64,000 nucleotides of DNA from NCBI GenBank assembly GCA_020630955.1, contig JAHDIE010000003.1, positions 98,336 through 162,335 of the forward strand, read 5' to 3'. Position 1 is the stretch's first letter. Every line of letters begins with the position of its first letter. Positions 1 through 64,000 of this stretch are shown piece after piece. This DNA is from Saprospiraceae bacterium (GTDB taxonomy: Bacteria; Bacteroidota; Bacteroidia; Chitinophagales; Saprospiraceae). The notes under the pieces are model-generated. The model was not told the origin of the DNA, did not search any database, and was given only the letters and a program-made list of their open reading frames with translations. The translations under genes and the position numbers were made by a program.

Positions 1-737
1 TGAATATATAATTGGTGCAATGAACCTGTATGTGTAAATTCCAAATTCCAATTGGTTCCGCCATCTGTGGTTTTGTATATATTTTTTCCACTTGCAAGGT
101 ATACAATGTCAGGATTTAATGGATCTACTTTAATATCTTGCATGTTACCAATTGCATAAGCATAACTTACCGGATCCCAACTTATGCCTTTATCTATAGA
201 TTTAAAAACTCCACCTGTTTCTGCACCTGCATAAACAATCGAAGTATTAGAAGGAGCAACTGCAATGCAATATATGTTTGCTTGCCTAACAAGTGGATCT
301 GGATTTCCTCCATTATATGTAAACGAAGGGCCTAAATTAGTCCATGTATTGGTGATTGAATTTCTCTGCGAATTCTCTTTTTTCTTTTTCTCAGCTTCCG
401 CAAATTCCTGACTTTCTCCTGGAAAAACAACATAGCCATTGTCTTGAACATAATTTTTTACATGCTTACAATAGTATTTAAAATTCCGAACATGCATGTT
501 TTTTACTATCTCATTTGTTGAATAGTAATCACTAAATAATTTAGATATTTTTTCGAAATTTTCTGATTCCAAGTACATCACTTTTGCCCATTCAGGGGTT
601 TCATCATCAATTGATGGAACCGCCTTAAACCATTCCTCATGTTTTACATCGGGATAGTAAGGATTCGTTTGGCTGAATACTTTCGGCAGAAAAGCGATCA
701 TTGCGAATATAATCGGCAATAGGCTTGATGATTTCAT
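1..737 (-). CDS. Secreted Asp-box (BNR/sortilin-like) repeat protein, N-terminal part
   Basis: Open frame of 245 codons read on the minus strand from the ATG at 737, running off the window at position 1, so the C-terminus is missing. The N-terminus is a clear signal peptide (charged MKSSS start, hydrophobic core, FSQ cleavage-like end near residue 23). From about residue 150 there are beta-propeller strands with Asp-box motifs SIDKGISW and TTDGGTNW, as in BNR/sortilin-like exo-repeat proteins. In Bacteroidota such proteins are usually large, secreted and end in a T9SS sorting domain, but that end is not visible here. Target or ligand unknown. Confidence 0.8.
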   Translation of the reverse strand, partial: MKSSSLLPIIFAMIAFLPKVFSQTNPYYPDVKHEEWFKAVPSIDDETPEWAKVMYLESENFEKISKLFSDYYSTNEIVKNMHVRNFKYYCKHVKNYVQDNGYVVFPGESQEFAEAEKKKKENSQRNSITNTWTNLGPSFTYNGGNPDPLVRQANIYCIAVAPSNTSIVYAGAETGGVFKSIDKGISWDPVSYAYAIGNMQDIKVDPLNPDIVYLASGKNIYKTTDGGTNWNLEFTHTGSLHQLYI

Positions 738-1280
738 GTAGAGTCTAATTTCCTGATAGTAGATAAAAATTCAAAGGCCAAAACTCATTCAAGGATTTGG
801 TATAAATGTAAAACGGAAATTGTCGATACTCTAAAATAAACAATCATTTGTAATATGTAAGTCTTTTAGCTGATGGTATTTATATAAATTGTTAAATCAG
901 CTTATACTAAGGTGGGTTTAAATTTTATACATGATTTATTATTATGAATTCTAATTACTCAAACATTCACTCCAGGACGCCAACCGTAATCTTATGCTTA
1001 TTTTGATTGTATTTCTGGTGCTAACCTCCAATTGTCAGAAGATGATGGATCGGAAGTTCGTAAAAGACTATGTGTTTAGTTAGGATCATACCAAGCTCCA
1101 AATGCTGAATAGATTTTGTCGAAAGTTCAAAATAATGCAGAATCAGCAGTTGCTATTGGACATGCAGATGGTGAATAATAAAAAATAGAATTGTATTGAA
1201 CTTATATAAAAGCAAAACCAAGCTGAATATCAAAACATTTTAAAATAAATCGAATGCTGATTTTGTTGAGCAACAAAGGA
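738..1280. other. 543-base intergenic stretch with gene debris
   Basis: Lies between the start of the Asp-box gene and the stop of lptE. It is AT-rich and holds no intact ORF of normal length. The only protein-like signal is a short lipoprotein-type leader followed by an in-frame stop (see 994-1188). No clear terminator or promoter was recognised. Confidence 0.5.
994..1188 (+). pseudogene. Possible decayed small lipoprotein gene
   Basis: ATG at 994 opens a 29-codon frame whose product has a hydrophobic stretch ending in a lipobox-like LTSNC, typical of Bacteroidota lipoproteins. It stops at TAG 1081-1083. The same frame then continues for 34 more sense codons to TAG 1186-1188. An upstream ATG at 944 leads in the neighbouring frame and also stops early. 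This looks like the remains of a small lipoprotein gene, but a chance signal-like ORF cannot be excluded. Confidence 0.3.
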
Positions 1281-1766
1281 TCACCAATCTGAAAAAGTCC
1301 CATTAAATATCCGCTCTGTTATATCATCAAAAATTAATTCAATCAAACCTTCTTCCAAATCTTGAAAATTTTCAGAGGCATTAAAATCTTGAAAAGCTGA
1401 GAATGGCTTGCTATAATCATCCTCTTCATTTTTAGTGTTATTGTAATCTATTGAAATAGAAATATCCAATCTATTGAATGCAACCAAGTCCCCTTCTTGA
1501 GGAGCGACAGAAGTAACACTGTATCGGTTTATTGTGGGCTTAAAAATAACATCAGGTTCTGAATCATTGAAAACCAATCTAGATTGTTCTCTAACTTTTT
1601 GTCTCAAAGTTTCCATAAATATTTGAGCCAACTCAGGTGGGGCATTCAATTCTTTAACAATAGGCATTTCTACACTAAAAGTGTTTACGTCCTGTGGAAT
1701 GGTTGTTCCTTTAAACGAAATGCAGCCACTAATGATAAAAAATGATATGCAAATTAGAATTCTCAC
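1281..1766 (-). CDS. lptE: LptE-family outer-membrane lipoprotein
   Basis: A 161-residue lipoprotein: hydrophobic leader then lipobox IISGC with Cys15 as the lipid site. The body matches the LptE-like family found in Bacteroidota directly after a sigma-54 activator gene. LptE forms the plug/partner of LptD, which inserts LPS in the outer membrane. The start is GTG at 1766, overlapping the TGA of the upstream sigma-54 gene by four bases (GTGA), so the two are translationally coupled. The acidic C-terminal half has two short predicted helices. The assignment rests on size, lipobox, sequence feel and conserved neighbourhood, with no catalytic motif to confirm it. Confidence 0.75.
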   Translation of the reverse strand: MRILICISFFIISGCISFKGTTIPQDVNTFSVEMPIVKELNAPPELAQIFMETLRQKVREQSRLVFNDSEPDVIFKPTINRYSVTSVAPQEGDLVAFNRLDISISIDYNNTKNEEDDYSKPFSAFQDFNASENFQDLEEGLIELIFDDITERIFNGTFSDW

Positions 1767-3022
1767 TCTGCAATATTGTGTTCTTTGATTTTTCGATATA
1801 ACGTTCTTTCTGATATTCCTAGTTCTTCGGCAGCATCTTTTCTTCTTCCTTTGTGTTTTTTAAGCGCTTTTTCTATCAATTCAACCGTTTTATCTTCAAG
1901 ACTCAAATTTTCCTCAACAATTTCTGTCTCTTTGTAGTTGCCATCATAATCGTCAATAAATACTGGCTGTGTTTCGTCTAACGAATTGAATGCAGGTCTT
2001 GGTTGGATTTTTTCGTTAAATGATCTTTTGCCGGTATTAATTACCGGGGCTAAAGGACTAATTTTGGTTTTTTCTGGAACATTGAGATCATTCGTTTTGA
2101 TAAGGTTGAATACCAAAGATTTTAAATCGTTTAAATCATTTTTCATGTCAAATAAAACCTTGTATAAGATTTCTCTTTCTTCGAAACTTGATCCACCTTC
2201 GGAATTTCTATCTTGAGGAATACTTGGCAAATTTCTATTTCCCAACTTAGGCGCAATCTGTAATAGATCTTTGGCAGTGATTAGTTGTTCTTCTGAAAGT
2301 ACTGACAACTGTTCCACTAAATTTCTTAACTCACGAATATTTCCAGGCCACCGATAATTCTCAATCAGCGTTACACCATCTTCTGTTAGTCTTATTGGGT
2401 CAGTTCTATATTTGCCAGCAAAGTCAGTAGCAAATTTTCTAAATAAAATATGGATATCTTCTCGTCTTTCATACAATGCAGGAACTTTAATTGGAACTGT
2501 ATTTAATCGATAGTAAAGGTCATCTCGAAATTTTCCTTTGTTGATTTTGTCAAGCAAATCTACATTGGTTGCAGCTACTACTCTTGCATCCGTTTTCAAG
2601 ACTTTAGAAGATCCCACTTTGATAAACTCTCCAGATTCCAGCACTCTAAGTAAATATGCTTGGGTATCCAAAGGCATCTCTCCAATTTCATCTAAAAATA
2701 TAGTGCCTCCATCAACGGTTTCAAAGTAACCTTTTCGGTCATTGGTTGCCCCTGTGAATGCTCCCTTCTCATGACCAAATAGTTCTGAATTGATTGTGCC
2801 TTCAGGAATTGCTCCTGTATTAATAGCTATAGATGGACCATGTTTTCTCTTGCTAAGTTCATGAATAATTTTACTAATGGCTTCTTTACCAACTCCGCTT
2901 TCTCCTTCAATCAGGACAGTCAGATCAGTATTAGCAACTTGCATTGCAGTTTGGATGGCTCTGTTTAAACCAGGAGAATTACCAACAATTCCAAATCGCC
3001 GTTTTACTGATTGTAAATCCAT
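1763..3022 (-). CDS. Sigma-54-dependent transcriptional activator without receiver domain
   Basis: 419 residues. The AAA+ ATPase domain begins almost at the N-terminus: Walker A GESGVGKE (residues 40-47), the sigma-54 contact loop GAFTGA (87-92) and Walker B TIFLDE (107-112). A Fis-type helix-turn-helix lies near residues 380-415 (around GISERTLYRKIKEH). The linker (about 270-370) is low complexity. No receiver, GAF or PAS domain is present, so activity must be set by abundance, a partner, or direct sensing. It sits between miaB (3-base gap) and lptE (4-base overlap), a gene order common in Bacteroidota. Its targets are unknown; the dnaK promoter in this window is one candidate. Confidence 0.93.
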   Translation of the reverse strand: MDLQSVKRRFGIVGNSPGLNRAIQTAMQVANTDLTVLIEGESGVGKEAISKIIHELSKRKHGPSIAINTGAIPEGTINSELFGHEKGAFTGATNDRKGYFETVDGGTIFLDEIGEMPLDTQAYLLRVLESGEFIKVGSSKVLKTDARVVAATNVDLLDKINKGKFRDDLYYRLNTVPIKVPALYERREDIHILFRKFATDFAGKYRTDPIRLTEDGVTLIENYRWPGNIRELRNLVEQLSVLSEEQLITAKDLLQIAPKLGNRNLPSIPQDRNSEGGSSFEEREILYKVLFDMKNDLNDLKSLVFNLIKTNDLNVPEKTKISPLAPVINTGKRSFNEKIQPRPAFNSLDETQPVFIDDYDGNYKETEIVEENLSLEDKTVELIEKALKKHKGRRKDAAEELGISERTLYRKIKEHNIAE

Positions 3023-3025
3023 AAT

Positions 3026-4447
3026 TTAGGAGTGTATTTTTACTATTTTACCAAATAGTGTGGCGGAATTTATATGATCAACATGAACATCAACATAATC
3101 GCCAAGTCCGACACCTTCAACTTTGTCGAAGATCAACATTTTATTTTGAGAGTTTCTACCTCGAAATTGAAGATCAGATTTCTTTGAATCGCCTTCTATA
3201 AGTACTTCAAAAGTTTTCCCAAGATCTTTTTCATTAGATTGTCTTGAAATTTCTCTTTGCATATCGACGATTTCTGCTAACCTTCTTTTCTTGACTTCAT
3301 ATGGTATATCGTCTTTATATTTTCTTGCAGCTAATGTTCCTGGCCTCTCAGAATAATAAAAGGTGTATGACATGGTATATTTCGCATATTCAATAAGATC
3401 AACGGTGTCTTTATGTTCCTCCTCAGTTTCTGTGCAAAAACCAGCAATCATATCAGAAGAGATTGCACAATTTGGGATGATTCGGTAAATTGAATCGACA
3501 CGTTCTTTATACCAATCAATATCATAAGTTCTGTTCATTAATTTAAGAACACGACTGTTTCCTGATTGTGCTGGAAGGTGAATGTAATTACAGATATTTG
3601 GATAATCTCTAATTGTAAACAATACCTCATCTGTGATATCTTTAGGATGTGAGGTGGAGAATCTAACCCTTAATTTTGGGTTGACATCTGCAACCATTGC
3701 CATTAGTTTAGCAAAATTAACAGTTTCTCCATTTTCAGGATTGGTCCATTTGTATGAGTCAACATTTTGTCCAAGTAGTGTGACTTCTTTGTATCCTTTG
3801 TCAAAAATATCTTGTGCTTCAGCTACAATTGTAAATGCATTTCTACTTCTTTCTCTTCCTCTGGTGAAAGGGACAACACAAAAGGAGCACATATTATCGC
3901 AACCTCTCATTATTGAAATAAAAGCTGTAACACCGTTATTGTCCAGACGCATGGGAGTTATATCATCGTAGGTCTCCTCTCTTGACAACAGAACATTAAC
4001 TCCTTTCTGTCCAGTTTCAGCTGCATGAATTAGATTTGGCAAGTCGCGATAGGCGTCTGGGCCTACAACTATATCAACCAATTTTTCTTCTTCAATTAAC
4101 TTGTGTTTAAGCCTTTCCGCCATACATCCAAGAACACCAACAACAATGTCCTTTTTATTCCTTTTCACTTTATTGAAAATGGAGAGTCTTTGCCTTACAT
4201 TTTCCTCAGCTTTTTCCCTAATCGAGCATGTATTGATTAATATTAAATCTGCCTCATTCATCACTTTTGTGGGACCAAACCCTTGCTTGTTTAATATTGA
4301 GGCAACTATCTCTGTATCGCTGAAGTTCATTGCACATCCATAGCTTTCAAGGTAGAATTTTTTGTTAAAGCCCTTAGAGCTTATTTTTTCAAGTACTTCA
4401 CCTTGTCGATCTACTAATATTTCTTCTTTATTCTTTACTTCTTGCAT
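3026..4447 (-). CDS. miaB: tRNA-2-methylthio-N6-dimethylallyladenosine synthase MiaB
   Basis: 473 residues. Radical-SAM methylthiotransferase that adds the 2-methylthio group to i6A37 of tRNAs. The N-terminal UPF0004 domain carries the three cluster cysteines Cys38 (SYGCAMN), Cys74 (NTCSIRE) and Cys108 (LGCMAE). The radical-SAM CxxxCxxC is Cys183/187/190 in [15 protein letters not shown]-type RNA-binding domain closes the C-terminus. It is the first gene of a tight operon with the sigma-54 activator and lptE. All expected motifs are present and the length is normal. MiaB rather than MtaB or RimO is preferred because of the NTCSIRE and AMNFSDTE motifs. Confidence 0.96.
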
Positions 4448-4622
4448 GTATCCATCATTTGGATTGCAAAACTACATAAATCTAGTCAAGGTGACAATAT
4501 GGCAGGGAATATATTGACAGAATTTAATTTTAAGTCTTTCGTCCTAACTTGGAGCAAAGCAACCGAGTCTGATTATTCAAGAGGGAGCCCTAGGGTCCGA
4601 TTTACTAGGGCAAAGCACTAGT

Positions 4623-5801
4623 CTAAACCTTCCTTATTACTATAGCAGAAGCACCACCTCCTCCATTGCAAAGCGTAGCACAACCTATCTCACCATCTTT
4701 AGAATTCAGAGCATGGTTAAGCGTTGTCACGATTCTTGCACCTGATGCTCCTAGGGGATGTCCTAAAGATACAGCTCCACCATTTACATTAATCTTTTCA
4801 TCAGATAATTCAAGTTTTTTTGCAAATGCCATGGTGACAACTGAAAAAGCTTCATTGACTTCAAAAATATCAACATCTGATTTGCTCATACCTGCTCGTT
4901 CTAAGGCTAAAGGAGCTGCAAGGGTTGGAGCAGTGGTAAACCATTCTGGGGCATGGGCAGCATCTGCAAATGAAAGAATTTCAGAAATAGGATTTAGTCC
5001 GTATTTTTCTACTGCTGCCTCACTTGCTAGAATCAATGCAGATGCACCATCGTTTATCGTTGATGCGTTAGCTGCTGTTACGGTACCGTCTTTGGTAAAT
5101 GCAGGTCTCAATGACGGTATTTTTTCAAATTTTACTTTTTTATATTCTTCATCTTCACTCATGATTAAAGGGTCTCCTTTTCTTTGAGGAATTGTTATTG
5201 GGATAATTTCTTCTTTAAATAGTCCGGACTCAGTTGCTGCGGCTGATCTTTTATATGATTGGATTGCAAAGGCATCTTGTTCTTCGCGGCTAATCCCAAA
5301 TTCTACAGCAGTGGCATCCGCAAAAATTCCCATCGCTTGCTTTTGATAGGCATCTTGCAAACCATCTTTAGATAAACCATCCACCAATGATCCATCTCCA
5401 AACTTATAGCCCCATCTTGCATTTGGAACATAATAAGGAATATTGGTCATGCTTTCCATGCCTCCTGCGACAATAATTTCAGCTTGTCCTAGCATAATTG
5501 CTTGGGCGCCAAACATAATGGTTTTCATTCCTGAAGAACAGACCTTATTTACAGTAGTGCAAGGAACAGTATTTGGAATTCCTGCACCTAGTGCTGCTTG
5601 ACGTGCTGGTGCTTGTCCTAAATTAGCTTGTACTACATTTCCCATTAAAACCTCGTTGACTTGTTCTGCTTTGATTCCAGCCTTATCCATGGCTCCTTTA
5701 ATAGCGATGGTTCCTAATTCAACAGCGGAAAACTTTGCCAATTGACCTCCCCAACTGCCAATTGGAGTTCTAACCGCCGAACAGATATACACTTTTTTCA
5801 T
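4623..5801 (-). CDS. Acetyl-CoA C-acyltransferase (thiolase)
   Basis: 392 residues from the ATG at 5801. A longer frame reaches 5840, but its extra residues are poly-Asn/Gln-like and would overlap the upstream gene. Thiolase family: acyl-accepting Cys88 in NKVCSSGMKT, the HPLGASGAR histidine motif near the C-terminus, and the second catalytic cysteine in TLCNGGGGAS. It catalyses reversible condensation or cleavage of acyl-CoA, in acetoacetyl-CoA formation or beta-oxidation. Which role applies cannot be told from sequence alone. It lies 31 bases downstream of a DUF5655-type gene on the same strand. Confidence 0.93.
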   Translation of the reverse strand: MKKVYICSAVRTPIGSWGGQLAKFSAVELGTIAIKGAMDKAGIKAEQVNEVLMGNVVQANLGQAPARQAALGAGIPNTVPCTTVNKVCSSGMKTIMFGAQAIMLGQAEIIVAGGMESMTNIPYYVPNARWGYKFGDGSLVDGLSKDGLQDAYQKQAMGIFADATAVEFGISREEQDAFAIQSYKRSAAATESGLFKEEIIPITIPQRKGDPLIMSEDEEYKKVKFEKIPSLRPAFTKDGTVTAANASTINDGASALILASEAAVEKYGLNPISEILSFADAAHAPEWFTTAPTLAAPLALERAGMSKSDVDIFEVNEAFSVVTMAFAKKLELSDEKINVNGGAVSLGHPLGASGARIVTTLNHALNSKDGEIGCATLCNGGGGASAIVIRKV

Positions 5802-5832
5802 TGTTTGTTTATTTTGTTTGTTGTTATTGTGG

Positions 5833-6384
5833 TTAAGCATTTTTGTAGGCTTCTTTAAGCCAATTTATTACCTCCTTATTAACTTCTTTAAGATTAGATA
5901 TCTTAATTCTATGTGTTACCATACTATTCCATGATCCTGCTTTTTCTGCAACTCCACTAGGTTCAACACCTTTCAACTTTATACCAATATCAACCCTTGT
6001 TTTAGTAGAAGGTTGTATTAGTGCAAATTGTTTTTGACGTCTGAGACTAACATATGCTTTTTTAGGTGCGAGCTCTACATCTTTTCCAAACTTATAGACT
6101 TCTTTTATCAATTTTTCATAAATGGGTTTAAGGTCTTCCTTTCCATTATACTGTGCTTGAATTAAAGAGTCTTTGTTTTCTGAATTGATTGAACTATCTT
6201 CTTTGGATAGATGTACGATTGTATTGGCGTATCCATGTGAGAAACCATGATCTTCCTTCAACAATTTTATTTTTTGAGCATGTTTTTCTAAACCGGAGCT
6301 TTTGATCAATTTTATCCAATAATCTGCTGATTTGCCTGTTTTTACTTCGATATTTTCTAGCATTTTTTGTAGCATCGAGTCCAT
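5833..6384 (-). CDS. DUF4287/DUF5655-type protein
   Basis: 183 residues from the ATG at 6384; the frame extends to a TTG at 6408 but the ATG is more credible. The N-terminal part (about 1-60) looks like DUF4287, a short helical region with KTGKSADYW and HGFSHGYANTIVH. The C-terminal part (about 75-180) looks like DUF5655, with KKAYVSLRRQKQFALIQPS. Function unknown; these proteins are cytoplasmic and widespread in Bacteroidota and Actinobacteria. The gene is divergent from dusB and precedes the thiolase. Confidence 0.75.
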   Translation of the reverse strand: MDSMLQKMLENIEVKTGKSADYWIKLIKSSGLEKHAQKIKLLKEDHGFSHGYANTIVHLSKEDSSINSENKDSLIQAQYNGKEDLKPIYEKLIKEVYKFGKDVELAPKKAYVSLRRQKQFALIQPSTKTRVDIGIKLKGVEPSGVAEKAGSWNSMVTHRIKISNLKEVNKEVINWLKEAYKNA

Positions 6385-6443
6385 AATTCTCAATTTTATG
6401 GAGGACAAGTTACAAAGCTCTTAGCAATAACTAAAGAAAGAGT

Positions 6444-6451
6444 TATTTTTG
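6444..6451 (+). promoter_or_regulatory. Bacteroidota -7 box (TAnnTTTG) just before dusB
   Basis: TATTTTTG matches the Bacteroidota -7 consensus and ends six bases before the dusB ATG at 6458. A start site a few bases on would give an almost leaderless mRNA. No clear TTG -33 element was found at the usual 17-23 base spacing. Confidence 0.4.
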
Positions 6452-6457
6452 CATAAC

Positions 6458-7450
6458 ATGGTAAAGATATCAGACATTGAGTTGGGTGAATTTCCCCTTT
6501 TGTTGGCTCCTATGGAGGATGTCAGCGATCCCCCTTTCCGTGCTTTATGCAAAGAACAAGGTTGTGATGTGATGTACACTGAATTTATTTCAGTTGAAGG
6601 TCTTATCAGAGACGCTGATAAGAGTGTTCAAAAGCTGGACATCTATGATTATGAACGTCCAATCGGCATTCAAATTTTTGGCGCTGAAATAGATTCTATG
6701 CGTAGAGCAGCTGAAATAGTTGAAGAAGCCCAACCTGAGATTTTAGATATAAATTACGGTTGTCCAGTAAAAAAAGTGACTTGTAAAATGGCAGGTGCAG
6801 GAATTTTACAAGATATCGATAGGATGGTAAAGCTGACGGATGAAATTGTCCGAGCTACCAGCTTGCCTGTTACTGTAAAAACTAGACTTGGGTGGGATGA
6901 CAACACAAAATTTATTGAAGAGGTTGCTGAGCGACTACAAGATGTTGGCATTAAAGCACTAAGCATTCATGGTAGAACGAGGAAACAAATGTACAAAGGG
7001 GAAGCAGATTGGACTTTAATAGGAAAGATCAAAGAAAATCCTCGCGTACATATACCAATTTTTGGAAACGGTGATATTGATTCTCCGGAAAAAGCAGAAC
7101 TTTATCGCAATAAATATGGTGTAGATGGAATAATGATAGGTAGAGCAAGTATAGGTAATCCATGGATATTTAGAGAAATAAAGCATTATTTCGCTACAGG
7201 TAAATTGCTCGATCCACCAACAGTGGCTGAAAGAGTGGCTGCTGCCAAGCAACATCTCAGGCATAGTTTGAAATGGAAAGGACCTAAGTTAGGGGTGCTC
7301 GAAATGCGGCGTCACTATACCAATTATTTTAGAGGATTTAGAAATATAAAACCGTTTAGAACGCAGTTGGTCACCAACCATGATCCGCAAGAGCTATATG
7401 CAATAATGGATCAGATTGAAGAAATTTATGGAAATGCGGTAATTGCTTGA
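6458..7450 (+). CDS. dusB: tRNA-dihydrouridine synthase DusB
   Basis: 330 residues from the ATG at 6458; an in-frame TTG at 6449 is unlikely. FMN-dependent TIM-barrel enzyme reducing uridine to dihydrouridine in the tRNA D-loop region. The N-terminal LLLAPMEDVSDPPFR is the FMN-binding start and Cys102 in NYGCPVKKV is the catalytic acid. KTRLGWD, SIHGRTRKQMYKG and GNGDIDSPE are the standard barrel motifs. It overlaps the in-frame TTG of the next gene, but that gene's ATG follows four bases after this stop, so the two are probably one transcript for tRNA maturation. Confidence 0.95.
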   Translation: MVKISDIELGEFPLLLAPMEDVSDPPFRALCKEQGCDVMYTEFISVEGLIRDADKSVQKLDIYDYERPIGIQIFGAEIDSMRRAAEIVEEAQPEILDINYGCPVKKVTCKMAGAGILQDIDRMVKLTDEIVRATSLPVTVKTRLGWDDNTKFIEEVAERLQDVGIKALSIHGRTRKQMYKGEADWTLIGKIKENPRVHIPIFGNGDIDSPEKAELYRNKYGVDGIMIGRASIGNPWIFREIKHYFATGKLLDPPTVAERVAAAKQHLRHSLKWKGPKLGVLEMRRHYTNYFRGFRNIKPFRTQLVTNHDPQELYAIMDQIEEIYGNAVIA

Positions 7451-7454
7451 TTTA

Positions 7455-8867
7455 ATGAAATTTCAGTTTTCAGAAAAAGAAGAAAGCCTTTTCAAAACAA
7501 TTCAGCAAGCTGCCGATGAATTGAATTATCCGGTATTCGTTATTGGTGGATATGTCAGAGATAAAATATTAGGTAGGCCAACCAATGATTTAGATTTTGT
7601 TTGTCAAGGAAATGGAATTGATCTAGCAAAAAAAGTTCATCAACTATTGCCCGGAAAAAATAGCTTCTCATACTTCAAAAATTTTGGTACAGCTATGATT
7701 AATTTTGATGGATTGGAGCTTGAGTTTGTTGGCGCTCGGAAAGAATCCTATGATCGCAAAAGTAGAAAACCAGCTGTCGAAAACGGAACTTTAGAAGATG
7801 ATCAAAATCGAAGAGATTTTACGATCAATGCTATGGCAATTAATCTTTCAGAAGAGCATTTTGGAGAATTGGTTGATCCTTTTGATGGTGTAGCTGACTT
7901 GAATGCAAAAATTATCAGAACTCCACTCGATCCAGATCAGACATTTTCAGATGACCCACTTCGTATGTTGCGAGCGATACGCTTTGCAAGTCAACTTAAT
8001 TTTGAAATAGCAACAACTACGCTTGATTCTATAAAGAGAATAAGTAACAGACTCGAAATAATTTCAGGAGAAAGAATAATAACTGAAATAAATAAAATTA
8101 TCCTATCACCAAAACCAAGTATAGGTTTTGTGCATCTGTTTAAAACTGGTCTCTTGAAAATATTCTTCCCAGAAATGGTCAATTTACATGGGGTAGAATA
8201 TGAAGGTGGAAAAGGACATAAAGATAACTTTTATCATACTTTGCAAGTCCTAGATAATGTAAGTGAGGTTTCTGATGATCTATGGTTAAGATGGTCCGCC
8301 ATAATGCATGATATTGCCAAGCCTCCTACCAAAAGATACAAAAAAGGAATAGGGTGGACATTCCATGGCCACGAAGTAGTAGGTGCTAAATGGACCCCCA
8401 AAATCTTTCGAAGACTTAAACTTCCTATGGATCAAAAAATGAGATACGTGCAAAAAATGGTTCGACTTCATCTCAGACCTATCAGTCTTACCAATGAAGA
8501 AATTACAGATTCAGCGGTGAGAAGATTGTTGTTTGATGCAGGCGATGACCTAGAAGACTTGATGATTTTATGTCGGGCGGATATCACTTCTAAAAACCCC
8601 AAAAAAGTAGAAAGATATCTGGCAAATTACGATAAATTGCTTATTAAAATAGATGAAATCGAAGCCAAAGATCAAATTCGAAACTGGCAACCTCCTATTT
8701 CTGGAGAACTAATTATGCAAACATTCAATATTCAACCATCCAGAGAAGTAGGTGTTATCAAAGATGCCATAAAAGAAGCCATATTGGATGGAGAAATAAA
8801 TAATGATTACGAAGCTGCTTTTGAGTTTATGGTTAAAAAGGCTGCTGAGATTGGGTTGAAGAAGTAA
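7455..8867 (+). CDS. CCA-adding tRNA nucleotidyltransferase family protein with HD domain
   Basis: 470 residues from the ATG at 7455. Class II nucleotidyltransferase head: GGYVRDKILG (31-40), with the metal-binding DLD (45-47), and RRDFTINAMAINL. An HD domain follows, with RWSAIMHDIAKPPTKR and FHGHEVVGA. This is the usual Bacteroidota CCA-adding enzyme or poly(A) polymerase family, which builds or repairs the 3' CCA of tRNAs. It follows dusB closely, so two tRNA maturation genes are joined. CCA addition versus poly(A) synthesis cannot be separated by eye. Confidence 0.92.
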   Translation: MKFQFSEKEESLFKTIQQAADELNYPVFVIGGYVRDKILGRPTNDLDFVCQGNGIDLAKKVHQLLPGKNSFSYFKNFGTAMINFDGLELEFVGARKESYDRKSRKPAVENGTLEDDQNRRDFTINAMAINLSEEHFGELVDPFDGVADLNAKIIRTPLDPDQTFSDDPLRMLRAIRFASQLNFEIATTTLDSIKRISNRLEIISGERIITEINKIILSPKPSIGFVHLFKTGLLKIFFPEMVNLHGVEYEGGKGHKDNFYHTLQVLDNVSEVSDDLWLRWSAIMHDIAKPPTKRYKKGIGWTFHGHEVVGAKWTPKIFRRLKLPMDQKMRYVQKMVRLHLRPISLTNEEITDSAVRRLLFDAGDDLEDLMILCRADITSKNPKKVERYLANYDKLLIKIDEIEAKDQIRNWQPPISGELIMQTFNIQPSREVGVIKDAIKEAILDGEINNDYEAAFEFMVKKAAEIGLKK

Positions 8868-9175
8868 GAGCTAGTCTAGACTACCTGCTTGAATTTATTG
8901 CTCCTTTTTATCGGGTAGACTTGAAATTCTTTCCCGCAAGTATTAAGAAAAGATAATAAGGCAAAGAATTGTCGTTACAGCACCATAAGATTGACTTCAA
9001 AAAAGTACAAAACCCTTTATTTAACTCCCTTAAAAGATCAAGAATGTTGTACTGCACCATCATTTCTTATATCAAAAGATAAAGAAATTTGCATAAATAG
9101 TTGATTTCTCTAGTCATCGAATGACGGCATGTTGAATGAATTAGTTTCTATGGCAGTTAATTTATGGAAGATGAT
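8868..9175. other. 308-base intergenic stretch, nothing recognised
   Basis: Lies between the convergent ends of the CCA-adding enzyme and the symporter. No ORF with protein-like content, no T-tailed hairpin and no repeat was found. Both genes must end transcription here, so weak or factor-dependent termination is likely. Confidence 0.5.
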
Positions 9176-10762
9176 TTACGAAAAATAAAAATAACTTCCG
9201 ATAACAATTAAAACAATGACAAATCCAAATTGCTTTACATATTTATATGGTTCAATATCGACCTGTTCTGTATAAGGCAAGCTAAAGGCTGTTTCTCTTG
9301 GTCGAAGCTTCCCAATGATCAACATAATAACTACATTCATAATAAATAAAATGGCCATTACATGTAGAAAATGTGGATAACTTTCTTCACCGAAAACATA
9401 TGGTTTCAAGATAAACTGACTGATGAAATATAAAACTGCACCTAAAATTAATCCAATCTTGGCAGCAATTGCTGGAACATATTTTGTCAAATATCCTACA
9501 ACAATAATGGTTAGAATAGGGATGCTGTAACATCCATTTACTTCTTGAAGATAACCAAATAGACCATCAGGTGCATTGGCAATTAGAGGAGCAATACACA
9601 TAGCAAACAAGGCAAGGATTACACCGAAACGCTTGCCATATTTGACGACAGTCTCATCACTAGCTTCTGGATTGAAATGTTGCTTATAAATGTCCAAACC
9701 GAATAAAGTGACAGAACTGTTTAGAGCTGAATTAAAAGAACTAAGTATAGCACCAAACAATACAGCAGCAAAAAACCCAACCAAAGAAACCGGCAAAACA
9801 GTTCTTACTAACCTTGGATACGCTTCATCCGCAACTGTCAGTTCGCCTTTAAAAATAAAGTAAGCAATCATGCCAGGAAGAACTAAAATCAATGGACCTA
9901 ATATCTTTACACCTGCTGCAAGCAACAAGCCCTTTTGTCCTTCTTTAAGATTTTTTGCACCCAAGGCTCTTTGAATAATTGCCTGGTTGGTGCCCCAATA
10001 AAATAATTGGACCAACATCATTCCTGTGAAAATTGTGGCAAATGGTACACTAGCATCAGAATCACCAATGGCATTCCATTTTTCAGGATTGCTATTGTAT
10101 AATTCTGACCAACCAACTCCAACAGATCCATCACCAATGTACATCAAGCCAAAAATTGGAATCATTATTCCTCCTATGAGAAGACCTATAGCATTAATTG
10201 AATCGGAAATTGCAACAGCTCTCAACCCTCCAAATATTGCATAAATAGAACCTATCAACCCAATACCCCAAACGCACAACCATAAAGTTAAAGTCTGTGA
10301 CAAGCCCAAAACTGTTGGAAGATCAAACATAGTAAGAATGGCTAAGGCTCCAGAGTATAATACTATTGGTAAAAGTACTACAACATAGCCAGTCAAGAAT
10401 AGTGCTGAAGCAAAAGTCTTGGTCAAGGTGTCATATCTTGTTTCTAAAAACTGAGGCACAGTTGTAATGCCACCCTTTAGATATCTAGGTAAAAGAAATA
10501 GGGCAGTGACAACCATCGCTATTGCTGCCAAAGTTTCCCAGCACATTACTAATATTCCTTCAGTATATGCTTGTCCGTTGAGCCCAACAATCTGTTCTGT
10601 TGAAAGATTAGTGAGTAGCAAAGAACCTGCGATCACACCTCCTGTTAAACTTCTCCCTGCTAAAAAATAACCATCAGCACTCGAACGTTCAGTATTGCGA
10701 GTTAAAAAATAAGAAATCCCTGCAACCAAAGCTGTAAAGAAAATAAAGGAAAATATTGCCAT
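9176..10762 (-). CDS. Sodium:solute symporter (SSS/SLC5 family)
   Basis: 528 residues, highly hydrophobic, with about 13-14 membrane segments. The N-terminal pattern (GYFLAGRSLTGGVIAGSLL, LSTEQIVGLNGQAY) and PQFLETRYDTLTKTF are typical of vSGLT-like members of the solute:sodium symporter family. It couples inward sodium flow to uptake of a sugar or other small solute; the substrate cannot be told. It lies next to the sodium-pumping oxaloacetate decarboxylase genes, same strand, 188 bases apart, so the pump could supply the gradient it uses. Confidence 0.9.
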   Translation of the reverse strand: MAIFSFIFFTALVAGISYFLTRNTERSSADGYFLAGRSLTGGVIAGSLLLTNLSTEQIVGLNGQAYTEGILVMCWETLAAIAMVVTALFLLPRYLKGGITTVPQFLETRYDTLTKTFASALFLTGYVVVLLPIVLYSGALAILTMFDLPTVLGLSQTLTLWLCVWGIGLIGSIYAIFGGLRAVAISDSINAIGLLIGGIMIPIFGLMYIGDGSVGVGWSELYNSNPEKWNAIGDSDASVPFATIFTGMMLVQLFYWGTNQAIIQRALGAKNLKEGQKGLLLAAGVKILGPLILVLPGMIAYFIFKGELTVADEAYPRLVRTVLPVSLVGFFAAVLFGAILSSFNSALNSSVTLFGLDIYKQHFNPEASDETVVKYGKRFGVILALFAMCIAPLIANAPDGLFGYLQEVNGCYSIPILTIIVVGYLTKYVPAIAAKIGLILGAVLYFISQFILKPYVFGEESYPHFLHVMAILFIMNVVIMLIIGKLRPRETAFSLPYTEQVDIEPYKYVKQFGFVIVLIVIGSYFYFS

Positions 10763-10950
10763 GCTATTGTATCATCTTGGTTTGAGTTATACAATATATG
10801 GTATTAATTACACTAACTAATTGTTTCTGATCCTAAAATTTAAAGGTAAGAAGCCCTTTTCCTTCCTAATGTGCTTTCAACTTATGCGTTCAAAAAATTA
10901 TGGTAAATTCAGGATGGCGAAATTTAGGACCGCACAATGCAAACAAAATT

Positions 10951-12144
10951 CTATGAAAGAAACGAAATTAATACCCCAGCAGCCACCGCCGAACCAATAA
11001 CCCCAGAAATATTGCTAGACATACAGTATTGCAATATATGATTACTAGGGTCTTTCTTTAAGGCGATCTCATTGGCAACTCTGGAAGCCATTGGGACAGC
11101 ACTTAATCCTGTAGCTCCAATGAGTGGATTGATTTTTTTCTTGGCAAATAAATTGTAAATCTTGACCGCAATAATTCCTCCCATAATTGATATAGCAAAG
11201 GCTAAAAAACCGCCTACAATAATTAGCAAAGTGTCCTTGTTTAGAAAAGTTTGTGCAGTCATGGTTGCCCCTACCGTTAGGCCCAAAAAGATGGTGGCTG
11301 TATTCATGATGGTACTAGACGCTGCTTCAAATAATCTGTTTGTATCACTTCCAATCTCTTTTATTAGATTTCCGAACAGTAACATTCCGATCAATGGTGT
11401 TGCTGCCGGAACCAATAAAGATATAATGGTGACCAAAACCAATGGAAACAATATTTTGACCAACTTAAGATTTTTTATTTTGACCTTGGAAGGGTAGAGT
11501 TTGTCCTGCTCCTTCATGTTGATCATTAGCTCCTTTTCTGAAGTAGTAAATCGGACTACCAAGGGTATGATTACAGGTACCAAAGCCATGTAGGAGTATG
11601 CTGCAATGGCAATTGGCCCCAACATGTGAGGTGCTAACTCATTGGCCGTATAAATTGCTGTTGGTCCATCTGCACCGCCGATAATTCCCAAAGCACCTGC
11701 TTCTTGTGGAGAAAAACCAATAGCAATTGCTCCAAATAAAACTGTAAAAATTCCGATTTGTGCTGCAGCCCCGAAAAATGCCAAACGCAGATTTCGAAGC
11801 ATCGGACCAAAATCTGTCATAGCACCTACACCTAAAAAAATAAGAGGAGGCAGCAAGCCAGTTTTTATTAAAGTATAATACAGCATATTCATAATGCCAT
11901 ATTCCTTTGCCACCTTGAAGATGGAGTAGTTATTATCAAGATCTTGGATGACCGCCATGTCTCCGGTAGGGAAGTTTGCAAGTAATACTCCAAACCCAAT
12001 AGGAATAAGCAGTAAAGGTTCGTATTTTTTAAAAATACCCAGATATAATAACAAGAATGCAATCAATAACATCAACAGATAAGCTGGCGTTACCGCTAGC
12101 TCATCAAAGGCACTCATCTCGTACAACTTGCTTAAAAAATCCAT
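10951..12144 (-). CDS. oadB: Oxaloacetate decarboxylase beta subunit (sodium pump)
   Basis: 397 residues, 9-11 membrane segments. Matches the beta subunit of sodium-translocating decarboxylases: GVGAMTDFGPMLRNLR, the GGADGPTAIYTANELAP loop and the C-terminal NPLIGATGLSAVPMASRVA region with DPSNHILQYCMSSNISGVIGS. It decarboxylates the carboxybiotin delivered by the alpha subunit and drives sodium out across the inner membrane. It is the last gene of the gamma-alpha-beta operon, three bases after the alpha stop. The family also serves methylmalonyl-CoA and glutaconyl-CoA pumps; the alpha subunit decides the substrate. Confidence 0.95.
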   Translation of the reverse strand: MDFLSKLYEMSAFDELAVTPAYLLMLLIAFLLLYLGIFKKYEPLLLIPIGFGVLLANFPTGDMAVIQDLDNNYSIFKVAKEYGIMNMLYYTLIKTGLLPPLIFLGVGAMTDFGPMLRNLRLAFFGAAAQIGIFTVLFGAIAIGFSPQEAGALGIIGGADGPTAIYTANELAPHMLGPIAIAAYSYMALVPVIIPLVVRFTTSEKELMINMKEQDKLYPSKVKIKNLKLVKILFPLVLVTIISLLVPAATPLIGMLLFGNLIKEIGSDTNRLFEAASSTIMNTATIFLGLTVGATMTAQTFLNKDTLLIIVGGFLAFAISIMGGIIAVKIYNLFAKKKINPLIGATGLSAVPMASRVANEIALKKDPSNHILQYCMSSNISGVIGSAVAAGVLISFLS

Positions 12145-12147
12145 TTT

Positions 12148-14025
12148 TTAACTGATCATTATCAATTCGTCATCCTCTTCGATATCATCTCCATGGTTGA
12201 CTTTTATTTCTGAAACTGTCCCGGCAACTGGACTCGTTATTGCATTAATAACTTTCATTGATTCCACATAAGCAACAGTATCACCTTTATTAACTGTATC
12301 TCCGATTTTTATGGCCGTGTCATTGCTATCTCTGGTGAGATAGAACTTTCCTTCTAAGGGTGCTACAACATAACTTCCAGTAGCTTGACCATTGTTTTTT
12401 GGGATAGGTGAAGAAGCCTCTTTTTTATTATTGTGAGCATCCTGTTCTGGATAAGCAATATTTACATTGTAGTTCTGTCCGTCCACATTGATGACCAAAG
12501 ACTTAGGCATGGCTTGTATCACACCTACTGAAGGTGAAGCAGTAGCAGCACTTGGTGCAGATTTTGCTGCCTTTCTCTTTGCTAGATCTGCTTCGAAAGC
12601 TTTTTTAGCATGACCGCTTTTATAAGCTTCGTATTGTTCTGGATGCATTGCATACTCGAAAAGTTCTTCATCGTTTGGTCCCGTTTCCCATCCTTTTTCT
12701 TCCATCTTTTTTCTAAACTCTGGAAGCACATCTGGATATAAATCTTGTGGATTGCCTGTGTAGAAGGATCGCTGTTGACTTTCTGCAAGATCCATGATTT
12801 CTGGAGCCAGGTCACCAAGTAATTGTCCTGACTGACCAAGGATCATACCCCAGGTATTTTCATCAATCATGGTCCATCTGGGTTTTCCTTTGACTTGTGC
12901 CATGACATTAAACATGGACACATTCTTGACATATTGACTAAATGGTGTGACCAATGGCGGATAACCCAATCTTGGCCATACATGTTTTACTTCTTCAAAA
13001 AGTAATGTTAGTAGGTCATCTTGAGTTAACAAAGCTTTGTTATTCTTACCAAGCCACTTATTCAAAGACTTTAGATTATTGGCAAGATCTGCCATGAGGC
13101 TACCCATCATTCCACCTGGTAAGCCAGGGCCAATCAACAATGAGTTCATGGATCTATTTTTTGGATTGATGTAGTATCCTAAAAAGTCATCGATGAATTC
13201 TTGGGTGAGCGATCTTACTTCCATATACGCATTGAAGTTGATATCAGGCAAACTAAATCCTGCATCCTTCAGCATTTCATGTACGGCCAAAAGGTCAGCA
13301 TGACCTGTTCCCCACGACAGTGGTTCCATTCCCACATCTATAATATCGGCTCCATTTCTGGCTGCTTCTAACGAGGATACAATTGAAAACCCTGTGGTAG
13401 AATGCCCATGATATTGGACTAAAACATTTGGATGTCTTTCCTTGATACCTTTTACAATCTTGCCGACCGACACGGGACGACCAATTCCAGCCATATCTTT
13501 GATACAGATTTCTTCAGCCCCTTTATCTATGTATTGATCTGCTAATTTAATATAGTAATCAACATTGTGAAGTGGAGAGTGAGTAAGTGACAAGGCTCCT
13601 TGTGCAATCATTCCACCTTCCTTTGCATATTGAAATGAAAGTTCTAAGTTTTGAGGATTATTTAGACCATCGAATGATCTCGAAATATCAGTTCCTTGTA
13701 TTTTTTTAAGCTTGAACATAAGCTTACGCAAATCTTTACCAACTGGACTCATTCTAATCCCATTCAGACCTCGTTCAAGCATTTGGGTTTGTATTCCTGC
13801 ATCATTGAATGGTTGCGTCCATTCTCTTACTGATTTGTTTGGATTTTCTCCAAACAACAAATTAATTTGCTCAAAGCCTCCTCCATTTGTTTCAACTCTT
13901 GCAAAACAACCCATATCGATGATTGGCTCTGCAACTTTTTTTAGCTGATCCACTCTAGGTAAATATTTGCCAGAGGATTGCCACATGTCACGGTATACCA
14001 ATGCAAGTTTTATTTCTCTTCCCAT
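12148..14025 (-). CDS. oadA: Oxaloacetate decarboxylase alpha subunit with biotinyl domain
   Basis: 625 residues. The carboxyltransferase barrel has the Bacteroidota-type start VYRDMWQSSGKYLPRVDQL in place of the usual LRDAHQSLLATR, keeping the metal-binding Asp. The carboxyl-transfer Lys in ICIKDMAGIG and the two metal histidines in QYHGHSTTG are present. A conserved PYC_OADA-like region follows, then an Ala/Pro/Ser linker (about 485-560) and a C-terminal biotinyl domain with the target lysine in VESMKVINA. The motif reads MKV, not the standard MKM. It transfers CO2 from oxaloacetate to biotin. The middle gene of the operon. Confidence 0.92.
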   Translation of the reverse strand: MGREIKLALVYRDMWQSSGKYLPRVDQLKKVAEPIIDMGCFARVETNGGGFEQINLLFGENPNKSVREWTQPFNDAGIQTQMLERGLNGIRMSPVGKDLRKLMFKLKKIQGTDISRSFDGLNNPQNLELSFQYAKEGGMIAQGALSLTHSPLHNVDYYIKLADQYIDKGAEEICIKDMAGIGRPVSVGKIVKGIKERHPNVLVQYHGHSTTGFSIVSSLEAARNGADIIDVGMEPLSWGTGHADLLAVHEMLKDAGFSLPDINFNAYMEVRSLTQEFIDDFLGYYINPKNRSMNSLLIGPGLPGGMMGSLMADLANNLKSLNKWLGKNNKALLTQDDLLTLLFEEVKHVWPRLGYPPLVTPFSQYVKNVSMFNVMAQVKGKPRWTMIDENTWGMILGQSGQLLGDLAPEIMDLAESQQRSFYTGNPQDLYPDVLPEFRKKMEEKGWETGPNDEELFEYAMHPEQYEAYKSGHAKKAFEADLAKRKAAKSAPSAATASPSVGVIQAMPKSLVINVDGQNYNVNIAYPEQDAHNNKKEASSPIPKNNGQATGSYVVAPLEGKFYLTRDSNDTAIKIGDTVNKGDTVAYVESMKVINAITSPVAGTVSEIKVNHGDDIEEDDELIMIS

Positions 14026-14035
14026 CTTTTCTTTT

Positions 14036-14284
14036 TTAGCCTTTTTTAATTTCTGTGATAACTCCTTTTCCTTTTGTGATGTGTTCTACCACTGCAGTAA
14101 GAACTGCTAGTTTTTTTGCTTCAAGCATGCCTGCCTGCTTGTCAATCACTTTTGGCTCAGGACCAAATCTATTAATCAGTTTAATTAGCAAGTTGGCAGA
14201 TAAGACAACAAGCAATAATATTGTTATCACAGTTATCATGCCGATAACCAATAAATACAGCGCTATTTGAAATTCTTCTCCCAT
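14036..14284 (-). CDS. oadG: Oxaloacetate decarboxylase gamma subunit
   Basis: 82 residues: one N-terminal membrane helix (about 8-32) and a short charged tail. This is the right size, topology and position for the gamma subunit, which anchors the alpha subunit to the beta channel and aids assembly. First gene of the operon, 10 bases before the alpha gene. The family is weakly conserved, so the call leans on context. A TACATTTG box on the minus strand (plus positions 14298-14305) lies 13 bases upstream of the ATG. Confidence 0.85.
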   Translation of the reverse strand: MGEEFQIALYLLVIGMITVITILLLVVLSANLLIKLINRFGPEPKVIDKQAGMLEAKKLAVLTAVVEHITKGKGVITEIKKG

Positions 14285-14297
14285 AATTTAAGGTCAT

Positions 14298-14305
14298 CAA
14301 ATGTA
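14298..14305 (-). promoter_or_regulatory. -7 box (TAnnTTTG) for the oad operon
   Basis: Reads TACATTTG on the minus strand, 13 bases upstream of the oadG ATG. Matches the Bacteroidota -7 consensus. No convincing -33 TTG was seen at normal spacing. Confidence 0.35.
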
Positions 14306-14317
14306 ACAAATATTAGC

Positions 14318-14325
14318 TATTTTTG
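14318..14325 (+). promoter_or_regulatory. -7 box (TAnnTTTG) for lysC
   Basis: TATTTTTG on the plus strand, 33 bases before the aspartate kinase ATG at 14359 and back to back with the oad operon box. Matches the -7 consensus; no clear -33 element. Confidence 0.35.
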
Positions 14326-14358
14326 TGCGATACAGAATTTAATTAAGTCTATTGGTTT

Positions 14359-15636
14359 ATGGTTGTACACAAATTTGGAGGAGCATCAATAAATGATGTT
14401 GAAAGGATAGAAAATGTTGCGAAAATCGTAAAGAATAATGTGCAGTCTCCTTGCTTAATTGTTGTTTCCGCAATGGGTAAAACAACCAACGCACTGGAAA
14501 AGATTGTTGAATGTTATAAAGCTGATCAAATCGATGAAGCTTTCCATTTATTGGAAGGATTAAAGTCTGCTCATTATAAAGTTTGTGATCAGTTGTTTGA
14601 TACACGTTCTGCAGCACAATTGAAAGTGGAGCTTAATGATACTTTCGTTGAAATAGAATGGATGATTGAAGACTCAACCGGAGATCCATACAATTATGTA
14701 TATGATCAGATAGTTTCGGTTGGGGAACTTGCTTCTTCTAAGATAATTCATGCAACCTTAATTGCAAATGGTATTAATGCAGTTTGGCAAGATGCACGCG
14801 ATGTAATTAAAACAGATAATCGCCACCGAAATGCATCAGTGGATTGGGAACTTTCTCAAGATTTAATTAAGAAACATTGCCTTACTCCTTTAAAGGAAAA
14901 CATTGTAATTGTAACCCAAGGTTTTATTGGTTGTACTTCCGAAAATTTTACTACTACCTTAGGTCGAGAGGGCTCTGATTTTACAGCAGCAATTTTTGCC
15001 AGCTGCCTTCCGGCAAATAGCATGACGGTTTGGAAAGATGTACCGGGTGTTATGACCGCTGATCCAGCTAATAATGATCAAGCCGCTTTGTTGTCAACCT
15101 TAAGTTATGATGAAGCCCTGGCCATGACCTATTATGGAGCCAAGGTAATCCACCCTAAAACTATAAAACCTATTCAGCTTAAAAATATTCCATTATACGT
15201 TAAAAGCTTTATTACACCAGATAATCATGGAACAGAAATCAAGAGCCTCGAAATTGAATTAAGATATCCTCCAATTATAGTTTCTGAAGAGCAAAATATA
15301 TTTATTAGGATGTCAGCTAAAGATAATACTTTCATTCGTGAACAAAGTCTTGGATTGATTTTTTCAAAAATGGACAAATTTGGTTTGGTTTTAAAATTAG
15401 ATAGAAATACCCCAAACGAGTTCCTAGCTTGCGTTGGTGACCCTTACAATCAGATAGAAAATTTTGTCATTGAACTTAATAAGACATTTGCCGTAAGGCT
15501 CGAAAAAAATATTGAACTTCTAACAATCAGACATGGAGATGAATCATCCATCATCAATCACCTTGCTGGAAAAAATATATTATTGAAAGAATCGGCTGAA
15601 CACACTTTGCAATATGTATTGTCAACTGGATTTTAA
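14359..15636 (+). CDS. lysC: Aspartate kinase
   Basis: 425 residues. Starts with the aspartokinase signature KFGGASINDVERI, has the GREGSDFTAAIFA and KDVPGVMTADP motifs of the amino-acid kinase fold, and a C-terminal half (about 300-425) in keeping with paired ACT domains for feedback by lysine or threonine. It phosphorylates aspartate at the start of Lys/Thr/Met synthesis. It is monofunctional: no homoserine dehydrogenase domain follows. Its TAA overlaps the stop of the convergent ABC permease by four bases. No riboswitch-like leader is visible in the 74-base upstream gap. Confidence 0.94.
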   Translation: MVVHKFGGASINDVERIENVAKIVKNNVQSPCLIVVSAMGKTTNALEKIVECYKADQIDEAFHLLEGLKSAHYKVCDQLFDTRSAAQLKVELNDTFVEIEWMIEDSTGDPYNYVYDQIVSVGELASSKIIHATLIANGINAVWQDARDVIKTDNRHRNASVDWELSQDLIKKHCLTPLKENIVIVTQGFIGCTSENFTTTLGREGSDFTAAIFASCLPANSMTVWKDVPGVMTADPANNDQAALLSTLSYDEALAMTYYGAKVIHPKTIKPIQLKNIPLYVKSFITPDNHGTEIKSLEIELRYPPIIVSEEQNIFIRMSAKDNTFIREQSLGLIFSKMDKFGLVLKLDRNTPNEFLACVGDPYNQIENFVIELNKTFAVRLEKNIELLTIRHGDESSIINHLAGKNILLKESAEHTLQYVLSTGF

Positions 15637-16457
15637 AGATCTCGTTTCATAAATGAGAACCATGCCCAAGATAAAAATACGATGGTAGATAATCCTGCAA
15701 TGAGCCCTGCTTGAGGATAACTTAAAAGAAGGTCTATCTTGTCGCCAACTGGAAGTTCATCTGGAATAGCATACAAAGGATTGGGCATTAAATCTTCAAT
15801 GGCATTCAACGGCAGATAATTGGCATATTCATTTAAAATCCAATCTTTAAATTTCATACCTACCTTAATCAATGGTTCAATAATTAGTGCAAAAGACATA
15901 TAAATAAAAATTGCCAATCCTGCCTTACGTAGTAAAACAGCAAGTAATGTTGCAAAACTTAAATAAGCGATACTCATTAAAAGATATCTAAATATAGCAT
16001 AGTCATTGTCGAAAATGTCACTAAAAGAATAATCTTCAGTGAAAGTGATACCTATACATATTGCTACAAAAGCATAATAAATTGTGGAAATAAGAGAGAT
16101 ACTAAATATGGCTAAAAACTTGGAACTAAGATAAGTTTGCCTTGGCATTCCATTGATAATTGTTTGTCTTTGTGTTTTGTAGTTCACTTCGGCTGTAACA
16201 AGATAAATTGCCACAACTCCTAAAAAGAAAAAGACCATCCAATTTCCAGCATAGCCTAAATAATTCCAGACCTGTGGGAACGTATAGTAAGTGTCAGGGC
16301 CAGGAATGAAATTCCCAATAGCTCCAGCGCCTTCTGGTTTGAAATCTTTCAGCAATATCATTACTGCAGGCAGAAATAAAAAATAAAACAAGGCAAGCAG
16401 TGAAACCACAGAGTTCTTTCTGAACTTTTTCCATTCTAAGGATAATAAATTAAACAT
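15633..16457 (-). CDS. ABC transporter permease (ABC-2 type)
   Basis: 274 residues with about six membrane segments in the pattern of ABC-2 type export permeases. It follows its ATPase gene by three bases, so the two form one transporter. Cargo unknown; related pairs in Bacteroidota are annotated as Nos/gliding-type or antibiotic exporters, none of which can be assigned here. Its stop codon overlaps that of lysC on the other strand. Confidence 0.87.
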   Translation of the reverse strand: MFNLLSLEWKKFRKNSVVSLLALFYFLFLPAVMILLKDFKPEGAGAIGNFIPGPDTYYTFPQVWNYLGYAGNWMVFFFLGVVAIYLVTAEVNYKTQRQTIINGMPRQTYLSSKFLAIFSISLISTIYYAFVAICIGITFTEDYSFSDIFDNDYAIFRYLLMSIAYLSFATLLAVLLRKAGLAIFIYMSFALIIEPLIKVGMKFKDWILNEYANYLPLNAIEDLMPNPLYAIPDELPVGDKIDLLLSYPQAGLIAGLSTIVFLSWAWFSFMKRDL

Positions 16458-16460
16458 GGT

Positions 16461-17351
16461 TTATGCTTTTGAGGTGATTTGTAAAAATTCTTCTTCTAAC
16501 TTTTTCTTTCTCACGACAAGATGGGTAGGAAAGATGTTGAGTCTGCTCAAGGCTTTGCTCATTTCTACAACATCAAAAGATTCCTCCACAGTGCAGAGGA
16601 AGAAAAACCCATCATGTTCTATTGATTTGATATCTGGATTGGATCGTAGCCAGCCATCTAAAGCATTGCTATTCTCGCCCGACGCAATTTCAATGGACTT
16701 GTCTGAAGATAGGATTGAACCAACTGGTCCTGTTGCCAAAAGTTTTCCATTTTTAATGATAGCAACATGGGTGCAAATTTTTTCAACCTCATCCAACATA
16801 TGACTTGCTAAGATTACAGTTTTACCAGATTTTGCAACATTAATCAAGGTCTCTCTAACATCAGCAATTCCTTGCGGATCCAATCCATTTGTTGGTTCAT
16901 CATAAATAAGTGCAAGCGGATCACCAATAAGTGTAGCGGCGATAGCCAGTCTTTGCTTCATCCCTAATGAGTAAGAATTGAATTTTGACTTTCTTCTTTC
17001 CTTGAGGTTGACTAAAGATAATATTTCATCAAAATCTTTGTCTATTCCTCCTTTGATATGTCTTACGATTTCAAGATTTTCATCTGCGTTCAAGTAAGGG
17101 AAAAAGTTGGGTGTTTCTAAGATGGTACCAATTTTCTTTAATGGATTTCCTTCTTTTCCTTCGAACCAAAGATAAGAGCCACTATCTGGCTTTAATATTC
17201 CGGTAATCATACCAAGTGTTGTAGTTTTACCACTACCATTTGGTCCTAATATACCAAAAATTTGACCGGCCTCTATCGTAAGACTTAGATTGTCTACTGC
17301 TTTGATCACTCCATAAGCTTTCGAAAGCTCAGTGATTTTTAATACGCTCAT
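16461..17351 (-). CDS. ABC transporter ATP-binding protein
   Basis: 296 residues. Walker A GPNGSGKT (36-43), signature YSLGMKQRLAIAA, Walker B LIYDEPTNGLDPQG and the switch histidine in ILASHMLDE are all present. The C-terminal 80 residues are the extension typical of ABC-2 exporter ATPases (CcmA/DrrA-like). It powers the permease encoded next to it; substrate unknown. Confidence 0.94.
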   Translation of the reverse strand: MSVLKITELSKAYGVIKAVDNLSLTIEAGQIFGILGPNGSGKTTTLGMITGILKPDSGSYLWFEGKEGNPLKKIGTILETPNFFPYLNADENLEIVRHIKGGIDKDFDEILSLVNLKERRKSKFNSYSLGMKQRLAIAATLIGDPLALIYDEPTNGLDPQGIADVRETLINVAKSGKTVILASHMLDEVEKICTHVAIIKNGKLLATGPVGSILSSDKSIEIASGENSNALDGWLRSNPDIKSIEHDGFFFLCTVEESFDVVEMSKALSRLNIFPTHLVVRKKKLEEEFLQITSKA

Positions 17352-17481
17352 ATCGTTATCATTAGATGGCGTAAGCTATAAAAAATTGCAGAATCTCTCA
17401 CCATTTTTCGATTGAACATGAAAAAACAAGGATGGATATCTTTTTCAGTAGCTTAAGAAGAAAATCATTCAATTGTCTTAG

Positions 17482-19893
17482 TTAAAAAGGGTAGTTGATC
17501 CCCAATTGAGGTGAACCCCAAAAACTTTGACCTGTTGGACTTTCGTAATAAGTTTCCAATGCAGTACCCTCATTAAGCAGATAGGGGTTCTTCAATCTGT
17601 ATGCTATGTCCAATCTCAAAATGAAATATGTCCAATCAAGACGGATACCCCATCCCCATCCAATTGCTAACTGATCGTAGAAATTTGAGAACTTAGCGTT
17701 TGGTCTTGAAACATCTTCTTCTAATAACCAAATATTACCAGCATCAAGAAATATCGCTGTTTCCAAAATCCAAAATAAATCCGTACGGTATTCTAAGTTT
17801 GTCTCAAATTTCATATCGCCAGTTTGGTAAAATCTTTCTCCAGCTGTCGGATTAATAAGTTTTTCAGAATATCCACCCGGCCCCAATTCTCTGGCCTGCC
17901 ATGCCCGCATAGAATTTTGTCCTCCTACAAAAAATTGTTTGATATAAGGAACTGCTGTGTTGTCTGCATAGGGCTTTGCAATTCCGAAATTTATTCTAGC
18001 TGCAAATGAAGAAGAATCATTGATTCGTTTATTGCATCTCCAATCTAATTGTAGTTTCCCAAATTTGGCAAATTCTAATTCATCAGATATTTTAAATATG
18101 ACATCTTTGGGGCTTAATAAATTGTAGAGAGAGTTAGCTAAATGTACTTCAGCTCCTGACAGTTCAAACCCTCCAAACATAGTCCAAGAAAACCCATTTC
18201 TATTCACTGGTTTTGTATAGCCAACAGCTATTTCTTTGAACAATATTCCACTGAGTAAGGTAGATCGAAAACTATTTCTCAAAAGAGGAGATTTTTGAAG
18301 CGTAAGATCCCAAACACTTCCTATTTCATAACTATAATCCAATAAATTAATCCCAGTTGGATTAAGCGTGATGCTCCAATTGTTTGATGGTTGGTACACA
18401 TAACTAACTCCACCTGTAAAAGAATTTATTTTATACAAGTTAAAGACATCTTGAAAATTCCATCCAACCGTAAAGTTGGTATTGGTGGCTACTTCGTATT
18501 GTTCTTGTTTGGCTGTAGGCGTATCCCCAAGTGCGTAGACAATACCTATCAAACCCATATAGTCGACCTGTCTAGGCACAGTGGTCGTATTTGCCAAACC
18601 AATGTTAAATGCATTTCTTTTCAGAATAGTGTTTTGACCATCAGGTTGAATTTGGAATTCAAACCCTATTTCTCCAATAGATTCATTTTTTTCTGATCCG
18701 CCAAAAGCGTTCCTATTAATCAGGGATCCATCTGCAGAAAATCCAATCAGTCGTTGATCTTTTGTGGTATTTGTGGTACTAAAGAAAGAACCTGTACCCA
18801 TATCGGCTATATATTTGGATTGGTGTGGAGTTAGATAAATGTCATAATTAATGAGGTTATCGTGATATTCATCAAAATTTGGGTCCAATTTTACAAATTT
18901 GTATGAACTTAATTCCGAAAGTTTTTTAATGGTTTGATAGTATTGAGAGCGGTTAAAAGTTCTACCTGATTTGATAAAAATTTGTTGATCAATGGCTCTT
19001 GGTTTAACCACGAAATTTTTTGATAAAGAATAGTAGTTTTTTCCGTTGATTACTTTGGATGGTACAATTGGATAATTGCCATCCAACTGATAATCTGTAA
19101 AGACATTAATTCTTCCTATTTCATATTTGGTAAAAGTTTCAGAGTTTTCTAAAGCATTCAAATCAAAAAGAATATTTATCTTTTTTTGTTGGTCTGAGCT
19201 ATCCCCTTTGATAATGATATTTTTTGATAGGAAATTAGCATAGCCTCTATTTTGAAGCGCTTGAAAAATTCTTTCCTTTTCAGTATCAAATATTCCAGCA
19301 TCTATAGCAGTTCCTTCTTTGACAAAGGCATCTTCTTTTATTTCATCTAGAATGGTTTGAATCTCATAATTATTTGATCGATAATGTACCTCGTCAACTG
19401 TGTATTGACGTCCTAAATCTACATGAAACTTGGACTTGGCTTGCTTGGATCTAATGCTATACTTGCTGGTTACCATAGCATCATAATATCCTTTCTTATT
19501 TTGGAGATACCTTTGCATCTCATATGCACTTAATGCTACTAAAGTGGTATCAAACAATTGATGTTCTTCGGATATGAATCGATCTACAAATTTTTTAAAT
19601 GGTTTTGAGTCTGGCATATCTTGAAATCTGAGATCAAAGTAATCTCGAGAAGTAAAAACAAATTTACCCGGAGTAGGCTGCTTAATAAGTTTACTTAACT
19701 CATATTTTAGATTTCTATGCTGGGCTTTGTCTTCAAATTTGATATCAGTTTCACGAACGAGTGCTTCGTTGTCATCAATAAATTTTGTGCTGCTGCATGC
19801 ACTAATGCTAAGGATGAGACATAGACCAAGGAAGAATTGTATCTTGCTGGCGAAAACTGATAAATTTGATTTTTTAATTTCCAATGATCTCAA
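17482..19893 (-). CDS. tamL: TamL-type lipidated BamA/TamA-family outer-membrane protein
   Basis: 803 residues. N-terminal lipoprotein signal ending ISAC (Cys33), then STKFIDDNEALV, typical of Bacteroidota TamL, the lipidated relative of TamA. POTRA-like repeats fill about residues 40-360 and an outer-membrane beta-barrel the C-terminal half, with GGQNSMRAWQARELGPGGY as the barrel signature and a final aromatic-ending strand. Probable role: assembly of outer-membrane proteins with a TamB homologue, which is not in this window. The start is unusual: no ATG in frame before the signal, only TTG at 19893 or TTG at 19884, which meets the start codon of the divergent methyltransferase. Confidence 0.85.
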   Translation of the reverse strand: MRSLEIKKSNLSVFASKIQFFLGLCLILSISACSSTKFIDDNEALVRETDIKFEDKAQHRNLKYELSKLIKQPTPGKFVFTSRDYFDLRFQDMPDSKPFKKFVDRFISEEHQLFDTTLVALSAYEMQRYLQNKKGYYDAMVTSKYSIRSKQAKSKFHVDLGRQYTVDEVHYRSNNYEIQTILDEIKEDAFVKEGTAIDAGIFDTEKERIFQALQNRGYANFLSKNIIIKGDSSDQQKKINILFDLNALENSETFTKYEIGRINVFTDYQLDGNYPIVPSKVINGKNYYSLSKNFVVKPRAIDQQIFIKSGRTFNRSQYYQTIKKLSELSSYKFVKLDPNFDEYHDNLINYDIYLTPHQSKYIADMGTGSFFSTTNTTKDQRLIGFSADGSLINRNAFGGSEKNESIGEIGFEFQIQPDGQNTILKRNAFNIGLANTTTVPRQVDYMGLIGIVYALGDTPTAKQEQYEVATNTNFTVGWNFQDVFNLYKINSFTGGVSYVYQPSNNWSITLNPTGINLLDYSYEIGSVWDLTLQKSPLLRNSFRSTLLSGILFKEIAVGYTKPVNRNGFSWTMFGGFELSGAEVHLANSLYNLLSPKDVIFKISDELEFAKFGKLQLDWRCNKRINDSSSFAARINFGIAKPYADNTAVPYIKQFFVGGQNSMRAWQARELGPGGYSEKLINPTAGERFYQTGDMKFETNLEYRTDLFWILETAIFLDAGNIWLLEEDVSRPNAKFSNFYDQLAIGWGWGIRLDWTYFILRLDIAYRLKNPYLLNEGTALETYYESPTGQSFWGSPQLGINYPF

Positions 19894-20624
19894 AGTCTTT
19901 AATAAAGTACGTCCAATCTCTCCACCTAAGAAAGAATAGACAAAAATATGATAAATTCATTGCTCAAGGTCCTAAAATAGCAATTGAAATTATCAATTCT
20001 GATTCTCTTGAACTTGAATATATTTTTGCTAATAGAGAATTTATAGTAAGCAATACCAAAGCTCTAGATTCTTATCGTGAAATTCTATTCGAGGTAAATG
20101 AAAAGGAATTAGAAAGAATTTCTACCACTAAAACGCCAAATAGTGTTACAATAGTTGCTAATAAAAGATTAAATAATACAAAAGTTAATTTAAAAAATCA
20201 GTGGATTTTGTTTCTGGATAGAATTCAAGATCCAGGAAATGTAGGCACAATAATTAGAACAGCGGATTGGTTTGGAATCAATCATATAATATTAAGTCCA
20301 GAATGTGCAGATCTTTATAACCCTAAAGTGCTTCAATCTACAATGGGAGCATTCCTTCGCATTAACGTGCTAAATTTAAGTTTTGAAGAAATGATGAATA
20401 TGGATTCATCATTAAAAATTTATGCTGCTGCTTTGAATGGTGCCAATGTCTTTAAACAAAATTTGGAGCCTGGGGTAATAGTGATAGGCAATGAAAGCAA
20501 AGGCATCCAAAATAAAATCTTGGATGCCTCGGATATATTATTAACAATTCCTGCAAAAGGCAAAGCTGAAAGCTTAAATGCAGGAGTAGCTTGCGGAATT
20601 ATTGTTTCAAGTTTGCTACAATAG
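19884..20624 (+). CDS. SpoU/TrmH-family RNA 2'-O-methyltransferase
   Basis: 246 residues. The N-terminal substrate-binding part (KYVQSLHLRKNRQKYDKFIAQ) is typical of TrmH/RlmB relatives. The C-terminal SPOUT knot contains FLDRIQDPGNVGTIIRTADW, VIGNESKGI and IPAKGKAESLNAGVACGII, which bind SAM. It methylates a ribose in rRNA or tRNA; the target cannot be decided. Its start codon touches that of tamL on the other strand and its stop overlaps the TlpA gene by nine bases, so it has almost no intergenic DNA of its own. Confidence 0.92.
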   Translation: MISKSLIKYVQSLHLRKNRQKYDKFIAQGPKIAIEIINSDSLELEYIFANREFIVSNTKALDSYREILFEVNEKELERISTTKTPNSVTIVANKRLNNTKVNLKNQWILFLDRIQDPGNVGTIIRTADWFGINHIILSPECADLYNPKVLQSTMGAFLRINVLNLSFEEMMNMDSSLKIYAAALNGANVFKQNLEPGVIVIGNESKGIQNKILDASDILLTIPAKGKAESLNAGVACGIIVSSLLQ

Positions 20625-21740
20625 TTTTTTTAGCTCGGTTTCTATCGCATGATGTCTAGGGTTAAGTGCAGCTATCTTTCCTTCTCTATCTATTAAGAAA
20701 GTTGTAGGAATACTTCGAACTCCATATGTTTTGCCTGCTTTTGAATCCCATTTAGCTAGATCAGAAACATGATGTTTCCATAACAGATTGTCTTTTTTTA
20801 TGGCATCAATCCATCTTTGCTTAGAGCTTGCTATAGATTTATCAATCTTTGCAGAATCATTATTCAATCTCTTCTTTGTTCTCTGATCTACACCGTCCAA
20901 CGATACACTAAATACGGTAAATCCTTGGTCTTTATATTTTTTATAAGTTTCAACAACGCCAGGATTAGCCTTTCTGCAAGGTCCACACCAACTAGCCCAA
21001 AAATCTACAAGAACAATTTGTCCCTCAAGGTCAGAAAGTTTTCTCATTTTTCCATTAGGGTCTGGAAGTGCAATTTCTGGTGCATCATCTCCTACATTAA
21101 CATTGTATGTTTTCTTACTAGATTGAGCCTGTTGCTTCGCTGTGGTTTCTAGATTTTGCACCATCGCTTCGTAATCCTTTACACATTGTACACCTGGATA
21201 TTTTTCTGCTAGACGCTCACAGATGTTTTTTTGGAGTGGTAAAGTCTGAGTATTTTGTGAAAACAAAGAATTTGCAAGTGCCATTGATACAAGCGGATCT
21301 AATTGATCCAAAACATTATTAAAATCGTTTTGAGCAATTTTTTGTTCAACCAGATCTTTCATTGTAGATCTGTAAGATTCTGCTAACGGAGCACCTTCAA
21401 TTACATAATCATACTTCTGTAAATTTTGTAAATCTCCTCCAATATTGATGCTTTTCTCTGTACCATCCAATACTAAATCAACACTTTTAACACCCATTCT
21501 AACTCTATATATACCAGGAGTTATGCCTTCAGGAAAATGGAATTTAAAATTTCCTTTATTGCCAATGTCTGTTTTTTCTAAGGATGTAATGGAATTATTA
21601 AAGTCCTTTTTATCAAAGTAAATACTAACATCTGAGGCATTGTCAATGTTTCCTTTTACAGTAAGTCCTTTTTGGGAATTACAGGCAGCAAAAAATAATG
21701 TTGCTACTAATACGTATCCTATTAAATATCTAAGTTTCAT
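20616..21740 (-). CDS. TlpA-family thioredoxin-like lipoprotein (DUF4369-type N-terminus)
   Basis: 374 residues from the ATG at 21740; a frame reaches 21815 but would place 25 odd residues before the signal. Lipobox FFAAC (Cys20). Residues 25-115 resemble DUF4369 (GNIDNASDVSIYF, YDYVIEGAPLAESYR). A helical middle follows. The C-terminal thioredoxin fold has active site WCGPC (Cys252/255), with DFWASWCGPC and GVRSIPTTFLID. Likely a periplasm-facing thiol-disulfide reductase of the outer or inner membrane, as is common in Bacteroidota. Confidence 0.92.
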   Translation of the reverse strand: MKLRYLIGYVLVATLFFAACNSQKGLTVKGNIDNASDVSIYFDKKDFNNSITSLEKTDIGNKGNFKFHFPEGITPGIYRVRMGVKSVDLVLDGTEKSINIGGDLQNLQKYDYVIEGAPLAESYRSTMKDLVEQKIAQNDFNNVLDQLDPLVSMALANSLFSQNTQTLPLQKNICERLAEKYPGVQCVKDYEAMVQNLETTAKQQAQSSKKTYNVNVGDDAPEIALPDPNGKMRKLSDLEGQIVLVDFWASWCGPCRKANPGVVETYKKYKDQGFTVFSVSLDGVDQRTKKRLNNDSAKIDKSIASSKQRWIDAIKKDNLLWKHHVSDLAKWDSKAGKTYGVRSIPTTFLIDREGKIAALNPRHHAIETELKKLL

Positions 21741-22050
21741 AATTATAGTATTTGTCTGCAGTATTCTTTCGATTAACTCATCTATGGAAGCATTTGTTTT
21801 GACCATTTGGTACAAATTTTAGGAAATGCCTTAAATCCATGGTGTTTTATAGTAAACCAGAGGTTTATATATAATCATTATTTACATACAAATATAATAT
21901 TTAACTCTAAAGTTATTGTTCTTCTTTACGTGAAATTCATCATGTAAATTTTTATTTTAGTAAGAAACACTCAGAAAAAAAACTTCTTGTCCAAAGAACA
22001 AGAAGTTTTTTAAAAAACAGCTCGAAACGGCTTGTATTTAATATCAGGAT
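21741..22050. other. 310-base intergenic stretch upstream of tlpA-like gene
   Basis: Very AT-rich. It holds the sucC terminator (21977-22011) and a TATATTTG-like -7 box on the minus strand at 21889-21896 with no matching -33. No ORF of note. Confidence 0.5.
21977..22011. terminator. Bidirectional terminator after sucC
   Basis: Perfect 14-base stem: A-tract plus CTTCTTGT at 21977-21990 pairs with ACAAGAAG plus T-tract at 21998-22011, with a 7-base loop. It lies 40 bases past the sucC stop and can work on both strands. Confidence 0.9.
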
Positions 22051-23253
22051 TTATGCAAGAACTTCCGATACCAAATCGGCAGCATCTTGTAATAGTATAG
22101 CTGATTTAACACTTAATCCACTTTCGTCAATGATTTTCTTTGCTATATCCGCATTGGTTCCTTGTAATCTTACAATGATAGGCACTTCTATATTTCCCAT
22201 ATTTTTAAATGCCTCGACAACACCATTGGCCACTCTGTCACACCTAACTATGCCACCAAAAATATTGATCAAAATCGCTTTTACATTCGGATCTCTAAGA
22301 ATAATTCTAAAAGCATTCTCAACTCTTTCTGCATCAGCTGTACCACCGACATCTAAAAAGTTAGCAGGTGATCCGCCTGAAAGTTTGATAATATCCATTG
22401 TCGCCATGGCTAGACCTGCACCATTGACCATACATCCAACATTTCCATCTAACTTCACATAGTTTAGTCCAAACTCTCCAGCTTCAACCTCAGCTGGATC
22501 TTCTTCATCCTTGTCCCTCATCGCTGCAAGGTCGGGATGTCTAAATAACGAATTATCATCAAGCGAAACCTTTGTATCAACTGCTAATATTCTGTCGTCA
22601 CCAGTTTTTAATGCTGGATTAATTTCAAATAAAGATGCATCTGAGCCAATAAAAGCATTGTAAAGATTATTAATAAACTTTGTCATGTTTTTAAACGCAG
22701 TTCCACTTAATCCTAGATTGAATGCAATCTTTCTCATCTGGAATCCTTGGAAGCCAACAGCTGGATCGATATGTTCTTTGTGGACTAAGTGAGGAGTTTC
22801 TTCAGCAACTTTTTCAATATCCATTCCTCCCTCAGTAGAGTAGATGATTACATTCCTTTTCTTTGCTCTGTCCATCATTACAGAGATGTAGAATTCTTTG
22901 CATGCATCAAAATCTGGGGCATATACATCTTCTGCAATTAAAACTTTTCTAACCAGCTTTCCAGGACCTTCCATGCCTCCAGGTGTCTGTGGTGTTTTCA
23001 ACATCATTCCTAAGATGTTTGTTGCTTGCTCCTTTAGATCTTCTGCATTTTTACAAACCTTAACACCTCCTCCTTTACCTCTTCCTCCAGCATGTATTTG
23101 TGCTTTGATTACACACCAATCAGTTCCTGTTTCTTCCTGAAGCTGGGTATATGCAGTCAATGCTTCTTCGACAGAAGTTGCTATTTTGCCACGTTGAATT
23201 GGCACACCATAGCCTGCCAACATTTCTTTACCTTGATACTCGTGTAAATTCAT
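22051..23253 (-). CDS. sucC: Succinate-CoA ligase (ADP-forming) beta subunit
   Basis: 400 residues. ATP-grasp start MNLHEYQGKEMLAGYGVPIQ, glycine loop AGGRGKGGGVK, and the C-terminal GGIVRCDRVANGV and VPIIVRLQGTNAD motifs are standard. It makes succinate plus ATP from succinyl-CoA in the TCA cycle, with the alpha subunit SucD encoded elsewhere. It begins three bases after the stop of the secreted protease gene, an unusual partner, and is followed by a strong terminator. Confidence 0.97.
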   Translation of the reverse strand: MNLHEYQGKEMLAGYGVPIQRGKIATSVEEALTAYTQLQEETGTDWCVIKAQIHAGGRGKGGGVKVCKNAEDLKEQATNILGMMLKTPQTPGGMEGPGKLVRKVLIAEDVYAPDFDACKEFYISVMMDRAKKRNVIIYSTEGGMDIEKVAEETPHLVHKEHIDPAVGFQGFQMRKIAFNLGLSGTAFKNMTKFINNLYNAFIGSDASLFEINPALKTGDDRILAVDTKVSLDDNSLFRHPDLAAMRDKDEEDPAEVEAGEFGLNYVKLDGNVGCMVNGAGLAMATMDIIKLSGGSPANFLDVGGTADAERVENAFRIILRDPNVKAILINIFGGIVRCDRVANGVVEAFKNMGNIEVPIIVRLQGTNADIAKKIIDESGLSVKSAILLQDAADLVSEVLA

Positions 23254-23256
23254 TTA

Positions 23257-24804
23257 TTATTTTATTACTATTTGTTTTGAAAATATACCAGAACTAGATT
23301 CAACGTGAAGGAGATATAATCCTGAAGGAATATTTCCAGTATTGATCTCTAATTGGTTGGTGTTAGTATTTATCTTTTTATTTTTTTCTTGATAGACTTC
23401 CCGTCCATCCAAACTTACAATGGTAAAGTCTGCATCGAAAGCTTCTGCACTATTAATTCTTATCTGAAGAGATTCGCCTTCATTGATTGGGTTAGGGTAG
23501 ACTTGAATTTCTGCAATTTCATTGAGGTTTTCTACACTAGAAAACACATCACCTGTCAATAATACTTTTGGACTAGTTCTTACACATGTTGATGTTTCAT
23601 TGTAAGGCGCAACGACCCAAAAATAAGTTTCATTTGGTAGTAAGTCGTCAACAAAAAGCTTTGGTTCACTGGTGACATAACTATGATTGGTAGTACTACT
23701 ACTGATCTCGACAACATAAGATTCTGCATTGGGTACAGCCGTCCATTCAAAATTTATTGAGTTATAAGTTGACGCCATGCTACCAGGAGCAACTATGGTT
23801 GGAGTTTCGGTTATTTCATTTAGATTTGGAATGTATGAGCTTCTGAGAAAATCTCTAGCTGGAGAATTGAAATCAGCCATCATTAAATCCAATTGACCTT
23901 CTGAAAAATGCTTCCCATTACAAGAATAATAACTCATGATATTACGAGTATCTGGGAGGACTACAGCTCCATCTGAATCCATAATATCTCTGATTATAGT
24001 ACATCCTGAAGAAATGTTGTTGGATGGATCATTGTCAGTGTCAGGAATAGAAAAAGGGAAGTTGTAATCTGCAGGTGTATCACAAAGCATATCTCCTGCA
24101 GTTTCACAATTTCCTGCTGTTCTACTAACCAATTCTACGGCCGATCCTCCGACGCTACTTATCGTTAATGGGTTACCTTGAACTTGGGGATTATATTGAA
24201 CACCTTCCCAACCGTAGAAGGTGTGATCTAGACTTAAATAATGTCCTAATTCATGCTCTAGTGTTTCTGTCGAATCAATGACCTCTTTTTTTCTTAACAC
24301 AATATAGTCTCGCTCTTGATTGCCAAATGGAGGAGCATAGAATCCTAATGTTGTCCCATCACCGGGTATATTGCCAGTACTTGCATTTTCAGTAATAAAA
24401 ATATCCACTGCGTTTCCACTTTTTTCTGCTACCATAGGAGCCTCATTGGTAATTGGATCTAATAAAATTCCAGTGTTGTCAATGCTGCCAAATCCTTGAG
24501 AAATGTATGGGATAATGTCATACTTGCCATATTCTCTTTTAAGACGACACATCATGTCTAGAATTGAAGTAATATTCACTTTTTCACTTCCATCAGTTTT
24601 TCCAACTCTATGAAATTTTATAGGTAAATATATAGTCTCTTGGCTTCGACCATTTTCAACGATATACTTCTTATTGGTCTTGATTCGCTCTCTAAACTCT
24701 TCGTTTGAAACTGTTCCGCACTTTCCTCTAGGATGGTGCTGTTGAGCAGTAGCAAGCCCAAAAAACATAACCATCAAAAAGATGGAAATTATCGATTTTT
24801 TCAT
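23257..24804 (-). CDS. Secreted M43-type zinc metalloprotease with T9SS sorting domain
   Basis: 515 residues from the ATG at 24804 (a TTG precedes it). Signal peptide, then a metzincin domain with zinc motif HELGHYLSLDH near residue 185, in an M43/pappalysin-like context (GNCETAGDMLCDTPADYN, NIMSYYSC Met-turn). A fibronectin type III-like domain covers about 345-425. The C-terminal 80 residues form a T9SS type A sorting domain (VYPNPINEGE, SLDGREVYQ, PSGLYLLHVES, KQIVIK). It is exported across the outer membrane and is released or anchored there. It lies between tilS and sucC on one strand. Confidence 0.92.
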   Translation of the reverse strand: MKKSIISIFLMVMFFGLATAQQHHPRGKCGTVSNEEFRERIKTNKKYIVENGRSQETIYLPIKFHRVGKTDGSEKVNITSILDMMCRLKREYGKYDIIPYISQGFGSIDNTGILLDPITNEAPMVAEKSGNAVDIFITENASTGNIPGDGTTLGFYAPPFGNQERDYIVLRKKEVIDSTETLEHELGHYLSLDHTFYGWEGVQYNPQVQGNPLTISSVGGSAVELVSRTAGNCETAGDMLCDTPADYNFPFSIPDTDNDPSNNISSGCTIIRDIMDSDGAVVLPDTRNIMSYYSCNGKHFSEGQLDLMMADFNSPARDFLRSSYIPNLNEITETPTIVAPGSMASTYNSINFEWTAVPNAESYVVEISSSTTNHSYVTSEPKLFVDDLLPNETYFWVVAPYNETSTCVRTSPKVLLTGDVFSSVENLNEIAEIQVYPNPINEGESLQIRINSAEAFDADFTIVSLDGREVYQEKNKKINTNTNQLEINTGNIPSGLYLLHVESSSGIFSKQIVIK

Positions 24805-24857
24805 CAAATAAAATTTTCAACAAATGTATATTAATCTTTATAAGTTTTGAATAATAT

Positions 24858-26171
24858 CTACCTGCTTTTGTCTTTTAAGTCTATTATAAGTGCAGTTTTT
24901 GTGTATTTGTCCAACTTTAAGCCATAATCTATCTCCATACCTGGTATAATTATCTGATGGTGATGATCAATAAGTATATATTCCTTTGCTCTAAATTTGC
25001 TTGGAATTTTAAGTTTTTGTAGGAATTTACCTATCTCCGTTGTTTTCCCTTTTAGCCCAAAAGCTTTAAATTTTTCATTGTTTTGAGCTAACCTTAGGTG
25101 GAGAGGAAATTCAATCTTATCAAAATCAACGATTAGGCTTGAGCTTTTTTTGTGAGCACTCTGGTAAGCTTCCCTTGACAATGAAAGAATTCTATGGTCG
25201 AATGGAAGCTCATTTTCTGAAATTACGTTAAGATTTTTTTGAATTTGATCCTTTTTGCCAACAAACAGATGTGAGTGCGTTTTTTGCGCAATAAAAAGAT
25301 CGCTTTCTATGTAAGATGATGGATTCTTACTTGCTAACAAATCACGAACCTGAGTATGTAACAGCCCGTATTCTTTGTTTAGGAATTTCTCTAAAATATA
25401 ATTTCCATTTTGCTCAGATAAAATTCCTAAATCAAAGTTACTGTAATGATAATTTGCAATATTGTTGGATTGTTCTTTTTTGAAATTTTTGACTTTCTCA
25501 AGGATAAAATCATATAATACAGATTTTTCTTTCTTCTGCCTTTCGGCAAATTTGTTAATCCTGTTTTTAAAATTGGGAAATCTATCTGACAATTTTGGAA
25601 TGATTACATTTCTAAGAAAATTACGATCATAAACATTTGACAAATTACTTTTATCTTCTCGAAATTGGATGTCATTTGCGGAAGCATAGTCAATAATAGA
25701 CTGTTTTGCGAAATCAAGCATTGGTCTTAAAATGAAATTACGTATCGAGTCTATGCGTTGGATAGAATATCCTTTAAATATACTTAGCAATATGGTCTCC
25801 AACTGATCTTCTGAGTGATGAGCCAAAGCGACATAATCGTAGTTGTTTTCTTTTTTGATTTTCGCAAAGAAATCAAATCGTATATATCGAGCCCACTCCT
25901 GCATATTTTGATTTTCATTTTTAATTGCGAGATGTTTAAAAAATTCAATGTTATGGATAGCGCAGTAATTTTGGACCAATCGAGCGTCTTGGTTTGAGTC
26001 TTCTCCTCTCAATTGGTAATTGATATGTGCAACACCAATATTAAAACCTAAATTTTTAAATAGATCCAACATAACCATTGAATCAATACCACCGCTCACC
26101 CCGCATAAAACCTTTTGGGACTTTTCTATGTTATTATGTTTAATCCATCCGGAAAAATGCTGCTCTAACAT
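24858..26171 (-). CDS. tilS: tRNA(Ile)-lysidine synthetase
   Basis: 437 residues. PP-loop ATP-pyrophosphatase motif SGGIDS (26-31), followed by NIGVAHINYQLRGEDSNQDA and ALAHHSEDQLETILL, then the C-terminal TilS domain with FKAFGLKGKTTEIGKFLQKL. It converts the wobble cytidine of tRNA-Ile(CAU) to lysidine so that AUA is read as Ile; it is normally essential. First gene of a minus-strand run tilS, M43 protease, sucC. A TATTTTTC box, close to the -7 consensus, ends a few bases before the ATG. Confidence 0.95.
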   Translation of the reverse strand: MLEQHFSGWIKHNNIEKSQKVLCGVSGGIDSMVMLDLFKNLGFNIGVAHINYQLRGEDSNQDARLVQNYCAIHNIEFFKHLAIKNENQNMQEWARYIRFDFFAKIKKENNYDYVALAHHSEDQLETILLSIFKGYSIQRIDSIRNFILRPMLDFAKQSIIDYASANDIQFREDKSNLSNVYDRNFLRNVIIPKLSDRFPNFKNRINKFAERQKKEKSVLYDFILEKVKNFKKEQSNNIANYHYSNFDLGILSEQNGNYILEKFLNKEYGLLHTQVRDLLASKNPSSYIESDLFIAQKTHSHLFVGKKDQIQKNLNVISENELPFDHRILSLSREAYQSAHKKSSSLIVDFDKIEFPLHLRLAQNNEKFKAFGLKGKTTEIGKFLQKLKIPSKFRAKEYILIDHHHQIIIPGMEIDYGLKLDKYTKTALIIDLKDKSR

Positions 26172-26222
26172 CGAAAAATATTATATATTTAAACTGTTTA
26201 TATTCTTATTGTAAATAATCCC

Positions 26223-26765
26223 ATGAAAATAAGCAACTATATTACATTAGTAACATGCACAGTATTACTTTCTTGCTGTGGATCAAATGTTAATTCTTCT
26301 AAGCATACAAATTCTAACAATATTGCGGAGGCAAGTCCTGTAAATATTGATAAACCAGCAAATCCTAAGATGCGATCTCAGGCTTTAAGCATCCTTGCTC
26401 ATCGAATTAAAAATTATCCAGAAACCTATGCGGTTGTCGAAGCTGGTGTTTTAACTTATGAATTTGTGCATGATGGCCGCAAAATTTCTAAAAAAGGAGA
26501 ATATGAAGGATCTTGGATCGATTATAAGGACGATTTTACTTATGATTACGGTAACTATGATGAGATTGATGGTTCTGGACGATATCATTTTAGGTCAGAT
26601 ATAAACCAACTTGTTATGATTGATAATAATAAAAATCAGAATCCTCAGGAATGGGATGTAAAGATTGCTGGCGATGTATTAATCCTTGTTGGGACAAGTA
26701 CTTATGGCAACAATGCCTATCAAATGAAATTACAAAGAAAAAACACGAAGCCACAAAAAAAATAA
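26223..26765 (+). CDS. Small lipoprotein of unknown function
   Basis: 180 residues. Lipoprotein leader ending VLLSCC (Cys18 or Cys19), an Asn/Ser-rich linker to about residue 45, then a small domain with KISKKGEYEGSWIDYKDDF and YDYGNYDEIDGSGRYHF. The second half is predicted all-beta. No family recognised. Divergent from tilS (51-base gap) and convergent with mltG. Confidence 0.75.
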   Translation: MKISNYITLVTCTVLLSCCGSNVNSSKHTNSNNIAEASPVNIDKPANPKMRSQALSILAHRIKNYPETYAVVEAGVLTYEFVHDGRKISKKGEYEGSWIDYKDDFTYDYGNYDEIDGSGRYHFRSDINQLVMIDNNKNQNPQEWDVKIAGDVLILVGTSTYGNNAYQMKLQRKNTKPQKK

Positions 26766-26814
26766 GCTTCCTAAATCCGTCAAATTACTCAAATCAAAAT
26801 TACAAGGCAGTTTA

Positions 26815-27846
26815 TCATCTTCTGATACCTCTATTATTTAACCAGTTTTGGTATTTTCTTGCATTTAGATTGTGAGCACTAAGGTTTTTTGCAAAATCAT
26901 GTCTTCCTGAATTATCTGGCCTAGCACAGAAATATAAAAATGAATGATCTTCTGCATTTAATACTGCGTCGACGGTACTGTTGTCTGGTAAGTAAATAGG
27001 GCCCGGCGGAAGCCCCTCGTATTTATATGTATTGTAGGGACTGTCAAATTTAAGGTGTTTATTCAACACACGACGTATCGAAAAATCTCCTACTGCATAT
27101 ACAACTGTAGGATCAGCTTGTAGAAGTATTCCACGTTCAAGACGATTGAGATAGACTCCTGCAACCCTGCTTTTTTCATCTGCCACCAATGTTTCTTTTT
27201 CGACTATTGAAGCAAGAATGCAAACCTCAGTTGGATTAAGATTAAGTTGCTTAGCTTTCTCAATTCGATTATTTTTGCTCCAAAATTTTTCCTTCTCATT
27301 CAACAATTTCTTGACCAAAGTTGGAATGGATGTATTCCAATAAATTTCGTATGTATTTGGTAAAAACTGGCACATAAGTTCATCCTTACTAATTGACAAT
27401 GAATCTAAAAAACTACTTGAGTACAAGTACTTATGCAATGAACTACTGTCTGATTCAATTTGAGAGGCAATGGCACCAATCAGTTCTTCGAAAGTTCGAA
27501 AATTATTGAAGGTTAGCTTGACGGGTTTTTGTTTTCCCAATCTTAGATGTTGGATCAGTTCACGATTGCTCCAGTTGTTTTTGATCTCATACAATCCAGG
27601 CTTGATTTTTTGTTGGTCATATTTCATTAATTTCGAAGTTAGCTCAAAGCTAGACTTGTTTGTAATAAAATTATTTTTGATCAGAGTACTTTTTAATTGC
27701 TCGAAATTACAATTGGATGGTATGTAAAGATCTGCTTTCTCGGAACTCAGGATTATATTAGGTGCCCAGATAGCATGGTAGAAATAATAAGAGGCGGTGC
27801 CAAGCAATAACATAATAACAAAGAGGATAGATACAAGCTTTTTCAT
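26815..27846 (-). CDS. mltG: Endolytic murein transglycosylase MltG
   Basis: 343 residues, with one N-terminal membrane helix (about 4-28). The YceG fold has the catalytic glutamate in LASIVEKETLVADEKSRVAG, then VYLNRLERGILLQADPTVVYA and SPYNTYKYEGLPPGPI, all hallmarks of MltG. It cuts nascent peptidoglycan strands and so sets chain length. It lies five bases downstream of panB on the same strand, so the two are probably co-transcribed. Confidence 0.95.
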   Translation of the reverse strand: MKKLVSILFVIMLLLGTASYYFYHAIWAPNIILSSEKADLYIPSNCNFEQLKSTLIKNNFITNKSSFELTSKLMKYDQQKIKPGLYEIKNNWSNRELIQHLRLGKQKPVKLTFNNFRTFEELIGAIASQIESDSSSLHKYLYSSSFLDSLSISKDELMCQFLPNTYEIYWNTSIPTLVKKLLNEKEKFWSKNNRIEKAKQLNLNPTEVCILASIVEKETLVADEKSRVAGVYLNRLERGILLQADPTVVYAVGDFSIRRVLNKHLKFDSPYNTYKYEGLPPGPIYLPDNSTVDAVLNAEDHSFLYFCARPDNSGRHDFAKNLSAHNLNARKYQNWLNNRGIRR

Positions 27847-27851
27847 TGCAG

Positions 27852-28670
27852 CTAATACTGTTCTTTTTCAGATGGAAAATCTCTTTTTTTAACGTCGGTT
27901 ATATATTGTTCCACAGCCCCTTTTACTTCGCCATACAGATCTAGGTATCGCCTTAGAAACCTTGGATTGAACTCTTTTGTGATTCCTAAAAGGTCATGAG
28001 AAACAAGGACTTGACCATCCGCATGTTTTCCTGCGCCAATTCCAATGGTAGGAATTTTTAAAGTTTCAGATGCTAATTTACCAAGCTCTGCTGGAATTTT
28101 TTCTAACACAATCCCAAAACAACCAGCTTGCTCTAACAGTTGAGCATCTTTGATGAGTTGAGCAGCTTCAGCTTCTTCTTTGGCTCTTACTGTATAGGTG
28201 CCAAATTTATAAATGGATTGAGGAGTTAATCCTAAATGACCCATTACCGGAACGCCAGCTTTCAAAATTCTACTAATAGAGTCCAAAATCATCTCACCTC
28301 CTTCCAATTTGACTGCATGGGCTCCACTTTCTTTCATAATCCTTATGGCACTTTTTAAAGCTTTTTTGGAGTCTCCTTGATAAGTTCCAAAAGGTAAATC
28401 AACAACAATTAAAGCTCTTTTTACTCCTCGCACTACAGATTGAGCATGATAGATCATTTGATCCAATGTTATTGGAAGAGTTGTTTCATGACCTGCCATC
28501 ACATTTGAAGCAGAATCTCCAACCAAGATCACATCTATTCCTGCATCATCAAAAATTCTTGCCATGCTATAGTCATAGGCAGTAATCATTGAAATAGGCT
28601 GACCTTCGTTTTTCATTCCTTGCAGAATATGGGTCGTAACCCGTTTAACTTGTTTTTTTGCTACTGACAT
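27852..28670 (-). CDS. panB: 3-methyl-2-oxobutanoate hydroxymethyltransferase
   Basis: 272 residues. Ketopantoate hydroxymethyltransferase of pantothenate synthesis. The motifs [26 protein letters not shown] and [11 protein letters not shown] are diagnostic (given here in part), with the metal-binding Asp in VGDSASNV and the catalytic Glu in [10 protein letters not shown]. Normal length. Upstream of mltG in one transcript, and divergent from the lipoprotein gene at 28801. Confidence 0.96.
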
Positions 28671-28788
28671 AGATCTAATTTAAAGCTTGCAATATAGGAA
28701 ATACCCTTGATTTCTGGTTAATCGATTCCATAACGACAAAATTGAGAATTAATCAAATAAGCGAAGCTCACATAATGCCAAAATCACT

Positions 28789-28796
28789 TATGTTTG
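28789..28796 (+). promoter_or_regulatory. -7 box abutting the start of the 28801 gene
   Basis: TATGTTTG matches TAnnTTTG and ends four bases before the ATG at 28801, so transcription would begin at or next to the start codon. No -33 TTG at standard spacing. Confidence 0.4.
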
Positions 28797-28800
28797 CAAC

Positions 28801-29787
28801 ATGAAAATGAAGATTTTAATGCTTTTCGCGTTTTGTACCATGATATCATGTGACAATGACCTTGTTTTAACAGATGAGTATAAGGATATACCAGTTGTTT
28901 ATGGCGTATTATCCTTGCCAGGCAGCGAACAATTCATTAGAATCGAAAAGGGATTCATCGATCCAATGACCTCTGGTCTTGAAATTGCAATGAATCCAGA
29001 TTCCTTGTACTATCAGAATGCTGCGGTTTCAATCTTAGATAATGCAACTGGTACTGAATATCCGCTATCCATGGTGGATGGTGCTGAATTTAATTTTCCA
29101 AGAGATCCTGGAATATTTGCTACATCACCCAACTATTTATATAAATCAGAGACCAATGCCTTTAATCCTCAGGCTGGTCAAGTATATACTTTGCAAATTA
29201 AAAGAGCAGATTTAGAAAGCTTGGTAACTGCTAGTACAGTCATGGTGGATGTTCCTAACATTGTAAGACCAAGTCAGACCGGTGCTTCCTCACTTGATTT
29301 TAGTTATGCACAAAATACCATCTTGAAATGGAATGGCGATGAAAATAGCGGCTTGTACGATATTGCGTTTGATATTAACTATCGTGAAAGAAATGTTTTA
29401 GATGGTGGAAACTTTGAAAATAAGTCAGTCAGGTGGTTTGTCAGATCAAATTATGAAGAAGAAACATATGAGCTTGAAGGAATTTCTTTTTATGGCGCCA
29501 TGGCTAATCTTCTAAATGAGGACCCCAATGTGATAAGAAAGTTTAAAAACCTTGACATGATTGTTGCAGCAGGAGGTCAGGAAGTGAAAGAATATGTTCG
29601 AATTGGTCAAGCAAACTCTGGATTAACTTCATCTCAAGATATTCCTGTCTATACCAATATTTCTGAAGGAAGAGGAATTTTTTCATCAAGACAAGAAACA
29701 AGGAATAATGGGGTACCAATAACTGCAAGAACCTTGGATTCTTTAATAAATGGTATCTACACCAAACACCTGAATTTCACTGAATAG
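28801..29787 (+). CDS. Lipoprotein, DUF4249-like
   Basis: 328 residues. Short leader ending MISCDND (lipobox Cys about 18). The first domain, DEYKDIPVVYGVLSLPGSEQF, with a DNATGTEYPL strand and later EEETYELEGISFYG, resembles DUF4249 surface lipoproteins of Bacteroidota, which often sit beside TonB-dependent receptors; none is adjacent here. Probably all-beta. Function unknown. It ends 160 bases before dnaK, and its last codons overlap the first inverted repeat of the dnaK upstream region. Confidence 0.7.
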   Translation: MKMKILMLFAFCTMISCDNDLVLTDEYKDIPVVYGVLSLPGSEQFIRIEKGFIDPMTSGLEIAMNPDSLYYQNAAVSILDNATGTEYPLSMVDGAEFNFPRDPGIFATSPNYLYKSETNAFNPQAGQVYTLQIKRADLESLVTASTVMVDVPNIVRPSQTGASSLDFSYAQNTILKWNGDENSGLYDIAFDINYRERNVLDGGNFENKSVRWFVRSNYEEETYELEGISFYGAMANLLNEDPNVIRKFKNLDMIVAAGGQEVKEYVRIGQANSGLTSSQDIPVYTNISEGRGIFSSRQETRNNGVPITARTLDSLINGIYTKHLNFTE

Positions 29788-29823
29788 ACAAAATGTCTGA
29801 CTTTATGTCATTTTTTCAATGAC
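29786..29823 (+). promoter_or_regulatory. Cluster of inverted repeats upstream of dnaK
   Basis: Three overlapping dyads: AGACA-AAA-TGTCT (29786-29798), TGAC-TTTAT-GTCA (29798-29810) and GTCAT with ATGAC (29807-29823). They share the half-site TGTC/GACA. Their position about 60-100 bases upstream of a -24/-12-like promoter fits an enhancer-binding array for a sigma-54 activator. Inference from sequence only. Confidence 0.5.
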
Positions 29824-29837
29824 CTAGGGTCTTTTCT

Positions 29838-29859
29838 TGCCAGATTTTCCTAATTGGCA
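29838..29859 (+). promoter_or_regulatory. TGCCA/TGGCA inverted repeat upstream of dnaK
   Basis: TGCCA at 29838-29842 and TGGCA at 29855-29859 form a dyad with a 12-base spacer, between the TGTC repeats and the -24 box. Likely a second regulatory element; the binding factor is unknown. Confidence 0.45.
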
Positions 29860-29881
29860 GGTCTTTTTAGCCTTTTGTGGC

Positions 29882-29898
29882 TTGGCACATGTATTGAC
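29882..29898 (+). promoter_or_regulatory. Sigma-54-like -24/-12 promoter of dnaK
   Basis: TTGGCAC at 29882-29888 and TTGAC at 29894-29898 have the exact -24/-12 spacing of sigma-54 promoters (TGGCAC-N5-TTGC). The only mismatch is A for C in the -12 GC. The predicted transcript start is near 29908, 40 bases before the dnaK ATG. No TTG/TAnnTTTG pair of the housekeeping type is evident. Confidence 0.6.
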
Positions 29899-29947
29899 AT
29901 AAGTTATATATATAAATTCTAATAAAAACTTAAAATATTCAATAAAC

Positions 29948-31867
29948 ATGGGTAAAATAATTGGAATAGACTTAGGTACAACCAATTCCGTAGTTGCGGT
30001 AATGGAAGGTAATGAACCAGTCGTTATACCAAATGAAGAAGGAAGAAGAACCACTCCTTCAATTGTTGCATTCCTCGATAATGGAGAAAGAAAAATTGGA
30101 GATCCTGCAAAAAGACAAGCGATCACCAATCCCACTAAAACCATTGCTTCAATCAAAAGGTTTATGGGTAATAGATTCTCTGAAGTAGGTGTAGAAAAGG
30201 ACAGGGTAGCATACAAAGTTGTGAAAGGTGATAATGACACTGTCAGAATTGAAATCGATGATAGAAAATATACGGCTCAAGAAATTTCAGCGATGGTTCT
30301 TCAGAAAATGAAGAAGACAGCTGAAGATTTCTTAGGGTCAGAAGTAACGGATGCGGTAATTACAGTACCAGCATATTTTAATGATTCTCAAAGACAAGCT
30401 ACAAAGGAAGCAGGTGAGATCGCTGGTCTTAATGTACAACGAATTATAAATGAGCCAACAGCTGCTGCTTTGGCATACGGAATGGATAAGAAAGGACAAG
30501 AATCCACAATAGCTGTATTCGATTTAGGGGGAGGTACTTTTGATATCTCAATCTTAGAATTGGGTGATGGAGTATTTGAAGTAAAATCAACCAATGGGGA
30601 TACACATTTAGGAGGAGATGATTTTGATCAGGTTATTATTGATTGGCTAGCAGAGGGATTTAAATCTCAAGAAAACATAGATCTTAGAAAAGATCCAATG
30701 GCTCTTCAAAGACTAAAAGAGGCAGCGGAAAAAGCAAAAGTTGAGCTTTCAGGCTCTACAGAAACTGAAATTAATCTACCATATGTGACTGCTGTAGATG
30801 GTGTGCCAAAGCACTTGGTTATGAAATTGAGCAGATCAAAATTTGAACAATTGGCTGATGAGTTGGTTCAAAGAACGCTGGAGCCTTGTAAAGAAGCTCT
30901 AAAAGATGCTGGATTAAGTACAAGTGACATTGACGATGTTATATTAGTAGGAGGATCAACAAGAATTCCTAAAATTCAAGAAGTAGTTGAAAAATTCTTT
31001 GGAAAGAAGCCTAACAAAAGTGTAAATCCGGATGAGGTTGTTGCCATTGGAGCTTCGATTCAAGGTGGAGTATTGAGTGGAGATGTAAAAGATGTTCTTC
31101 TATTAGATGTTACTCCATTATCAATGGGGATAGAGACAATGGGAGGAGTTTATGATGTGGTTATTGAGGCAAACTCAACCATTCCTACTAAAAAATCAAA
31201 AGTTTATTCTACTGCTGCTGACAACCAGCCTAGTGTGGAAATTCATATTTTACAAGGTGAAAGACCAATGGCTAAAGACAATAGACCAATTGGTAGATTT
31301 ATTCTTGATGGTATTCCGCCAGCGATGAGAGGAATGCCACAAATCGAAGTAACTTTTGATATGGATGCTAATGGTATCTTAAATGTATCCGCAAAAGATA
31401 AAGGAACAGGAAAAGAGCAGAATATCAAAATTGAAGCTTCTACAGGATTGTCCAAAGAAGAGATTGAAAGAATGAAGAATGAAGCTGCAGCAAATGCAGA
31501 AACTGATAAGAAAGCGAAAGAAAGTGCTGATAAGATCAATCAAGCAGATGCCTTAATCTTTCAAACAGAAAAGCAGTTGAATGAGTACGGAGATAAAGTT
31601 CCTGAAGACAAGAAAGCTGCTATCGAAACTGCTTTGACCAACCTTAAAGCTGCTCATGCAAGTAAAGATTTTGATGCCATAGATAAAGCATTAGAAGAGA
31701 TGAATACGGCTTGGCAAGCTGCTAGCGAGGACATCTATAAAGCATCGCAAGAGGCCAATGCTACCTCTGGATCGACGGATGACAATGCTGCAACATCGGA
31801 CGAAACAACTGATTCTAAAACGGAGGATGTTACAGATGTTGAGTTTGAAGAAGTTGATGAGAAGTAA
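29948..31867 (+). CDS. dnaK: Molecular chaperone DnaK
   Basis: 639 residues, full-length Hsp70. ATPase domain: [37 protein letters not shown] (in part), [37 protein letters not shown]. The substrate-binding domain starts with [16 protein letters not shown] and an acidic Asp/Glu-rich tail closes it (about 600-639). It folds and protects proteins with DnaJ and GrpE, which are not next to it here. It stands alone with its own sigma-54-like promoter and a strong terminator. Confidence 0.99.
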
Positions 31868-31895
31868 GACTTAGAAAAATTACAAACTTTATTTT

Positions 31896-31920
31896 AAGGC
31901 TCTCTTTTGAGAGCCTTTTT
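31896..31920. terminator. Terminator after dnaK
   Basis: Stem AAGGCTCTC (31896-31904), TTTT loop, GAGAGCCTT (31909-31917), then a T run. The far end meets the stop of the convergent TerB-like gene, so it may serve both strands. Confidence 0.92.
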
Positions 31921-32267
31921 TAATTCCATTCTTCTAAGATCATGTGCTTAAGAAAATTATCCAATCCTTTTTCTAATTTGGAATAATCACCATCTGCCTC
32001 AAATTGAATCTTGAGCTCGTGAAATATTTTGTCAAGATCCTTTGCTGTTTTTATGTGTTCAGATTTATTCTTCATGATATAGTCTAATCTTTGATAATCA
32101 GACATCTTTTCAAACCGATTTATTACAGCATCTACAAGTAAACCGTCATATTTACTTTTGATCATGGCAATCTCTTTGATACTTAGCTCATAGTCAGCAT
32201 AGGATGCGTAGAGGAGCATAAATACCATAAATTCGTCCGAACTTCCTTTTGTGGCTGGATTTATCAT
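31920..32267 (-). CDS. TerB-like helical protein
   Basis: 115 residues, all-helical. EFMVFMLLYASYADYELSIKE resembles the metal-binding acidic helix pair of TerB/tellurite-resistance-like domains. No signal peptide. Role unknown; it probably acts in the cytoplasm. It is the last of three minus-strand genes following the degenerate helicase gene, with gaps of 54 and 48 bases. Confidence 0.6.
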   Translation of the reverse strand: MINPATKGSSDEFMVFMLLYASYADYELSIKEIAMIKSKYDGLLVDAVINRFEKMSDYQRLDYIMKNKSEHIKTAKDLDKIFHELKIQFEADGDYSKLEKGLDNFLKHMILEEWN

Positions 32268-32321
32268 AGTCAGTTCTAAGGTACAAAAGCAAGAGGTATC
32301 TAGATGGCTTTAAACAAATTT

Positions 32322-32756
32322 TTATTGTAAAATATCTGCTAAATTGGGCATAAAATTAAATTCTTTGGTGTTGAAATCAAGTTTAGCAGCATAATGATTG
32401 ATGCCATTACTAATTATCAAATTTGGAATTTTTAAAGCTTGATTATAAAGGGATATTTGTTCAAAAACACTTGTATTCAATGGGATATTAAATGCTTTGA
32501 ATTCAAATAATGATACAGGTTTATGATCTTTAGAATAAACCAATAAATCAAATCTTCTTCTTTTATCAAAGACTATAAATTGCTTTTCTACAGATATTAA
32601 TTTTTTGGATACGTTATACTTCCTGAATAAAAGCTGAATCCAACACTGTCGTATGATCTCTTCAGGTTGAATTACTAAGTATTTTCTTCTAATTTCACAA
32701 AAGATTTTTTTCTCACTTTCTATGATCTGAAATTTCAAATACTCCTTCATAGACAT
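32322..32756 (-). CDS. HsdR N-terminal-like PD-(D/E)XK nuclease-fold protein
   Basis: 144 residues. Corresponds to the stand-alone domain annotated as type I restriction HsdR N-terminal in Bacteroidota: EIIRQCWIQLLF, then RRRFDLLVYS and VSLFEFKAFN, which supply the Asp and the Glu-x-Lys of a PD-(D/E)XK active site. No methylase or specificity subunit is near, so it is not a restriction system by itself. A frequent solo gene in this phylum; role unknown. It lies 48 bases downstream of the helicase-like gene. Confidence 0.75.
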   Translation of the reverse strand: MSMKEYLKFQIIESEKKIFCEIRRKYLVIQPEEIIRQCWIQLLFRKYNVSKKLISVEKQFIVFDKRRRFDLLVYSKDHKPVSLFEFKAFNIPLNTSVFEQISLYNQALKIPNLIISNGINHYAAKLDFNTKEFNFMPNLADILQ

Positions 32757-32804
32757 TAGTTCTATGTGGTTTAATTCTTTGATATTTTCTGAGTTCTATA
32801 GAAA

Positions 32805-35132
32805 TTAGTGGATTTCCGAAACATAATTTTCAGTAGTATAATCAGCATCATTTTGTATTTTAGCTTTGACACTGTATTCAGCCAAAAGGGAGCTTATTAA
32901 ATCTTTACCAATCCAATAGTAATCCTTTGACCATATGTTTTTGAATTTGATATTGTTTCTTTTCATCAATTCGATGAATTCCAGTTGATCTATTTTGTCG
33001 GTTCTTTTAAGGTCAAACAATCCATCTTGAATGAGAAAGTTAATTTCTTTATTTTCTTGAACCAATATATCTTGTAGTATTTCATTTGGATTATCCCCCA
33101 GATTAACTTCCTTTAGGTCTGATATGATTCTTTCAAGAAGCCCATTTTTTGCTTGAGTCCAATACGATAAAAAGACGCCATTTTTATTTTGATAAACTTT
33201 ATGAGGTAAACCAAATTTGACAATCTCTTTACTGAAAATTCTTGCATTCTCTAAGACTTTAATTTCTTGCTTTGAAGGAAGATAATATCCTTCTGCAGTT
33301 AAGGTGAAATCTGTTTGTTTGTAAGCGTGATTGGAAATAGATTGAATTGCAATAAATTTCTTGCCAGGTGCAATCTTATTATTTCCAATGAGCTCGATGA
33401 TGTCGCCACCCTCTATTGCAATAATATAATCCCAGTTACTTAAAAGATTATCGTTGTTTACCAATCTTTTCTCCTCTATTAAAGTGATTGGGAAATAACT
33501 GGAGATAAGTTTACCCCAACTCGCCAAAGCAATCTCCACATTGATTCTATTGATTTGACCATGCAACATTTTCCGAAGTTCCGTTTGGGCATCTTCATAA
33601 GTTTTGTCCGCCCATATTTTTTGTTGTCTCCAATAATTTTGAATATAATCCAAACTTATAGTTTGCTCTTCGAGAGCATGTCCTAGGTATGATTCATAAT
33701 CAAATGCCTCAACAAAATGATGACTGAAATTTTTGTTGAGAATTTTCATTAAATACCATGATTCAAAAATATCACACCATTCTTCTGAATCTGTTTGAAT
33801 TAGCGGATTGATGATTTGTTGAAGTGCCTCAGAGTTTTCCTTGTCCGTATTTGCATCAATTGACCACATAACAAAATCATTATTATTGATTATGAAGTTT
33901 ATGGACTTTTGTATTTGGAATATGGTGTCATTTACATCTTGAATGATATCGTCATGATGTTTCTTGGTAATCTTAAATGATTGGATCAACCACTCTTTGG
34001 AGTTTATGCCAAAATACAGATTCTTGAGTTCTGAAACTTGAGCATCAATATTGAAAAGAATTGAATCTTCATCATTGTTTTTGTAAATAAAAATATCTTC
34101 TAATTGATTCTTTATGCCTGCAATATCAATTGATTGATAGTTTGACATATTCAAGGTGTTGATATTTGTATGCTCTTTAATTAAGCCTATTTGGGTCTTA
34201 ATGCTTTCTTCTGTGTCATGAATTTCTTTTTCTAGCGGATCTTTTTCGAATCCTAACAAACCAGTTTTGAGTGGATTTATTTTTTGTTTATTTTTTAAAT
34301 ATTTGATCAATGATTTTAATCGATATAATTCGTTACAAGCTTGTTTTACTTGATTAAAAACAATAGAAGAGTCGGCTTTTGCCATGGTTCTTTCCCGTTC
34401 TGCTAAGTCTTTTATATCAAGTTGAACTTCTTTAAGTTTGTCCATTAAAGTGTATAAATATTCTATACTTTGATCAAGCTCCTTTTCTTCATTAATGCCT
34501 TTATAAAAATTTGCCTTGAAAGGATCAAGTTCTTTTAAACTGGTATAATGGAGTCTGAAGTTGTTGACCTTATGCTGAAGGTCTTTTCTTAATTCCATTA
34601 GCTCATCTAATGACCATTTGAATTTTGATTCATCTACTTTTTGGTCTAAAATACTCGTCCACCCATCTCTATTCAGCATGGCCTTATAATCAACCAATGC
34701 CTGCCAGTGTAGATCTTCTATAACTTCTTTGTTCAATGAATCATAGGCATGAAGCAATGAACTTTTGTAATTATCAGTTAAAGATTGAGTATGTTTTAGA
34801 AAATTTAGGTCTATAGATTTTGCTTTATGATCTCTTAATATTCTTGCAAAATTGAGATCTCCAGCTTTCAGAATACCATTATTGTGACTTGTTATTAAGC
34901 AAAGATTTGAAAGTCCCAGATGATTTAAATCTTCTTTTATTAGTGATTGGCATTGGCTGTCATTGGTTACGACGGCTACTTTTTTCCCTTTCAATAGACC
35001 ATCTAATAGAAGGGATTGAAGTAATTCAAGACTTTGGGATTGTTTGTTGAAGCTAATGCTCGCTCTTGAATAATTGTTCAATTCCTTAAGCAAATTCTTA
35101 ACCTCTGGGTGTGAGATCCTTAATTCGTTCAT
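32805..35132 (-). CDS. Degenerate superfamily 1 helicase/nuclease-like protein
   Basis: 775 residues. The layout follows large SF1 helicases with a C-terminal Vsr/DUF559-like nuclease domain. LLLDGLLKGKKVAVVTND (about 41-58) matches the segment after motif I, but the preceding P-loop (about 26-36) has no GxGKS/T. NFLKHTQSLTDNY matches the usual region behind motif Ia. Later NWDYIIAIEGGD (566-577) sits where FDLVIFDEASQ (motif II) should be, without the DE. The second RecA domain appears absent, and only about 90 residues separate this from a nuclease-like tail ending NIKFKNIWSKDYYW. The middle is coiled-coil rich. Probably non-enzymatic. No intact relative in the window. Confidence 0.6.
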   Translation of the reverse strand: MNELRISHPEVKNLLKELNNYSRASISFNKQSQSLELLQSLLLDGLLKGKKVAVVTNDSQCQSLIKEDLNHLGLSNLCLITSHNNGILKAGDLNFARILRDHKAKSIDLNFLKHTQSLTDNYKSSLLHAYDSLNKEVIEDLHWQALVDYKAMLNRDGWTSILDQKVDESKFKWSLDELMELRKDLQHKVNNFRLHYTSLKELDPFKANFYKGINEEKELDQSIEYLYTLMDKLKEVQLDIKDLAERERTMAKADSSIVFNQVKQACNELYRLKSLIKYLKNKQKINPLKTGLLGFEKDPLEKEIHDTEESIKTQIGLIKEHTNINTLNMSNYQSIDIAGIKNQLEDIFIYKNNDEDSILFNIDAQVSELKNLYFGINSKEWLIQSFKITKKHHDDIIQDVNDTIFQIQKSINFIINNNDFVMWSIDANTDKENSEALQQIINPLIQTDSEEWCDIFESWYLMKILNKNFSHHFVEAFDYESYLGHALEEQTISLDYIQNYWRQQKIWADKTYEDAQTELRKMLHGQINRINVEIALASWGKLISSYFPITLIEEKRLVNNDNLLSNWDYIIAIEGGDIIELIGNNKIAPGKKFIAIQSISNHAYKQTDFTLTAEGYYLPSKQEIKVLENARIFSKEIVKFGLPHKVYQNKNGVFLSYWTQAKNGLLERIISDLKEVNLGDNPNEILQDILVQENKEINFLIQDGLFDLKRTDKIDQLEFIELMKRNNIKFKNIWSKDYYWIGKDLISSLLAEYSVKAKIQNDADYTTENYVSEIH

Positions 35133-35215
35133 TTGTGTAGTTTCTTAACTACAAATATAGAAAATATTTTAATATGTAGTATGCTGTTTGATAGTAGAGT
35201 AGCTAGCAATAAATG

Positions 35216-35249
35216 AAAAAGCACTTCAAGATAGGTTGAAGTGCTTTTT
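35216..35249. terminator. Terminator after the YwqK-like gene
   Basis: A-tract plus GCACTTCAA (35216-35229) pairs with TTGAAGTGC plus T-tract (35236-35249), 6-base loop. It lies about 25 bases past the stop at 35275 on the minus strand and is symmetrical. Confidence 0.9.
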
Positions 35250-35274
35250 GTTGGTTAAGTAGGAGATAGAAAGC

Positions 35275-35868
35275 TTATTTAACCATGCCTCCTGATACCT
35301 TTTCTCCATTTTTATAAATATATTCTAAGGTAATGTTTCCTTCGTCATCAAAATATTTTAAGGAACCATCTTGAACTCCATCTTTAAATTCGATCTGTTT
35401 CAATAATTTACCTTTCTGGTTATATTCTTCATAAGTTCCTTCAATTTTACCTTTGACATAAGGTGTAGACTTTTCTATTCTTCCAAATTTATAACTTGCA
35501 ACATGACCATCATAGATGCCTGCCTTGTATTCTGATTTGGCTTCAATCTGACCTCTATTATTAAATGTAAGCGTTGGACCATTAAGTTGACCATCGACCC
35601 AGGTGGTTAAGGTTTGGATTCTACCATTATCTTCATGAAAAGTCATCCAAGAACCATTCTTTTTTCCATTGACAGTATATCCTGATTCAACCAATCGACC
35701 ATCTCCAACAGTTTTATAAACATAGACAGCATTTGATCCCGCCATTTGTTCTTCGTTAAAACCTGCTAGGTTTGCATCAGTTGATGGAGTAGGGGCTACT
35801 GTCGCACTGCCACCTCCACCACATGAATAAAGTGCAACAATTGAAAAAATCAGTAAGAAATATCTCAT
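35275..35868 (-). CDS. YwqK/MORN-type repeat lipoprotein
   Basis: 197 residues. Lipoprotein signal ending VALYSC (Cys16) followed by a Gly/Ser/Thr/Pro-rich linker. From residue 60 it has six or so repeats of a beta-hairpin unit with a GxxxGxxxxY/F pattern (GKKNGSWMTFHED, GQLNGPTLTFNN, GIYDGHVASYKF, GKIEGTYEEYNQKG, GVQDGSLKYFDDEG). This is the YwqK/MORN-like family, often labelled toxin-antitoxin but without proof. Outer-membrane anchored. Own promoter and terminator. Confidence 0.85.
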   Translation of the reverse strand: MRYFLLIFSIVALYSCGGGGSATVAPTPSTDANLAGFNEEQMAGSNAVYVYKTVGDGRLVESGYTVNGKKNGSWMTFHEDNGRIQTLTTWVDGQLNGPTLTFNNRGQIEAKSEYKAGIYDGHVASYKFGRIEKSTPYVKGKIEGTYEEYNQKGKLLKQIEFKDGVQDGSLKYFDDEGNITLEYIYKNGEKVSGGMVK

Positions 35869-35894
35869 AGCTATATTAATTTTATTTAATATTA

Positions 35895-35924
35895 CGAAAT
35901 TATGATATATAAGTTATTAACCAA
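35895..35924 (-). promoter_or_regulatory. Housekeeping promoter for the YwqK-like lipoprotein
   Basis: On the minus strand TTG (35922-35924) and TAATTTCG (35895-35902) are 19 bases apart, close to the Bacteroidota TTG-N19-TAnnTTTG consensus. The ATG is at 35868. It lies within 35 bases of the PolX start on the other strand, so the divergent pair has little shared space. Confidence 0.5.
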
Positions 35925-35926
35925 AA

Positions 35927-37543
35927 ATGTTAATGAAGAATAAAGAAATTGCGGCTAAATTTAATCTGCTCGCTAAGTTGATGGAATTGAATGGAGAGAA
36001 CCAATTTAAAACTCGATCATACAGCAGTGCTTATAACATATTGAGAAAATATCCGGAACCGTTGCAGAATTTGTCTAGTGATCAAATCGCAGAAATTCCA
36101 GGTGTTGGGAAGGCAATCCAAGAAAAAATAATGGAGTTAAAAAGCTCAGGGCAAATGTCTTTATTGCAAAAATATTTAGATGTTACACCTTCTGGCATTG
36201 TTGAAATGTTAATGATCAAAGGCTTAGGCCCTAAAAAAGTGGATAAACTTTGGAAGGAATTGGAAATTGAATCACCTGGCGAATTGCTCTACGCTTGTAA
36301 TGAAAATCGCTTGGTTGATCTTAAGGGTTTTGGCCAAAAAACACAGGCTTCAATAAAAGAGCAAATTGAATATCATTTAAGTTCTAGAGATAAATTTCAC
36401 TACGCTAGTTTAGAAAAATCTGCTCAAAGTCTTTTGCTTGAACTTCAAGAACAATTTCCTAATGAATTAATAGCTTTAACAGGAGAGATGGCGAGACGAT
36501 GTCAAATCGTAAGCCAGATAGAGATCCTGACCACAATAAATGAGCAAGTATTTGAGGCTTATCTAAATGAAGAAGGAGAGCATGAATACGAATCTTATCC
36601 AGTATTTTTTATAGAAACAGATCATGAAAGTTTTTATCAAATACTACTCGAAACAAGTAGTGATGAAAAATATTATGCGCACTTTCAATTTGAAGGGGTC
36701 GAAGGTGAAAGCGAGGAAGATATTTATGAAAATTTAGAAATAGATTTTCACCCAGCATTTCTTCGAGAAAAGGAAAATATTGATTGGTTACAAAGAAAAC
36801 CATTTGACGAAAGTCAAATTATCGAAAACAATGATATTCGAGGAGTTGTGCACAATCATAGCACCTACAGTGATGGCGTCAATACCTTAGAAGAAATGGC
36901 GAAGCAAACAGAATTACTTGGCTATGATTATTTGGTGATGACGGATCATTCAAAATCAGCTTTTTATGCAAATGGCTTGTCTGAAGATCGATTGCTTGAT
37001 CAAATAGAAGAAATTTCCGAATTAAACCAAAAATCGAACATCAGGATTTTTTCAGGAATAGAATCAGATATTCTTTATAATGGTGATCTCGATTATGAGG
37101 CAGAAATGTTAGAGAAACTTGATGTAGTGATTGCTTCTGTCCATTCCGTTCTAAAGATGGATGAAGAAAAAGCAACCACCAGATTGATTAAGGCTATAGA
37201 AAACCCATATACACGCATACTAGGTCATCCAACAGGTCGTTTATTGTTATCAAGAAAAGGGTATCCGGTGAATTTTGTGAAAGTAATAGATGCCTGCGCT
37301 GCTAATCAAGTTGTTATTGAGATGAATGCCAATCCATATAGATTGGATATGGACTGGAGGTATATTCAACATGCAATGGATAAAGGAGTAATGATAAGTA
37401 TAAACCCTGATGCTCATAGCATTGCAGGAATAGAAGATATTCATTATGGTGTCCTAGCAGCCAGTAAGGGTGGTTTGACCAAGGAAATGTGCCTCAATGC
37501 CCTGAGTTTAAAGGATTTTGAGGCATGGTTGTCCGAAAAATGA
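35927..37543 (+). CDS. polX: PolX-family protein with helix-hairpin-helix and PHP domains; polymerase site altered
   Basis: 538 residues from the ATG at 35927 (a second ATG at 35933). The N-terminal 8-kDa-like domain and three helix-hairpin-helix motifs (IPGVGKAI 57-64, IKGLGPKKV, LKGFGQKT) bind DNA. The polymerase palm should contain GS-RRG...GDIDIL, but here residues 186-201 read GEMARRCQIVSQIEIL, so the paired aspartates are missing. The C-terminal PHP domain keeps its metal ligands: HNHSTYSDG (309-317), MTDHS, GIESDIL, ASVHS, LGHPTGRLL and INPDAH. Likely a DNA-repair 3'-5' exonuclease or AP endonuclease without polymerase activity. Confidence 0.92.
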   Translation: MLMKNKEIAAKFNLLAKLMELNGENQFKTRSYSSAYNILRKYPEPLQNLSSDQIAEIPGVGKAIQEKIMELKSSGQMSLLQKYLDVTPSGIVEMLMIKGLGPKKVDKLWKELEIESPGELLYACNENRLVDLKGFGQKTQASIKEQIEYHLSSRDKFHYASLEKSAQSLLLELQEQFPNELIALTGEMARRCQIVSQIEILTTINEQVFEAYLNEEGEHEYESYPVFFIETDHESFYQILLETSSDEKYYAHFQFEGVEGESEEDIYENLEIDFHPAFLREKENIDWLQRKPFDESQIIENNDIRGVVHNHSTYSDGVNTLEEMAKQTELLGYDYLVMTDHSKSAFYANGLSEDRLLDQIEEISELNQKSNIRIFSGIESDILYNGDLDYEAEMLEKLDVVIASVHSVLKMDEEKATTRLIKAIENPYTRILGHPTGRLLLSRKGYPVNFVKVIDACAANQVVIEMNANPYRLDMDWRYIQHAMDKGVMISINPDAHSIAGIEDIHYGVLAASKGGLTKEMCLNALSLKDFEAWLSEK

Positions 37544-37630
37544 GGATTTTGCTAAGTAAATGCCTTATAAATGGGTTGTTAATCGGTTGTTAACTGAGCA
37601 TTATAACATGCTTTTAAACAAATTCGGCAA

Positions 37631-37638
37631 TACATTTG
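37631..37638 (+). promoter_or_regulatory. -7 box before the DUF1573 gene
   Basis: TACATTTG matches TAnnTTTG, 47 bases before the ATG at 37686. No good -33 TTG at normal spacing. Confidence 0.3.
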
Positions 37639-37685
37639 TATTGTTAACTATAAAGAACACATTTTTTAATTCAATAATCACATTA

Positions 37686-38225
37686 ATGAAAAATTTTAAA
37701 TTATTAAGCTTGGTATTTGCCCTTGCAACAATGTCTTTGGTTTCTTGTAAAAATGAAGGAACTGTCAATACAGCGGAAGCGGCTGTTGAAGATGTAAGAA
37801 GCGTACCTACTGCAGCTACAACAACTCCAAATCCAGCAACCAATGCAGCAGCTTCAAATGAGCCTGCAGTTCCGGCTGGACCGCTTACAACATTGGAATT
37901 TACTGAGTCAACATATGATTTTGGTGAAGTAATGGAAGGTGAGAAAGTTAATCACAAGTATACTTTCAAAAATACTGGTTCTGAGCCATTAATCATTAGC
38001 AACGCTAAAGGGTCGTGTGGATGTACAGTTCCAAACTGGCCAAGAAACCCAATCGCTCCAGGAGAGTCTGGTGAGATTGATGTAACTTTTGATTCGAAAG
38101 GAAAAGGAAAAGTTGGTGGAAATCTTCAGTCAAAGAGAGTAACAATTACTGCTAACACTGATCCAGCAAACAACTACCTTACAATCAAAGGAAAAGTAAA
38201 TAAAACTGAAGAAGCTGCTCAATAA
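37686..38225 (+). CDS. DUF1573 lipoprotein
   Basis: 179 residues from the ATG at 37686; an upstream frame to 37560 would bury the signal. Lipobox MSLVSC (Cys21), then an Ala/Pro/Thr linker (25-70) and one immunoglobulin-like DUF1573 domain: YDFGEVMEGEKVNHKYTFKN, SCGCTVPNWPRNPIAPGESG. Function of the family unknown; common in multiple copies on Bacteroidota outer membranes. Followed by a clear terminator. Confidence 0.92.
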   Translation: MKNFKLLSLVFALATMSLVSCKNEGTVNTAEAAVEDVRSVPTAATTTPNPATNAAASNEPAVPAGPLTTLEFTESTYDFGEVMEGEKVNHKYTFKNTGSEPLIISNAKGSCGCTVPNWPRNPIAPGESGEIDVTFDSKGKGKVGGNLQSKRVTITANTDPANNYLTIKGKVNKTEEAAQ

Positions 38226-38247
38226 GATCAGCCCTTTGGAATGAATT

Positions 38248-38283
38248 AAAAAAGCCTGCAACATTATAGTTGTGGGCTTTTTT
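38248..38283. terminator. Terminator after DUF1573 gene
   Basis: A-tract and GCCTGCAAC (38248-38262), 6-base loop, GTTGTGGGC and T-tract (38269-38283). The stem has two G-U pairs on the plus transcript. It lies 23 bases past the stop. Confidence 0.88.
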
Positions 38284-38340
38284 GCATCAATATTCAAGGT
38301 ATTTATTCAGCACTTCTGTAAACCTATCTTTGATTGAATA

Positions 38341-38356
38341 TGTTACATTTGTAACA
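38341..38356 (+). promoter_or_regulatory. 16-base palindrome with -7 box at mqnP start
   Basis: TGTTACA-TT-TGTAACA, 7-base arms, ending on the A of the mqnP ATG. A TACATTTG box (38344-38351) lies inside it. If used, the transcript begins within a base or two of the start codon and any protein on the palindrome would block it. Confidence 0.45.
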
Positions 38357-39219
38357 TGAAAGATTATTTCAAGCTGGTGAAATTCAGTCATACCATTTTT
38401 GCATTGCCCTTTGCGATGGTGGGATTTTTTTTAGCGGTGCTTGATCTTGGATCTATAGATTATAAGATCTTAGTCCTGGTCACATTGTGTATGGTTTTTG
38501 CCAGAAATGCAGCGATGTCTTTTAATAGATGGGCTGATAGGGAAATCGACGCGGAAAATCCAAGAACCTTAACCAGAGAATTGCCTTCTGGAACCTTAAA
38601 AGCCCATAATGTCCTTCTTTTTGCCGCGCTAAATTCCTTTTTGTTTGTCCTAACCACATACTTTATTAATCCACTTTGTTTTTATTTAAGCCCTATCGCT
38701 TTATTGATCATCTTAGGATATTCTTATGCCAAGCGATTTACTTCATTGGCTCATTTTGTTTTAGGGGTAGGTTTGTCATTGGCTCCAATTGGCGCATATT
38801 TAGCTGTGACAGGAGAGTTTTCTAATATACCAATACTATTTGGTTTTGTTGTTTTAACTTGGGTAGCAGGCTTTGATATAATTTATTCATTGCAAGATGA
38901 ACGTGTTGATCTTGATTTGGGCCTTTTTTCTATTCCTAGTAGATTGGGAGGGAAGGGTGCATTAAACTTGTCTATGATTGTGCACTTTGTTTGTGTTTGT
39001 CTATTATTGATGGCGGCTTATCTCTGCACAGTACGATATCAGGAATTGAGATTTATTTTTGCATTTGGAACATTAATGTTTTTAGTCTTAATTTTTTACC
39101 AGCATACATTGGTAAAGCACAATGATTTATCTAAAATTGATTTGGCATTTTTTAAAACGAATGGAATGGCAAGTTTAGGATTCGGGCTTTGTTTTATTAT
39201 CGATGCGATGTTATTTTGA
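38356..39219 (+). CDS. mqnP: UbiA-family prenyltransferase, MqnP-type
   Basis: 287 residues, 8-9 membrane helices. The first Asp-rich motif is FNRWADREIDAENPRT and the second is YSLQDERVDLDLG, both needed to bind the prenyl diphosphate. MKDYFKLVKFSHTIFALPFA is typical of the UbiA branch that prenylates the futalosine-pathway naphthoate. The presence of mqnE in the same window supports this role in menaquinone synthesis; a ubiquinone role is unlikely in this phylum. Its stop overlaps the rdgB stop by nine bases, tail to tail. Confidence 0.8.
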   Translation: MKDYFKLVKFSHTIFALPFAMVGFFLAVLDLGSIDYKILVLVTLCMVFARNAAMSFNRWADREIDAENPRTLTRELPSGTLKAHNVLLFAALNSFLFVLTTYFINPLCFYLSPIALLIILGYSYAKRFTSLAHFVLGVGLSLAPIGAYLAVTGEFSNIPILFGFVVLTWVAGFDIIYSLQDERVDLDLGLFSIPSRLGGKGALNLSMIVHFVCVCLLLMAAYLCTVRYQELRFIFAFGTLMFLVLIFYQHTLVKHNDLSKIDLAFFKTNGMASLGFGLCFIIDAMLF

Positions 39220-39801
39220 ATATTTTGTCAATAAGAATTGAATCATCTTTTCAAAAGCTTTCTTTCGATGACTCATACCATATTTAACCTCAACAGGAAG
39301 CTGAGCTGAACTGTAATGGAAACCTTCTGGTATAAAAATAGGATCATAGCCAAATCCATTTTTGCCTCTTTTTTCATATCCAATCAATCCTTTCATTGTT
39401 CCTTCAAATTGATGTTCTTGACCATCAAGGATAAGCGATAATACTGCTCGAAATTGAGCATTTCTGTTACTTTCTCCTTTCAGTTTGTTCAAGACCAAAT
39501 CCATATTGTCATTGGCATTTTTTTGAGGTCCAGCATACCTTGCAGTATATACGCCTGGTGCATTATTTAAGGCCTCTATTTCAAGACCAGAGTCTTCAGA
39601 AAATACATTTTTATTAAGTTTTTCATAAAGGTATAGACTTTTCTGTCTTGCATTTCCAGATAAGGTATTTTGCGTTTCCGGAATATCTTCTGAAATCCCA
39701 AGTTCAGACATGGGTTTGATTATAATATTACTGCTAGGAGGGATCATGGTTGCAATGGCTGCTACCTTGTGTAAATTGCTTGTTGCAAAAATTATTTCCA
39801 C
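39211..39801 (-). CDS. rdgB: Non-canonical purine NTP pyrophosphatase (RdgB/HAM1)
   Basis: 196 residues, normal length. IIFATSNLHKVAAI start, FSEDSGLEIEALNNAPGVYTARYAG (in part), GFGYDPIFIPEG and KYGMSHRKKAFEKM are the HAM1 hallmarks. It removes ITP, dITP and XTP from the nucleotide pool. The start is GTG at 39801, overlapping by one base the TAG of the upstream gene (TAGTG). Confidence 0.96.
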   Translation of the reverse strand: MEIIFATSNLHKVAAIATMIPPSSNIIIKPMSELGISEDIPETQNTLSGNARQKSLYLYEKLNKNVFSEDSGLEIEALNNAPGVYTARYAGPQKNANDNMDLVLNKLKGESNRNAQFRAVLSLILDGQEHQFEGTMKGLIGYEKRGKNGFGYDPIFIPEGFHYSSAQLPVEVKYGMSHRKKAFEKMIQFLLTKYSK

Positions 39802-40217
39802 TATTTAAATATTTTTTTGAGGTATCCCCAAAGTTGTTTTTTCAATTCTTGATTTGATGATAACTGATCTAATCCATAGCTAAGGTGCAAGACATAATTT
39901 TCTGAAACCTTTGGTTGATGAGGTTGAATTTCACTTTGTATTCCCAATTGACTTTGGTTAAGCCCAAATACAAAGAAATGTTTTGAAATGGATTCTCTGT
40001 ATAATTCATTTAAGGTTAAACGGCCAGAAGAATCGAGCATTTCGATAATGCGTATGTCAGTATTTACATTTAGGCCTACTGCGGCAATGATTTTGTGAAG
40101 TAGCTCGTGATGGTCTTCATAATGTTCTTTTAAAACAATGAAGGCTATTTGGCGCTTATTTTCTCCATGTGTTTTAGTATTCGACTTTTCATCAATTTTG
40201 TAAAGACTTGTTTTCAT
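39801..40217 (-). CDS. Unknown protein, possibly HolD (DNA polymerase III psi)-like
   Basis: 138 residues, no signal peptide. The order of alpha/beta elements, a central FVFGLNQSQLGIQ strand, then YVLHLSYGLDQLSSN and KKQLWGYLKKIF at the end, resemble small Bacteroidota proteins that look like the clamp-loader psi subunit. The likeness is faint. It is translationally coupled to rdgB. No enzyme motif. Treat as hypothetical. Confidence 0.5.
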   Translation of the reverse strand: MKTSLYKIDEKSNTKTHGENKRQIAFIVLKEHYEDHHELLHKIIAAVGLNVNTDIRIIEMLDSSGRLTLNELYRESISKHFFVFGLNQSQLGIQSEIQPHQPKVSENYVLHLSYGLDQLSSNQELKKQLWGYLKKIFK

Positions 40218-40338
40218 TGCAATATTTAGAATATAATATCGTATTTATATAAATAAAAGTATAAAATATGGAAATACCATACAGTATGATGATGCATTTA
40301 TTTCCAAATTTTCCTAACTTTACACAAAACTATGCTGA

Positions 40339-41415
40339 ATGTCTGAATCTAAAATTAACATTTCCAAAACTGAATCTTCGCGTTTATCTGAAATAGATTT
40401 TGATAATCTACCTTTCGGTAAATTTTTCTCCGATCATATGTTTCAAGCAGATTATGAGGATGGAGAATGGAAGGATTTTCGAATTGCTCCTTTAGAAAAC
40501 TTGAGCATCCATCCTGGAAATCTTGCCTGGCACTATGGGCAATCCATTTTCGAAGGGATGAAGGCCTCAAAGTCTAAAGATGGAATCCCTATGTTATTTC
40601 GACCAGAAGAACATATTTATCGTCTCAATGCATCTGCAAGAAGAATGTGTATGCCTGAATTTCCAGAGGAGATGTTTATTGAAGCGGTACATACCTTAGT
40701 TGAAATGGAGCAAGGATGGATTCCTCCTCAAGAAGGAGCAGCTTTGTATTTGAGACCATTGATGATTGCCATGGATGAAGCTTTGGGGGTAAGGCCATCT
40801 GCCAAGTATAAGTTTATGATTATGACCTTACCAGTTGGTCCGTATTATGCACAACCGGTAAGTTTATTGGCAGAAGAAACTTATATAAGAGCAGCAAAAG
40901 GAGGAGTCGGTGAGGCTAAAACTGCCGGAAACTATGCTGGTTCTCTTTATCCAGCAAGGCTTGCTAAGGAAGCTGGATATGATCAGATTATGTGGTTAGA
41001 TGCAAAAGAATTTAAATATATTCAAGAGGTAGGAACCATGAATATATTCTTTGTAATTGGAGACAAAATCATAACTCCAGAGACAACAGGAACAATATTA
41101 AAAGGTATTACAAGAAATACCGCCATAGAGATTTTGAATTTTAATGGTTATCAAGTAGAAGAAAGACCAATTAGTATAGATGAAGTTGTGAAGGCTCACA
41201 ATGAAGGCTTGTTAAAGGAGGTCTTTGGAACTGGAACCGCTGCAGTTATTGCTAAAGTTTCTAAAATTGCATATCGAGGTAATGACATGGTCTTAAGCGG
41301 TGGTTCAGAAATTGGAGATATGATCAAGAAAACCATAAATGGTCTTAGGTTAGGGACCGAAATTGATCATTGGAATTGGACAGTCGCAGCAAAAGGAAGT
41401 CAGGTAATTGTTTAG
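40339..41415 (+). CDS. ilvE: Branched-chain amino acid aminotransferase
   Basis: 358 residues. Class IV PLP fold of the BCAT2-like form. The cofactor lysine is Lys194 in GEAKTAGNYAGSLYPA. Other motifs: LAWHYGQSIFEGMKA, YLRPLMIAMDEALGV, GTGTAAVIAKV. It makes Val, Leu and Ile from their keto acids, or the reverse. Single-gene unit ending in a strong terminator. Confidence 0.96.
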   Translation: MSESKINISKTESSRLSEIDFDNLPFGKFFSDHMFQADYEDGEWKDFRIAPLENLSIHPGNLAWHYGQSIFEGMKASKSKDGIPMLFRPEEHIYRLNASARRMCMPEFPEEMFIEAVHTLVEMEQGWIPPQEGAALYLRPLMIAMDEALGVRPSAKYKFMIMTLPVGPYYAQPVSLLAEETYIRAAKGGVGEAKTAGNYAGSLYPARLAKEAGYDQIMWLDAKEFKYIQEVGTMNIFFVIGDKIITPETTGTILKGITRNTAIEILNFNGYQVEERPISIDEVVKAHNEGLLKEVFGTGTAAVIAKVSKIAYRGNDMVLSGGSEIGDMIKKTINGLRLGTEIDHWNWTVAAKGSQVIV

Positions 41416-41443
41416 AAGATTTTGAAAGTACTTTAGGAAATTT

Positions 41444-41477
41444 AAAAAGCCATTGAGTCAAATCTCAATGGCTTTTT
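41444..41477. terminator. Terminator between ilvE and TonB receptor
   Basis: A-tract plus GCCATTGAG (41444-41457), 6-base loop, CTCAATGGC plus T-tract (41464-41477). Perfect 14-base stem that serves both convergent genes. Confidence 0.92.
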
Positions 41478-41495
41478 AAATATATCATTCTTTGG

Positions 41496-44441
41496 CTACC
41501 TAGCTAATTGATCATAAGTCCAAGTAAGGTAGAATATTCTTCCTATTCTTGGACCTCCATAATTGGTTACATATCTGTTTTTAAGAATGTTGTTTGCGCC
41601 CAATTTTATTGTTGAATTTAGTGATTTAAGATCATAGCTTACTTGTGCATCTATGGTACTGTAAGCTGGGATTGTACCATTTCCAAAAGAACCAATCCAC
41701 TCAAATTCATTTTGCCATCTATAATTTATACCCAATGACATTTTGTCAAAAAGTTTTCTATTAAAAAGGCCTGCATTGATTCTCATTGTTGGTGTATTAA
41801 AGCCAGGATCGAATGCCTCAAAACCTGCAGGCAAAGCAGCAGCATCAAATGAGAAATCATTGTATGTTATATTACCAGAGAACTTCCAATTTTTAGAAAT
41901 AATATAATCAGCACCAAAGGTTGTACCCCAGCTTGTGATATCTACAGGAGCATTAAAATATGGTCTAAAAACAGTTCCAGCAGGTAGCACCTGACCTTTG
42001 TGTTCTGTTGCTTCTTTACTGACCACGTTGTCCTGATAAATAAAACTATTATAGATATTGTAATAGACATTTACATCAATGAATAGCTTGTTATTGCTTA
42101 TCCCTTTATAACCTACTTCAAAAGATCTTAATTGTTCTGGTTGAACATAATCCATGTAGATCGTCTCTCTTAAAGATTCATCTCCTTGACTAGCTGCAAG
42201 AAGATAGGATGATTCTGACCAAGCACCACCTTCATAGATTCCGTACCTTTCAGCATTAGCTCTGGATCCACCCAATAATATGGAGGAAGTAGGAAAATAG
42301 ATGTATTGTCCTTGGGTGGTGGGATTCCTAAATCCTGTTTGAAATGAGGTTCTTAGATTATGTCTTTTTTGTTCATCAAGGCTATAAACTAATGAAACCC
42401 TTGGTGAGATCTGACCCTCAAAATTTTCATTTTTATCATATCTTAACGATGCAGATAATTTTAGCTTATCATTTGCCAATCTTTTAGATGCTTGAAGATA
42501 TCCACCATATTCATTGATGAATATTCTTTCACTGATTCCATCTCCATCAAAATCTTCGTTAAAAACAGTTCCATCCGTAAATAAACTATACAATCTCCAA
42601 TTGGCTCCAGCTTGTAGACCAATTGACCCATTTGTAAGATCAGTTAAATCATAGTTTCCTTCAACATGATAAAGTCCTGAGTTATCTATAAAACTTGCAC
42701 CACCTTTTTGGAATAGGCCTTCTCTAACAGTTCCTATTGCTTCCAACAATGCAGGATCATAATTACCTTCTGAGTCAGGTACCAAACTTGGTCCTTGTGC
42801 ACCATCAACCAAAGCTGCAGCCCATTGTGTGGCTACAACTTGTGCAGCATCTGCAGCATCAATGTTCGGATATGCGCTGGCAATCAAGCCTTCTACTGTA
42901 CCTAAAAATTGCTGTCCTAAACCTTGAGCGAGTAGTATCTTTTGGGCATCATTTAACAAGCTTGTTCCTCCCTTGTCTGCAAAACTTGCTGCAGCGGCAG
43001 GATCGTTAGGCGCTATACCAAGCAATGCTTGTAAGGCCCCATTCATAGCTAGATTTAATGCTACACCATAGCCAGCCGTGTATGGCAGTGAAAGCGTTTG
43101 TCCATTATAATCAACATCTGTAAACACTGTTCCTCCAGGTAAATATGGTATCGTGCCTAGAGCAGTTAGATTATATGAATCTCCAGCATCTGTAAGTGAT
43201 GCATATGCTCTTATGTTCCATTTATTACCGTTCAATTCCCATTTAATAAATTGCTGTGACAAATCTCTAAGCGCATAACGCTCGCTACCTTGGTAAACAG
43301 AAGAACCAGATCCCCATTGATATGAAAAGTTTGTTTCTAATTTGTCAGAAAATTTATAATGAGCAGCTCCTCCAAATTTAAAACTCTCAGCTCTTCTAGA
43401 CTCTAATAAAACATGCTCAGGAATCCCTGTTCGAGTAAAAGTAACTGGATTGCCATCCAATCCAGTGATATTAAATCTAACTTCATCTCCATACAAATTT
43501 ACCCCATCAAATGCTGAATTATTAGGAGCAAGATCACCGAAGGTCAATTTTGATCTTTGATTAGTATAATCATCTGCCTCCCAATCCTGTGCCCACAAAG
43601 TGGATGCATTAATTTTAAAGGCAAATTTATCATTGAATGCTTTAGCATATCTAATGGTTGCTCCATACATCGGATCAATTGTGTTTCCATCTGTAATTCC
43701 AGTTTTTATCTGAGCACTCAAGCCTTGATAATTGTATGGGTCTTTACTCGTCATTAATAATATTCCATTGAAAGCATTAGGTCCATACAGTGCTGATGAA
43801 GCCCCCGGAATAAGCTCGACATTTTTAATGTCTAAATCAGAAATACCAACAATACTTCCAGTCGGGAAATTCAGAAGCGGTGCTGCATTGTCCATTCCGT
43901 CTTGTAACTGAACAAACCTTGTATTACCATGACCGGCAAATCCTCTAGCATTGATAGAATTAAAGGTCAAACTAGCCTGTGTGTGAGCCACGCCCTTCAA
44001 ACGAGTAATTTCATCATAGTAATCTGCTGATGCACTTTGCTTAATAGCAGTAAGATCCAGTTTTTCAACGGTTACGGGTGATTCTAAAATAGATTCTTCA
44101 ACCCTAGAGGCGGAAACAACCACTTCATTAGCCATAAAGGCCTCTGTACTCATTTGAATATTTAAATTGTTATTACTCCCATCTATATTGATTCTTTGAG
44201 TTTCATATCCCACCAATGAAAAAACCAATATCGATGGTGTTTGGTCGACCTTAATTTGGTAATTTCCATCGAGGTCCGTAATCGTCCCTTTGACAGTTCC
44301 ATCTATGTAAATATTGACACCAATGAGTGTTTCATCTGTGTCGATGTCCGTTACTGTTCCCGTTACATCCACTTGTGCATTTAGTATGGTTGTTATTGAA
44401 AAAATCAACAACAATAAGGGTGTTAATTTGCCTAATTTCAT
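41496..44441 (-). CDS. TonB-dependent receptor
   Basis: 981 residues. Signal peptide, then a carboxypeptidase-regulatory-like domain (25-115: VTGTVTDIDTDETLIGVNIY, GTVKGTITDLDGNYQI), a plug domain (120-240: INARGFAGHGNTRFVQLQDG, IELIPGASSALYGPNAFNG) and a 22-strand barrel ending in NYGGPRIGRIFYLTWTYDQLAR. An unusual Ala-rich insertion lies at about 480-600 in an extracellular loop. No SusD gene is adjacent, so it is not a classic polysaccharide locus. Substrate unknown. Confidence 0.94.
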   Translation of the reverse strand: MKLGKLTPLLLLIFSITTILNAQVDVTGTVTDIDTDETLIGVNIYIDGTVKGTITDLDGNYQIKVDQTPSILVFSLVGYETQRINIDGSNNNLNIQMSTEAFMANEVVVSASRVEESILESPVTVEKLDLTAIKQSASADYYDEITRLKGVAHTQASLTFNSINARGFAGHGNTRFVQLQDGMDNAAPLLNFPTGSIVGISDLDIKNVELIPGASSALYGPNAFNGILLMTSKDPYNYQGLSAQIKTGITDGNTIDPMYGATIRYAKAFNDKFAFKINASTLWAQDWEADDYTNQRSKLTFGDLAPNNSAFDGVNLYGDEVRFNITGLDGNPVTFTRTGIPEHVLLESRRAESFKFGGAAHYKFSDKLETNFSYQWGSGSSVYQGSERYALRDLSQQFIKWELNGNKWNIRAYASLTDAGDSYNLTALGTIPYLPGGTVFTDVDYNGQTLSLPYTAGYGVALNLAMNGALQALLGIAPNDPAAAASFADKGGTSLLNDAQKILLAQGLGQQFLGTVEGLIASAYPNIDAADAAQVVATQWAAALVDGAQGPSLVPDSEGNYDPALLEAIGTVREGLFQKGGASFIDNSGLYHVEGNYDLTDLTNGSIGLQAGANWRLYSLFTDGTVFNEDFDGDGISERIFINEYGGYLQASKRLANDKLKLSASLRYDKNENFEGQISPRVSLVYSLDEQKRHNLRTSFQTGFRNPTTQGQYIYFPTSSILLGGSRANAERYGIYEGGAWSESSYLLAASQGDESLRETIYMDYVQPEQLRSFEVGYKGISNNKLFIDVNVYYNIYNSFIYQDNVVSKEATEHKGQVLPAGTVFRPYFNAPVDITSWGTTFGADYIISKNWKFSGNITYNDFSFDAAALPAGFEAFDPGFNTPTMRINAGLFNRKLFDKMSLGINYRWQNEFEWIGSFGNGTIPAYSTIDAQVSYDLKSLNSTIKLGANNILKNRYVTNYGGPRIGRIFYLTWTYDQLAR

Positions 44442-44596
44442 ATTGAATAATTCAGTTTGATTAGTATTATAGCTATAAATATTGTCATTTTAGGACGAAA
44501 TAAAAAATTAGTCTTGCAACAAATCAATCTCATTGAGCGATATATTAAACCTTTCAGTTTATTTATTGTTATCACAAGATGTTTACACCACAAATC

Positions 44597-47008
44597 ATGC
44601 AATTGAAAAAATTAATATTCTTTACGCTTATTATTTTTACGGAGCTAGGTCTGTATTCCCAAACCTGTACAGTTAAGGGATTTGTTAAGGATGCAAGTAA
44701 TAATGAAGCCATCATATTTGCCAATATTTTTATTCAAAACTCAAATATTGGAACAAATTCAGATGAAAATGGATATTACGAGATTTCTGGGATTGATCCT
44801 GGTATATATGGTGTAGAAGTAAGTTATATCGGATATGATAGTGCTGTTCAATTAGAAATTGAACTCAGTCCGAACAGGCCAACAGAAATTAACTTTTTAT
44901 TAGAAGAAAGCGCTAATGAATTGAAAGAGGTAGTGGTAAAAGCATCCGCATTTCGAAAGACAGAGGAATCGCCAGTAAGCCTTAGGAATATTGGTGTCAC
45001 TGAAATTAAAAGAAGGCCAGGTGGAAATAGAGATATATCGCAAGTGGTTAAATCCTTGCCAGGTGTAACTTCTTCAGCATCTTTTCGAAATGATTTAATA
45101 ATAAGGGGTGGAGCCCCTAACGAAAATAGATTTTACTTGGATGACATTGAGATTCCGAATATCAATCATTTTGCTACGCAAGGTTCAAGTGGAGGACCAA
45201 ATGGAATTATCAATGTAGATTTTATTAGAGAGGTTGATTTTTATTCTGGTGCCTTTCCGGCAAATAGAGGGAATGCTTTAAGCAGCGTTTTTCAGTTTAA
45301 GCAAAAAGATGGCAGAAACGATAGACTTGGATTTAACGCTACCGTAGGAGCTAGTGATTTAGGGATCACTTTAGAAGGTCCAATTAGTGATAAAACAACA
45401 TTTCTGTTTTCAGCAAGATATTCCTATTTGCAATTTTTGTTTACAATTCTTGAATTGCCATTTTTACCTATCTACACAGACTTTCAAACAAAAATAAAAT
45501 TCAAGCCAAACAACAAAGAAGAAATCTATTTTGTAGGAATTGGTGCTATCGATGATTTTGAATTAAATCTAGATGCTAATCAAACGGAAACACAACAGTT
45601 TTTACTTTCTAATCTTCCTGTAAACACTCAATGGAATTATACCAATGGTTTGGTTTACAAAAGATACGGTGATGCTGGTTCGACTAGTTTTATATTGAGT
45701 CGTAACATGCTCAATAATAAATCCATTAAATACAAAGAAAATGATGATACAAGACAAGAGAATTTAATACTTGATTATTTGTCACAAGAAATTGAAAATA
45801 AATTTCGAGTAGAAACTAGTCAACGAGTAGGGAGTTTTAAATACTTAGCTGGTATTGGGACAGAGCTTGTTAAGTATAATAATCGAACCTTTAATAGAAT
45901 ATTTACTAATTCAGGTCCTCAAGACATCAATTTTGAAAGTGATTTATCTTTTTGGAAATATTATGGTTTTGCACAACTTAGTCGCAAATGGGTAGATAAT
46001 CGTTTGGTTATTTCTCTAGGAGTTAGAGCAGATGCAAATTCTTATTCTGGGATAATGTCTAATCCTTTGGATCAAATTTCGCCACGAGCCTCAATTTCAT
46101 TTGCCTTGAATGAAAAACTTTCCTTCAATGCAAGTGCAGGTTCGTTTTATCAACTTCCTGCTTATACTATTTTAGGTTACAAGGAAAATAATGTACTTGT
46201 GAATAAGGAAAAAGAAGTAAGTTTTATTAAAGCCAACCACTTGGTTGGAGGTATTGAATGGAATACATCTTCTAGCGCAAGAATTACACTTGAAGGATAT
46301 TATAAAAAGTATTCTAACTATCCATTCCTTTTAAGAGATTCTATATCAATTGCAAACTTAGGAAGTGATTTTGGAATTATTGGAAACGAACCTGTAGTTA
46401 GTGAAGGGCAGGGTAGGTCATATGGAATGGAGTTACTATTGCAGCAAAGATTATTTAAAGGCTATTATGGTATTGTAGCCTACACTTTAGGTTGGAGTGA
46501 ATTTCTTGATAAAACTGATCAATATATTCCTACTTCATGGGATGCTAGACATATTATCAATCTTACTTTGGGAAAACGTTTTAAGAATAATTGGGAAGCT
46601 GGACTTAATTGGCGATTTCAAACAGGTCTTCCGTTTACTCCATACAGTGAAGCTTCTTCTTTAGTGTTAAATTGGGATAGAAATAATATGGGAATTAGGG
46701 ATTTTAATCATATTAATACAGAAAGAAGATCTGCTTTTTCTCAAGTTGATGTTCGTGTTGACAAAAAAATATTTTTTGAAAAATGGACCCTTAACTTGTA
46801 TTTGGATATCGTCAATGTAACAGCTAGTGCGGTGGATGCTGAAACTTTAATTCTAGACAGACCATTGGATGAAAACAACATGCCCATTGGAGAAGGAATT
46901 ATCGAAAATCCATTGGATCCGTTACCCTTGCAACGTTACAAATTGAAAAGCATAAGTGACAATGTTGGAATACCTATTCCTACCTTAGGTCTTGTGATTA
47001 GTATTTAA
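44597..47008 (+). CDS. TonB-dependent receptor with carboxypeptidase-like domain
   Basis: 803 residues from the ATG at 44597, where the signal peptide begins; the ATG at 44579 adds six residues. After the signal comes a carboxypeptidase-regulatory-like domain (CTVKGFVKDASNNEAIIFANI), a plug with RPGGNRDISQVVKSLPGV and FRNDLIIRGGAPNENRFYLDD, and a barrel. The barrel end is not the classical FYxxW/F but ISI. Divergent from the other receptor (137-base gap). Ligand unknown; often such genes are annotated as outer-membrane protein beta-barrel. Confidence 0.92.
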   Translation: MQLKKLIFFTLIIFTELGLYSQTCTVKGFVKDASNNEAIIFANIFIQNSNIGTNSDENGYYEISGIDPGIYGVEVSYIGYDSAVQLEIELSPNRPTEINFLLEESANELKEVVVKASAFRKTEESPVSLRNIGVTEIKRRPGGNRDISQVVKSLPGVTSSASFRNDLIIRGGAPNENRFYLDDIEIPNINHFATQGSSGGPNGIINVDFIREVDFYSGAFPANRGNALSSVFQFKQKDGRNDRLGFNATVGASDLGITLEGPISDKTTFLFSARYSYLQFLFTILELPFLPIYTDFQTKIKFKPNNKEEIYFVGIGAIDDFELNLDANQTETQQFLLSNLPVNTQWNYTNGLVYKRYGDAGSTSFILSRNMLNNKSIKYKENDDTRQENLILDYLSQEIENKFRVETSQRVGSFKYLAGIGTELVKYNNRTFNRIFTNSGPQDINFESDLSFWKYYGFAQLSRKWVDNRLVISLGVRADANSYSGIMSNPLDQISPRASISFALNEKLSFNASAGSFYQLPAYTILGYKENNVLVNKEKEVSFIKANHLVGGIEWNTSSSARITLEGYYKKYSNYPFLLRDSISIANLGSDFGIIGNEPVVSEGQGRSYGMELLLQQRLFKGYYGIVAYTLGWSEFLDKTDQYIPTSWDARHIINLTLGKRFKNNWEAGLNWRFQTGLPFTPYSEASSLVLNWDRNNMGIRDFNHINTERRSAFSQVDVRVDKKIFFEKWTLNLYLDIVNVTASAVDAETLILDRPLDENNMPIGEGIIENPLDPLPLQRYKLKSISDNVGIPIPTLGLVISI

Positions 47009-47038
47009 ATTGACAAGTTATTGATCTTTGCTTTGTGT

Positions 47039-47644
47039 TTACGATTTAATATTAAAGCCTTTTATGCATACTAGTTTATAACCATTTTTAAATAGAAATT
47101 TTCCTAATTTATCGAGGTTGGTGGACATGGGAAAGTTAAAGGCATCAGCCAATCGATTCATGGTGCACATAATGCCACAGATATGGATCGCTTCTTCGAC
47201 AGCTTGTTTGGAAAGTCCTGAATCAAAGAGAGGCTTTAAATCATTTTCATTTACTTCTGAAGGCAGTTTGCATAATTTTTCTAAAAATTTTATGGTGACA
47301 TTTAATTTGTTATCAATGTCTGAATTTTCAGGCTTATCCATAAAAGTCTCAACCAATTCAGAATTATATCCATATATTGCTATCGCTTTATGATCTGAAA
47401 TACAATATTTGCATTCGTTACATTTTGAAATATAAGCAGCCAATAACTCCACTTCGGGAACAGTCCAAAATTTTGTTTCACGCATTGCTTTTTGTAAATA
47501 GACGCTATATTTTCTTCCGAAAAAGGCATTTCTGTATGAAATGATTTTCATCGGTGATGGAACTTGTCCTGAGAATGTTTTGATAATTTTAAATTGGAGC
47601 TTTTGCAATAAGTTGTGTCCCGTTTCGTGTATTGTTAATCTCAT
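47039..47644 (-). CDS. Carboxymuconolactone decarboxylase/AhpD-like protein
   Basis: 201 residues. CMD-type helical domain with a redox motif CKYCISDHKAIA (Cys78, Cys81, His85; also Cys75), as in peroxidase-related AhpD proteins. Fits a thiol-based peroxide or radical defence role; the exact substrate is unknown. It overlaps the partner gene upstream by four bases (ATGA). Convergent with the TonB receptor. Confidence 0.82.
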   Translation of the reverse strand: MRLTIHETGHNLLQKLQFKIIKTFSGQVPSPMKIISYRNAFFGRKYSVYLQKAMRETKFWTVPEVELLAAYISKCNECKYCISDHKAIAIYGYNSELVETFMDKPENSDIDNKLNVTIKFLEKLCKLPSEVNENDLKPLFDSGLSKQAVEEAIHICGIMCTMNRLADAFNFPMSTNLDKLGKFLFKNGYKLVCIKGFNIKS

Positions 47645-47964
47645 GATGCTTGGTTGTCTAATAGCTTTAAGCCGATTTGAATTCTTGTTTCTCCAGAACT
47701 GAAAGCTGCAACAATTGTAATTTCATGAAGCTCATCCTCTGTAAAGCCTGTTTTTTTTAGATTAACAAAGTCATCATCAGTTATTTTATATGGGTTTCTT
47801 TCAATTTTTTCAATGTAACTGTTTAAACTTGAAGGTTCGATCCCTTGTGAAATATCTGTTTTGACTATATTTTTAATTTTGTTGAATACCAAGCTTCTTA
47901 ATGATATCTCAGAATAGCCTGCACCTAAAACATTTTCTTTCAGGTCAGATAATAATTTTACCAT
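47641..47964 (-). CDS. Short CMD-like partner protein without CxxC
   Basis: 107 residues. The second half, KITDDDFVNLKKTGFTEDELHEITIVAAFSSGETRIQIGLKLLD (shown in part by position 57-100), has the helix pattern of peroxidase-related CMD proteins but no cysteine pair. It overlaps the CxxC protein, so the two may form one heteromeric unit. It has the only clear TTG/TAnnTTTG promoter nearby. Confidence 0.7.
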   Translation of the reverse strand: MVKLLSDLKENVLGAGYSEISLRSLVFNKIKNIVKTDISQGIEPSSLNSYIEKIERNPYKITDDDFVNLKKTGFTEDELHEITIVAAFSSGETRIQIGLKLLDNQAS

Positions 47965-48001
47965 AGTTTCTATTTTGATTTGTTAAGCTAATCATTGTAT
48001 T

Positions 48002-48033
48002 CAAAATTAGGTTATAAAATATTAACCAACCAA
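48002..48033 (-). promoter_or_regulatory. Promoter of the CMD-like gene pair
   Basis: On the minus strand TAATTTTG (48002-48009) is preceded by TTG at 17 bases (48027-48029) and another TTG at 21 bases (48031-48033). Fits the Bacteroidota housekeeping consensus, 38 bases before the ATG at 47964. Confidence 0.55.
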
Positions 48034-48059
48034 GCCATATCTATTGATTTGATTCAATT

Positions 48060-48185
48060 ATGTCCAGAATTAATAACTCTTTGAAAATATTTTTCTTTGC
48101 AATAGGGGTAGGTCCCATTTTACCTGTCTATATAACAAAGGGTGTTGAAAATTATTCAAAAAATAACCTACTCAGAAGTGAGTAG
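48060..48185 (+). CDS. Candidate 41-residue membrane peptide or small RNA
   Basis: ATG at 48060, stop TAG 48183-48185. The product is MSRINNSLKIFFFAIGVGPI onward: a basic start, then a hydrophobic span to about residue 25 (ILPVYITKG). Its stop codon lies inside the right arm of a strong plus-strand terminator, the only plus-strand transcript end in this gap, which suggests that something is transcribed here. Coding versus non-coding cannot be told; no clear -7/-33 pair was found upstream. Confidence 0.3.
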   Translation: MSRINNSLKIFFFAIGVGPILPVYITKGVENYSKNNLLRSE

Positions 48186-48196
48186 GTTTTTTTTTG
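48165..48196 (+). terminator. Orphan plus-strand terminator
   Basis: AACCTACTCA (48165-48174), GAAG loop, TGAGTAGGTT (48179-48188), then a T run. The T run is longest on the plus strand; on the minus strand the hairpin is followed by ATTTTTT and could also end the M20 peptidase transcript. Confidence 0.9.
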
Positions 48197-48210
48197 TCAA
48201 AAAATTAAAA

Positions 48211-48253
48211 TTTTGGCATTGAGACATTTATGGAAATGTCAAAAAGATGACAA
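48211..48253. promoter_or_regulatory. TGTC/GACA inverted repeats
   Basis: A GACATT...AATGTC dyad and, directly after it, TGTCA-N6-TGACA. They resemble the half-sites upstream of dnaK. No -24/-12 box was found beside them on either strand. Role unknown. Confidence 0.35.
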
Positions 48254-48292
48254 AAGGTACTACAAATGTTTTATTCATAGCTTGGGAAGTCA

Positions 48293-49813
48293 TCAGTCTA
48301 ATTTTGGCCTAGTCAGTAGAGCGTGTAAAGTTTTTACCCCATTAAAATAATTCCCCAACCTTAGATTTTCATTTGGGCTATGTTGGTTATTGTCACTATT
48401 CACCAGAGGTACAATGGCTGCAGGTATATTCAATGTTTTGATAAACGGAGTAACAGGTAGACTACCTCCAGATGTTCTTATCATAATTGGTTCTTCTCCA
48501 TAAACTTCACGTAAAGAATCTCTTAACCAAATTGCAAGAGGAGAATCTAATTCTGTTCGAAATGCGGCGTAAGCTCTATCATTGGTAAATTGACAAATGT
48601 GCTTGTAGAGAAACCTCTCTTGACTGGTTGGTTTTCTATCGAGGATATAATAACCTTGATTTTCAATATGCTTGCGCACCAGATCTACTTGTCTTTTTGG
48701 AGGAGATTCTACGACCAATCTAATATCTATTTCAGCTGTGGCGGTAGCTGGTACTATGGTTCTAGCTTCGGCCCCCACCCACGCAGAAGACAAGCCTCTG
48801 ATGTTTAGGGAAGGATATTGGAGGGCTGTTTGATAGTTGTATCCTACAGAATCAATGGTTCCAATCCCTAATTTGACTTTTAATCTATTTTCATCATCAG
48901 GAACGGCGTTTAAGATCTTTTTGGTCTGATCATCTAATTCAATTCCTTGGTAAAAGCCAGGGATTGTCACTCGTCCATGATCGTCTTTCATGCTACTTAA
49001 TAATTGGGAAAGTCGTAAAGCTGGATTTGGTGCATAATTGCCGTAATGTCCGCTATGAAGGGGAAATGTGGGGCCAAATACTTTCAGCGTCACAACTGTG
49101 ATTCCTCTGGCTCCAAAACTAAGTGTTGGCTTATTGCTTCCATGCATAGGCCCATCAAAAATGAGAAGATTATCTGCAGCTAATTTGTCCTTATTTGCTT
49201 CAACGCATTGTGCCAATCTTGGAGAACCTTTTTCTTCTTCAAAATCTAAAATAACTTTGAGCTTATATGGTAGGTTCTTTTCTTCTTGCTTTAATTGTTC
49301 CAAAACAGCCATAAACATAACAAATGGCGATTTGTCATCTGATGCAGATCTTGCGAAAATTCTCCATTCAGGATCGAGATATTCTTCTGTTAATGAACTC
49401 CAAGGAATATCAATCCAGCCTTCTGCTTCAACTTCTTTTTTTAATGTAGCCTCATACGGACTTTTCTGAAACCAGAATTGAGGATCTACAGGTTGGCCAT
49501 CAATATGGAAATAGAATAAAAAAGTTTTTAAGTCAGGGCGATTATCTGGCTTTTCAAGGAGTAGCAGCGGTACTGTTGATGTTTCTAAGCGGGAAGGCTC
49601 GAATCCATATCTTGCCATTTCATTCTCAACCCACAAAATATTGTCTTCGATATCTTCTGGGAAGTTTGCATCATTTGGTATAGATAATAAATCTTTAAAT
49701 TTGTCCAGAGACTTTTTTGCATAATGATAGGAGCTATGGTTTATGTCAATATTTTGACTATGCAAGCAGCTCGTAAAAAACAGGAATGTGCATAATAGAA
49801 AGTGTGGTCTCAT
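48293..49813 (-). CDS. M20-family metallopeptidase, secreted
   Basis: 506 residues with signal peptide (SCLHSQ end). M20/M25/M40 fold: FYFHIDGQPVD with the first zinc His and Asp, the GRSASDDKSP-type segment (FARSASDDKSPFVMF), FEEEKGSP for the catalytic/zinc glutamates, and a dimerisation insert (LSFGARGITVVTLKVFGPTFPLHSG in part). Cleaves dipeptides or N-acyl amino acids in the periplasm. It is 49 bases downstream of the FMN dehydrogenase, same strand. Confidence 0.9.
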   Translation of the reverse strand: MRPHFLLCTFLFFTSCLHSQNIDINHSSYHYAKKSLDKFKDLLSIPNDANFPEDIEDNILWVENEMARYGFEPSRLETSTVPLLLLEKPDNRPDLKTFLFYFHIDGQPVDPQFWFQKSPYEATLKKEVEAEGWIDIPWSSLTEEYLDPEWRIFARSASDDKSPFVMFMAVLEQLKQEEKNLPYKLKVILDFEEEKGSPRLAQCVEANKDKLAADNLLIFDGPMHGSNKPTLSFGARGITVVTLKVFGPTFPLHSGHYGNYAPNPALRLSQLLSSMKDDHGRVTIPGFYQGIELDDQTKKILNAVPDDENRLKVKLGIGTIDSVGYNYQTALQYPSLNIRGLSSAWVGAEARTIVPATATAEIDIRLVVESPPKRQVDLVRKHIENQGYYILDRKPTSQERFLYKHICQFTNDRAYAAFRTELDSPLAIWLRDSLREVYGEEPIMIRTSGGSLPVTPFIKTLNIPAAIVPLVNSDNNQHSPNENLRLGNYFNGVKTLHALLTRPKLD

Positions 49814-49862
49814 AGTTTCTAGCTAATTGGTTTATTATATTTAGTCACTTGATGTAGGTATG

Positions 49863-50999
49863 TTATAAGTCATCAAGATCTTCAATTCCTAATTGCATCA
49901 TATTTGCATATAATCCTTCTTTCAAGATTTCACAGACATGAGCGGCACCATTTTCACCTAAGGCGGCTATCCCTGTAAGAAAGCCCCTGCCCAAAAAAAC
50001 AAATTTCGCACCTAGATGAAGAGCTTTAATAATATCCAAACCTGAGCGAATACCACTATCAAACATCACGGTGGTTTTATGTCCAACTTCATTTACAATC
50101 AAAGGAAGAAGGTCAATTGCCGCTGGAACAGCATCAAATTGTCTTCCGCCATGATTGGAGACAATAAGTCCATCAATACCCATAGATGTAGCCTGGATTG
50201 CATCTTGTGGATGAGTGATTCCTTTAAGTATCAATTTGCCATCCCACATATCTCTCAATTCTTCCAAGTAATCCCAAGAAAGTGTACCACCAAAACCTGC
50301 TCTTAATTCTTCAAAAACTTTGGTGGCTTTATTAGATTCTGCATATTCCAAAACCGTTCTCAATTTGGGTAACCCATGATTAAAAACCTGCCTACTCCAG
50401 GCTGGACTTGTAATACCATCCCATAAAAATTTTAAAGTAAGTTTTGGAGGAGTTTTCAGCCCGGCTCGTTTGGTTCTTTCGCGTCTACTTGGATATGGTA
50501 CATCAGCTGTTACCACCAAGGTTTGAAACCCTGATTGCTTGACTCGTTGTAATAAATGTGATCTGATATCTGGTTTTCGAGGGCAATACAATTGAAACCA
50601 ACTATTTTGTTGACTGATAGGACCAATGGTTTCTGGTGTTTGTGTTGCAACGGTACTTAGGCAATATGGGATATTGTAATTTTTTGCTGTCCTAGCAAGA
50701 ATCATTTCTGCTCCTGGCCACATTAATCCAGAAAGCCCCACGGGCGCTATACCAAAAGGATAATCAAATCTTTTATCCAAAATAATGGTTGCCATTTTTG
50801 GAAAAAGTTCACCTTTCATGAACCTTGGGTTCAATAATATTTTATTAAAAGCTTTTCTATTTCTTTGAACAGCTATTTCATCACCTGTTCCAGATTGTAA
50901 ATAAGCCCAAGCTACACCAGGGATTCTTTTTTTTGCCCTTTTTTCAAGGTCAAAGAGAGAAGGGTATTTTTCTAAAAGGAATTTAGGATATTGGTCCAT
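49863..50999 (-). CDS. FMN-dependent alpha-hydroxy-acid dehydrogenase
   Basis: 378 residues. (S)-2-hydroxy-acid oxidase/L-lactate dehydrogenase family: PVGLSGLMWPGAEMILARTA, STVATQTPE, and the active-site VSNHGGRQFDAVPAAIDLLP with catalytic His. Oxidises L-lactate or a similar acid, feeding electrons to quinone or oxygen. It follows a small DoxX-like membrane gene by five bases, so they may be co-expressed. Confidence 0.92.
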   Translation of the reverse strand: MDQYPKFLLEKYPSLFDLEKRAKKRIPGVAWAYLQSGTGDEIAVQRNRKAFNKILLNPRFMKGELFPKMATIILDKRFDYPFGIAPVGLSGLMWPGAEMILARTAKNYNIPYCLSTVATQTPETIGPISQQNSWFQLYCPRKPDIRSHLLQRVKQSGFQTLVVTADVPYPSRRERTKRAGLKTPPKLTLKFLWDGITSPAWSRQVFNHGLPKLRTVLEYAESNKATKVFEELRAGFGGTLSWDYLEELRDMWDGKLILKGITHPQDAIQATSMGIDGLIVSNHGGRQFDAVPAAIDLLPLIVNEVGHKTTVMFDSGIRSGLDIIKALHLGAKFVFLGRGFLTGIAALGENGAAHVCEILKEGLYANMMQLGIEDLDDL

Positions 51000-51004
51000 A
51001 TTGA

Positions 51005-51346
51005 TTATGCATCCTTTCTTTTAAGAAAATTGGGATTCAAAATTAAGACGCCAAATAAGATAGCCAAAAATACAGCTCCTCCAACATCATAAGTATCATT
51101 GATTATATGATAAAAAGTAAAGAATATCATAAACCCCAAAAAGAAGCCAATAATGTATTTTCTATAATTTTTGAACCATATAAAAATACCACCTAAAATT
51201 TGCAGAACACCTAAACCTCTCCAAAGCATTGTAGGGATGCTCTCCTGTAAAGAGCAGGGAGGTTCAAGGAAAAATAAGAATTTGTCTATACCAACGATAA
51301 TAAGGAGGAGACTACAGGTTCCAATGATTATATTTCTCAAATTCAT
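51005..51346 (-). CDS. Small four-helix membrane protein, DoxX-like
   Basis: 113 residues with four predicted membrane helices (about 5-25, 42-60, 65-83, 88-106). The layout recalls DoxX-type proteins, but no diagnostic motif is visible. It is immediately upstream of the FMN hydroxy-acid dehydrogenase. Confidence 0.6.
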   Translation of the reverse strand: MNLRNIIIGTCSLLLIIVGIDKFLFFLEPPCSLQESIPTMLWRGLGVLQILGGIFIWFKNYRKYIIGFFLGFMIFFTFYHIINDTYDVGGAVFLAILFGVLILNPNFLKRKDA

Positions 51347-51401
51347 TAAATGGCTTTTTCTAAAGATACTAAGTATTTGAGAAAATCAGAACTATAGAGA
51401 A

Positions 51402-51725
51402 TTAAGATTCTTTATTAGGAAATTCCCAACCCCTTAATTTGTAATATTTTTCTTTTGGTTCACCAGTCCATCCATTAATCCCTTTCTTAGGCAGATCAAT
51501 TAAGTGAATATATAGTGCTGGTAAAAGAAATAGTGAAAGGACAACAAAAGCAGTTGGTCTTCCGAAGTAATAAGAAAGGCAACAGATAGTGCCAAGAGTG
51601 CCAAAGAACTTTGCAAGTCTCTTTGGTTTTGGGGTTTTCTCTTCAAAATGTCCAAGAAGTATATTTCCGATTGCAAAAATCCCACTTACAATTGCTATCT
51701 CAAACCAAAGTGAATCAGGAACCAT
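51402..51725 (-). CDS. Small membrane protein of unknown function
   Basis: 107 residues with three likely membrane helices (8-27, 43-62, 64-80) and a C-terminal Trp/Lys-rich tail (GWTGEPKEKYYKLRGWEF). No family recognised. Same strand as the DoxX-like gene, 55 bases apart. Confidence 0.6.
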   Translation of the reverse strand: MVPDSLWFEIAIVSGIFAIGNILLGHFEEKTPKPKRLAKFFGTLGTICCLSYYFGRPTAFVVLSLFLLPALYIHLIDLPKKGINGWTGEPKEKYYKLRGWEFPNKES

Positions 51726-51777
51726 TATTTGACTTTTTCTTTATGCTAAAATTAAATAAACGAATGATAAATTATCA

Positions 51778-52605
51778 TTACTTCAACATGCTATCATTTT
51801 GAAGTTTAAAAACATCTTGCTCAAAAATTTCATCTTCAAGCACATGATATTTATTGTTCATTTTTTGGTTCTGCTTTATTTTTTCTTTCGCTTTTTTTAT
51901 GGAAATGTGAAAATTTGAAAGTTCCTTGAGGTGAAGATAGGATTTCGCTATATAAAACCTGTTTTCAGCAATATCATTTACTTCTTGTTGTTTTAAAAAG
52001 TACTTTATTGCCATATTGTGATTTCCTGTTTCTTGATATGCGACACCCAAGTGTAGAAAATCATAAAAACCGATATCAGAAGGATGGGAGTTAATAAATC
52101 TTTCAATAATCTCTATAGACTTTTGAAAATCCCCTTTCGCTTTGTAACACAATCCTTTGTACATTTCTAAATGATATGTCCCATCATGCGTGTAACCAAT
52201 ATCTCCATTTATTATCAATGAAAGAGAATCAATGTCTCGAATTGCTCCATCATAATCTGCAAAGAATTTTCCTCTGCAAGATGCTCTTGTGCCAAGGTAT
52301 GTAATAGGGTCGTATTTTACTGCCAAATTGATGTTTTTGTCCCATTCAATTGGATTTCCTGCTTTTAGAAAGGGTACAGCCTTTTCGTAATAAGCAAATG
52401 CATAGTAAGGGCAAATAGATATACAACTATCTAACAGCGCAATCGCTCTTGTTTCAAATTGATAGATGTACTTAAAATTATGAGAGAGCTTGCAGGCTTC
52501 ATATTGAATCGTATCACCTTCCCAAAGATACACATTACAATTAGGCTGCGATGAAAGATGACAGACTGAATATCCGAATAATAACAAACAAAAAATGGTT
52601 TTCAT
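51778..52605 (-). CDS. Secreted tetratricopeptide-repeat protein
   Basis: 275 residues. Signal peptide to about residue 20, then four or so TPR-like helix pairs (YAFAYYEKAVPFLKAGNP, GLCYKAKGDFQKSIEIIERF, GVAYQETGNHNMAIKYFLKQ, IAKSYLHLKELSNFHISI). Probably a periplasmic scaffold. It overlaps the upstream TonB-C-like gene by four bases (ATGA). Confidence 0.82.
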   Translation of the reverse strand: MKTIFCLLLFGYSVCHLSSQPNCNVYLWEGDTIQYEACKLSHNFKYIYQFETRAIALLDSCISICPYYAFAYYEKAVPFLKAGNPIEWDKNINLAVKYDPITYLGTRASCRGKFFADYDGAIRDIDSLSLIINGDIGYTHDGTYHLEMYKGLCYKAKGDFQKSIEIIERFINSHPSDIGFYDFLHLGVAYQETGNHNMAIKYFLKQQEVNDIAENRFYIAKSYLHLKELSNFHISIKKAKEKIKQNQKMNNKYHVLEDEIFEQDVFKLQNDSMLK

Positions 52606-53105
52606 GGAAGTATTTTTACGATTTTACCATCTACGATTTTAAACAAAACATACAAGTAGAAGTCGGTCTTTGTCATGTTGTTTCCTGTGTGCCATTTATC
52701 AATCGCCTTTATCACTTTGAGGAGCTTTTCGCTGGTTTGTTTTGAAAAAGACTTGGGTTTATTATCCAAACTGCTTTCTAAGATTCTAAAACGATCTGCC
52801 TCTCCTTTGCAGTTTACAATAAATCTAACCCTAATGTACCCAGATTCATTTTTAAACTTTATTGATTTTGTTTGTTCTTCAATGAAAGAAACGAATTTTG
52901 GTTTATTGTGTTTAGAGCCAGTATTGTTTGAGACTCTATAATATTGAATGGCATGGTCTTCACCAAAGCATAATTCAAAATTGGGGTTATCAACGGCAGG
53001 GTCAAATGGGATATCTTCAACCCAACGAAGAGCTGGTGATTGGCTCGTCGTGCAGGAAATATTTGCTAAAATTAAAACAGTAATTGAAAGAAGTCCGTAT
53101 TTCAA
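52602..53105 (-). CDS. Lipoprotein with TonB C-terminal-like domain
   Basis: 167 residues. TTG start at 53105 with no in-frame ATG before the signal; lipobox ANISC (Cys18). GYIRVRFIVNCKGEADRFRILES (in part) matches the TonB_C fold found in many Bacteroidota lipoproteins outside the TonB complex. No membrane anchor of TonB type. Coupled to the TPR gene by a 4-base overlap. Confidence 0.75.
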   Translation of the reverse strand: MKYGLLSITVLILANISCTTSQSPALRWVEDIPFDPAVDNPNFELCFGEDHAIQYYRVSNNTGSKHNKPKFVSFIEEQTKSIKFKNESGYIRVRFIVNCKGEADRFRILESSLDNKPKSFSKQTSEKLLKVIKAIDKWHTGNNMTKTDFYLYVLFKIVDGKIVKILP

Positions 53106-53202
53106 AATAATTGTTTCACAATTAATAATAATCTAAATTATTACTTCAATAATTTTAAGATTATAAAATTTAATCCATTAACATTTTGTTGGCAAAAAGA
53201 AT

Positions 53203-54579
53203 TTATTGATCTCTTATCAAACTTAAAACATATTCTTTTGCATCTCCTTCAACATAGATATCAGGATTGACAGTTTTAATACTATTTTCGTCTCCATCTG
53301 CCCCAATATCAAAAGCTATCGTATAATCAAAAGGAAGATTGGAGTTAGGAAGAAATTCAGTTTTTTGTTCGCCAAAGTCATTGGTTCTTTCGCCTGTAGA
53401 CTGACCGACTATGGTGCAAATGTTGTAGTTTGAGATCGCATCAGCTAGCATATTCGCACTAGAATAAGTTTTAGGACCGATTAATAAATAACAATTACCA
53501 TTAAAGAAATGCTCAACAGCCATTGGTGGAATAGGGGCCTCTTCAGATCCAATTGAAAGTAGGGTACTGTCGCTTTGTAAGGTGAATTTTTTGAGATAAT
53601 CTGCGCCATATTCTTTTTTGATTTCTCGGGATTCTAATTCTTCTATAGAGACATCACTAATTTTCCAAATTCTTTTAGATGATTGTCTATACGCTTTTCT
53701 TGTTATATAAGATAATAAGATGTCATTTAATGAAGAATCTCCTCCTGAGTTTTGCCTGATATCAATGATCAAATTGTTAATGTGCTTTTCATTTAATTCT
53801 TTGAAGGTATTTGATAAAAAGATTTCAAATGAATCATAATCTGTGCAACTATAATAGTTGAGGATACCTACTTGCTGATCGGCTATGATGTCAAAATCGT
53901 AGTTAACTTGTTTTGGATGAAGGCGAGCATACAGGTCAAAAAAGGACAAGGTGGAATTTTTGTCAATGTTGATAATTGCTCCATCCGATAAATTAATTTG
54001 GTAAGGAGGAAAAAGGCCTTTTAGATAAAGGTAAGTAGGAAAGAATAAAGTTGAATTGATTTCATTTTTATATTCGTAATTGCCAGCAAGACATTCCATT
54101 GCTTCTTGATAAAGTTTAATTGCTGAGTGACCATTAATGCTGTGAACCTCTTTTGAGAAAAATGTGTCTTGGACTGTGAGTTTTTTATTGTTTAACTTTA
54201 GTTCTAAAGGAAAATATCGAATTGAATCTCTGAACGGTAATACTTCGGTAGAGTACCACACTAGTTTTGAATGTCCATCATCTATTTTGGAAATAAACTT
54301 CATGAATTCAATTATAAATTCAGATTTTGTAATCGAATCTTGAGTGGTCCAGTCTTTTTTTATACTAAAAAAATAATCATTTAATTGCTCTTTTGAAATA
54401 TGCAGATAGGGGTTATAATGAACTTCTTCTAATCGATTGATTAGATGCTGCACATCATCAATGGCTTGTAGTGTAGAAATATTTCCTAATGCTTGGTTGT
54501 GTATTGATTTTATTGAATTTTGATTATAACCAGATTGGGCAATAATCAATAATAAAAAACCAAGATAAAAGCACCTCAT
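53203..54579 (-). CDS. S41-family (C-terminal processing-like) peptidase
   Basis: 458 residues from the ATG at 54579 that starts the signal peptide; the frame extends to 54645. Tail-specific protease fold: LIIDIRQNSGGDSSLNDILL, then IGPKTYSSANMLADAI with the catalytic Ser, and TGERTNDFG. No PDZ domain is obvious between residues 100 and 220. Likely periplasmic or surface protease. Confidence 0.88.
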   Translation of the reverse strand: MRCFYLGFLLLIIAQSGYNQNSIKSIHNQALGNISTLQAIDDVQHLINRLEEVHYNPYLHISKEQLNDYFFSIKKDWTTQDSITKSEFIIEFMKFISKIDDGHSKLVWYSTEVLPFRDSIRYFPLELKLNNKKLTVQDTFFSKEVHSINGHSAIKLYQEAMECLAGNYEYKNEINSTLFFPTYLYLKGLFPPYQINLSDGAIINIDKNSTLSFFDLYARLHPKQVNYDFDIIADQQVGILNYYSCTDYDSFEIFLSNTFKELNEKHINNLIIDIRQNSGGDSSLNDILLSYITRKAYRQSSKRIWKISDVSIEELESREIKKEYGADYLKKFTLQSDSTLLSIGSEEAPIPPMAVEHFFNGNCYLLIGPKTYSSANMLADAISNYNICTIVGQSTGERTNDFGEQKTEFLPNSNLPFDYTIAFDIGADGDENSIKTVNPDIYVEGDAKEYVLSLIRDQ

Positions 54580-54709
54580 CGCGTAATGTTTTTTGAAATA
54601 CGATTGAAAAACCAAATAGTTACAAGCTGTTGATGATTTTATCAAACTATGATATCTGATAAAACTACATTCATCTTCTTAGAATTGTCAAAATATCAAA
54701 GGGAAAAAA

Positions 54710-57040
54710 TTAATTTGAAATGATTTTTAAAACAAACGCTTTGGTCAATTTTTTTCCGGCAGCTTTTTTGATAATTTCAGCAAAAGGATATTGAAAATTG
54801 CATCCAGATTTCCATCGTGAGCAACCATAGGCTTTATTGCCTTTAATAAGTTTTCCTTTTTTGCATTTTGGGCAAGGTGGCACTTCTTCCTTCTCTTGTT
54901 TATTTGTGGATTTTGCATCAAACTGAAGTTGATTGTTTTTATCCAATATAAGCTTTCCTTCAATTTTACCATTTGGACTTTGAAAGCCTTTTAGATTAAC
55001 TGTTGATCTTTTTTCAACCAATCGTTTGATTTGGTTATCGCTAATTTTCTTTTGCATGAAAGTGAATGGAATTCCAAATTTACATCCCTCATTGAATTGA
55101 TTACAACCAAACCTAGTTTTGCCTTTGATGACGGTGCCTTTTTTACAGGAGGGGCAAAGCATTTTTTGACTTGTTTTATTGTTTTTTGATCTGACTGTAT
55201 TTTTAGTTTTTCTTTTAGGTTTTTTTGATGTCTTATTGATATTTTGAGAAACTGTTAATCTTTGAACATTTTTCTCTAATCGAACTTCAGTTACCAACTC
55301 GTCGACCATGTGTTTCATTTCCTTAATAAAAACTGAGGCGCTATATGATCCAAGTTCAATTTCTTTTAAACGTTTCTCCCACTGTCCAGTCAATTCTGCC
55401 GAAGTTAGTAATTGATTTTTTATAGTTTGGATTAATTGAATTCCCATTTTGGTGGGTAGAACTTGTTTCTTTCGACGAATGGTATAGTTTCTTTTGTATA
55501 AAGTTTCAATGATGCTTGCCCTTGTTGATGGCCTACCAATCCCGTTTGCCTTCATGAGTTCTCTCAGCTCTTCATCTTCCACTTGTTTTCCTGCGGTTTC
55601 CATGGCTCGAAGCAGTGAGGCCTCCGTATAAAAGGGGGGTGCTTTTGTCATTTTTTCTATTAATTCTGGCCTATGCGGTCCAAACTCTCCGACATCGAAT
55701 TTTGGTAATACCTTCTCTTCTTCTTTCTCTTCTTCTTCTTTGTTATCAGTAGCAGCTTTTTTTGGATATAAGATTCTCCAGCCTAAGTCTAGTATTTCTT
55801 TTCCATTGGCATAGAACTCAATGTTTTCAACTTTTGCAAGAACTTTGGTTTTTGCTACTAAACAATCGGGAAGAAAGACCGCTATGAATCTTCTTGCAAT
55901 CAAGTCATACACCTGTTGTTGTTCGCCATATAATTTTTGCTGCTCACCGGTTGGTATGATTGCATGATGGTCTGTAACTTTTTTATTGTCGAAGACCTTC
56001 TTTGATTTTTTAATTTTACTATTTAGAATTGGGTTTGTAAATTCCTTGTAATCTGATATTCCTTTTAGAATATTGGGAACTTTTGGATACAAGTCATCTG
56101 GAAGATAGGTAGTATCTACTCTTGGGTAAGAAACCAATTTCATTTCATATAATTTCTGCACAATCTTCAGGGTCCGATCGGCTGAAAATCCAAATTTATT
56201 ATTGCAGTGAACTTGTAGGCTGGTTAGGTCATAAAGTTTGGGTGCATATTCTTTTCCATTTTTCTTTTCCACCTTTTTGATAACCAAGTCCTTTCCTATA
56301 ACGTAGTCTAAAATATTTTTTCCTTCTTCTTGATTATTGAACTTTCCCTTTATGTTTTTAAAAGTGACCTCACGATATTGAGTGTGTAATTCCCAATAAG
56401 GTTCAGCTTTGAATTGATCAATTTCTAATTGCCTTTTGACCAACATTGCTAAAGTAGGAGTCTGCACTCTGCCAACAGAAAGTACTTGTTTGTATCCACC
56501 ATATTTTAAGGTGTACAATCTGGTTGCATTCATGCCCAATAACCAGTCTCCTATTGCTCTTGAGCTACCCGCAAAAAATAGTTTATCATACTTACTGGCA
56601 GGTTCAAGATTGGCGAAACCTTTTTTTATTGCATCTGCAGTCAATGAAGAAATCCATAGTCTCTCAACCTGGCCCTCATAACCTGCTTCTTTTATAACCC
56701 ATCGTTGTATCAATTCTCCTTCTGTTCCGGCATCTCCGCAATTTATTACCACCTTGGCTTTTTTAAATAAAGCTTCAATGATTCTAAATTGTTTTTTGAC
56801 CCCACGATCATCCATCAATTTGGTCTTAAATTGTTCAGGTAGCATAGGTAGGCTATCTAAATCCCAGCGTTTCCATTGTGGTTTGTAATCTTGAGGAGGG
56901 AGTAGAGTACAGAAATGTCCAAAAGTCCAGGTAACTTGATATCCATTGCCTTCATAAAAGCCATCCTTTCTAGTCTTAGCTCCTATGACATAGGCAATTT
57001 CTTTTGCAACGCTTGGTTTTTCGGCAATACAGACCTTCAC
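54710..57040 (-). CDS. topB: DNA topoisomerase III-type (type IA) enzyme
   Basis: 776 residues, GTG start at 57040. Toprim domain (CIAEKPSVAKEIAYVIGA, NCGDAGTEGELIQRWV), active-site tyrosine in SYPRVDTTYLPDD, and ALMKANGIGRPSTRASIIE-type gate region (MKANGIGRPSTRASIIETL). The C-terminus has two zinc-ribbon repeats: Cys629/632/646/653 and Cys723/726/740/747, each CPxCKKG...GC..W/F..GC.F..PF. It relaxes and decatenates DNA. TopB of this layout occurs both in chromosomes and on mobile elements; no mobility gene is near. Confidence 0.94.
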   Translation of the reverse strand: MKVCIAEKPSVAKEIAYVIGAKTRKDGFYEGNGYQVTWTFGHFCTLLPPQDYKPQWKRWDLDSLPMLPEQFKTKLMDDRGVKKQFRIIEALFKKAKVVINCGDAGTEGELIQRWVIKEAGYEGQVERLWISSLTADAIKKGFANLEPASKYDKLFFAGSSRAIGDWLLGMNATRLYTLKYGGYKQVLSVGRVQTPTLAMLVKRQLEIDQFKAEPYWELHTQYREVTFKNIKGKFNNQEEGKNILDYVIGKDLVIKKVEKKNGKEYAPKLYDLTSLQVHCNNKFGFSADRTLKIVQKLYEMKLVSYPRVDTTYLPDDLYPKVPNILKGISDYKEFTNPILNSKIKKSKKVFDNKKVTDHHAIIPTGEQQKLYGEQQQVYDLIARRFIAVFLPDCLVAKTKVLAKVENIEFYANGKEILDLGWRILYPKKAATDNKEEEEKEEEKVLPKFDVGEFGPHRPELIEKMTKAPPFYTEASLLRAMETAGKQVEDEELRELMKANGIGRPSTRASIIETLYKRNYTIRRKKQVLPTKMGIQLIQTIKNQLLTSAELTGQWEKRLKEIELGSYSASVFIKEMKHMVDELVTEVRLEKNVQRLTVSQNINKTSKKPKRKTKNTVRSKNNKTSQKMLCPSCKKGTVIKGKTRFGCNQFNEGCKFGIPFTFMQKKISDNQIKRLVEKRSTVNLKGFQSPNGKIEGKLILDKNNQLQFDAKSTNKQEKEEVPPCPKCKKGKLIKGNKAYGCSRWKSGCNFQYPFAEIIKKAAGKKLTKAFVLKIISN

Positions 57041-57161
57041 AAATGGTTTTTAAATTAGAAAAATAATAATTTGATATATATAAAATTTAGTAGAGTCATA
57101 GTTCAAATTTCTTTATTCTTTTTTCACTTATGTAAATGTCTAAAGAAATGCAATATTTGCT

Positions 57162-57590
57162 TTATGTTGATTTTGTGGATTTTCGAAGAGTCAAGAATAA
57201 ACTTATTGATAAAAGAATTAATCCGGTTATTCCTCCATAGAGTTGAAAGCTTTGTTGAAATTGAACACCAACGAATATTACTCCAAGTATATATACTAAC
57301 ATTGCAAAAATAGCAGGTAGAGGAGGGAAATCTGTTTTTGATAGGCTACGATAAATGTAAATGTTGAGCAGTCCAATGACAAGAAAAGAAATACCCATCA
57401 TAAAATTAGCAATGCCCCAAGCATCCCATAAAGGTTGCTCTTTGCCGGAATAATAAAAATCTTTTTCTAAGTAGTCTTGGATTTGCGGTGATAATAGATC
57501 ACTAAAGTGTACATAAGTGTGAATTATTCCAACCGTAATCGGCATAATGGAACCGTAAATTAAAAATAGAATTTTGGAAGTTTTACTCAT
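57162..57590 (-). CDS. Four-helix membrane protein of unknown function
   Basis: 142 residues from the ATG at 57590; a TTG-led frame reaches 57620. Four membrane helices (7-29, 62-85, 95-112, 115-133) with ends on the same side. DFPPLPAIFAMLVY and the LWDAWGIANFMMGISFL pattern recall a family of small integral proteins of unknown role. No partner visible. Confidence 0.65.
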   Translation of the reverse strand: MSKTSKILFLIYGSIMPITVGIIHTYVHFSDLLSPQIQDYLEKDFYYSGKEQPLWDAWGIANFMMGISFLVIGLLNIYIYRSLSKTDFPPLPAIFAMLVYILGVIFVGVQFQQSFQLYGGITGLILLSISLFLTLRKSTKST

Positions 57591-57778
57591 TGTTCGGTTT
57601 GTTGATTTGATGTCTTTCAAGTTTACACTAAGGTAACTTGAATAAGAATACAGTCAAACAACATTTATAAATATTTTGGTCGATAAATGGCTCAAATTTT
57701 ACAAGTTGTTGAAAATGAAGGAATGCTTCTTTGATTACATTGGGTTAAACATGGCTGAATAAGGAAGTATTATCTGAA

Positions 57779-58780
57779 TCAATAATTATTGGTTTCGACT
57801 TGGATAATTGCCTGGCCGATTTTGCCAAGGAAGTTAATAATTACTTCTTCATACAATGATGTTCCTAAGTCAGAATTGGTAAAAATGACCAATGCTTGTT
57901 TTGTTTTAGGAATCATAATCGCTAGGGTGTGAACACCGATATCATCCCCTCCATGTACCATAGCCATGCCTCCTTCAATATCAATATGTTTGTCAAACCA
58001 CCAACCTAAGCCAAAATGTTTGTTTTCTGAAATGACTGATTCTGGATAGATGACTGCATCTTGTAATACTTTTGAAAGTCCAGCACCTTCAAGCATATGC
58101 AAAATGAATTTATTATAATCTTCTACAGTAGTTAATAAATTGTCAGCTGCGTTTGCTTTTGTATTTTTTTCAGTTAGGTATTGATTCCCTTCATTGTCAT
58201 GCCATTTTGCAAATCTTTTACTTATTTCTTGGTCATCCCTAGTGAAAAAAGTGTTCTGCATGTTAAGTGGTCTAAAGATTAGTTCTTCTGCTAAAGTTTC
58301 AATTGATTTGTTGAATTTTGACTCCAAGACTTTCCTTAGATATTCATAACCTTCACCAGAATATTGATACGAGGTCCCAGGATCAAAGTAGAATTTTAAT
58401 TTGCCATCCTCGGAATTTACCCTCCAATTCTCAAAGCCTGTTCTGTGACTTAATATTAGTCTAGGGGTTAATTGTTTTGCTCTTGGGTCAGTGATTAGAT
58501 CAAGGTCGATATAATAATTGTCTAAAGCCTTATCTAAATCTAATTTTCCAGCTTCGGATAGGTTTAATGTAATAAGAGTAGTAACAGGTTTTGTAAGTGA
58601 CACTACATTCCAGATGGTATTATCTATAGCTTTTGAAATCACTAATAGGGTATGGCCTTTTGGGGTGGCTCCAGCCTCTATCTCTGGATGGTTCTTATTG
58701 ATATGCCAGCTCTTTGAGCAAGACTTTCTTGTATTAAATTTTGGCTTTCTCTTGTTGAAGTTAATTTTTACATAGTACAA
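57779..58780 (-). CDS. Serine hydrolase (beta-lactamase class C family), N-terminus abnormal
   Basis: 333 residues if the TTG at 58780 is used. The SxxK motif is SLTKPV (Ser61, Lys64). PRLILSHRTGFENW, YSGEGYEYLRKVLE and HGGDDIGV are the other class C/penicillin-binding-like motifs. The family normally has a signal peptide and a GVSVAVVKDG-type strand before SxxK. Here the first 50 residues are basic and unrelated to that pattern, and no ATG precedes SxxK. The gene may have lost its 5' end or may be a pseudogene. Confidence 0.7.
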   Translation of the reverse strand: MYYVKINFNKRKPKFNTRKSCSKSWHINKNHPEIEAGATPKGHTLLVISKAIDNTIWNVVSLTKPVTTLITLNLSEAGKLDLDKALDNYYIDLDLITDPRAKQLTPRLILSHRTGFENWRVNSEDGKLKFYFDPGTSYQYSGEGYEYLRKVLESKFNKSIETLAEELIFRPLNMQNTFFTRDDQEISKRFAKWHDNEGNQYLTEKNTKANAADNLLTTVEDYNKFILHMLEGAGLSKVLQDAVIYPESVISENKHFGLGWWFDKHIDIEGGMAMVHGGDDIGVHTLAIMIPKTKQALVIFTNSDLGTSLYEEVIINFLGKIGQAIIQVETNNY

Positions 58781-59270
58781 AATAGAAACCTAAAATTTTG
58801 GTTCTAAATTGAAAATACAAATGGCAGGAATTATCAGACCAAAGCATATAAAGATTATATAAATTCAATGCTTTGTGTAAACTTTCATTTTACCATATAT
58901 ATACTGTTTTAGAAAGTGATGTATTTTTGGAACCATTAGTAACTATGAAATTAACACCTTCCAATTTCTAAGCAATGAGTAGATTTCCACTAGTGGTATA
59001 ATATGAAATCCTTTTATTGAATATAGATAGTTGATTGTTTTTGTTTTAATTATGGTATTTTTATTTACATTCAGTAGTGCCTTAGCTCCTCACAGTATTA
59101 GGAATAACGAGACTTTAAATTATTGAAGCAAATTTCGATAAATGGGTTTGGTTGGAATTGCTTTTAATAAAACTTTTTTCGGATTGAATATTCTACTAAT
59201 TGAGTAAAAGATTAAACAAGAACCAATTTCGGTTCTTCTGCATTATTAATTTTTTATTAAAATTTCAATC
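58781..59270. other. 490-base AT-rich intergenic stretch
   Basis: No credible gene. A 24-codon ORF (59052-59126) reads like a signal peptide (MVFLFTFSSALAPHSI) but stops at once. AAGAACC (59218-59224) and GGTTCTT (59231-59237) form a 7-base stem in the leader of the 59271 gene. The missing 5' part of the serine hydrolase was looked for here on the minus strand and not found. Confidence 0.5.
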
Positions 59271-59990
59271 ATGAAAAAAATTCTTTCATTAATTCTACTT
59301 TTTCCCTTTTTATTATATGGTCAAAGTTCGCAAGAATTAGGCTTATTTGAAGTGGTCAATCTGAAAATAAAAATGGGTCAAGAGAAAGCCTTCGAGGCTG
59401 CAGTAAAAAGTCATAATATGGAATACCACAAAGATGGGACGCCATACAAAGCTGTCTTATTTTACATCGTCAATGGACCAAATGGTGGAGGTTATAGCTG
59501 GGTGATGGGACCTACAAATTTTGCAGCCATGGATACACGACCAACCGAAGGTGCTCATGATGAGGATTGGGCAAAGGTTGCATCGTATATTGAATCAGCC
59601 GATTCTCCGAAGTATTGGTCTCGAGACTTTGATCTTTCTTTTACTGGTACCAATACATCTGGTAATAAGAGTTTGGTTTGGATATATGATATAACAACCG
59701 GTAAATATAAAAGATGGTCAGAACTTGTTTCGCAGGTGAGAGAAGTTTATGAACAAAAGAGGCCTGATGAGTCATTTTTAGTTTTTTGGAATGAATTTTC
59801 TGATACAAAGGCAGGTCAAGATGTAGCTATTGTTTTTCCATTTGAAAAGTGGGCTTGGCTTGATCGAGATGCTAATTTTGGTAAAGACTTTGAGGCGGTA
59901 CATGGTGAGAATACCTGGGATAATTTCTTAGATGAAATGCGAGAATGTTTTGACGGTCGAACTGATTTTTTAAGAGAAAGAATCGATTGA
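59271..59990 (+). CDS. Secreted protein of unknown function with two repeats
   Basis: 239 residues. Signal peptide ending LLYGQ (about residue 18). Two halves, LGLFEVVNLKIKMGQEKAFEAA and KSLVWIYDITTGKYKRWSELV, look like two copies of a ferredoxin-like alpha/beta-barrel unit (ABM-like). Trp- and acidic-rich loops (SWVMGPTNFAAMD). No catalytic motif recognised. Isolated gene. Confidence 0.7.
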   Translation: MKKILSLILLFPFLLYGQSSQELGLFEVVNLKIKMGQEKAFEAAVKSHNMEYHKDGTPYKAVLFYIVNGPNGGGYSWVMGPTNFAAMDTRPTEGAHDEDWAKVASYIESADSPKYWSRDFDLSFTGTNTSGNKSLVWIYDITTGKYKRWSELVSQVREVYEQKRPDESFLVFWNEFSDTKAGQDVAIVFPFEKWAWLDRDANFGKDFEAVHGENTWDNFLDEMRECFDGRTDFLRERID

Positions 59991-60121
59991 AAATAATTTT
60001 GTAGCAGGCATAAATCATGTCTGCTACTTTCTAATCAACTTGGATGCTAATTGATGGTCTCGAAATTTTCATCATTAATTCTGGGAATCTCACCTTAGGC
60101 AATTGAAGGATTGCTATATAC

Positions 60122-61033
60122 TCAGTTTTCGATTTCTTGCAAGTACCTATGTAATTTTAGCAGTTGGAATTTAAGTAGGCTGGGATTCGGACCTTCAAGA
60201 TTGAGTGTAAATGAATCTTTTCTTTTATTGATAAATTTAAGCACCAATTTATCTAAATGCCAGTCTTTTAGAATAAAGGCATATTGTTCAAGTCTGGTAT
60301 CCAAATGGTAGCCCTGATTTTGTAGTTTAACAAGGTTGCTCACGGCTTCAAGGTTTTTTTGTAGGAATGACTTATTTTTTTCTAGTCCTAAATGGATAAC
60401 TGGATTATCTATATGTTTTACATCAATTTCGTGATCTATTAAGTTCTGTGCAATCAATAAATCTTCATAGCCATAACCATTTATATTTTCTTCAAATGGG
60501 AAATTGATCAAAACATTTCTATCTGCGGCGAAGTTATTGGAATGAAAATATAGGTGTGCGTTTTTGTTTCTGGTGGATGCGTTTTTACTTTCTTTTTTTG
60601 AACCATAAAGCCAATGAAGATATTTTGATTTAGCTTTCGGTTTTTTATTGCTGTAACATCTTCCCCCGTTAATAACTCGATTGGGTGCCAATTGGTTAAG
60701 ATATTTAGCGATGAACTCTTTGTCAATGACCTTTGAGTCGCAATCTAAAAAAAGTACATAGTCGTAAAGTGCAGATTTGACCAGCCAGTTCCTAATTTTA
60801 GAGCGACCTAGGTTTTTACTCATTTCCATATAATTGATGCCAAACATGCCATTTAAAATTCTATTGTAAACTTTGTATCTTTCTTTTGATCCATCATCAA
60901 AAACCAAGATTTCAAATTCTATTTTTTCTTTCTGGCATTGTTTATACAGTTTCTTGACAAGTTCAACCACCTTGAAATTGAATACTGGAATCAATATTGA
61001 TAATTTTTGCTTTGGCTTTAACTGCTTTATCAC
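60122..61033 (-). CDS. Family 2 glycosyltransferase
   Basis: 303 residues, GTG start at 61033. GT-A fold: SILIPVFN start, FDDGS and FLDCDSKV (DxD) for nucleotide-sugar and metal, and a C-terminal galactosyltransferase-like ENINGYGYEDLLIAQNL. No membrane helix. Probably adds sugar to a lipid or surface polysaccharide; acceptor unknown. Divergent from mqnE. Confidence 0.92.
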   Translation of the reverse strand: MIKQLKPKQKLSILIPVFNFKVVELVKKLYKQCQKEKIEFEILVFDDGSKERYKVYNRILNGMFGINYMEMSKNLGRSKIRNWLVKSALYDYVLFLDCDSKVIDKEFIAKYLNQLAPNRVINGGRCYSNKKPKAKSKYLHWLYGSKKESKNASTRNKNAHLYFHSNNFAADRNVLINFPFEENINGYGYEDLLIAQNLIDHEIDVKHIDNPVIHLGLEKNKSFLQKNLEAVSNLVKLQNQGYHLDTRLEQYAFILKDWHLDKLVLKFINKRKDSFTLNLEGPNPSLLKFQLLKLHRYLQEIEN

Positions 61034-61151
61034 TTTATTTAAACTAATAGACGCTTTGTATGTTTAATTATTGGACGGTAGTTGGGTTTTTTGGATATTT
61101 GATCTACCAAAAGTACAACATTTACGGAAGTGTAAGACAATACCAATATCA

Positions 61152-62348
61152 ATGCAAGATAGCAACAAAATAGGGCATATCATCAATAATAGTGAATCTG
61201 GAAAACTGAAGGAGGTCGCTAGGAAGGTCTATGATCAGGAACGGATTTCGGACGATGATGCCCTTTTCTTATTTCAGGATGCATCACTTTCTGAAGTCGG
61301 AATTTTGGCTAACCACATTAGGGAGCAAAAACATGGAGACAAAACTTATTTCAATCGAAATTTCCATATGGAGCCCACTAATGTTTGTTTGTATACCTGT
61401 ACATTTTGCTCATATAGTCGCTTAATTAAGAAGAGAGAAGAAGGTTGGGAATATTCGCTTGAAGATATGATGGAGATTGTGAAAGGGTATGATGATCAAG
61501 CAGTTACCGAGGTGCATATCGTTGGTGGGGTTTTGCCTCAATATGATGTTGAATTTTATACAAACCTTTTTAAAGCCATAAAAGCTCATAGGCCAGCATT
61601 GCATATCAAAGCATTAACGCCAGTAGAATATCATTATATTTTCAAAAAAGCCAAAATGTCTTATCAAGAAGGTATGGAAACAATGAAAGCTGCTGGCTTG
61701 GATTCTATGCCAGGGGGAGGTGCAGAGATTTTTCATCCAGAAATAAGAGATCAGATTGCCGGAGGTAAATGCAGTGGAGATCAGTGGCTAGAGATTCATA
61801 GAATTTGGCACAAATTGGGACATCGGTCAAATGCAACCATGCTTTATGGTCATATCGAAAATTATGAACACAGGGTAGATCACATGCGACAATTGAGGAT
61901 GCTTCAGGATGAAACAAAAGGATTTCAAACATTTATCCCGCTTAAGTTTAGAAATAAAGGAAACCAACTTTCACATCTTGAAGAATCAGTCATAGTTGAG
62001 GATCTAAAGAATTATGCGATTTCTAGAATATATTTAGACAATTTTGATCATGTTAAGGCATACTGGCCAATGATTGGAAGAGAAACCGCACAGTTGTCAC
62101 TTTCCTTTGGTGTTGATGATCTGGATGGTACGATTGATGACACAACAAAAATCTACACCATGGCTGGTTCGGAAGAGCAAAATCCTTCTTTGACTACAGA
62201 GCAACTGGTGCAAATGATTAAAAGAGTAAATCGATATCCAATAGAGAGAGATACTTTGTATAATGTCATCACGGACTATAAGGATGTAGTGTTTGAGAGT
62301 GACAAAGAATTTAGAGGTTATTTAGAATTGCCAGTCATTAATAATTAA
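61152..62348 (+). CDS. mqnE: Aminofutalosine synthase MqnE
   Basis: 398 residues from the ATG at 61152; an ATG at 61071 would add an unlikely leader. Radical-SAM enzyme: CLYTCTFCSYSRL carries CxxxCxxC, preceded by NRNFHMEPTNV, and AGLDSMPGGGAEIFHPEIRD follows. It condenses 3-[(1-carboxyvinyl)oxy]benzoate with SAM to make aminofutalosine, a step of the futalosine route to menaquinone. MqnE rather than MqnC is favoured by the HMEPTNVC and GGGAEIF motifs. The MqnP-type gene at 38356 fits the same route. Confidence 0.93.
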   Translation: MQDSNKIGHIINNSESGKLKEVARKVYDQERISDDDALFLFQDASLSEVGILANHIREQKHGDKTYFNRNFHMEPTNVCLYTCTFCSYSRLIKKREEGWEYSLEDMMEIVKGYDDQAVTEVHIVGGVLPQYDVEFYTNLFKAIKAHRPALHIKALTPVEYHYIFKKAKMSYQEGMETMKAAGLDSMPGGGAEIFHPEIRDQIAGGKCSGDQWLEIHRIWHKLGHRSNATMLYGHIENYEHRVDHMRQLRMLQDETKGFQTFIPLKFRNKGNQLSHLEESVIVEDLKNYAISRIYLDNFDHVKAYWPMIGRETAQLSLSFGVDDLDGTIDDTTKIYTMAGSEEQNPSLTTEQLVQMIKRVNRYPIERDTLYNVITDYKDVVFESDKEFRGYLELPVINN

Positions 62349-62354
62349 TGGACT

Positions 62355-63290
62355 TTAATAAAACTCTACAAAAACAGATCGGTGATCAGATCCTGTTCCA
62401 CCTGAAGATTTCCAATTTACAAAACCAATTTTCTGAGTTCCTAAGATATGATCAATTGGAATTCCTATTAGACCTAAATCATTAGGCCATGTAGCACCTA
62501 TCCCTAATGAGCAGTTTCTTGAATCAATTAAACTCAAGTCCTCAACCAAATTGATAAAATGATATGAATAAGGGGTTGTATTGAGGTCTCCCGAAATTAA
62601 ATAATTAAAAGTTTTGGATTTTAGGAACTGCGCCATTTTTTGAAAATGTTTCACTCGGAGTTGATGAGCTTGTAGTCCAATAGGCGGTTCTATGTGGGTA
62701 TTTAAAATGCCGATAGGATTTTTGGTTTTGCTTTCGATTTCAATCCATAGAGATGGAAACATGTCATTTGCAAAATTCACAATTTCTGATTTTGCCCATT
62801 CAATTTTTGAATAGGTTGCTATACCAAAATGACCCTCCTGAATTTTTTCTTTTTTGTACGGATAATCTGTTAATTCCTCTGAGAGCTTTTTATGCCAAAA
62901 AGAATTGTACTCTTGAAAACAAATAATATCTGGATTTTCAGATCTTATCATTTCTATGGTCTTTTCAAAGTCTTTGTTTAAAGAGTAAAGATTGATATTT
63001 CCTAATTTTATACTTGTCTGACCTTTGTAAATATCAAAGAGTTGGACGTGTGCAAAATTGGACCAAAAAAGTATGCATATACCTAATGCAGTACTGATAT
63101 ATTTGATGAGACCTTTTTGCTTGAAAATTATAAGGATAATTCCAAGAATTATAAAAGTCAATCCGAAATGCATTCGTAAATGCGATAATAATTCTAGAAC
63201 CCAATGATGCTTTCCAAAGAAGGACAAACCGAATAATAAGCTATTGATTGCAAGAAGGACTTGAAGTATGAAAATTACTGATTTTTTCAT
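62355..63290 (-). CDS. Endonuclease/exonuclease/phosphatase-family membrane protein
   Basis: 311 residues. Three N-terminal membrane helices (about 5-24, 37-57, 65-84), then an EEP domain: LGNINLYSLNKDF, ENPDIICFQEYNSFW with the metal Glu, LNTHIEPP, ISGDLNTTPYSY and a final GSDHRSVFVEF with the catalytic His. Acts as a nuclease or lipid/inositol phosphatase; substrate not decidable. It overlaps the alkane monooxygenase-like gene by four bases (ATGA). Confidence 0.88.
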   Translation of the reverse strand: MKKSVIFILQVLLAINSLLFGLSFFGKHHWVLELLSHLRMHFGLTFIILGIILIIFKQKGLIKYISTALGICILFWSNFAHVQLFDIYKGQTSIKLGNINLYSLNKDFEKTIEMIRSENPDIICFQEYNSFWHKKLSEELTDYPYKKEKIQEGHFGIATYSKIEWAKSEIVNFANDMFPSLWIEIESKTKNPIGILNTHIEPPIGLQAHQLRVKHFQKMAQFLKSKTFNYLISGDLNTTPYSYHFINLVEDLSLIDSRNCSLGIGATWPNDLGLIGIPIDHILGTQKIGFVNWKSSGGTGSDHRSVFVEFY

Positions 63291-64000
63291 CTTGACCAGT
63301 ATTCAACTTTTTCATTCATGACTTTAAACCACAGTGGGGGTATTAATGAAAGCAATAAAGATCCAGGATAACCAAAAGGTAGTTCAGGACTTCCAGCATG
63401 ACTGTTTAATGTTTGGTATTTTTTTGTGGATTTGTAATGATGATCTGAGTGTCGGGTCAGTTCGTAAAGTATAATTCTTCCCAATTGATGATCTGAATTC
63501 CAAGAATGTTTATGAGTTACCATTTCATATTTTCCATTTTCTTTCTTTCGGCGCATTAGACCGTAATGTTCTATGTAGTTGATGGTTTCAAGGATAAGAA
63601 ATGATATGGTAGCTAGAATTATTGCCGTAATTAAGCCAATTAAATCAAATATGGAATAAACGATGATAAGGTACATTGTCTGGATAAAGGAAAACTGTAT
63701 CATTCTATTTCCTAGATTGAATACCTTTTTGTGCTTCTTTCTTTGAATCTTGTTTTCAATTTTCCAAGCACTTAAATAGCTAAAGTAAGTTGATCGAATC
63801 CAAAAGGAATATATGTTTTCTCCAAATCTGGCGGTAGCAGGATCTTCAGGAGTAGAAACTCGGAGGTGATGACCAAGATTATGTTCGATGATAAAATGCA
63901 TGTAAAGACTAGGAAGTAAGAGTGCCTTTGCTGTAGTCCTTGCAATTGCACTGTTTTTGTGTCCTAGTTCGTGGGCTACATTGATTCCACAAGCAGACAT
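63287..64000 (-). CDS. AlkB-type alkane 1-monooxygenase, C-terminal part
   Basis: 237 residues visible; the gene runs off the window end and its true start is beyond 64000. The three histidine boxes of membrane di-iron hydroxylases are present: VAHELGH, IEHNLGHHLRV with TPEDPATARFGENIYSF, and ELTRHSDHHYKS, along with NYIEHYGLMRRK. It hydroxylates alkanes or fatty acyl chains at the terminal carbon. No rubredoxin gene is visible. Coupled to the EEP-family gene downstream. Confidence 0.92.
   Translation of the reverse strand: MSACGINVAHELGHKNSAIARTTAKALLLPSLYMHFIIEHNLGHHLRVSTPEDPATARFGENIYSFWIRSTYFSYLSAWKIENKIQRKKHKKVFNLGNRMIQFSFIQTMYLIIVYSIFDLIGLITAIILATISFLILETINYIEHYGLMRRKKENGKYEMVTHKHSWNSDHQLGRIILYELTRHSDHHYKSTKKYQTLNSHAGSPELPFGYPGSLLLSLIPPLWFKVMNEKVEYWSR

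Follow-up and report, generated by a model that had tools for sequence, protein, structure and literature searches.

XPF-ERCC1 combines a helicase-like body, in which the ATPase is degenerate, with a nuclease; XPF is an SF2 protein and has an active nuclease domain of its own. AddB and RecC both function alongside a helicase that is itself active. They contain inactivated SF1 helicase-like domains that have lost most or all motifs and serve as DNA scanners within a nuclease complex, and the helicase-like domain of AddB keeps two RecA folds (PMC4824097). Named pseudohelicases are Utp25, which is of helicase descent and keeps two RecA-like domains (PMC9539457), and PriA of Deinococcus radiodurans (PMC4504706). 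DUF4011 proteins, finally, can be core genes that border defence hotspots (PMC10250203).

Here, we compare a gene of a Saprospiraceae bacterium with these systems. It lies in the window, by which we mean the whole stretch of DNA analysed, 64,000 nucleotides. We consider it fairly probable (about 0.6) that the gene encodes a pseudohelicase derived from a DNA2/NAM7-like SF1 helicase, with a DUF4011 N-terminus and an MTES_1575-type C-terminus, and that the protein acts as an ATP-free partner subunit of an HsdR-type nuclease. A pseudohelicase is understood as a protein of helicase descent whose catalytic residues are lost and whose gene is held by selection; all of this is found here, and the non-ATPase state is predicted from the sequence. 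The relatives of the gene are either short forms, like the window protein, or long forms, one of which, from genome G035, is used for comparison. The features of the locus are the following.

32805..35132, minus strand: reduced SF1 helicase (pseudohelicase), 775 aa; intact frame, homology to long helicases, RecA fold.
35025..35057, minus strand: lost P-loop position, residues 26-36 (ISFNKQSQSLE), aligned by both hhalign and MAFFT with GISGTGKT in the long form from G035.
33498..34808, minus strand: helical insertion of RecA1, residues ~109-545, retained; aligned throughout with the long forms, helical in the model.
33402..33422, minus strand: lost motif II position, residues 571-577, IAIEGGD against IVDEAQA in the G035 long form, from sequence alignment.
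32838..33272, minus strand: C-terminal alpha/beta domain of MTES_1575 type, residues 621-765, with Q716 replacing the E/D of the long forms; from hhalign, residue counts and the model.
32322..32756, minus strand: stand-alone HsdR-type nuclease, 144 aa, PF13588 HSDR_N_2 (E 5.7e-26), the conserved next gene.
31920..32267, minus strand: small downstream gene, 115 aa, present at some loci only; without a match in Pfam.
35275..35868, minus strand: upstream MORN-repeat gene, PF07661, from Pfam and synteny.
35927..37543, plus strand: PolX-like gene with helix-hairpin-helix and PHP domains (HHH_8, HHH_5, PHP), anchor of the locus, from Pfam and synteny.

The 775-codon frame is intact at exactly 32805-35132, as the sequence-only reading had it, and runs on the minus strand, which that reading left unstated. 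It had also claimed that residues 26-36 hold no P-loop and that motif II is replaced by AIEGGD. Both claims hold: neither GxxxxGK[S/T] nor DEAx is present in the window protein. The segment LLLDGLLKGKKVAVVTND lies just after the P-loop position, NIKFKNIWSKDYYW starts at residue 727 and falls, when aligned, on the MTES_1575-type domain at the C-terminus of the long forms, and NFLKHTQSLTDNY is a helix within the insertion in the AlphaFold model and is not a known motif. The second RecA domain (RecA2, AAA_12) is gone. Between motif II and the tail there are ~45-120 residues, by the choice of the tail start, compared with ~310 in the G035 long form (motif II at 847, start of the MTES_1575 match at 1156), which is too little for RecA2; the sequence-only reading had put the distance at ~90 residues. 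The N-terminal DUF4011 region is absent as well: residue 8 of the window protein is the first to be aligned, opposite position 261 in the profile of the long forms.

Single-sequence searches of Pfam, PADLOC, NCBIfam and PDB with the window protein gave nothing significant, so that its similarity to helicases is visible only via its relatives. With the same protein, no relative was confirmed in a scan of genome contigs, no second copy was found in its own genome at E 1 or better, and none of the phage collection matched at E 1e-3. Relatives were detected in 8 out of 60 genomes: the window's own, all five others of its genus and two more of Saprospiraceae. The match in G035 falls in a protein of 1270 aa that carries GISGTGKT and IIVDEAQ and whose tail is weakly MTES_1575-like. 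Profile searches of 398 Saprospiraceae genomes then gave relatives in 214 (first profile, E 1e-3) and 271 (wider profile, E 1e-6), and the open frames among the matches listed, fragments aside, are mostly ~620-835 or ~1000-1360 codons long.

The long forms (n=14) have 1026-1342 aa, and most of them carry both P-loop and motif II. Two of them, L080 and L083, match DUF4011 and AAA_12 above the Pfam cut-off; AAA_11 is above the cut-off in L080 and just below it in L083, and for MTES_1575 it is the reverse. MTES_1575 is matched by all seven long forms scanned, in two above the cut-off. The other five (L010, L073, L077, L084, L085) match neither DUF4011 nor AAA_12, so these have diverged too. All four long forms scanned with PADLOC match PDC-S37 (L080 E 7.6e-124, L083 7.9e-116, L073 1e-32, L010 2.3e-25), and L080 and L083 also match Hhe, strongly, and MkoA.

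When the profiles of short and long forms are aligned with hhalign, the probability is 100 (E 7e-47) over positions 257-865 of the long-form profile, i.e. RecA1 and its helical insertion. The near relatives of the window protein alone give 99.8 (E 1.8e-29), and the C-terminal part aligns with positions 1162-1246 at a probability of 66 (E 5.5e-5). From these ranges it follows that the N-terminal region and RecA2 are missing and that the remainder is homologous, less surely so in its C-terminal part. As judged from the profiles, the short form is a reduced SF1 helicase whose RecA1 body and insertion are homologous to those of the long forms, and the helicase likeness first read from the single sequence is real. 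In PDB, the long-form profile finds SMUBP-2, DNA2 and NAM7/UPF1; the short-form profile finds no helicase there, only other proteins at E 0.0075 or worse. The C-terminal tail had been described as a Vsr/DUF559-like nuclease. It is probably homologous to the tail of the long forms, and the name MTES_1575-type fits it better, and the nuclease fold was not confirmed by structure, the best match among solved structures reaching Z 4.9, which is not clear. A match to MUS81-EME1 (Z 3.4 and below) was given no weight.

Searching the 54 genomes with short forms with the long-form profile, we found a separate 1359-codon relative in G110 and more distant giants of 1795 and 1934 codons in G250 and G252; many weak matches in frames of ~550-940 codons were taken for other SF1 helicases. 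Among the matches listed from 298 genomes of the order, the frames of other families mostly exceed 1100 codons, and some have fewer than 1000. Among the titles listed in one open-access library, none dealt with this protein family, and PDC-S37 brought up no paper there.

The AlphaFold model of the window protein has a mean pLDDT of 72.7 and a pTM of 0.44. The fold comparison called for by the sequence-only reading is led by helicase RecA domains. In the VIA structural comparison the best 50 rows have Z-scores from 12.5 down to 9.1, although a Z under ~13 can be unspecific for mostly helical models such as this one. Wherever a title names a molecule it is a helicase, a translocase or XPF; some titles name only complexes (spliceosome, pre-ribosome). 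The alignments cover ~140-210 residues, in most rows between model residues 1 and ~607. With Foldseek alone on the whole model, no helicase is among the best rows; the first one, eIF4A, comes at rank 36 (E 0.84). That list is headed by dynein and further coiled-coil proteins, which was put down to the long helical insertion.

To describe the loss of motifs we used 51 complete short forms (621-818 aa, 21 genera) and the 14 long forms. These loci were picked from the matches listed, by open-frame length and spread over genera, and are not a random sample. Three further short forms (L013, L014, L016), truncated where their contigs end, are not among the 51, and incomplete assemblies limit statements of absence. 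A P-loop is found in 2 out of 51 short forms (L057 and L061, both of genus g99) compared with 13 out of 14 long forms, the exception L079 having GEDALGKA in its place. In the other 49 short forms the pattern occurs nowhere in the protein, and in the two exceptions it stands at its ancestral position; an intact P-loop elsewhere would have spoken against the first interpretation. Motif II is kept in a single short form, L103, with DEAH at or beside the proper place. The DES-type strings of L063, L086 (residue 194), L093 and L105 lie away from that place, and three long forms (L077, L084, L085) have altered motif II residues. The expected conservation of the loss among homologues holds across 21 genera.

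In a tree of 63 rows (49 short, 14 long) all short forms fall on one side of a branch with an SH-aLRT of 100. L103 is the deepest short branch (93). L057 and L061 occupy a nested position, and their sister is L058 (GQKMSGRS). L069 and L071 were omitted as long branches; they fall inside the short branch in a 45-row tree, which agrees that the short forms are a single branch. The 63-row tree requires a minimum of two P-loop changes, which would be one loss and one regain; if no regain is allowed, separate losses are needed in L103, L058 and others. Motif II needs one change, after the split of L103, when all long forms are counted as having it. MAFFT over all 65 rows was gapped at the P-loop columns, and this site was read from other alignments and pattern counts. 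As far as these data show, the domain shedding happened once, and the P-loop was probably lost several times. The order of the losses is provisional, because the deep branches are long and poorly resolved. The two omitted proteins, from genus g3 (L069:5165-7294 and L071:5166-7331, 709 and 721 aa), have very long branches and no adjacent nuclease, and they are possibly the result of an independent reduction.

The claim that the gene is selected and not decayed is borne out. In seven pairs of short forms pN is 0.17-0.38 against a saturated pS of 0.74-0.86, and three pairs of long forms show the same pattern. What is conserved differs between the two forms. In the 14 long forms the P-loop has 3.18 bits per column and motif II 3.41, above a mean of 2.27, whereas in 27 short forms the corresponding places have 1.33 and 1.39 bits, against a mean of 1.49. 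The most conserved part of the short forms is the C-terminal domain (1.80 bits). By these values, the constraint on the short forms has shifted away from the ATP site and onto the C-terminal domain. At the site of Q716 the residue is E/D in 13 out of 14 long forms and Q in 49 out of 51 short forms, the other two (L096, L105) having H. A nearby D is present in 14/14 long and 36/51 short forms. Our guess is that Q716 may disable a nuclease site; the first catalytic D of the family consensus seems to be already missing in most long forms.

Several genes accompany the short forms. A MORN gene lies within 1.5 kb upstream in 31 out of 51 loci, in 28 on the same strand, and a complete PolX gene is near 20 out of 51. 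MORN is also near two of the 14 long forms, as the direct neighbour 449 bp upstream in L076 and one frame away in L073. This suggests that short and long forms share one ancestral place, but two of 14 do not prove it. The long form L082, considered for sharing the PolX place, was dropped since PolX is not among its near neighbours. At L179:5904-6929 a gap of 15 bp, in which there is no helicase, separates the MORN gene from the nuclease gene, while PolX, the epimerase-like, the kbl-like and the small gene follow the usual order; here the pseudohelicase has apparently been lost completely.

The best clue to function, in our judgement, is the HsdR-type nuclease gene 48 bp downstream of the pseudohelicase, which the sequence-only reading had overlooked. 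This gene is directly downstream of the short form in 48 out of 51 loci by script, and in 49 with L096, where the overlap is larger owing to a longer open frame of the nuclease; these loci cover 20 of the 21 genera. Among 48 gaps, 27 are zero or negative, 34 are within 20 bp and seven are exactly -4. In the cultured Portibacter lacus YM8-076 (locus L221) 1 bp separates the two genes. None of the 14 long-form loci has an adjacent nuclease. In L103, the deepest short branch with its DEAH kept, the nuclease gene is already 11 bp downstream. The exceptions are the two loci of genus g3, where the nuclease is not adjacent; G216 carries a nuclease gene at another site, and the search of G298 yielded none. 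In 20 aligned nucleases the residues E57, D70, E85-x-K87, Q100 and Y104 are all invariant, and we take the D, ExK and QxxxY residues to be the catalytic set.

The nuclease gene is present in 31 out of 32 genomes tested, including four from other families of the order. Five of them (G011, G012, G014, G028, G030) have no helicase relative by the short-form profile, with the two best candidates scored. Around 20 nuclease copies from long-form, helicase-less and other-family genomes and one g3 genome, the profile found no pseudohelicase relative among the printed neighbours. In five of these copies an epimerase-like gene follows, and in four of the five then a kbl-like gene; in L137 Pfam identifies the pair as Epimerase and Aminotran_1_2. 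In the named-genome collection, 15 of the best 80 nuclease loci have an adjacent short form and 65 have no helicase relative near, some of the 65 ending close upstream. These 65 loci, together with L179, indicate that the nuclease does not need the pseudohelicase. The nuclease can do without the pseudohelicase; the latter is rarely found without the nuclease. The loci L136-L155 show the nuclease gene as widespread in the order, mostly single and with varying neighbours. Among the titles listed in one open-access library, none dealt with a stand-alone nuclease gene of the HsdR type in these bacteria.

A mirror-tree test over 20 loci found no specific coevolution of pseudohelicase and nuclease: given PolX, the partial correlation is 0.18, below the 0.41 of the MORN protein. 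The adjacency could reflect co-transcription alone, and the pseudohelicase might act by itself or in another pathway, for instance as a nucleic-acid-binding scaffold, with the nuclease merely a neighbour in the operon. Products of one operon need not touch, and the short form of genus g3 without a nuclease neighbour would fit. We regard this as unlikely, though worth serious consideration, for the same neighbour is kept in 49 out of 51 loci and 20 genera although the protein itself has diverged greatly, the frames often touch or overlap, and the MORN gene is near in only 31.

A role of the pseudohelicase in inhibiting the nuclease, or in guarding it as an antitoxin would, agrees with the tight coupling of the genes and the intact catalytic residues of the nuclease. 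Such a guard seems unnecessary, because the nuclease stands alone elsewhere, both in the five genomes without a detected helicase relative and beside no such relative in L179, and we find the idea improbable. A role as an anti-phage defence factor, which the long relatives may have, we rate slightly lower again. The long forms do match PDC-S37, and two of them Hhe, but the window protein has neither a PADLOC match nor a relative in the phage collection, and the complete PolX near 20 short forms marks an inherited chromosomal setting, not a mobile island. The sequence-only reading had suggested a derivative of a DNA-processing or defence enzyme; the helicase derivative stands, while "defence" is unsupported for the short form and is only the name of a model matched by its long relatives. 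A decaying relic without function is very improbable: the protein diverges very fast (mean tree distance 4.0, compared with 1.4 for PolX, 20 loci) and is wholly absent in L179, but the synonymous excess is strong, Q716 is newly fixed and conservation is higher in the C-terminal domain than elsewhere in the protein, the open frames themselves counting little here as loci were chosen by frame length.

For the partner subunit of the nuclease we propose the following course, in which we infer the complex, its contact with nucleic acid and the direction of control. An ancestor within the family would have shed the N-terminal region and RecA2, and this reduced ancestor would have come to adjoin, directly upstream, an HsdR-type nuclease gene that had long existed. 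The residues of the ATP-binding site and of motif II then decayed, at different times among the lineages, while the RecA1 body, the helical insertion and above all the C-terminal domain remained under selection. The present protein would act without ATP as the partner subunit of the nuclease: what was once the helicase body would hold or recognise nucleic acid, and the C-terminal domain would dock the nuclease. By analogy it would be a non-ATPase accessory subunit of a nuclease, like RecC or AddB. The more detailed history, a helicase of a putative defence type rebuilt as an ATP-independent subunit of a once stand-alone nuclease, with linkage and shedding early, stepwise loss of the ATP site and intermediates still alive, is put forward tentatively, as somewhat short of an even chance. 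Living intermediates are DEAH without a P-loop in L103 (genus g112) and a P-loop without motif II in genus g99.

With helicases of the PDC-S37 type (DUF4011/AAA_11/AAA_12/MTES_1575) the short form shares RecA1, the helical insertion of ~440 residues and, less surely, the C-terminal domain. It differs in lacking the DUF4011 region, P-loop, motif II and RecA2 and in having the nuclease gene downstream. The motif-less SF1 helicase-like domain is common to RecC, AddB and the short form, the latter being tied to its putative partner nuclease by gene adjacency. Unlike AddB, the short form has no RecA2, and unlike in both systems, no active helicase gene adjoins the pseudohelicase within the window. 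XPF-ERCC1 is among the VIA matches (Z 11.1 and 10.3); in contrast to XPF, the candidate active nuclease here is encoded by a gene of its own. Conserved proteins of helicase descent with lost motif function are likewise seen in Utp25 and D. radiodurans PriA, but these belong to other helicase families and are not known to have a partner nuclease.

Taken together with its relatives, the gene, unrecognised by Pfam, NCBIfam and PADLOC, stands for a pseudohelicase that occurs family-wide, has a nuclease gene as its fixed neighbour and still survives in intermediate forms. If our reading is true, the two proteins would be a new nuclease, a minimal and independent counterpart of RecC, AddB and XPF, and a rare readable series in which a motor becomes a scaffold. 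Of RecC, AddB and XPF it is mainly the end state that is known. In the present case a single family holds long active-looking, reduced and intermediate forms, which makes it possible to read and test in what order the genes became linked, domains and motifs were lost and new residues were fixed. The pseudohelicase also offers a candidate partner for a stand-alone nuclease gene that is common in this order, and interest would grow if binding between the two were shown.

Some minor observations concern the surrounding genes. The small downstream gene encodes 105-138 aa in many loci, and the window copy, judged by eye, may be TerB-like. In the same-genus genome G001, dnaK consists of two consecutive frames of 440 and 241 aa (L011:4344-6410), which is a frameshift or an assembly error. 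In genome G003 a single 616-aa frame (L014:6700-8550) spans PanB-like and MltG-like sequences; in the window these are separate genes.
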